A stretch of 25,537 nt of DNA from a virus, in the IMG/VR virus record IMGVR_UViG_3300042691_032732, positions 1 to 25,537 of that record, one strand, 5' to 3'. Below the pieces are notes generated by a model. It was given only the letters and a program-made list of their open reading frames with translations, was not told the origin of the DNA and ran no database searches. Every line of letters starts with the position of its first letter. Position 1 is the first letter of the stretch. A program made the position numbers and the translations under genes. Below are positions 1 through 25,537 of this stretch, piece by piece.

Positions 1-268
1 CGTCGTCTTCGGTCGTGAATTCGTAGCCGATCATCTCGCCGAATTGCTTCAGCTTCGCGGCATCCACCACTTGAACGCGACTCAGCCCGAGTTCCGCGAA
101 CGCATAAGCGTGGATCGTCGACGATGCAGCACCGCACCGCTTCGTGATCTCTTTTGCGGCAGACTTGGTGAATGCGAGGAACAGCGGAGCACGGGCACCA
201 GCGGCCAACTCCACCATGAATCTCGTCTTACCAGTCCCCGGAGGGCCAAATATTAGTCTAACGTCCAT
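1..268 (-). CDS. SF1 (UvrD/Rep-like) DNA helicase, N-terminal fragment
   Basis: The first 89 codons of a helicase that runs off the left edge. Reading leftward from the ATG at 268, residues 8-15 are a perfect Walker A motif (GPPGTGKT). Residues 32-41 (AFTKSAAKEI) match motif Ia and residues 51-57 (TIHAYAF) match the TxHx motif of UvrD/Rep/PcrA-type superfamily 1 helicases. The family unwinds DNA 3'-5' using ATP, which here would serve phage replication or recombination. The start is supported by the protein beginning directly with the first beta-strand before Walker A, as in this family. Oddly, no Shine-Dalgarno is visible, because a strong terminator hairpin ends only a few bases upstream of the ATG. 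A Dda- or RecD-like relative cannot be excluded from the fragment alone. Confidence 0.85.
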   Translation of the reverse strand, partial: MDVRLIFGPPGTGKTRFMVELAAGARAPLFLAFTKSAAKEITKRCGAASSTIHAYAFAELGLSRVQVVDAAKLKQFGEMIGYEFTTEDD

Positions 269-273
269 TAGCT

Positions 274-300
274 ATAAAAAACGGGGGGCCGAAGCCCCCC
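274..300 (-). terminator. Intrinsic (rho-independent) terminator
   Basis: On the minus strand a 7-bp all-GC stem (GGGGGGC / GCCCCCC, 283-289 and 294-300) closes a TTCG tetraloop and is followed by G then six T residues (276-281). It lies 21 nt past the stop of the gene at 322-1062 and just before the ATG of the helicase at 268, so it should end or strongly attenuate the leftward early transcript. Confidence 0.9.
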
Positions 301-321
301 AAACGAGGTATCTCTAAGGAG

Positions 322-1062
322 TTAAAAAGCCTCAGTAGAGGAGACTTCCGACTCATACTCGGAATCGACCCGCCGGTCGCCCGAGTGAATAGCATCATAC
401 ATTCTCTTGGCCGCGGCCGCAATATCTGCCGTCACCCAAGGCCCGATCGTGGCCTTGATGTTGTAGAAGGTGCCTTTGTCGTTCTTCTCCTTCGTCGACT
501 CGAGATAGAACACAGAGGCGAACCGTGCGGCACCGCGCAAGCGAATCATCGAATTGATCTGTCGATCGACCTTGAGCTTCGTGCTGGTCATCGGGATGAC
601 GATTTCGCTGATCACCTTGTTATCGGCATTCAGAATCAGACCGAAATTCATCGCCGTCTCGACGATCTCCATTTGGTCGATCGGATCGTCACCCGTCTGG
701 ATCGCGATCTTGGCTTCAGCCTCGCTGCCGAACGAACCGCGGAAACCGCCACCGGCCGAACGCTTCTTAAAAACGGTGAATTCCTTCTTGCGATCGACGA
801 ACACCACCGACACCGGCGATGCGTAGACTTCGCGAGTGAGCGAATTGAAAAAATCACCGGGCTTCGCGTCCTCGATGTACTTGGGGTCAGAATCGTCGAC
901 TTCGGGCGAGAGACTCTGGATGAGTCCGAGACGCGGAATGACGATATCTTCGACGCCGACCGACTCGTTGCCGACCGCGCCGTACTGCTGCAGGAAATCC
1001 GGAACCTGTCCGGTCAACGCGAGTTCGCCCTGCTCTCGAACTGCGACTTCTTTCTTCGCCAT
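322..1062 (-). CDS. Phage replication-module protein, possible ssDNA-binding/accessory protein
   Basis: A 246-aa acidic protein without signal peptide or membrane segment. It starts MAKKEVAVREQGEL, has a flexible Ala/Gly N-terminus, a central block around residues 38-55 (EDIVIPRLGLIQSLSPEV) and a mixed alpha/beta core. It ends in a Glu/Ser-rich acidic tail (DSEYESEVSSTEAF), a feature shared with many single-stranded DNA-binding proteins, where such tails recruit partners. Proteins with this IPRL..LQ..SPEV block occur beside primases and helicases in many phages, usually unnamed. The SD AAGGAG sits 9 nt before the ATG, and a strong terminator follows the gene, consistent with high expression. 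The role is inferred from neighbours and the acidic tail; no OB-fold motif can be proven by eye. Confidence 0.75.
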   Translation of the reverse strand: MAKKEVAVREQGELALTGQVPDFLQQYGAVGNESVGVEDIVIPRLGLIQSLSPEVDDSDPKYIEDAKPGDFFNSLTREVYASPVSVVFVDRKKEFTVFKKRSAGGGFRGSFGSEAEAKIAIQTGDDPIDQMEIVETAMNFGLILNADNKVISEIVIPMTSTKLKVDRQINSMIRLRGAARFASVFYLESTKEKNDKGTFYNIKATIGPWVTADIAAAAKRMYDAIHSGDRRVDSEYESEVSSTEAF

Positions 1063-1158
1063 GTTAAATGCTCCTTGGTTATTTGGCCTATTGGTAATGC
1101 AACAGCTGCCACCCTGCTACACTGGTGCTCGCGCACCGGGGATACTTCTTGCTATAGA

Positions 1159-1578
1159 CTAATAAAATCGCGCTGTCGGAATGATCGTCACATTGACGTG
1201 ATCCGACGGGTACTCTTTGCCTTCCTTCATCGCCCGACTCACGAATGCCTTCAAGGTAGAAGGCGCGACGGTCGGCTTGATGAGGTCAGCCTCACCATGA
1301 TCAATGAGCCACTGATACAGCTGCTCGCGTTGCTCCTCACGTGAGGACACAAAGAATTCATCCTGAATGCGAATACCGCGACCGATGCTGCTGAAACGAG
1401 CGGACGTGATGTCCTTGTCTTCCATCAGCTTCGGAATGATCGTCCGACGCAGGAAATCGTAACGATTCTGCTTGTCGGTCTTCTTTTCCGAGAGTTCCTC
1501 GATCTCTTTATTCAGCTGATCGAACAGTTCGACTGCCTGATCCAGCTCCAGATTCTCATACTCAGGATAAATTTCCAT
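1159..1578 (-). CDS. Hypothetical phage protein with N-terminal coiled coil
   Basis: 139 aa, not recognised with confidence. Residues about 10-50 (ELDQAVELFDQLNKEIEELS and on) form a charged coiled coil. The C-terminal half (residues about 88-139) is a compact domain rich in Lys and Tyr, ending VNVTIIPTARFY. An N-terminal coiled coil before a small beta domain recalls Gp157-type phage proteins, but the similarity is only architectural. It lies 3 nt after the 99-aa gene and shares its transcript with the replication genes, with a GGAG SD before the ATG at 1578. A role in phage DNA metabolism is plausible from context only. Confidence 0.75.
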   Translation of the reverse strand: MEIYPEYENLELDQAVELFDQLNKEIEELSEKKTDKQNRYDFLRRTIIPKLMEDKDITSARFSSIGRGIRIQDEFFVSSREEQREQLYQWLIDHGEADLIKPTVAPSTLKAFVSRAMKEGKEYPSDHVNVTIIPTARFY

Positions 1579-1581
1579 AGG

Positions 1582-1881
1582 CTATACTCCACGAATGGTT
1601 ACGGGAACGTACTTGCTCGATACGTTGTCCCATTTCAGCACGGTAAATGCACCACGCTTCGATAAAATCGCCATAGCCACCCCTATGTTGATCGGGTCGC
1701 CGACGACGAGCAAATAATCAGAGGGTCCGAATGTCTCGAGCTTCGATTTCATGAAATCGATGTGCTTCTGAGGATTCTCGAACTTTGGGTAGTTGACCAA
1801 AGCCACGAATTCGATATCGCCGTAGTCGGTCGCCGGAACGAAATTATGCTCGGTGCGCTGGACTACGTAAACCTTAGCCAC
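1582..1881 (-). CDS. Small conserved-looking hypothetical phage protein (GTG start)
   Basis: 99 aa, no recognised domain and no TM segment. The sequence alternates short beta-strands (VYVVQRT, EFVALVNY, YLLVVGDP, FTVLKW) with one helix (PQKHIDFMKSKLETFG), suggesting a small alpha/beta fold. The start is GTG at 1881, fixed by an excellent GGAGG SD (1886-1890) four bases upstream. A sigma70-type promoter lies immediately upstream (1907-1935), so this gene and the following ones can be transcribed independently of the SNF2 gene. It may be an early-expressed accessory protein, but its function is unknown. Confidence 0.75.
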   Translation of the reverse strand: MAKVYVVQRTEHNFVPATDYGDIEFVALVNYPKFENPQKHIDFMKSKLETFGPSDYLLVVGDPINIGVAMAILSKRGAFTVLKWDNVSSKYVPVTIRGV

Positions 1882-1906
1882 AAAACCTCCTATACTCTAT
1901 GCATCA

Positions 1907-1935
1907 ATTATAGCACTGCGCCGATCAGGACGCAA
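1907..1935 (-). promoter_or_regulatory. Sigma70-type promoter with extended -10
   Basis: Minus strand: -35 TTGCGT (1930-1935), 17-nt spacer, perfect -10 TATAAT (1907-1912) preceded by TGC (extended -10). Transcription would start near 1900, about 20 nt before the GTG of the 99-aa gene. The -35 overlaps the last codons of the SNF2 gene. A second promoter with the same TTGCG...TATAATTGA layout occurs at 23319-23347. Confidence 0.75.
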
Positions 1936-3589
1936 TCTTCTTGATCTCTTCCATCAGCCAATCGGCGTAGTTGCGATTGTTCTTGAGCGCTTCGAGCACT
2001 CGAGAGTCGACCCACTCACCATCAATTAGAATGTCGATATAGAGTACAGACTGACTCGTCTGTCCGATGCGATGTGCACGATCTTCGCTTTGAATGCGAT
2101 CGTCAAGCATAAACGTGTTGCTCATATAGACAACCGTTGAAGCCGACACGAGTGTGATGCCGATGCCACCGGCACTCTGCGTACCGACGAAGAATCGCAC
2201 ATCGGGATCGAGCATGAAACGCTGACGCGCCGCGGTGTTCTCTTCCGTCGTGTTGAGGCCGAAAAACGTGACGGTCGGTGCGATCCTTGAAAGAGCGTCG
2301 GCGACAAGCTGCACTTCCTTCTGGAATCTGCACCACACAATCACTTTGCCGTCGATCTCGTCGACGACTTGAAGGAGCTCCTCGACCTTCGGATTCTTGC
2401 CGCTGAACGGCTCGAGCTGCACCGCGTTGTCGACAATCGCGCCGTCAACGAGCTTCGCACCGGGAAAGAAGCCCGACGAGATCTGTTGAAGGCGAAGATC
2501 ACGCACAAGAACGTTAGTGAACGATGCCGCGGATCCGTCGAACTCGGTGTAGCCGTCCTTCTTCAGCTCCTTGTACGCGATCTTCTGCTGCTGACTCGGC
2601 TCGACTTTGCGCACCTGATACACCTTCGGCGGCAAATCGAGACACTCGGCCTTCGATGCGCGGAACGTGTACGGCCCGATGAGCTGCAACAGCTCTTCTT
2701 CGTTCTGAGTGCCGACGATCTGTTTCTGCTTGTAGCCGCCCATCACGCAATAGCGATTGCGGAAGGCGTAGTAGCTCGAGCCTCCAATGATGTCGACATC
2801 CATGAAGTTGTACTGCGAGTACAAGTCCTGCGGTCCCTTGGTTATCGCAGTGCCGGTCGCGATTCTCCTGCGCTTGAAGTTACGCCCTATCTTCGTGATC
2901 GCCTTCGTACGATTCGCGTCATGCGATTTAATGCGACTCGATTCGTCGACATAGACGACAGCACGACTAATAAGGCCGAACTTCTCTGCATACTTGTACG
3001 CGTCGCCTTGCGAGAACGACTCCACCGACATGATCGCCCATTTGAGCCCATCGACGAAAGGCTCAGTCATCCAATTCGTGTACTTCTCTTTGAGCGACGG
3101 ATCATACACGAAAATGTCGGTCGCGATCGACGAGTGCTTCTCGATCTCTTCCTTCCAGTTCGATTTGATCGAATTCGGGCAAATCACGAGCGCCGCGTTG
3201 CACTGACCCTCAAGAAAGTAGCACGTCGCATCATCAATCATCACCTTCGACTTGCCGGTTCCAGGATCCATGAGCAACGCGTAGTTGTCCTGCGCGATGC
3301 AACGTTGCAAGGCTTCAAGTTGGTGATCAAGCGGCTTGGTCTTGAACGCGAACGTAAACGGCAACTTGCCGCGTCTAACCTCGGCTCGATCCTCGAGGAA
3401 CTTCGCTGCCGCATCAGTAAACGTAGCCCGGAATCTGCGAAAAAAATCGATATTCGACTTCGTAGGAGGACACACCCACGCCTTCGACATTTTGTCGAAT
3501 CTACGACTCGGAATCGATCGCAACACACCGAGCATCGCGGGTGGCGCATCGACGATGAACGCTTTACCGTTGAAATCGACGAGCAGCAT
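1925..3589 (-). CDS. SNF2-family DNA-dependent ATPase/helicase with HARP-like N-terminus
   Basis: 554 aa, a superfamily 2 ATPase with all core motifs visible. Walker A is DPGTGKSK (residues 108-115) and motif II is DESS (215-218), the form often seen in phage SNF2 proteins instead of DEAH. Motif III is RRRIATGTA (240-248), motif V GTQSAGGIGITL (469-480) and motif VI QSEDRAHRIGQ (500-510), the last being the SNF2 hallmark. The first 50 residues (FDKMSKAWVCPP.., NIDFFRRF) resemble the HARP domain of SMARCAL1-type annealing helicases. Such enzymes translocate on or remodel branched DNA, so a role at phage forks or in recombination is likely. The ATG at 3589 overlaps the primase stop (TAATG) with an upstream AGGAG, implying coupled translation. 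Confidence 0.9.
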   Translation of the reverse strand: MLLVDFNGKAFIVDAPPAMLGVLRSIPSRRFDKMSKAWVCPPTKSNIDFFRRFRATFTDAAAKFLEDRAEVRRGKLPFTFAFKTKPLDHQLEALQRCIAQDNYALLMDPGTGKSKVMIDDATCYFLEGQCNAALVICPNSIKSNWKEEIEKHSSIATDIFVYDPSLKEKYTNWMTEPFVDGLKWAIMSVESFSQGDAYKYAEKFGLISRAVVYVDESSRIKSHDANRTKAITKIGRNFKRRRIATGTAITKGPQDLYSQYNFMDVDIIGGSSYYAFRNRYCVMGGYKQKQIVGTQNEEELLQLIGPYTFRASKAECLDLPPKVYQVRKVEPSQQQKIAYKELKKDGYTEFDGSAASFTNVLVRDLRLQQISSGFFPGAKLVDGAIVDNAVQLEPFSGKNPKVEELLQVVDEIDGKVIVWCRFQKEVQLVADALSRIAPTVTFFGLNTTEENTAARQRFMLDPDVRFFVGTQSAGGIGITLVSASTVVYMSNTFMLDDRIQSEDRAHRIGQTSQSVLYIDILIDGEWVDSRVLEALKNNRNYADWLMEEIKKIAS

Positions 3590-5124
3590 TAGAACTTCTC
3601 CTCGATAGTGATGGGCTTAAATTCGGTGTGTGCTAGATTCGCGGGCTTCTGCCAAAGTCTGATCACCTTCTTGCCGACACGCGACTTCGAATAGCCACAT
3701 CCGAGTCCGCGCAAAATCACCCAGAGGTCAGCACCCTTCGCCTCTTCCGAGCGCTTCCTCTTCAAGAAAGCGATAAAGTCGGTCGACCTGAACACCACCG
3801 TCGGTTGCTTCTCGTCATTCTCGACCAGCACCGGAATACCACGTAGGACATCCTCGATGTTGCCATACTTTGGCTGGCCGGTGTTCTCGTCCATGCGCTC
3901 ACAGACTCGCGTGAACTCCTCGAGCATGCCGCCCACGACCGCCTTCGGCCCGACGTCCTCTGGCGCATCGATGCACTCCATCGTGTCCATCTTCTGCTTC
4001 AACGTCGCTTGCCAGTCGACCTTCTTCATGTCCGGAATCACGAGGTCGGCATATGCGAAACACGCCAGCTGGAACGAGATGAAGTTAAACAGCACCGCGT
4101 GGTCGAGCACCATCTCGCGACCGTTCACCTCGACCAGATACTTCGGCGGGTCGGTCATGATCTTCTTGAGTCCACCGAATATGAAATCGTGGAACATCGT
4201 CTTGTTGCCCTGCCCGATCCCGTACTTGCGGGTCTTGCAAAGCTCCTTGTCGCAGAGCGAACAGATCGGCTCCTCGTTGCACCGGTAGCCGTAGTCGCCT
4301 TTGCCGACCGACGACACGATAGTCGTGATCTCGCGCCGCGGTAACGGCTTGTAGACGATCGACTTGTCGTAGTTGATCTGCATCAACGGCTCTTCAATAT
4401 TGTTCGGGTCGATCTTCTTCAGGTAGACGGCAATATTGAATAGCGCGTTGTTGCGAGACCCGGACGTCACCCCGCCCTTGGTCAAAATGTGCTGGATACA
4501 CGGCGGCGCATCTTGATGGTCAGCTCCGAACGTGAGACTCATCAGTCGGGATTTGTCGCAGAGCGATGCTTCGGCCCGGTCGAGGAACTCGTCGAGCGAC
4601 ATCTGCTGGCCAGATGACCACGCGAACCGCACCGTCTCCTCGGCGTTAAAATACGGGAGGTTGATCCAGTTGCCGACTTGCCCCTTTCCGAGCTTCTTCT
4701 GCTTCGGGAAGACCTCGACGCCGGGGTACCCTATATTAGCCGCCCATTGCTTAAGGACGCCCTGCACGAGGGCCGCGGGAAGCCTCTCAGACAGGAACAA
4801 ATATAGATGCGCACCCTGCGACTTGCTCTGGCAGACAATCAGCGGGTAGCCGAACTCCTCGATCTTGAGCACCAGAGGCTGCAGCGGGATATACTCCCCG
4901 TCCTCGTGAGCGTCGATGTCAATGGCACCCCACTGCACCATGCTGTCGTCGTCGATCGGCACAATACCAATACCGACATCCCCGTCTAGGTGGTCTCGGA
5001 AATTCGCCACCGTCGGAGCTTCCTTGACCGTCTCCATGTAGCCGGTCTTCTTCCAGACCCCGCGTACACGATCCAGACCCTTATACAGAGCAGCAAAACG
5101 CTCGACCTGAGCATCTGTAACCAT
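3589..5124 (-). CDS. Archaeo-eukaryotic-type (AEP, TOTE-like) DNA primase
   Basis: 511 aa. Residues about 20-190 form an AEP catalytic domain. The metal-binding DxD is D69/D71 in GAIDIDAH, the nucleotide-binding SxxGxH motif is SKSQGAHLYLF (100-110), and EVFPKQ followed by GNWINLPYF (about 137-159) matches the third region of TOTE/phage AEP primases. Then comes a helical PriCT-like segment (GVTSGSRNNALFNIAVYL, about 218-235) and a Cys cluster C282-x5-C288-x2-C291-x4-C296 that probably binds zinc (or FeS). The C-terminal 110 residues look like a DNA-binding winged helix. It would synthesise primers for phage replication. The frame is open to 5262, but the start at 5124 is preferred: SD AGGTG lies 4 nt upstream and a strong promoter lies within the extra 46 codons. 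Confidence 0.88.
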   Translation of the reverse strand: MVTDAQVERFAALYKGLDRVRGVWKKTGYMETVKEAPTVANFRDHLDGDVGIGIVPIDDDSMVQWGAIDIDAHEDGEYIPLQPLVLKIEEFGYPLIVCQSKSQGAHLYLFLSERLPAALVQGVLKQWAANIGYPGVEVFPKQKKLGKGQVGNWINLPYFNAEETVRFAWSSGQQMSLDEFLDRAEASLCDKSRLMSLTFGADHQDAPPCIQHILTKGGVTSGSRNNALFNIAVYLKKIDPNNIEEPLMQINYDKSIVYKPLPRREITTIVSSVGKGDYGYRCNEEPICSLCDKELCKTRKYGIGQGNKTMFHDFIFGGLKKIMTDPPKYLVEVNGREMVLDHAVLFNFISFQLACFAYADLVIPDMKKVDWQATLKQKMDTMECIDAPEDVGPKAVVGGMLEEFTRVCERMDENTGQPKYGNIEDVLRGIPVLVENDEKQPTVVFRSTDFIAFLKRKRSEEAKGADLWVILRGLGCGYSKSRVGKKVIRLWQKPANLAHTEFKPITIEEKF

Positions 5125-5152
5125 TCGACACCTCGCTATAGACGATGGGGTA

Positions 5153-5181
5153 AGGATACCACGGGGCCATCGGGAGGTCAA
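5153..5181 (-). promoter_or_regulatory. Sigma70-type promoter of the primase/replication operon
   Basis: Minus strand: -35 TTGACC (5176-5181, 5 of 6 to consensus), exactly 17 nt spacer, -10 TATCCT (5153-5158) preceded by TGG (extended -10). The predicted start near 5146 leaves a short leader of about 22 nt to the ATG at 5124. The first TGTAGC repeat of the neighbouring array lies about 11 bp upstream of the -35, a position suited to an activator or repressor. Confidence 0.75.
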
Positions 5182-5191
5182 TTGTGGCATT

Positions 5192-5487
5192 TGTAGCGGT
5201 TTTGTAGCATATATACCCGCTACACACGAACTATGTCTTCGATACGGACGAGAACGGCACAAAAAAAGAGATAATACTGTAGTGTAGCATTGTAGCGGGG
5301 GGAGTATACGTATCTTGCATACCCCTAAATATTAATATTCGTGTTTACCCCTATAGTATACCCCCTTTTTTATGCTACGATGCCACACGGCCCATCTTCA
5401 AATATTCCCGGATCGGTCGGGGCCGTATCAAGAACACATATCCGCGTGTAGCATATATACCGCTACACGGCCGCTACAACCGCTACA
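5192..5487. repeat. Nine-copy TGTAGC/GCTACA hexamer array with two palindromic sites
   Basis: Exact TGTAGC copies on the plus strand start at 5192, 5203, 5283, 5291 and 5447; inverted copies (GCTACA) start at 5219, 5462, 5473 and 5482. About 0.15 copies would be expected by chance in 296 bp. Two pairs form palindromes with a shared ATATATACC centre: 5203-5224 (N10 spacer) and 5447-5467 (N9). Outer copies are spaced 11 and 9-11 bp apart, close to one helical turn, and the left and right clusters are roughly mirror images. These are probably binding sites for an origin-binding or regulatory protein. Confidence 0.8.
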
Positions 5488-5538
5488 TTGTTTCAGGGAG
5501 GAAACGGCGATTATTCTTTTTCTGCCGTCCCAATCATC

Positions 5539-5567
5539 TTAACACACCGCGAGGGCTGTGATAAGAT
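5539..5567 (+). promoter_or_regulatory. Candidate plus-strand sigma70-type promoter
   Basis: TTAACA (5539-5544), 17-nt spacer, TAAGAT (5562-5567) preceded by TGA (extended -10). Transcription would begin near 5574, essentially at the ATG of the small plus-strand open frame at 5573, so any message would be leaderless or the product an RNA. It is a weaker match than the minus-strand promoters and rests on sequence only. Confidence 0.35.
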
Positions 5568-5572
5568 TTCCC

Positions 5573-5737
5573 ATGGGGTGGAAATCGTACCGCCGACACC
5601 CCCGGCAAGTCCGGTTCTGGTGTCGGCAATGCCAAGTCGAACATTTCGGTTGCTGTGACCCGATCCGTAAGAAGCGAGTCGAAGCCATCGGGAAGGCTCT
5701 CCTCGCCGCTCGGAAGAAGGACCAGCTACCGATATAG
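5573..5737 (+). CDS. Possible small Cys-rich protein, only plus-strand gene candidate
   Basis: A 54-codon open frame in the otherwise unused space between the virion operon end and the control region, convergent with the gene ending at 5741. The product is basic and contains a potential metal site, C17-x2-C20-x3-H24-x2-C27-C28 (WCRQCQVEHFGCC), followed by a Lys/Arg-rich helix (KKRVEAIGKALLAARKK). A promoter-like sequence lies just upstream, but no SD fits the ATG; a GTG at 5558 is in frame but sits only 2 nt after GAGGG. A strong hairpin (5592-5627) lies inside it. It may be a real zinc-finger-like regulator or a chance frame over a structured transcript end. Confidence 0.35.
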   Translation: MGWKSYRRHPRQVRFWCRQCQVEHFGCCDPIRKKRVEAIGKALLAARKKDQLPI

Positions 5738-5740
5738 CAT

Positions 5741-7666
5741 CTACCGCTCTTCGCGGCTCCGGCGGGCTTCCGCGCTCTCAGGAGCCGGTGGCGCAAGGCC
5801 AATCGTGCCGCCGACAATACCAGCCTGGGTACCACCCACCCGTCCTTCGCGAATTCCGCGCTTCTGGGCAGCTTCCTCGAGCATCTTGACCACCGCGGCC
5901 ACTTCCTTCGGCGAACCAGATTTGAGCAAATTAGCCAGCTCTTGGTAATACTCGTCGGGAACGCCCTTGCGAAGGAGCGATAGCACACCCTGCGCAATCG
6001 ACCCAATGAAACCGCGGCTCGCCGTCTCAGCAGCGGCTTCCATCACACCCGGTGTGGCCTCCAGCGACTCACGCATTGCGGTGCGTTTCGCGGTCGGCGA
6101 ACCCGCCAGAATCTGACCCGCGGATTTGAACAACTCGAGTTCACGCTCAAGCGCCGTCATGAAGAAGTCGCGCTGGGCCGGTGTCTCAAAGACCGCCTCC
6201 AGCGATTTGCGGGCCGACGGTGACCCGATGATCTTCCTAGCCGCGTTGATGTCGGTCGACGGATCCATGATCGTGTCGAACAGATTCCGGGCTACACCGG
6301 TGCGGAAGGCGTTCAGTTCGCCCTTCGACATATCCTTGACGAGCTTCTGCACTTGCTCGGGGTCGAGATTCCTGAATTCATCGCGACCGAGCCGCAACGC
6401 TTCGAGCGTCTCAATGTCGCCCTTGTACTCGGCTCGAGCTGCTTTGTACTCCGGCACCAAGTCGTCAAGGCGTCGGATGTATTGTTCGCGAAGCGCCTTG
6501 AGCGCGTTACCCTCGGCCGACTTGCCAGCCTTGTACAACTCGCCGATCTCGGCGTCGATACCCTGCTTGATGTAATCGAGCGTCCGAACGTCCGGTGTCG
6601 CCACCATCTGCCCGGTCTGCGGATCATAAATCGGTCGCAGCACGAACTTCGACGGGTCGCCCTGCGGGTCGAGTTCCGCGGCAAGACGCTTCTTGTCAAG
6701 AATGCCTTGAGCCTTGGTGAAGAACTTCTGGAATTCTGGCTCGAGCAATACTCGATTGATCACCGGATCGTTGATGTCGCCCACGGCATACGCAGCGTCA
6801 TATAGAGTGTCGGCGTCCGATCGGAGGTCCTCGATCAGGCGACTTTCTTCCTTGTAGAAGTCGCGGGCCTGTAGGCCGCGGCGCACCTGCTTACCGACTC
6901 GCTCACGCGATCCGGCCTTCTGCTCCGCGATCTTCTCTTCGAGTTCGCGGGACGGCTTACCGCCGCGCTGCACTACAGATTCCGCGAGCTGTACCGTACC
7001 CGGCGTGACGTTAGCAATCGCCGGGGGTACACCGAGTTGAATGTCCTGTCGAATCCGGCTCGCAATCGCGGTCGGACTCTCGTCATCAAGTGCGAGATTG
7101 AGCTTCTCGAGCGCCCACTGCTTTGCCTTATTAGGCGACACACCCGCCATATCAAATGCGCGGCTAGCAAGTTCACCAGTACCTTTAAGTACAAGCGGCG
7201 TTGCGACGCCGAACGCCGTGCCAAGGAGACCGCCACCAACGGCACCCTCTGTCCGGTCGCCCTCGGTGCTACCCGCACCTGTAATTGCGCCTTGAACACC
7301 ACCGGTTGTTGCGATTCGGCCGACGTTTTGCGCGGTCGTTCGCTGACCGGCCGTTTTGCCGAGGCCGATCAGTCGCGACAAGGGGCCGAGCATGCGACCA
7401 GTCGTCGTCGCGGCGCTAAGCTGACCACCCGGCGTCAGGAACGATGCTACCGCGGGGATTGCACCACCTGCGATTTCGCCGACGCCAGACAGCACCGGGC
7501 TCTCTTCCGAGAACGTACCGTACTCAGACCGAATCTCGGTGAGTGCCTTCTCGTACTCCTCGTCGCCGAGCTTGGAGCGAAGCCACGCTTCTGCCTCGTC
7601 ACCCCAACCCATCGCCAAGCCTTGGCCGAGGATGGACCGGACGAGGTTCGTTGCTGTGTCGGCCAT
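5741..7666 (-). CDS. Large virion protein, putative internal/DNA-ejection protein
   Basis: 641 aa, the last gene of the virion operon. The N-terminus (about residues 1-50) is helical and acidic. Residues about 58-180 are Gly/Ala/Thr-rich with long hydrophobic stretches (GGAIPAVASFLTPGGQ, GAVGGGLLGTAFGVATPLVL), a pattern typical of membrane-interacting ejection proteins. Residues about 230-560 are long charged helices, followed by a second hydrophobic patch (GFIGSIAQGVLSLLRKG) and an Arg/Glu-rich tail. No lysozyme or transglycosylase motif is visible. Its position beside other large Ala-rich virion proteins suggests it is stored inside the capsid and injected with the DNA. SD AGGAG is 6 nt before the ATG, 3 nt after the preceding stop. 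The function is inferred from composition and position. Confidence 0.8.
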   Translation of the reverse strand: MADTATNLVRSILGQGLAMGWGDEAEAWLRSKLGDEEYEKALTEIRSEYGTFSEESPVLSGVGEIAGGAIPAVASFLTPGGQLSAATTTGRMLGPLSRLIGLGKTAGQRTTAQNVGRIATTGGVQGAITGAGSTEGDRTEGAVGGGLLGTAFGVATPLVLKGTGELASRAFDMAGVSPNKAKQWALEKLNLALDDESPTAIASRIRQDIQLGVPPAIANVTPGTVQLAESVVQRGGKPSRELEEKIAEQKAGSRERVGKQVRRGLQARDFYKEESRLIEDLRSDADTLYDAAYAVGDINDPVINRVLLEPEFQKFFTKAQGILDKKRLAAELDPQGDPSKFVLRPIYDPQTGQMVATPDVRTLDYIKQGIDAEIGELYKAGKSAEGNALKALREQYIRRLDDLVPEYKAARAEYKGDIETLEALRLGRDEFRNLDPEQVQKLVKDMSKGELNAFRTGVARNLFDTIMDPSTDINAARKIIGSPSARKSLEAVFETPAQRDFFMTALERELELFKSAGQILAGSPTAKRTAMRESLEATPGVMEAAAETASRGFIGSIAQGVLSLLRKGVPDEYYQELANLLKSGSPKEVAAVVKMLEEAAQKRGIREGRVGGTQAGIVGGTIGLAPPAPESAEARRSREER

Positions 7667-7669
7667 GTC

Positions 7670-8812
7670 TTACTCCTGCGTAGTGCGGTACCGATAAGCA
7701 CCGCCGCGGATCGCATTGATGCGGTCCTCGTCCTTTTTGATTCGAGCATCAGCCATCGACATTGCTCGAGTAAGGATTCGCTCGCGTTCCTTCTTGCTCT
7801 TCGACTCGATGCCTTGCAGCTCTTCAAGGACCTTACGTTCACCTTCGGTCGGCGCAGCGCCGAACGTCGATCGGAGGCTCGACAACAGCTGCTGAGTGAG
7901 GATGTTCTCGAGGTCGCGAGTGTTAACCACCTTCTCGCTATCCGGCGCGAAGCCTTCGGCCGAGAATCGAGCGAGAGTGTCGGCGATACTCGAGTCGTAG
8001 GTGTACGGGTTGAGTCGCAACGCTTCGGCAAGAAGCATCTTCGACTCCCTCTTCGCGAACAAATTGTCCTCGGTCTCAGACAAGAGCCGAGTCTCAGACG
8101 CACCCATCTCGGTGCCAGTTCGTTCGAATCGAGCCTGAGAAAGTGCCGCGTTAGCAAGTGCCACGTTGAGGCGAGCCTCTGCAGCGTCACCCTGCTTCTC
8201 AGCGATCGCCGCGACACGTTTGTGGAAGTCGGCTGTTCCCGGCGTAAGGCCCTCGTCCATTGCTTGCTTACCAGCGGGCGATTGCGCCTCCTTCGGCTTG
8301 AACGACTGCTTGGCCAACTCGCTGAAAATGTTGCCTCTTGTCGATTCGGCTTTTTCAGCAAGCTTCGTATAGAGCTCAATATCGCCACCCGCGGCCTCGA
8401 TGTCGAGCTGCAGACCAGCCTTACCAGCTTCAAGGGCTTTCATCGCTTGTTCGCGTCGGGCGAGCCGCTTCTCTTTCTCCATCTCGGCGGCGACTTGGCT
8501 GACGTTGCCCATCGCCTCGTAGAAGTGGCCGGTTTTACCCGGATTGAGGAGGGCTTGCGTCAGACGGAAGTAGCGCTCAGCCTGTGAAGGCTCCGCTTCG
8601 CCGACCTGCGCGGCACCAGCGAGTGCACCCTTGTACGCAGCGAGGAGTTCGTCGCGCTTCTTCTTGGCTTCCTGAGCCTTGGTCATATACTCATCTTCGC
8701 CGAAGTATTTGCCGAAGAGGGTGGACAGAGAATCCGTTGATGCGGCCGGTCGAGCCGGTGCGGCAGGTTCGTCGGGCTTTTTGATGCCGTATGCGGCGAG
8801 TAGGTCTTCCAT
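7670..8812 (-). CDS. Helical virion protein, putative internal/DNA-transfer protein
   Basis: 380 aa, almost entirely charged alpha-helix (EAKKKRDELLAAYKGALAG, EMEKEKRLARREQAMKALEA). The C-terminal block of about 90 residues contains TFGAAPTEGERKVLEELQGI, then KKERERILTRAMSMADARI, a layout common in C-termini of podovirus ejection and internal virion proteins. The N-terminus starts MEDLLAAYGIKKPDEPAAP with a Pro/Ala linker. The start is set at 8812, where ATG overlaps the preceding TGA (TGATG) with GAAGGG upstream; an in-frame codon 15 bases earlier is less likely. It is coupled to the genes on both sides and is probably co-assembled with them inside the head or the head-tail axis. Confidence 0.8.
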   Translation of the reverse strand: MEDLLAAYGIKKPDEPAAPARPAASTDSLSTLFGKYFGEDEYMTKAQEAKKKRDELLAAYKGALAGAAQVGEAEPSQAERYFRLTQALLNPGKTGHFYEAMGNVSQVAAEMEKEKRLARREQAMKALEAGKAGLQLDIEAAGGDIELYTKLAEKAESTRGNIFSELAKQSFKPKEAQSPAGKQAMDEGLTPGTADFHKRVAAIAEKQGDAAEARLNVALANAALSQARFERTGTEMGASETRLLSETEDNLFAKRESKMLLAEALRLNPYTYDSSIADTLARFSAEGFAPDSEKVVNTRDLENILTQQLLSSLRSTFGAAPTEGERKVLEELQGIESKSKKERERILTRAMSMADARIKKDEDRINAIRGGAYRYRTTQE

Positions 8813-10242
8813 CAGGTACCCTTCCACGCTTTATAGAGTGCCGTTCCACCAGTGAGACCGGCAAGAATCTTCTGCAGATCAGACGGCTCAGGCGGTCTGT
8901 CGATCGATGTAGTAGTCGACGTCGTACCAGTGGAGCTGGCCGGGAATCCGCGCACGATGTCGGACTGGAAGGCGAGCTGCTGATACGGGTACTTCGACTC
9001 TTCTTGGAATTGCTCGTATGCAAGATCCAAGGCGCGTTGAGCCATGTCCTGCTCACGCTGTCCGACGCCGTAAATCGATTCGGCACCGCGGAGTCCGAGA
9101 GTCTGTGCCATTTCGCCGAGTGCGCCCTGTTGCTGGGCTATAGCGCGAAGATTCGCAGCATCTTGCGCCGTCATCTGACCGCGGGTGCTTCCGATATCTA
9201 CGAGTCGAGCCGCATCTTGCGCTGTTAACTGGCCAGCAGTCTGACCGATGTTGGCGAGTTTAGCGGCGTCCTGCGCTGTTAATGCGCCATACGCTTGGCC
9301 AATGTCGGCGATGCTGGTTCCACTGGCGAGTAATCGTTGTAAATCAGAAGTGCTGAGTTGACCGCGTGTCTGACCAGCTTCAAGGAGAGCACGTTGCTGT
9401 GCGCCACCGAGCTGACCAACGGTACCGGCGAGTGCAGCTTGACGGCCGACGTCGGCACCGAAAATATCAGCAGCTTGGCCGTAACCGGCTTGGAGAGCCT
9501 TCGTTTGCTCGGCAAGCACACCTTCCTGCACGTCGCGCAAAGCACGAGCGCCGAATTCACCCATTCGCGAACCGCCGAATTGACCAGCTTTAATGAATTC
9601 TTCGCCGATCGCCGGGAGGAACTTTTCCTGCAACTGTCGTACACCAACGTCCGCGATCTGGTTAACCACGTTCTTGGTGTACGGGTTCATGTACTGTTCA
9701 ACAGCGCCGGGGAACGTCTGCGCGGCTTGTTGCAAATAAGGCTGAGCGGCTGACAGCGGCGACATCCCGGTGGCTTGCTCAAGGAATGGCGAAGCCTCCT
9801 TCAGTGCGCTACCTTGGCCCGCCATCTCAATTGGCTTCACGCCTTGCATCATCAGCGGCTGCGCGGCACCCGCGCCACTCATTCCAGCAGCTTGGCTCAA
9901 GTATGGCTGCGCGGCACCCGCACCGCTCATTCCTTCTGCTTTGCCAAGAGCACCCGCCGCGGCCCCGGCAGCACTCGTCCCTGCGGCTTGGCCAAGAGTC
10001 CCCATTGACGCGCCGAGATACGGCTGGAATGCACCCGCCGCACCGAGCGTGGCTTGCATGCCTTGCTGCTGGAGCGGAGTGAAGCCAGCGATACGCGGCC
10101 CTTCATACGCCACATACGGCTTGTTCGCCAGATTCTGCGCCCACGAGATGGTGTTGTAAATAGCGTCCTGCATCCACGGCGGTGTCTGCGTGGAGACGGT
10201 CGACGTGCTGGTTCCCGGAGTGCCTTCGAGCATGCTTGCCAT
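8812..10242 (-). CDS. Repetitive Ala/Gln-rich virion protein, putative internal virion protein
   Basis: 476 aa. The N-terminus (PPWMQDAIYNTISWAQNLAN, then YEGPRIAGFTPLQQQGM, residues about 21-62) and the C-terminal YPYQQLAFQSDIVRGFP (about 418-434) resemble a family of virion proteins found in many podoviruses and aquatic phage contigs. The middle is low-complexity: two 16-residue repeats GMSGAGAAQP... (104-135) and three 18-residue repeats starting (L/M)TAQDAA (321-374). An 18-residue period equals five turns of alpha-helix, so this part should form a long rod. No catalytic motif was seen. SD GAGGAG lies upstream of the ATG, one base after the previous stop. A role in ejection or as tail-axis rod is inferred. 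Confidence 0.82.
   Translation of the reverse strand: MASMLEGTPGTSTSTVSTQTPPWMQDAIYNTISWAQNLANKPYVAYEGPRIAGFTPLQQQGMQATLGAAGAFQPYLGASMGTLGQAAGTSAAGAAAGALGKAEGMSGAGAAQPYLSQAAGMSGAGAAQPLMMQGVKPIEMAGQGSALKEASPFLEQATGMSPLSAAQPYLQQAAQTFPGAVEQYMNPYTKNVVNQIADVGVRQLQEKFLPAIGEEFIKAGQFGGSRMGEFGARALRDVQEGVLAEQTKALQAGYGQAADIFGADVGRQAALAGTVGQLGGAQQRALLEAGQTRGQLSTSDLQRLLASGTSIADIGQAYGALTAQDAAKLANIGQTAGQLTAQDAARLVDIGSTRGQMTAQDAANLRAIAQQQGALGEMAQTLGLRGAESIYGVGQREQDMAQRALDLAYEQFQEESKYPYQQLAFQSDIVRGFPASSTGTTSTTTSIDRPPEPSDLQKILAGLTGGTALYKAWKGT
9121..9282 (-). repeat. Three 54-bp coding repeats (TAQDAA units)
   Basis: Three in-frame units of 18 residues (residues 321-338, 339-356, 357-374 of the 476-aa protein), each starting LTAQDAA or MTAQDAA and followed by L..IG/A and Q..G. 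The unit length fits five alpha-helical turns. Confidence 0.85.
9838..9933 (-). repeat. Two 48-bp coding repeats (GMSGAGAAQP units)
   Basis: Two in-frame units of 16 residues (104-119 and 120-135 of the 476-aa protein), both beginning GMSGAGAAQP. A weaker relative, GMSPLSAAQPYL, occurs at about 159-170. Confidence 0.85.
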
Positions 10243-10243
10243 G

Positions 10244-13012
10244 TTACTTGCTCCTCAGATACTGGAGCGGCGACTTCGCGTTGGGGCTGATGCCACCCTT
10301 CGCTAGAGCTGCACCTTTGTGCTTACGGATGTTCTGTCTGAAATCGTCCATCATATCAGCCGCCTTCTCCACTGACCCGTCGCCGAGCAGAGCCATCGTC
10401 TCAGCGTCAATGACATATTCACCATCGCTGAGGAGCGCGGGAATTAAGTCCTCTCTTCCAGACCCTGGACCTCGGACCCTGCTGCCCTTCGCCATACCGC
10501 CGATAGCCATTTCCTGATCAGGCTGGTAATTCTCGAGATATGACATCAGATCGAAACCCGGATTCATCGGCTCTTCCGGTACGCTCGGCGTATTATAACC
10601 TGAGACGGACGGCTGCGCCATCCCCGCTTCAAGTGCACGGTTCTGAATCTTGTTCCAGTTGCGGGCGGTGTAGGTATTGAGATTCATACCAGCAGCGTCG
10701 GCATCAGCCTTCACCTTCTCCCAGTCGATCCACTGGCCGCGGCCAGCGCCGGTACGCGGGTCATAAGCAGGAGTAGACGGCCCCGTCTCAGGGGCTTTCG
10801 TGCTGCTGAGACCGCCGACCATGCCTACAACTTTGAGCAAATTCTCGAGGGTGCCGTATTTGTCGAGCAATTTCTCCCACTGGTTCGGCTCGTTGATCTT
10901 CGGCTCGGGCAGATCGACCGGTGTTTCGGTAGGAATAGTGAATGGCGGCGCTACAAGGTCAAAATCGTCCGGCCGCTTGCCTTCAACTACTACTTCTTCG
11001 ATCGGCCCCTCCGGGGTATCGACACTAGGTGTTGTCGTTTTCGGGATATTGAACGGCGGGGCGACCAGATCGAGGTCGGTCGGACGCTTAGTCTCTACCA
11101 CGAACTCCTCGATATCTTGAGGGGTAGCTTCATCGATGAGCGGTTTGTCGTACGGAGGGCGAGTAAATTGCTTGCTGAGGTCCGGAATCGGAGCCATGAC
11201 ATCGAGTTCAGTAGGCTTCGACCCGCGAACAACCACTTCGGCCAAATCGTCGACCGGCATATCTTCGAATCCGGGTGGGCGATAACCGGCATCGTATATC
11301 ATCGACCCAAGATTCGGAATGCCTTTGGTAATGTCGATCTTCGGCAGTCGATCAGCCGTGATCTCGAATGTACCGGCAAAATCGTCCGGCTCTTCCTGCG
11401 GCTGTTGCTCTTGAGCTTCCCGCGCCTCGAGTTCTTGCTGTTCCTGAATCTGCCGTTCACTGAGGATATCCTGCATCCCCTGACCAGTCGTGCTAGCAAG
11501 TAGTGTGTTAATATCGATTGGTGACCCGCGGCGAAGTGATTGTACCACGACCTCTTCAAGATCCGGCGGTACATTGGCGGTAGCCTGAGCTTGCTCGAGC
11601 GGACCGCGTTGCGTCGCTTGCTGGGCCTGTTGCAACTGCTGCTCTGGGATGTCGACACCTTGTGCGGCGAGCTGGTTCAACACGCTGCCGGTGACCGAGC
11701 CGATGACGCTCTGCGCAAGATTCGGTGCTGCTTGCCGAGCTGCCGTCACGACGATTTCCTGAATCGCGCTAGAAGCAACACCGGATTCGATGGCTTTAGC
11801 GGCAGCATCTGCAGCGGCCGTTGCCGCCTTCGACGCGGTTGTTGTTACGCCGGTCAAATCGTTAATATTCGGCGCTCCGGCGACCTTAACTGCTTCGCCG
11901 ACCTTCATGCCGACTCCGGTCATCGCGGCCGAGAGCAACGCCGATTTCAAGTTACCGCCGCTAGTTACGTATTTTTGCGCACCCGAGAAGGCCATCGCTG
12001 CCGGAATACCGATACCGGGTACCATTGCGACGCCCGCGGCAATCAAATCGCCGAGAATGCCCATGGTAGCATCTGGTCGAGCCATCAACGCGGCGCGAGG
12101 GTCAACGTAACCGACTTCATCGTCACCCAGAGCGGCAAGACTCTCCTCAACACCTTTGTCGAGAAGGAACATATTCTCTTCGCCGTACCGCTTGATGTAT
12201 TCGTCCTGCGGGATAGCCGAGTAGAACTGCTTAATCTCGTCCTTTGTCATCGGGCCGCGCATGTAACGCATCAGCTCCGGATTAACGATATTCTCGAAGA
12301 ATTGGCCCTCGCCCGCATCTTCTGCGGCGACGGCGACGTCAAATGCGCCCTTGAAATCGTTCTTCTTGAGTCTGTCGCTGATCTCTTGCAGAGTGTTCTG
12401 CCGAGCGCCGTACACCTCGCCGATTTGCTCTTGGCTCGTGGCGAGATCGGCCTCAGACACACCGGCTTGCTTCGCGGCATCAGCCATCGACAACTGTGCA
12501 AGCGGTGATACAGCGGCCTTATTTGCGTCGTACTGAGCCGCAATTTTGTCTGCTTCTTCTCGCGTGAGACCGAGTTGCTCGAGCGACAGTTGCGCCGCCG
12601 GAGTTGCCCGGACGTTGCGATTCTCGGTGATCGGCAAACCACCTTCAAGGTTACCGAGACTGAATCCTCGGCCGTAAGCGATCGGCTCGAGCTTACCGGT
12701 ATCTCCGAGCATGCCGAATGCACGACTCATCGCGTCATAATCGATGCCGGTGCTATCCGGAGTGTCGGCACCCTCTACGAAAATGTCCGGGCCGGGGGCC
12801 GGTTGTCCGCTGCTCTCGGCCAGCCACGACATATACTCATCTTCGCTGACGAGACCCTGTTCGTAGAGCTGCTGCATCAACGGCTTATCGCTACCGCCCG
12901 GAATTCGGGTATCCAGATCGACCGGTGATGATACGCCCACTGCACCACCGTTAGCGTAACCGCGCATCACTTGAGCGCCGGTCGGAATCGGATTATCGAG
13001 GAAGTAGCTCAT
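10244..13012 (-). CDS. Giant virion protein with EVVV repeats and C-terminal SDGEYVI domain
   Basis: 922 aa, the largest protein in the window. The N-terminus has GYANGGAV (18-25). Residues about 130-300 are helical, and 314-341 form a Gly/Ala hydrophobic segment (GDLIAAGVAMVPGIGIPAAM). Residues 417-685 hold five IxEVVV-type segments separated by Pro/Gln-rich linkers, several followed by (D/E)LDLVAPPF. The C-terminal GPGSGREDLIPALLSDGEYV plus LLGDGS (848-880) is a signature seen in large virion and tape-measure-like phage proteins. The composition suggests a long, flexible structural or ejected protein. SD AGGTG precedes the ATG and overlaps the previous stop. No enzyme motif is seen; the function is unproven. 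Confidence 0.8.
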   Translation of the reverse strand: MSYFLDNPIPTGAQVMRGYANGGAVGVSSPVDLDTRIPGGSDKPLMQQLYEQGLVSEDEYMSWLAESSGQPAPGPDIFVEGADTPDSTGIDYDAMSRAFGMLGDTGKLEPIAYGRGFSLGNLEGGLPITENRNVRATPAAQLSLEQLGLTREEADKIAAQYDANKAAVSPLAQLSMADAAKQAGVSEADLATSQEQIGEVYGARQNTLQEISDRLKKNDFKGAFDVAVAAEDAGEGQFFENIVNPELMRYMRGPMTKDEIKQFYSAIPQDEYIKRYGEENMFLLDKGVEESLAALGDDEVGYVDPRAALMARPDATMGILGDLIAAGVAMVPGIGIPAAMAFSGAQKYVTSGGNLKSALLSAAMTGVGMKVGEAVKVAGAPNINDLTGVTTTASKAATAAADAAAKAIESGVASSAIQEIVVTAARQAAPNLAQSVIGSVTGSVLNQLAAQGVDIPEQQLQQAQQATQRGPLEQAQATANVPPDLEEVVVQSLRRGSPIDINTLLASTTGQGMQDILSERQIQEQQELEAREAQEQQPQEEPDDFAGTFEITADRLPKIDITKGIPNLGSMIYDAGYRPPGFEDMPVDDLAEVVVRGSKPTELDVMAPIPDLSKQFTRPPYDKPLIDEATPQDIEEFVVETKRPTDLDLVAPPFNIPKTTTPSVDTPEGPIEEVVVEGKRPDDFDLVAPPFTIPTETPVDLPEPKINEPNQWEKLLDKYGTLENLLKVVGMVGGLSSTKAPETGPSTPAYDPRTGAGRGQWIDWEKVKADADAAGMNLNTYTARNWNKIQNRALEAGMAQPSVSGYNTPSVPEEPMNPGFDLMSYLENYQPDQEMAIGGMAKGSRVRGPGSGREDLIPALLSDGEYVIDAETMALLGDGSVEKAADMMDDFRQNIRKHKGAALAKGGISPNAKSPLQYLRSK
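10958..11764 (-). repeat. Five dispersed TonB-box-like EVVV coding segments
   Basis: In the 922-aa protein: IQEIVVTAARQ (417-427), LEEVVVQSLRR (485-495), LAEVVVRGSKP (590-600), IEEFVVETKRP (634-644), IEEVVVEGKRP (671-681). The last three are followed by T/D-(E/D)-(L/F)-D-(V/L)-(M/V)-APP or API. This is a dispersed protein-level repeat, not a tandem DNA repeat. Confidence 0.75.
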
Positions 13013-13019
13013 ATTTCAC

Positions 13020-13256
13020 CTAGTTCAACATCTCGTAGAATCGTATCGCCCACTCGCGCCAATCATCGTAGAAGTATGGAGAAGGAGGATTCTGCTGAGA
13101 TATACCGTTGATACCAATAATGCCCGCGGCCCAATCCTGCCATTTCGTAGGATCGTCGAGCCGCGTTATCGGGCCATAAACTTCTAGATCGAAAACTGTG
13201 GAGTCTGCCCATTCAAGTAAATCGGCATACCTTGGGTCAATTATTCGATGACTCAC
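13020..13256 (-). CDS. Small tail-region hypothetical protein (GTG start)
   Basis: 78 aa, starting VSHRIIDPRYADLL and ending DDWREWAIRFYEMLN. It is rich in Trp and Tyr (YFYDDWREW, KWQDWAAG), with no signal peptide or TM segment. The start is GTG at 13256, which overlaps the stop of the gp10-like gene (GTGA) with GAGGTG 6-7 nt upstream; the longer open frame to 13310 would lie inside that gene and is Arg-rich noise. Translation is coupled to the hub gene, so a small tail accessory or chaperone role is likely but unproven. Confidence 0.75.
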   Translation of the reverse strand: MSHRIIDPRYADLLEWADSTVFDLEVYGPITRLDDPTKWQDWAAGIIGINGISQQNPPSPYFYDDWREWAIRFYEMLN

Positions 13257-14866
13257 GACGCCACCTCGCCGAGCACCGTGCCGGTCGCCGGTTCGACGTG
13301 GGCAATACACTGACCCATCTGGTAGTCGCCGTTCAACGTGTTGCTCTCGAAGATGAATCGTAGCTCGCGTCTGATCTCACGGAAGTAAACCAGTTGCTCT
13401 TGCGGAGTGGAAGGGGTAGCGTAAATCGTCTGCGGATCGCTCGTCACTTCACCAGCCTTCGCGTTAGCGCGGCCGGTAATCTGGAGCGTCATATTCTCGC
13501 TTTGCACGAAATCCGGCTCTACGTATTCAACACGCATTGCCATGTTCTGCGGGTTGTCGGATGCAATTAGTGATATGTCGGCCGTCTCGAAGTACGACCG
13601 GACCGGCGATACGGTAGACCCCTCGATCTTGCTCACCCCAAATTCGTGCTGCCACACGGTGAAGTAGATCGGATCGTTGATCACGCGATTGTTACCGTCT
13701 TCCGTGATGCGATTGTCGCTCGCCTCTGTGATGCGATTGCCGACATCAGTGACCGACATTGCGCCCGCTATGATGGGCGAATTAAATACCTGCGCGTACT
13801 GGCCGACGGTTCGACCACCATCCGGCAACACAGTGTCGTACCACGTGTTCTCACGCACGTTGTAGATCACGGCATGAGTGCACTCGGTCGCGTTGCCGAA
13901 CGGGAAGCACCACCAGATCTCACCCCAACGCGGAATCTTCACTGCGAAGACCTTCTCGCGTTGATCATAGTTGAGATTGTCGTAGAACCAGTTAAGATTC
14001 AACGCATTCGGCACTTCGCGAACGACACCATTGAACATCAGGAATCGGTCGACACCACACCAGAAGTAGATGCCGTCGTACTCGATCACACTCTGCGATG
14101 AGAGGATCGACGTCTGCGATGTGATCGTGTCGAATTGAAAGACCGGTGCACCACCGACATATGAAGCCCGCACCAGAGCATTCAAAGACCAGAACAGACC
14201 CGCGGGCGCGTTGCCCGCACCAGCGCGAAGCGGAAGGCCCTTTACGATTTTCTGGCTGGTGATTCGAGCGTTCCCAGAGCCGGATCCGGACCAGTCCTCG
14301 GGGAATCCGGGCCGGTTCCACTGCACGAAGCCGTCGCTGCCGTAGGCGAAAACGTACGGATCGAGGACAACTATGCCACCCGACACTGTGACCGCTGGTA
14401 CAAGGGTCAGCGGTGCTGTGCCGTTGTCGTATCCGATGTACAGAGCGCCATTATCGTCGTTTGATATGTCTTCAAGATTCTTGGCAACGTGCGCCAGAAT
14501 CTCGTTCTGGTCGTTTGTGGTGTTGTACGCCACATCAAAGGTCCAAACCACGTCGTCGTTGCTAACGTAACCGGTCGGTGTACGATTGGTCAACGGCGAA
14601 GGCTGCGCACTCTTGTTCAGCGTGAATCGAGTCAGACCAGCCGAGTTGCCGACATGAACGTACGTCAACGCGTCATGATTGTGCGTGTGAATGCCGCGAG
14701 CAAGACCGCCAATATCCTGCGTTAATAATCGATAACCGCCGATCTTTCGAGGCAGACCACGTTGAAAACGGACCCACTGCCCGTCAACGTAATTATTACC
14801 CTCGAACCTCGTTCCGTCCCGCTTGATACCGGGTTCGGAACGAATGATCATCGGCTGCAGGGGCAT
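13253..14866 (-). CDS. P22 gp10-like packaged-DNA stabilisation / tail hub protein
   Basis: 537 aa, predominantly beta-structure. The segment around residues 265-355 contains the recognisable signature of this family: YFWCGVDRFLMFNGVVREVP, LNWFYDNLNYDQREKVFAV, GEIWWCFPFGN and AVIYNVRENTWYD. The N-terminus (MPLQPMIIRSEPGIKRDGTR, then GQWVRFQRGLPRKIGGY) also fits. In P22, gp10 plugs the neck after DNA packaging and links the adaptor to the needle and fibres. A short NRITE repeat lies at about residues 375-400, and a jelly-roll-like C-terminus (RREL, RFIFESN..DYQMG) ends the protein. The start overlaps the preceding stop (TAATG). Identification rests on motif recall rather than alignment. Confidence 0.75.
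   Translation of the reverse strand: MPLQPMIIRSEPGIKRDGTRFEGNNYVDGQWVRFQRGLPRKIGGYRLLTQDIGGLARGIHTHNHDALTYVHVGNSAGLTRFTLNKSAQPSPLTNRTPTGYVSNDDVVWTFDVAYNTTNDQNEILAHVAKNLEDISNDDNGALYIGYDNGTAPLTLVPAVTVSGGIVVLDPYVFAYGSDGFVQWNRPGFPEDWSGSGSGNARITSQKIVKGLPLRAGAGNAPAGLFWSLNALVRASYVGGAPVFQFDTITSQTSILSSQSVIEYDGIYFWCGVDRFLMFNGVVREVPNALNLNWFYDNLNYDQREKVFAVKIPRWGEIWWCFPFGNATECTHAVIYNVRENTWYDTVLPDGGRTVGQYAQVFNSPIIAGAMSVTDVGNRITEASDNRITEDGNNRVINDPIYFTVWQHEFGVSKIEGSTVSPVRSYFETADISLIASDNPQNMAMRVEYVEPDFVQSENMTLQITGRANAKAGEVTSDPQTIYATPSTPQEQLVYFREIRRELRFIFESNTLNGDYQMGQCIAHVEPATGTVLGEVAS
13680..13751 (-). repeat. Three 24-bp tandem coding repeats (NRITE units)
   Basis: Period of 24 bp: the element ATCACGCGATTG / GTGATGCGATTG / GTGATGCGATTG starts at 13680, 13704 and 13728 on the plus strand. 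In the protein this gives 8-residue units NRITEASD, NRITEDGN, NRVINDPI within the gp10-like protein. Confidence 0.85.
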
Positions 14867-16062
14867 TAGTAGGTTCCACCCTTAATCGGGTCGAGATCAA
14901 GCGCGATCTGAGCCGCCGCCGGGTTCGCTGCAATAAATACTGCGTCACCGACCGACGTTGCACCGAGTGCCGTTCTTGCACCCGATGCGGTCGTTGCACC
15001 GGTGCCGCCTTGCGCAATCGTGACCGGCAGCGAGATGGTGTTCGTGTCAGCATCGACGACGTTCGTGCCGTCGCAATAAAAGATCGCCCTTGAATTTTGC
15101 GCGATCAACACACCGGGGCTGGCTTGGGCCGCGGTCCGAATTCCGAGGGTGAAGGAACCGGTCGTGTTGTTCGTGATCCAGTATTGCTGGACGCTCGACG
15201 GGACAACAACCTCTCGGTTACCGGTCAACGTCCCGGTGAACACGTACGCTGTATAATTGAGTTCGTTGGTGGCGAGAGTGTAGACACCGCTGCCCGATAT
15301 GTCGATCGTGATTAGCGTGAAGGCGTACGCCGAGCTACGACCATAACCAACGGTGTAGAATTGCGTACCATTTGACACGATGATAGCAGAATCGCCCGGT
15401 GCGAGAGTCAGCGTCGTAGCGCCGTTGATCAATTCCGAGCTGTTCGGATCGACCGTCAGATCGCCGGTACCAGCATTGCGCACCATGACGAACCAGTCGT
15501 TGCCGAGTGTCGCTGCAGCGGTGATGGCAAGCGTCCCAAGGCCGCTCGTCCACACGATCGTGCTCGCTCGGTCCGCGGCACCCGCCGTATACGTCGTGCT
15601 GATCGACGTGACCGGCGATGATTGATTTAGCGTCGTGGCAATCGCCTTGATGCCATACCCGGCGAGAGCGGCGGCTGATGCTGCCGCGGTCGATGCGCCG
15701 AATTGAAACGCTCTCCAAGTGCCGTTCACTGTCGCGTTACTGGTCAGGTACACTTGGAACGTCTGTCCGGACGCTACCGTGCAAATCGCGTTGCCGCTGT
15801 AGTCTGCTACAGTAAACGAGTCGCCGCCAACGTTGTTGAACAAGGCCGACTGGCCATTCGATCCTTCGGCTGCACTCGGCATGCGGATCGTGAACCCACC
15901 TGCGGTCGGCGTGACGTCCATGATGTCGGCGACGATATTAGTGGTCGCAGACGTCTCAAGCGGCCAATCTAACGTGACGTTGGCCGAGAGCGAGATAGCC
16001 CGATAGAGGAGCTGGCTCGGATAGATGTTCTGACCGCCGAAAACGTTAGTATAAGTCGTCAT
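14866..16062 (-). CDS. Tail fibre / needle-like virion protein
   Basis: 398 aa, Thr/Ser/Ala/Gly-rich beta protein without charged helices apart from one Ala stretch (GASTAAASAAALAGYGIKAI, about 122-141). The N-terminal half has beta repeats typical of trimeric fibres (FTIRMPSAAEGSNGQSALFN, TVNGTWRAFQFG). The C-terminus carries the fibre motif IAQGGTGATTASGARTALG, found in many tail fibres, and ends in GGTY, as does the large fibre at 20163-21974. It lies between an adaptor-like protein and the tail hub, suggesting a fibre attached at the tail tip or neck. SD GAGG is 7 nt before the ATG; the previous stop is 2 nt away. Confidence 0.8.
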   Translation of the reverse strand: MTTYTNVFGGQNIYPSQLLYRAISLSANVTLDWPLETSATTNIVADIMDVTPTAGGFTIRMPSAAEGSNGQSALFNNVGGDSFTVADYSGNAICTVASGQTFQVYLTSNATVNGTWRAFQFGASTAAASAAALAGYGIKAIATTLNQSSPVTSISTTYTAGAADRASTIVWTSGLGTLAITAAATLGNDWFVMVRNAGTGDLTVDPNSSELINGATTLTLAPGDSAIIVSNGTQFYTVGYGRSSAYAFTLITIDISGSGVYTLATNELNYTAYVFTGTLTGNREVVVPSSVQQYWITNNTTGSFTLGIRTAAQASPGVLIAQNSRAIFYCDGTNVVDADTNTISLPVTIAQGGTGATTASGARTALGATSVGDAVFIAANPAAAQIALDLDPIKGGTY

Positions 16063-16064
16063 GA

Positions 16065-16712
16065 TTAAGCCTCATCTCGAGCCGCGGATCGGTCGAGAAT
16101 CTTTTGCAAATCCTCGCCATTCAACGCTGATATCGCCCGGTCGTAGTAACCCTGCCACAACTGGACGCGTTGGTCGTCCTTCACGAACGGAGTCGCCTCA
16201 ACCAGCGATGCGTAAAGCAGAACATTCGGAGCGAACTCGGTCAACCAGTTCGTTTCATTCGCATCGTCAAGTAGTGGCGGCAACTCGTAGTACAGAATCT
16301 CGAGCGGGTATGCCGCATCCGGTGTCGGAGCGAAGAGCCAATGCCGATAATCGTAGTCCGCGTAGAACTCCGGAGCGCTCGTCTCGGTCTCGTTTGGCCA
16401 GTAACTGCGAAGATACTCGTAGGCTCGAGGGAAGATCGGCGTACGAGTGTTGTTGCCCACACCAGCACCATAGTTAATGCTGATCGTCTCGCGCCATCGA
16501 TCGGGCTTCGGGTACACAGCAAGATTGGCTTGCATGCTCGTCACCACGACCGTCTGGAATCCCTGGATCTTAAGCTCTCGGGCGATCCGACGCTCAGCAA
16601 GAGTAATCAGCCGCGGAATCTGCTCGTAGACGATCGGGTCGGTGATACCGCCGCGCTCGAGGTAGTTGCGGATGTCCGACTTAAGGCTCGTATATGTCAT
16701 TGCCGCGGGCAT
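16065..16712 (-). CDS. Head-tail adaptor-like protein (SU10-adaptor-type)
   Basis: 215 aa. The N-terminus TYTSLKSDIRNYLERGG, IPRLITLAERRIARELKIQG and the C-terminal block NVLLYASLVEATPFVKDDQR with WQGYYDRAISALN are the helical hallmarks of a family of phage adaptor/neck proteins that includes the SU10-type adaptor; a beta middle region (YPKPDRWRETISINY) fits too. Such proteins form a ring below the portal and connect to the tail hub. The start at 16712 overlaps the endolysin stop (TGATG) with GGGAG 7 nt before it. Finding it next to the lysis cassette and the gp10-like hub, and not beside the other adaptor-like gene, is a mosaic arrangement. Confidence 0.75.
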   Translation of the reverse strand: MPAAMTYTSLKSDIRNYLERGGITDPIVYEQIPRLITLAERRIARELKIQGFQTVVVTSMQANLAVYPKPDRWRETISINYGAGVGNNTRTPIFPRAYEYLRSYWPNETETSAPEFYADYDYRHWLFAPTPDAAYPLEILYYELPPLLDDANETNWLTEFAPNVLLYASLVEATPFVKDDQRVQLWQGYYDRAISALNGEDLQKILDRSAARDEA

Positions 16713-17200
16713 CAGACTACTCCCGATAGGTAGAGGGCGCGTTCGTCATTGCGCCGATTCACCAGACCCTTGAGGACTTTGCCACCGGCCTTGGTCCATT
16801 TCATGAATTCGTCGGCAGCTTCTTCGTAATCTCCGCGATTCGTCTTCATGCGCAGCGAACTGCGTTGCAGATTGCCGAGGCCCACATTGAAGCTAAAGCT
16901 GACCAATGCGTCGAAGATGCCTTGATTACCAACAACATTAGGGCAATATCGGGCCACGCCTCGCTCAAACCGCGCAAGGTCTTGAGCAAGTAGATCGTCC
17001 ACCTCAGCCATCGAGAAGATCCTTCGATCTTCGGGCTTGAGCGGGAAGTTAAGTCTTTCATCCATCTTCAACTTCGCTTGCTCAGGATACAACACATGAC
17101 CCACACCCACGGTCCAAAGGAGCGCCGGACACCGATACGGTTTCGTCCTGACCCCTTCGTGGTGCTTGATCATCTGTATCGTTGATGATGCGACCCTCAT
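16712..17200 (-). CDS. Endolysin, GH24 phage lysozyme family
   Basis: 162 aa, about the size of T4 lysozyme-type endolysins, hydrolysing peptidoglycan between N-acetylmuramic acid and N-acetylglucosamine. Catalytic residues follow the T4L spacing: E15 (KHHEGVRTKPY), C24 at the D20 position, and T30 (WTVGVGH). The form E-8aa-C-5aa-T is found in a subset of endolysins. FDALVSFSFNVGLGNLQRSS (about 96-115) is the conserved second motif. There is no signal peptide or SAR segment, so export must depend on the holin encoded just upstream. The ATG overlaps the holin stop (ATGA). The N-terminus could begin at M10, but that would remove part of the first helix before E15. Confidence 0.92.
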   Translation of the reverse strand: MRVASSTIQMIKHHEGVRTKPYRCPALLWTVGVGHVLYPEQAKLKMDERLNFPLKPEDRRIFSMAEVDDLLAQDLARFERGVARYCPNVVGNQGIFDALVSFSFNVGLGNLQRSSLRMKTNRGDYEEAADEFMKWTKAGGKVLKGLVNRRNDERALYLSGVV

Positions 17201-17685
17201 CCCTTCTTCGAGAATGCTTGTGTGCCGAACCAGAATGCAATAATGCTGCTCAGGATGAGCATTTCATCGTCACTGAATACGTTTTCCATCGCAACCGCGA
17301 ATGGAATACCGGTGGTGTAGGCGTACCAAACGCCCGCTACATTGAGCGCGACCAGCTCGAGCACGAAAATGTACGTCACGACCGGACGGACGCTAGCGCG
17401 AAGATTGATCATCCACTGCGATGCGCCTTTGCCAATTTCCATGTCATGCTGGTAGAGAGCGACTCGCTCTTCGGCTTGGGCTTGGATTTGCACCTGCTCG
17501 GTCTTAATCTCTTCGATCCGGGCCTGTGCCGCGAATCCGCGGGCCGCTAGCTCAAGCTCACGCTCCTTCTGCATTTGAAGAATGGCGAGTTCATGCTTCT
17601 TGTCCTGCCGATCCTGGAATACCTGCAGAATCTTCGGTAAACCACCAGCGAGGAACGACAAGAACGTTGAGATTAGCGTCATCAT
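17197..17685 (-). CDS. 3TM-type holin (GTA holin-like) with central coiled coil
   Basis: 162 aa. A short N-terminal hydrophobic stretch (LISTFLSFLAGGLPKILQVF) is followed by a long charged coiled coil (residues about 25-88). Then come two hydrophobic segments, VRPVVTYIFVLELVALNVAG (about 99-118) and MLILSSIIAFWFGTQAF (about 142-158), and a basic C-terminus KKG. The RP..T..F....L and (D)E..I....FWFG pattern matches the 3TM holin family known from gene-transfer agents and many phages. It would form inner-membrane lesions that release the endolysin encoded next. The ATG overlaps the preceding stop (ATGA), with GAGGAG 8 nt upstream. Confidence 0.8.
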   Translation of the reverse strand: MMTLISTFLSFLAGGLPKILQVFQDRQDKKHELAILQMQKERELELAARGFAAQARIEEIKTEQVQIQAQAEERVALYQHDMEIGKGASQWMINLRASVRPVVTYIFVLELVALNVAGVWYAYTTGIPFAVAMENVFSDDEMLILSSIIAFWFGTQAFSKKG

Positions 17686-17939
17686 TTGCCGCGCTCCTCT
17701 ATCAACTTAACTCGCACCTGAAGATCATGAATGTCTTCCATGATATCATCTTTAAGGTCTTGACGACGGGCAGCACTTAGAGGACTATCGGTAGGTACCC
17801 CGTCCTCGGTGATCAGGATGGGGATTTTGGACTCAATAGCGATCAGACGATTATTAAACGATGCGATTTCCGTCAACAACCAACCTACCGCGGCTAGTAG
17901 CACCGGGAACAGCATGTCTATAATCTTCTGCATGTTCAT
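17682..17939 (-). CDS. Small TM + coiled-coil lysis-cassette protein
   Basis: 85 aa. One N-terminal membrane helix (IIDMLFPVLLAAVGWLLTEI, about 5-24) is followed by a charged helical region ending DIMEDIHDLQVRVKLIEERG. This i-spanin-like topology (short cytoplasmic end, TM, coiled coil) sits inside the lysis cassette, so a spanin or holin-regulator role is possible. No lipoprotein partner (o-spanin) was found in another frame by eye. The start at 17939 overlaps the previous stop (ATGA) with AAGGT upstream. Confidence 0.75.
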   Translation of the reverse strand: MNMQKIIDMLFPVLLAAVGWLLTEIASFNNRLIAIESKIPILITEDGVPTDSPLSAARRQDLKDDIMEDIHDLQVRVKLIEERGK

Positions 17940-18157
17940 TTGTCGACCTTATCGTCTAGCTTATTGAAGATCTTGTCCAGCATACCCTTGATCTCGTCGA
18001 TGTCGCGCTGATAATGCGCTTGTGTCACATAAGTATGCGGCATGTTACGTACATCTTTATCAAGGCGCTCGATCGTGCGGCTAATGCTGTTCAACACCCA
18101 ACCGCCGAAGAATGCTGCTACGCCCACGACGATGTTGAATAACACCTGCGCATCCAT
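17936..18157 (-). CDS. Small TM + coiled-coil membrane protein of lysis cassette
   Basis: 73 aa with an N-terminal membrane helix (VLFNIVVGVAAFFGGWVLNS, about 5-24), a conserved-looking middle (ISRTIERLDKDVRNMPHTYV) and a C-terminal amphipathic helix (IDEIKGMLDKIFNKLDDKVD). Proteins of this length and pattern are frequent next to holins in aquatic phage genomes. It resembles the following 85-aa protein in topology but not in sequence. The ATG overlaps the upstream stop (TAATG), with AGAGG before it. A class-II holin, antiholin or spanin component are all possible. Confidence 0.75.
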   Translation of the reverse strand: MDAQVLFNIVVGVAAFFGGWVLNSISRTIERLDKDVRNMPHTYVTQAHYQRDIDEIKGMLDKIFNKLDDKVDK

Positions 18158-18546
18158 TACGGCCTCTCGTTATCCTGCACCGGATCGGTCAGAATCGCAT
18201 CAGCACGAGCTTGGGTAAGCAAACCCTTAGTAGCCAACGAATTGATGCCGGAGATGGTCCGCTGATCTAGCAAATCAACGACATTCGCTGCTTGGAATAG
18301 GTCGTACCATGCCTGTACTTCGGCATCGGTCTTGGTTGCAGTGATAATTCCGACGTACTCTTGCGGAGTAAACCGAGAGATCATAGCCACCTTGGTGATA
18401 ATCGGGGCCAAGACAGGGGGAGGCTCCGTTGGAACAGGGCCAACTAGTACCCACCGGTTAGGATAATACTGATCTACAAAGGACTGCTTGGCGATAATGT
18501 CGTGGGCGGTCCCATCCAGTTCAGTTACTGTGTATATGTAATTCAC
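18157..18546 (-). CDS. Tail-fibre-associated hypothetical protein (GTG start)
   Basis: 129 aa. The N-terminal part (YIYTVTELDGTAHDIIAKQS) is a small beta region, and a Pro-rich linker (GPVPTEPPPVLAPI) leads to a helical C-terminal domain starting ISRFTPQEYVGIITATKTDA with LTQARADAILTDP near the end. This C-terminal domain type is often found in small proteins encoded right after tail fibre genes. The start is GTG at 18546, with GGGAG 5-6 nt upstream overlapping the stop of the Gly-rich gene. A fibre-assembly or adhesin-maturation role is a guess from its position. Confidence 0.75.
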   Translation of the reverse strand: MNYIYTVTELDGTAHDIIAKQSFVDQYYPNRWVLVGPVPTEPPPVLAPIITKVAMISRFTPQEYVGIITATKTDAEVQAWYDLFQAANVVDLLDQRTISGINSLATKGLLTQARADAILTDPVQDNERP

Positions 18547-18547
18547 G

Positions 18548-19561
18548 TTAGCTCCCTAAATATTGCATAAACACAGCACCACTGCCACCGGCACCGGCCG
18601 CTGTAATGAAACCAGCGTTACTGCGTATGACTTGGGGTCCGCCGCCACCGCCTACACCACCCGCACGGGACGCATAACCGGGACCACTCGCAGCACCGCC
18701 GCCGCCAAAGCCAGCGGCTCCCGCAAAAAGTTGAGCGCTACCGCCGGTACCCGGCGTTGAACCAGCACCAAAGCCACTAGCGTTGATCGGACTAGAAGTG
18801 TTACCGGGCTGGTTGCCGGGGCTTCCCGCAAAAGTAATACCGGCGATTGTGCCGACAGCCGCGGCACCAGCATAAGGGGCTGCGGCTTCATACGAAGCGC
18901 CACCTCGCGCTGCTGGAGATGTATATGCACCCGTACCTGCGCTGCCTGTTTCACCGGTACCGGCACCACCCCCATATTGACCAAGGCCAGCGGCTACCGA
19001 ACTATAACCATTAGTTACGACCCCGATAGCTCCCCCTCCCGAAATAGCAAGGTCATTACCGCCCGTAGCAGACCCGCTACCACCACCACTGAAATTTACA
19101 TCACCACCGGTAGCATTACCGCCAACTGCGCCGCTCACTGTCAATGACACCGACGACGGAAACGGGTTACGTCCGCCAAGACCACCGGAACCGGCGTTGC
19201 AAGTAATACTGACCCCCCCTCCGACCACAGTGGTGATCCCCCCACTAGCGCCGTTAGTTGCACCACCCGCAGTAGACACAACACCCGAGGCAGCGGCACC
19301 ACCAGCGCCAATCGTGATCACTATTGAAGTGCCAGCGGCTAAATATAGGGTTTTAAGAGCCGTACCTCCAGCCCCACCACCGGTCGCGGCTAGACCATCA
19401 GACGTACCTCCGGCCGATGAGCCGCCACCGCCACCAGCCCCGATCACGAAGAACTGGTAAAAGCCCGTGCCTTGAGTAACAACGGTAGTAGAAGAGGAAT
19501 AATAAGCCGTGGTAATTGGAAAAGCGGCGGTTCCGCCAGTAAATTGTGTAAATAGACTCAT
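18548..19561 (-). CDS. Glycine-rich tail-tip adhesin-like protein
   Basis: 337 aa, extremely Gly/Ala/Ser-rich. It opens with a beta region and FFVIGAGGGGGSSAGG, continues through many GGG-containing turns (TGGGAGG, FSGGGSGSATGG, FGGGGAASGP, GGVGGGGG) and ends in a hydrophobic strand (GSGAVFMQYLGS). Clusters of poly-Gly separated by short variable segments are the design of T-even gp38-type adhesins, in which Gly-rich strands form a polyglycine-II core presenting receptor-binding loops. Its place directly after two tail fibre genes supports receptor binding. The start at 19561 overlaps the fibre stop (ATGA); an ATG 12 bases earlier has its SD too close. The gp38 comparison is by architecture, not proven homology. 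Confidence 0.72.
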   Translation of the reverse strand: MSLFTQFTGGTAAFPITTAYYSSSTTVVTQGTGFYQFFVIGAGGGGGSSAGGTSDGLAATGGGAGGTALKTLYLAAGTSIVITIGAGGAAASGVVSTAGGATNGASGGITTVVGGGVSITCNAGSGGLGGRNPFPSSVSLTVSGAVGGNATGGDVNFSGGGSGSATGGNDLAISGGGAIGVVTNGYSSVAAGLGQYGGGAGTGETGSAGTGAYTSPAARGGASYEAAAPYAGAAAVGTIAGITFAGSPGNQPGNTSSPINASGFGAGSTPGTGGSAQLFAGAAGFGGGGAASGPGYASRAGGVGGGGGPQVIRSNAGFITAAGAGGSGAVFMQYLGS

Positions 19562-20163
19562 GCGAAAATCCATCCTTCAGTTGCGTCTGAATATCGAAGC
19601 TGTACCGAGGCATAAGTCGCGTTAAGCGTCAAATCCTCGGCGATACCTTGAATGTTTTTACCATTACGGGCGACTACATTCGAGGTCAACCCGTTAGCCA
19701 CCGTCACGTAGATCGTGTCGCTAATCGTCGGTGAGGCCGGAAGCGTGACCGTTGCGGCGGTTGCGGCAGTGAGAACGTAGTGAAAGTTAACTGCTGCCGT
19801 GATCGCGGTTGAAGCCGTCACAGTCACGGTCGGCAGACCACCACCGCTTGCTGCAATCGTGATGCTGCCGGTGCCGTTGGTAACGGAAATACCTGTACCG
19901 GCCGTCAGTGTAGCACGAGTAAGCCCCGTCCCGTTACCGATGAGCAACTGGCCAATGGTCGGAGTGCCGCCGTTTACCGCCGTGATCGTGATGGACGTCG
20001 GATTCGTGCCGAGTTCCACAACCGCGCTGGCTGACGTCATGGTGTACATACGCCGATCGGCGGTATTAACCGCGACCTCGACGCCACCGGCAAGATTCGT
20101 CAGGTTAGAGCCTGTCGGCACCGCTCCTGCAGAATCACTCTTTTTGAGAAGGATAACAGGCAT
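19558..20163 (-). CDS. Short tail fibre protein
   Basis: 201 aa. The N-terminus MPVILLKKSDSAGAVPTGSN followed by GGVEVAVNTADRRMYTM is the classic attachment domain of many phage tail fibres (KRS...G..P....L..GE.AVN..D..L). The middle carries GQLLIGNGTGLTRATLTAGT and TGSITIAASGGG, a 40-residue module also present twice in the adjacent 603-aa fibre. The C-terminal 90 residues are a beta domain (FHYVLTAATAATVTLPASP, then LRYSDATEGWIFA) common to fibre tips. GGAGG lies 9 nt before the ATG, which overlaps the preceding stop (TAATG). It is likely a partner or diverged duplicate of the large fibre. Confidence 0.82.
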   Translation of the reverse strand: MPVILLKKSDSAGAVPTGSNLTNLAGGVEVAVNTADRRMYTMTSASAVVELGTNPTSITITAVNGGTPTIGQLLIGNGTGLTRATLTAGTGISVTNGTGSITIAASGGGLPTVTVTASTAITAAVNFHYVLTAATAATVTLPASPTISDTIYVTVANGLTSNVVARNGKNIQGIAEDLTLNATYASVQLRYSDATEGWIFA

Positions 20164-21974
20164 TAGTAAGTGCCTCCGCTGATATTACCTGTAGCGTTAG
20201 TTAAATCGACCAACACACTACTACCAATCGAACCGCCAGTAATCGAGACGTTGTTAGAATCTTGAGTGGCCATCGTCCCAAGCCCGAGCGCCGTTCTAGC
20301 ATCTGCTTGCGTTGAAGCTCCGGTACCACCGTTCGAGATCGCAAGTGTACCACTGAGAGTAAGGATTCCGGAAGTGCTGATCGGTCCACCGGTGATCGAG
20401 AACCCGCTGACCGTGCTTGAAGCGTCAACGCTCGTAACCGTGCCACCAGTGCCGGTTGCTGCAATCGTGATGCTGCCCGTGGCGCTCGTGATCGTGACAC
20501 CTGAGCCTTGGGTCAGCGTCGAGAGTACGAATCCTGCGCCATCGCCGATGAGCAGTTGACCGTTGGTCGGCGTTGCGCCGAGGCCGGTACCACCACTCGA
20601 GATGCCGAGTGTACCCGCGATCGTCAAGACCCCAGACCCAGTAATCGGGCCACCCGATACCGTTACACCACTCAACGTCGACGATGCGTCAACACTCGTT
20701 ACTGTGCCGCCGCTACCCGTAGCCGATATGGTGAAGCTCGGGTAAGTGCCAGAAATTGAAACGCCGGACCCGTTATTCAGCGTGACCGTCTGGTCCGGCA
20801 ACGTGTTCGTCACCGTGAAGCTGGGGTAGGTGCCGGTGACTGAAATCGCCGTGCCGTCAGTCAGTACAACCGTCTGATCGGGTGCCGTGTTGGTGATCGT
20901 AAAGCTCGGATACGTTCCGGTCACACTGACCGCTGTACCGTCGGTGAGCGTTACCGTCTGGTCTGGTGCCGTGTTCGCAATCGTGATCGACCCGGTACCA
21001 TTCGTTACCGAGACGCCGGTTCCGGCCGTGATGCCGGTTAGGGTGTAGCCGGTACCGTTGCCAACCAACAGTTGACCATTGGTCGGTGCGCCACTGAGTC
21101 CGGTGCCACCATTCGTGATCGCAAGCGTCCCGCCGATTGTGAGCGTACCCGCTGCTGTGATAGGCCCGCCGGTTAACGTGAGGCCCGTCGTGCCACCGGA
21201 ACCATCAACACTGGTGACTGTACCGGCACCCGTGATCGTGAGCCACGTCGGGGCTCCCGTGCCGTTAGACGACAACACTTGACCCGGTGTGCCGATTCCG
21301 GTGAGGTAGAGACCATCTGCACCTGACCAAACAACCGCACCGGCATCCGGTACAATGCTCTTCGCCGTGCCGCCGTTGTCGAGACCAAGCAGTCCGTCTA
21401 CCTGATCATCGTCCGCGAGATCGATCGCCGGGTGTTTGTGGTCGGCCCGCGACATGTCGGTGCTGACACCCGCGGTTCCGGTCGTATTGACCGATTGCGG
21501 CGTAGCATTCGACAGATTTGCATTGAGTGTGACGTTCGAGGACAGCGGACCGCCACCATTGAGGCCAGTCCCCGCAATCACCTGACGCGAATCAGGGACG
21601 TACCCCGAGACGCTGAACGGAGAGGTCGTCGCGGCCATCACGCGGCCAGTCGCGTCGACAGTCAATACTGGTATAGCGGTACCACTTCCGTAAGTCCCCG
21701 GAGTGACTCCGGAGGCCGCAAGCTCGGTACTCCCGATGCCACCCGGCGCTACAGAGAGCGTTACGTTGTTGAGGAGCTGACCGCCGCCCGTGAGTCCTGT
21801 ACCCGCGATCACCTGCCGAGTGGTCGGCACACCGGTCACACTCACGATCTGATCGGCCGTCACTTGATAAGTGACGCCATCCCGGACATACATCAATATG
21901 CCAGTGACCGAAGGCGACGGATCGACCGGCAGCTGGGTGATCCGATAGGGTATTAGATTTGAGGGTACAGTCAT
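20163..21974 (-). CDS. Large repetitive tail fibre protein
   Basis: 603 aa, almost purely Gly/Thr/Ser/Val beta repeats. It starts MTVPSNLIPYRITQLPVDPS, a typical virion-attachment N-terminus. RQVIAGTGL(T/N)GGG repeats occur at 53 and 130, and the HxH motif SRADHKHPA (175-183) is frequent in trimeric tail fibres. An approximately 88-residue module beginning GTVTSVD is present at 251, 423 and partly 511, and three 28-residue PDQTV units lie at 337-420. The C-terminus has ISNGGTGASTQADARTALGL and ends GGTY. It should form a trimeric, shaft-like receptor-binding fibre. SD is weak (GGGTGA) just after the previous stop. Low-complexity repeats make it a likely site of length variation. Confidence 0.88.
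   Translation of the reverse strand: MTVPSNLIPYRITQLPVDPSPSVTGILMYVRDGVTYQVTADQIVSVTGVPTTRQVIAGTGLTGGGQLLNNVTLSVAPGGIGSTELAASGVTPGTYGSGTAIPVLTVDATGRVMAATTSPFSVSGYVPDSRQVIAGTGLNGGGPLSSNVTLNANLSNATPQSVNTTGTAGVSTDMSRADHKHPAIDLADDDQVDGLLGLDNGGTAKSIVPDAGAVVWSGADGLYLTGIGTPGQVLSSNGTGAPTWLTITGAGTVTSVDGSGGTTGLTLTGGPITAAGTLTIGGTLAITNGGTGLSGAPTNGQLLVGNGTGYTLTGITAGTGVSVTNGTGSITIANTAPDQTVTLTDGTAVSVTGTYPSFTITNTAPDQTVVLTDGTAISVTGTYPSFTVTNTLPDQTVTLNNGSGVSISGTYPSFTISATGSGGTVTSVDASSTLSGVTVSGGPITGSGVLTIAGTLGISSGGTGLGATPTNGQLLIGDGAGFVLSTLTQGSGVTITSATGSITIAATGTGGTVTSVDASSTVSGFSITGGPISTSGILTLSGTLAISNGGTGASTQADARTALGLGTMATQDSNNVSITGGSIGSSVLVDLTNATGNISGGTY
20319..21224 (-). repeat. 88-residue fibre module, two full copies and one partial
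   Basis: In the 603-aa fibre, residues 251-337, 423-510 and 511-552 each begin GTVTSVD and continue through GGPI, GTL and GGTG. The first two go on to PTNGQLL.G.G.G and TGSITIA. The same PTxGQLL...TGSITIA segment recurs in the next gene at 19846-19965. Confidence 0.85.
20715..20966 (-). repeat. Three 84-bp tandem coding repeats (PDQTV units)
   Basis: Three directly adjacent 28-residue units (residues 337-364, 365-392, 393-420), each PDQTV.L..G..(V/I)S(V/I)(T/S)GTYPSFT. The DNA copies are visibly similar (CTGGTCCGG / CTGATCGGG, GGGTAGGTGCC), indicating recent tandem duplication with later divergence. Confidence 0.9.
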
Positions 21975-21978
21975 CTAG

Positions 21979-22284
21979 TCACCCAATTACAATGTAGCCG
22001 TTGCCGTCTTGCGTCGTGATGAACTGATCTTCGGTTTGCGTGATCACACCAGCAGGATCGGTATTGACCGGCAAATCCGGACGAACGAACGGCAACACGA
22101 TTTGGTCAGGGGGCCGCGGAGCTAACCGATACGGGTCGTACTGGTCGGTATCCTCCTCGCACACCATGAGATTCGGGTAGTTCGGATCTTGCTGCAGCTC
22201 ACCCAACGGGAACTTACGCGAGCACCTCGCGCATATCGCGATGCCAAGCGTACTTCTACCACGTGTGTCGAGAAAGACTGGCAT
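21979..22284 (-). CDS. Small Cys-containing head/tail-region protein
   Basis: 101 aa. The N-terminal part has C18-x2-C21 (AICARCSRKFPLGEL) and a third Cys in LMVCEEDTDQYDPYRLAPRP (C42), which looks like a zinc-ribbon that has lost its fourth ligand. The C-terminal half is a Pro/Asp-rich tail ending GNGYIVIG. Small proteins with CxxC..FPLxEL..DP...L.VC..D.DPYR.. are frequent near neck genes of aquatic podovirus-like contigs. The ATG overlaps the adaptor-like stop (TAATG), so it is probably translated with it. A neck or fibre-attachment role is inferred from position. Confidence 0.78.
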   Translation of the reverse strand: MPVFLDTRGRSTLGIAICARCSRKFPLGELQQDPNYPNLMVCEEDTDQYDPYRLAPRPPDQIVLPFVRPDLPVNTDPAGVITQTEDQFITTQDGNGYIVIG

Positions 22285-23270
22285 TACTTAGTGTACGGTG
22301 CGATCCAAGGTTGAATATACGTCGACGAACCGTCGTTGTCGCCGTCCCATGCCGCTTGCTGAGCGACCTGCGCCATCTGCTGAAGCATCGGAATCAAGGA
22401 TGCGTCCACCGACGGCGTTTCCATCGCCATTTTCGCGGCGAGTCGAGCCGTGATCGCCTCGAGCCAACGCTGCGGCACCTCGATCTCTTGCGTGAGAGTG
22501 CCGACGTCCATGATGTTACGATGCCGCCAAATGACGAGCTGCGCAGTCTCTGCGGTCTCGTTCGGTGCGGGCCAGAGGTACATCTCAGGCCGGAGTCGAT
22601 CGCGCTTCAGCCAATACGTGGTCGGTCGACCCGCGAAGATCTTGTTGCTCTGGTTCACATATGCGTCGCGATTGAGCACCCCGAACGGAATCTCAGTCGG
22701 CGTATTGCCGAGGTAGATGTCGCTGTACGTGATGGTCGACGTCGACGTGATGCGGAAGAAGTAGTAGGCCAGTGGCTGCGAAATGTCGAACCAATTCTTC
22801 GTGCCCGCGGTTGCCGTCACCGTCTCAGTGCCGACCGTTGTCCACGTGATGTTGTCATCCGACACTTGGAACGTAAGCGGGATCGCCGTCACATCGGCCG
22901 ACCACTTGATACCGATCGTTGCGACCTGCGTCTGACCGTCGAATTGTACCTTGTACTCGTTCGCCGACGACACCACCGTGCCGCTGATCTGCAGCGTCGT
23001 GCGATAGTTCGCATTCAACACTTCGACCGTACCTAGGTCGAGCGTCACGATCGGCTGGTTCAGGTAGAACGGATAAAGCTGCTTCTCAATACACCAAGAT
23101 GGCGTTTTGTAGTTCGCAAGGTCCGACAGGATGAGATACAGCGCGTCTCTCGCATACTGCTGCATCTCAGAGGTAATCGCCTGAACGGGAATACGACAAC
23201 GCCTAACCGCGGTGTCGATGACACGCTGCGTGTTAAATGTCGTTGTACTAATTGTGCCGGAAACGGCCAT
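22284..23270 (-). CDS. Head-tail adaptor-like protein with inserted beta-sandwich domain
   Basis: 328 aa. The N-terminus (TFNTQRVIDTAVRRCRIPVQ, then MQQYARDALYLILSDLANYK and SWCIEKQLYPFYL) and the C-terminal region (GVLNRDAYVNQSNKIFAGRP, YLWPAPNE, IWRHRNIMDVGTLTQEIEVP, WLEAITARLAAKMA) match the layout of P22 gp4/T7 gp11-like adaptor proteins. Between them, residues about 80-188 form a separate beta-sandwich resembling F5/8-type C domains (IKWSADVTAIPLTFQVSDDN, ITWTTVG, YFFRITSTST, SDIYLG). It would sit under the portal, the insertion facing outward. SD GAGG is 5 nt before the ATG, and a promoter lies 42 nt upstream. Confidence 0.78.
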   Translation of the reverse strand: MAVSGTISTTTFNTQRVIDTAVRRCRIPVQAITSEMQQYARDALYLILSDLANYKTPSWCIEKQLYPFYLNQPIVTLDLGTVEVLNANYRTTLQISGTVVSSANEYKVQFDGQTQVATIGIKWSADVTAIPLTFQVSDDNITWTTVGTETVTATAGTKNWFDISQPLAYYFFRITSTSTITYSDIYLGNTPTEIPFGVLNRDAYVNQSNKIFAGRPTTYWLKRDRLRPEMYLWPAPNETAETAQLVIWRHRNIMDVGTLTQEIEVPQRWLEAITARLAAKMAMETPSVDASLIPMLQQMAQVAQQAAWDGDNDGSSTYIQPWIAPYTK

Positions 23271-23318
23271 ACTTACCTCTATGACAGTATGGCCGCTGGT
23301 ACAGCAGACCCGGAGTCA

Positions 23319-23347
23319 ATTATACCCGTTTATGGTTTCAACCGCAA
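23319..23347 (-). promoter_or_regulatory. Sigma70-type promoter of the adaptor/tail operon
   Basis: Minus strand: -35 TTGCGG (23342-23347), 17-nt spacer, perfect -10 TATAAT (23319-23324) followed by TGAC. Predicted start near 23312, leader about 42 nt to the ATG at 23270. The -35 lies in the last codons of the upstream gene, the same layout as the promoter at 1907-1935. Confidence 0.72.
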
Positions 23348-24807
23348 GCTCTGCCGCCCATTGCCTTCTTTTTCGGGATCTTCGCACCAGCAGCACGAGC
23401 CTCGGACAAAGCGATCGCGGTTGCTTGCTTCGGGTTCGTTACAACGGGGCCTTTCTTACTGCCCGAGTGTAACTCACCACGCTTAAACTCGCCCATCACC
23501 TTGCCGATCTTCTTCTCGCCCTTGCTCACACGACCGCCCTTGGCGTAACGGCCTTCCGGGGAGAAAGTCTTGCCTTTCGAATATTCAGCAAGCTCTTCGG
23601 CTGAAAACGACTTGAGGTTCGGCATGTACGGTTGCGGTGCTGACCGATCAATCATCGGAGCGCGAGGGGCAACCGGCATCGCACGACGGGCTTTGCTCTC
23701 GGCCATGCCGCGCATACCCGGAGCCATCGATCGACGCGGCATCGCGCTACGCTCACCACCAATATAGCGATCCATGATGTCGCGAGCCGCCATCATGTTG
23801 TCACGACGGGTCGCCATGCGATCGGCCTTCGTCGGCATCGCGGCACGAGCAAGCGGGCTGGGTGCGGGCATACCACCGAAGAGGCCACCGATACCAACGT
23901 CGCTGCTGCCACCGCCGCCGCTGCCGGACGGCTCAATCGGCGCGGGAAGTCTCTTTTTGCCGTCATCACCGGCAAGCGGGACAGTAGGGAGAGTCTCAAG
24001 AAGACCATATGCCGGGGGCTTGGGGCCAACGTCGACTTTACGATTTGCGATTTCCGCAGCATTCGCGGCAGAGCGTTCAGATAAGTAGTTGCGATAATCG
24101 CCTTCGCTCATACCACTCAACGGAGCCATTCGTTGAACGTACTCGTCGTATCGCTCCGGACTCATTTTGCTTTTTTGAGTCCACAGATTGAACCAGTCAA
24201 CACGATCACCACTTGGGCGCATGTCATATTGTTTCAGCGGAGTTAGCTCCGGCGGCGGGAGCGGCGGTGGCGATTGCTCAAGCTCAGCCTGTGGTGGCAG
24301 TTGCGGTCTATCGTACTCTTCCGAATATCTGCCCATCAATTCTTTAGGTGCTGCGTAAGCCATCTCTTGCAGCGGCGACATGCCGTCACCAGCGGTGATC
24401 TCCGCGACCGGGCCACCCTCAGCCTTCTTCATCATCTTCGCCTTCAAGAAAGACGGCATTTCTTTCTTGGCGTGAGCCTTCTTGACCGCGCCACCCTTGG
24501 CATACTGCGCGACCTTCGCGCCCTTCTTACCCTCGGCATGCGGCCTGTCATACGCATCGAGCTTCTTCGTCTCAGACGCGAGACCACCAAGACCCTTCGA
24601 TCGCTTTTCCACCATCGCGGGGGCGATGTCCGGGAACTTGCTGATCGGATTGCGAGTGCTGTTATCGAATCCTTTGCTCTTCACAGCACCACCGTCGGCC
24701 TTCTTCATCGGTGAGCGCATGTGCGACTTCACCGGCGTTTTGCCGGAGGAACCCGAAAAGCCAAAACCAGAATCGAATGCGAAGTCCTTGACGTATTTAA
24801 CAGCCAT
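23338..24807 (-). CDS. Basic virion-associated protein with C-terminal DUF6496-like domain
   Basis: 489 aa, strongly basic and low-complexity (Lys, Met, Pro, Gly). The C-terminal segment at about 432-480 (KKIGKVMGEFKRGELHSGSK, then NPKQATAIALSEARAAGAKI) is a clear DUF6496-type domain, a short Lys-rich domain found in bacteria and phages with no known activity. Four (K/Y)A.GG.V motifs are spread along the chain (36-42, 102-108, 128-134, 421-427). A Pro-rich stretch lies at about 168-190 and a Met/Arg-rich one at about 325-390. The charge suggests binding to packaged DNA or a disordered structural role. SD TGAGGTG precedes the ATG by 5 nt. Its start context and neighbours place it in the capsid-proximal region. 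Confidence 0.82.
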   Translation of the reverse strand: MAVKYVKDFAFDSGFGFSGSSGKTPVKSHMRSPMKKADGGAVKSKGFDNSTRNPISKFPDIAPAMVEKRSKGLGGLASETKKLDAYDRPHAEGKKGAKVAQYAKGGAVKKAHAKKEMPSFLKAKMMKKAEGGPVAEITAGDGMSPLQEMAYAAPKELMGRYSEEYDRPQLPPQAELEQSPPPLPPPELTPLKQYDMRPSGDRVDWFNLWTQKSKMSPERYDEYVQRMAPLSGMSEGDYRNYLSERSAANAAEIANRKVDVGPKPPAYGLLETLPTVPLAGDDGKKRLPAPIEPSGSGGGGSSDVGIGGLFGGMPAPSPLARAAMPTKADRMATRRDNMMAARDIMDRYIGGERSAMPRRSMAPGMRGMAESKARRAMPVAPRAPMIDRSAPQPYMPNLKSFSAEELAEYSKGKTFSPEGRYAKGGRVSKGEKKIGKVMGEFKRGELHSGSKKGPVVTNPKQATAIALSEARAAGAKIPKKKAMGGRACG

Positions 24808-24816
24808 GGTTACACC

Positions 24817-25191
24817 TCAAGACAAAAAGCGGAGCTTATAAAGGGTGGAGTAGTAGAGGCTCGCGACTTCATCGATGATATTGTGAATCGGAGTCTCGGT
24901 TTTCGGGCAGATCTCAGCACGGTGCTCCGCTATCCAGTTGACGTGGCTTTCCAGCACCTCGGCAATATCGCCCTTCGACGTGTTATCGAGAAAAGGAATA
25001 TCGAGAAGAACGTTGTGCCGACCTTGAAACGCTTCCGCGAACTTGTCGGCGAGATCAACGATCCCCTCATAGAACTTCTGCGTCGCTTTGTGAACGGCGT
25101 AGCTCTTAGTCTTCAAATGCTCTCGGTGCGCGACATCACGCGACAAGAACATGAGCCCCATGAATTCACCAGCCATTTCGTGCTTAGCCAT
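24817..25191 (-). CDS. DUF5856-like helical phage protein
   Basis: 124 aa starting MAKHEMAGEFMGLMFLSRDV. It is all-helical, with REHLKTKSYAVHKATQKFYE, IVDLADKFAEAFQGR and VASLYYSTLYKLRFLS; this matches the pattern of DUF5856 proteins known from T4-like and aquatic phages, whose spaced His/Glu residues (H..H..T...H, E..D) suggest a ferritin-like bundle. No function is established. The start is placed at 25191, where ATG overlaps the upstream stop (TAATG); an in-frame GTG four codons earlier is less likely. It lies in the capsid-proximal part of the late operon. Confidence 0.78.
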   Translation of the reverse strand: MAKHEMAGEFMGLMFLSRDVAHREHLKTKSYAVHKATQKFYEGIVDLADKFAEAFQGRHNVLLDIPFLDNTSKGDIAEVLESHVNWIAEHRAEICPKTETPIHNIIDEVASLYYSTLYKLRFLS

Positions 25192-25493
25192 TAGCAATCC
25201 CACTTGCGAAGCGATTTGTTGATCCGACTATTCGGATCACGAGCCGTCTCAGCACTCGTCATCTTCGCCTTCTGCCCCTTCATGCGAGCGCAGAACGACT
25301 TACGACGAGATGCTGCCTTTGGACTGCGGGCCGCTTCTTTGGCCGACACCGGACGCTTAATATTCTGCCCTTGAGCGCGGAGCGATGCGCGGCCCTTCTC
25401 ATTCAAGCCGCCCTCAGGATTCTGGCCCTCTTTACGAGTCCAGGCCCCGCCGCCCTCGTTAAACTTATACCAGCCCGACCAATCGTCCTTCAT
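25191..25493 (-). CDS. DUF6321-like small basic phage protein
   Basis: 100 aa, starting MKDDWSGWYKFNEGGGAWTR. The signature NPEGGLNEKGRASLRAQG (about 25-42), then KRP and RRKSFCARMKGQK, and the end DPNSRINKSLRKWDC match DUF6321-type proteins found in many aquatic phage genomes, generally near head genes. It is basic and Gly/Ser-rich, with Cys residues near the middle and at the C-terminus. The ATG at 25493 has AGGA 7 nt upstream and overlaps a TGA (TGATG); the in-frame GTG one codon earlier is less well placed. No biochemical role is known. Confidence 0.82.
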   Translation of the reverse strand: MKDDWSGWYKFNEGGGAWTRKEGQNPEGGLNEKGRASLRAQGQNIKRPVSAKEAARSPKAASRRKSFCARMKGQKAKMTSAETARDPNSRINKSLRKWDC

Positions 25494-25537
25494 CACGCGA
25501 TCCTATCTGCAGTGAAGATGACAGACGGGATCGCCGG
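25493..25537 (-). CDS. C-terminal end of an upstream gene (partial)
   Basis: From the right edge, one minus-strand frame is open for 14 codons (PAIPSVIFTADRIA) and stops at a TGA that overlaps the next ATG (TGATG), the junction used repeatedly in this genome. Only the last residues are present, so the product cannot be named. It could be a chance open frame, but the overlap pattern favours a real gene. Confidence 0.45.
   Translation of the reverse strand, partial: PAIPSVIFTADRIA

Follow-up and report, generated by a model that had tools for sequence, protein, structure and literature searches.

Paired short-repeat arrays beside an AEP primase operon as candidate replication-origin-type sites in phages that probably carry 2-aminoadenine DNA

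What is the role of a dense, mirror-arranged cluster of a six-base repeat that occupies the gap between the replication and the virion genes of a phage? The question is raised by a linear 25,537-bp IMG/VR virus fragment, the whole of which is referred to here as the window. Its genes all lie on the minus strand, except for one small divergent ORF, and a gap of approximately 600 bp (5125–5740), which houses the cluster (array 1), is bordered by virion genes on one side and by a replication operon on the other, the latter encoding an AEP primase, an SF2 helicase, and Pam3 gp32-, gp33- and gp34-like proteins. An initial annotation had correctly placed the array between these two gene sets and against the promoter of the primase gene, whose -35 box lies at the array edge, and had read it as a replication origin or a master switch. 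The features discussed below are collected in Table 1.

Table 1. Coordinates of array 1, its elements, the neighbouring replication genes and the candidate binder p45 (positions in the window unless stated otherwise)
Feature	Position	Strand	Remarks
AEP primase (AEP-TOTE + PriCT-1)	3589–5124	-	C-terminal winged-helix-like domain, approximately residues 423–494
SF2 (SNF2-type) helicase, replication operon	1925–3589	-	
Pam3 gp32-like protein	1582–1881	-	conserved in operon of array-bearing phages
Pam3 gp33-like protein (DUF7307)	1159–1578	-	
Pam3 gp34-like protein	322–1062	-	
Primase promoter TTGACC-17-TATCCT, sigma70-type	5153–5181	-	-35 box abuts array; spacing kept in relatives
Array 1, origin-type element, mirror-arranged	5182–5490	.	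nine exact TGTAGC; conserved in L002–L005
Palindrome TGTAGC-ATATATACCC-GCTACA (N10), left cluster	5203–5224	.	also in G004 array 1
Palindrome TGTAGC-ATATATACC-GCTACA (N9), right cluster	5447–5467	.	conserved in relatives
AT palindrome AATATTAATATT	5328–5339	.	near dyad centre
Left arm of 15-bp inverted repeat, GTGTAGCATTGTAGC, then GGGGGG	5282–5296	+	nearly invariant, arrays 1 and 2
Right arm of 15-bp inverted repeat, GCTACGATGCCACAC	5374–5388	+	13/15 complementary to left arm
Conserved block AAAAAAGGGGGTATACTATAGGGGT	5347–5371	-	common to arrays 1 and 2
Block AAAAAAAGAGATAATACTGTAGTGT, related to and facing AAAAAAGGGGGTATACTATAGGGGT	5261–5285	+	
p45	G004 31937–32350 (L025:11937–12350)	-	invariant motif LN[IV]GMQRMNL
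p45	SH-Ab 15497 35832–36521		invariant motif LN[IV]GMQRMNL

Array 1 stands out by the density of its repeats. The nine exact copies of TGTAGC or its complement GCTACA reported initially were recovered on recounting; they start at 5192, 5203, 5219(-), 5283, 5291, 5447, 5462(-), 5473(-) and 5482(-), span 296 bp (5192–5487) where approximately 0.1 would be expected, and are matched neither elsewhere in the window nor in shuffles of it. TGTAGC is the densest hexamer in the window (9 per 300 bp), the maximum in 40 whole-window shuffles under a first-order Markov model being 6 per 300 bp, and when the array region itself was shuffled, nine copies were reached in 1 of 2000 trials. Across the window there are 22 copies against 7.8 expected, a total that none of 100 shuffles attained. 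TGTGGC at 5183 makes a degenerate tenth copy of the array, and the outlying GCTACA at 1116–1121, to which the initial annotation had drawn attention, is an isolated copy that is indistinguishable from background.

The internal order of the array is for the most part as first described, including the 12-bp AT palindrome, three TACCCC repeats (5320, 5346 and 5359), a G-run/C-run repeat (GGGGGG/CCCCC) and a T-tract. The two clusters had been called mirror-related; both contain a palindrome, and it is the flanking copies, at 9- and 11-bp spacings, that mirror each other, while the palindromes themselves read in the same direction. The spacing of the outer clusters is mirrored about the AT palindrome, a candidate unwinding element, with the palindrome halves 15–16 bp apart. 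A 15-bp imperfect inverted repeat shares its centre with the outer clusters (5335), the AT palindrome being 1.5 bp off; the complementarity around 5335 is the best locally, with comparable dyads elsewhere in the window, such that the centre is not unique. The single-strand fold of the array core was no better than that of shuffled sequences (z = 0.57), and an Rfam search gave no match. Taken together, the array displays features of iteron origins, i.e. short direct and inverted repeats, an adjoining AT-rich region and replication genes alongside.

On the far side of the array is the divergent ORF (5573–5737, plus strand), which encodes 54 aa, is rich in cysteine and had no match in a family search. 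Compared with the relative L005, it has eight synonymous and three non-synonymous codon changes and is therefore probably a real gene; its conserved promoter, TTAACA-17-TAAGAT, ends 5 nt before the ATG, and thus the gene is possibly leaderless.

Alignment with related contigs, which the initial annotation had named as a means of refuting the origin, found the array at the syntenic site. Four IMG/VR contigs (L002–L005), whose primase is 91 % identical, carry it at the same position, where TGTAGC occurs 12 times. Identity to the relatives is 79 % of aligned bases in the array vs 84 % in the primase gene, and despite this lower conservation, the relatives retain the TGTAGC sites, the GGGGTA blocks and the AT palindrome. 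A 54,719-bp relative, G004, is nearly complete, and since the window contig bridges its two ends, its contig can be regarded as a genome that is circularly permuted and almost whole. The 50-bp stretch of highest AT content in G004 falls inside its array 1. A 23-bp stretch, ACGGGCGGGAACGGCATCAGAAA, is directly repeated inside array 1 of G004 and L005; the matching segment of the window (5225–5270) looks inverted, which suggests small inversions in the array.

G004 also contains a second array, comprising twelve more TGTAGC copies across 34159–34618, just upstream of the terminase genes. Array 2 is a homologous inverted copy of array 1, located 19 kb away (35 % of the genome); when reverse-aligned to array 1 of the window and of G004, it is 74–77 % identical over 180 bp, and the blocks that are invariant between arrays 1 and 2 include CCCCCCGCTACAATG and TACTATAGGGGTA. 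In a BLAST comparison of the window with G004, the array is matched twice, with 5190–5370 aligning additionally to 34298–34481 (E=5e-24). A motif-free scan of G004 found 17 hexamer copies in two clusters, a result equalled in 0 of 100 shuffles; the corresponding heptamer test was weak (5/60) because the repeat unit of this genome is a hexamer. Another contig, L113, has a divergent homologue of array 2 and may derive from a close relative. The window's own array 2 falls outside the fragment, and the pairing is read from these relatives.

Pairing extends to distantly related isolates. Phages of Klebsiella, Salmonella, Pseudomonas, Providencia and Acinetobacter, with primases approximately 36–38 % identical to that of the window, show a similarly sized gap at the syntenic site, filled with repeats of another hexamer. 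The altered repeats (TGGAACG, TGGAACC and GNAACCGA) all fit G-N-A-R-C-S-G, instances of which are GTAGCGG (window), GGAACGG, GGAACCG, GCAACCG and GTAACGG. Two arrays of the genome's own motif are found in K21lambda1, PMBT28, PSA28, Kokobel2, Bhz9, SH-Ab 15497 and others, and in these six the top paired cluster of a motif-free scan consists of the site upstream of the primase and another close to the late region, separated, according to their coordinates, by 45–51 % of the genome. K21, PMBT28, PSA28 and SH-Ab have 13–14 heptamer copies (0/60 shuffles). The cluster counts of Bhz9 and Kokobel2, being reached in 29 and 8 of 100 shuffles, are not significant alone, and the case for these two phages therefore depends on synteny and alleles; for JeffCo, the motif-free scan makes a weak case. 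No comparable pair was seen in phiVC8 and BUCT555, which have PurZ and no match to the window primase, nor was a comparable upstream array found at 73 more distant AEP-primase loci, where the primase genes lie inside operons with gaps of ≤200 bp. Other elements noted 5' of the arrays in the isolated phages (L007–L011 and L014) are a conserved TGTCGCC-N4-GACAATATT that immediately precedes the direct iterons, long inverted repeats on either side of the array, e.g. CTTTTCGCCCGCGAGAGG in Kokobel2, and, close to where the tail genes end, a GCTAC-N4-ATAGC element.

Within the Acinetobacter group (without JeffCo), the primases are 95–100 % identical, yet one base of the site varies by lineage, and both arrays of any one genome bear the same allele. 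In SH-Ab, 9 of the 10 genome copies of GCAACCGA are within the arrays, in both orientations; pB23 has G[AT]AACCGA in both arrays and Bhz20 mainly GTAACCGA. Site variants across the array phages include GCAACCGA, GAAACCGA and TGTAGC; the sites are repeated directly at an 8-bp period and also occur as inverted copies. A shared allele is what would be expected if one factor reads both arrays, although gene conversion between them could also produce it, and, judging from these sequences, one phage-specific factor very probably binds both. That each genome has a second array, and that the hexamer co-varies between the two, had escaped the initial annotation.

The relatives also indicate what kind of phages these are. 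In G004, further genes of the operon encode a UvrD-type helicase, a family A polymerase, PurZ, and dATP/dGTP pyrophosphohydrolase-like proteins, and PurZ is present in a further relative, G002. The closest matches of the G004 polymerase (PolA) are in the SH-Ab 15497/phiVC8 group, and it lies nearest the DpoZ clade; that group contains the DpoZ of 2-aminoadenine phages (PMC8599892). Since the closest relatives encode PurZ, DpoZ and dATP-removing enzymes, the array phages are probably 2-aminoadenine (Z) phages. The window ends before the PurZ, polymerase and pyrophosphohydrolase genes, and its own phage probably has Z-DNA by extension from those relatives.

Strand composition says little about where replication begins. 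GC skew is monotone, with no switch at the arrays; because the genes are co-directional, it is uninformative. Of the evidence anticipated for an origin, the syntenic conservation and, in the G004 copy, the AT peak were found, and GC skew lends no support. GC3 skew is equal in the replication and late arcs. At fourfold sites, the replication arc has a lower TA skew than the late arc in the genomes of all eight relatives, significantly so in four, three of which are Acinetobacter phages; the difference may reflect replication direction or gene class, with which it is confounded.

Two proteins are candidates for the array binder. The structure model of the window primase (pLDDT 86) has an AEP domain that matches CRISPR-associated Prim-Pol and RSF1010 RepB' (the latter among the Foldseek matches, E=5e-5), and by virtue of a modelled C-terminal helix-helix-wing segment (residues 423–494), the primase could contact the array. 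The other candidate, p45 (phrog_8941), combines a zinc ribbon with a helical C-terminal domain; every array genome encodes it, and its sequence diverges from one iteron class to another. Its gene has a perfect promoter upstream in several genomes and, in G004, is preceded by three TGTAGC sites at 20–140 bp. The p45 model is of low confidence (pLDDT 68) and had no PDB match. The label 'integrase' attached to p45 in Bhz9 was set aside, relatives of p45 having no integrase match. Choosing a binder by residues that change with iteron class was likewise abandoned, as the numbers of fixed differences (7 in the primase, 14 in the SF2 helicase and 13 in p45) gave no clear winner.

Among known systems, the closest in layout is the Bacillus phage SPP1, whose gp38 binds both oriL and oriR, two distant origins made of repeats plus an AT-rich region, and whose oriR has been proposed to stall forks, triggering the switch to concatemers (PMC6316719, PMC3485210). 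As in SPP1 (PMC6316719), the relatives of the window have two distant, similar sites with the same direct repeats and AT-rich DNA, of which one belongs to the replication module and the other to the late region. In contrast, SPP1 uses gp38, gp39, a DnaB-type helicase (gp40) and host DnaG, whereas the operon of the array phages has an AEP primase plus SF2/UvrD-type helicases, and array 1, instead of lying within an initiator gene, is located upstream of that for the primase; no gp38-type initiator, gp39 loader or gp40 DnaB-type helicase was seen among the scanned operon proteins or the relatives' annotations. The IncQ plasmid RSF1010, with its oriV and RepC, RepA and RepB', likewise combines an iteron origin with its own AEP primase (mechanism, PMC4234260), and here too an AEP primase is encoded with an origin-type array; the array phages differ in having two arrays rather than one, 6–8-bp repeats and no recognized RepC-like or RepA-like gene, and where RSF1010 has ssiA/ssiB hairpins that its primase recognizes, array 1 has a 15-bp inverted repeat, in a core that folds no better than shuffles. 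The pRN1 ORF904 replicon shares a primase with a C-terminal winged helix and an origin close to the primase operon, but its proposed origin is a stem-loop without iterons.

On this analysis, the arrays are somewhat more probably than otherwise paired replication-origin-type nucleoprotein sites, similar to SPP1 oriL/oriR, beside an AEP primase. We infer that a single phage-encoded protein would bind the 6–8-bp sites (TGTAGC in the window) both at array 1, which precedes the AEP-primase operon, and at array 2, close to where the late region begins. Once bound to array 1, this protein would wrap or bend the mirrored clusters and open the AT-rich centre, where the primase and the operon helicases would begin replication; array 2 would act as a second (late) origin or as a fork barrier, aiding the switch to concatemer synthesis. 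Conservation, pairing, shared alleles, the winged-helix-like C-terminus of the primase, the SPP1 precedent and the lack of a comparable pair in phiVC8 and BUCT555 speak for this reading; against it speak the missing skew switch, the failure of site-class changes to single out an initiator, the more distant AEP-primase loci that have no comparable upstream array, the nearness of both arrays to promoters, the weak results for Bhz9, Kokobel2 and JeffCo, and the unremarkable fold of the core. The main rival, rather unlikely but to be taken seriously because both arrays lie near promoters, is that they are multi-site operators through which one phage transcription factor switches the replication and late operons on or off, replication starting elsewhere. 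Array 1 adjoins the -35 box of the primase promoter, in K21, PMBT28, Kokobel2, JeffCo and Bhz9 a consensus promoter lies downstream of array 2 at a distance of approximately 30–250 bp, and p45, given its ubiquity, strong promoter, divergence and upstream sites in G004, would suit such a factor; with both arrays 50–250 bp from promoters, the master-switch reading of the initial annotation keeps some probability. Nevertheless, array 2 changes its orientation relative to transcription between lineages, many consensus promoters, several of them perfect, have no array or sites, and a length of 300–450 bp, with an AT-rich dyad inside, is more than one would expect of an operator; the first two of these observations are why an origin is favoured over a promoter-bound operator. 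One site could possibly serve both roles.

That the arrays are packaging, segregation or genome-organizing sites (pac-like or parS-like) is improbable: array 2 is near the gene for the terminase small subunit in G004, JeffCo, SH-Ab and Bhz9, but array 1 is far from terminase, array 2 of Kokobel2 and K21 is 1.5–4 kb from it, and no ParA/ParB-like gene was seen. Still less probable are immunity operators or stoperators of a temperate-phage repressor. Genome-specific variants of a short binding site do recall cluster A mycobacteriophages, but their stoperators are 13-bp asymmetric sites scattered singly and in one orientation, up to approximately 30 per genome (PMC6550527), vs two dense arrays here with copies in both orientations, as SH-Ab illustrates; moreover, no repressor was recognized, and the Bhz9 'integrase' is p45. 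Clustering by chance or low complexity, which the Bhz9 and Kokobel2 counts alone would allow, has a negligible likelihood and is already contradicted by the comparative data, i.e. the same two places in every lineage, the shuffles (0/100 for G004 and 0/60 for four others) and the conserved blocks common to arrays 1 and 2.

A search of the open-access literature found no description of these arrays and nothing specific on the replication origins of 2-aminoadenine phages, whose replication start appears not to have been described previously. Tentatively, and with more doubt than attaches to an origin as such, the arrays may represent a new class of paired phage origin in Z-substituted genomes, in which an unrecognized initiator with fast-evolving site specificity would recognize one short iteron in both of the far-apart arrays, cooperate with an AEP primase and SF2/UvrD helicases in the absence of a DnaB-type helicase, and open an A:T-rich centre made of three-bond Z:T pairs. 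The arrays offer precise, testable coordinates in the cultivated phages SH-Ab 15497, K21lambda1, PMBT28 and Kokobel2, as well as a set of naturally occurring site variants with which the initiator could be sought, and they invite one to ask how an origin is melted if a third hydrogen bond holds its A:T pairs.
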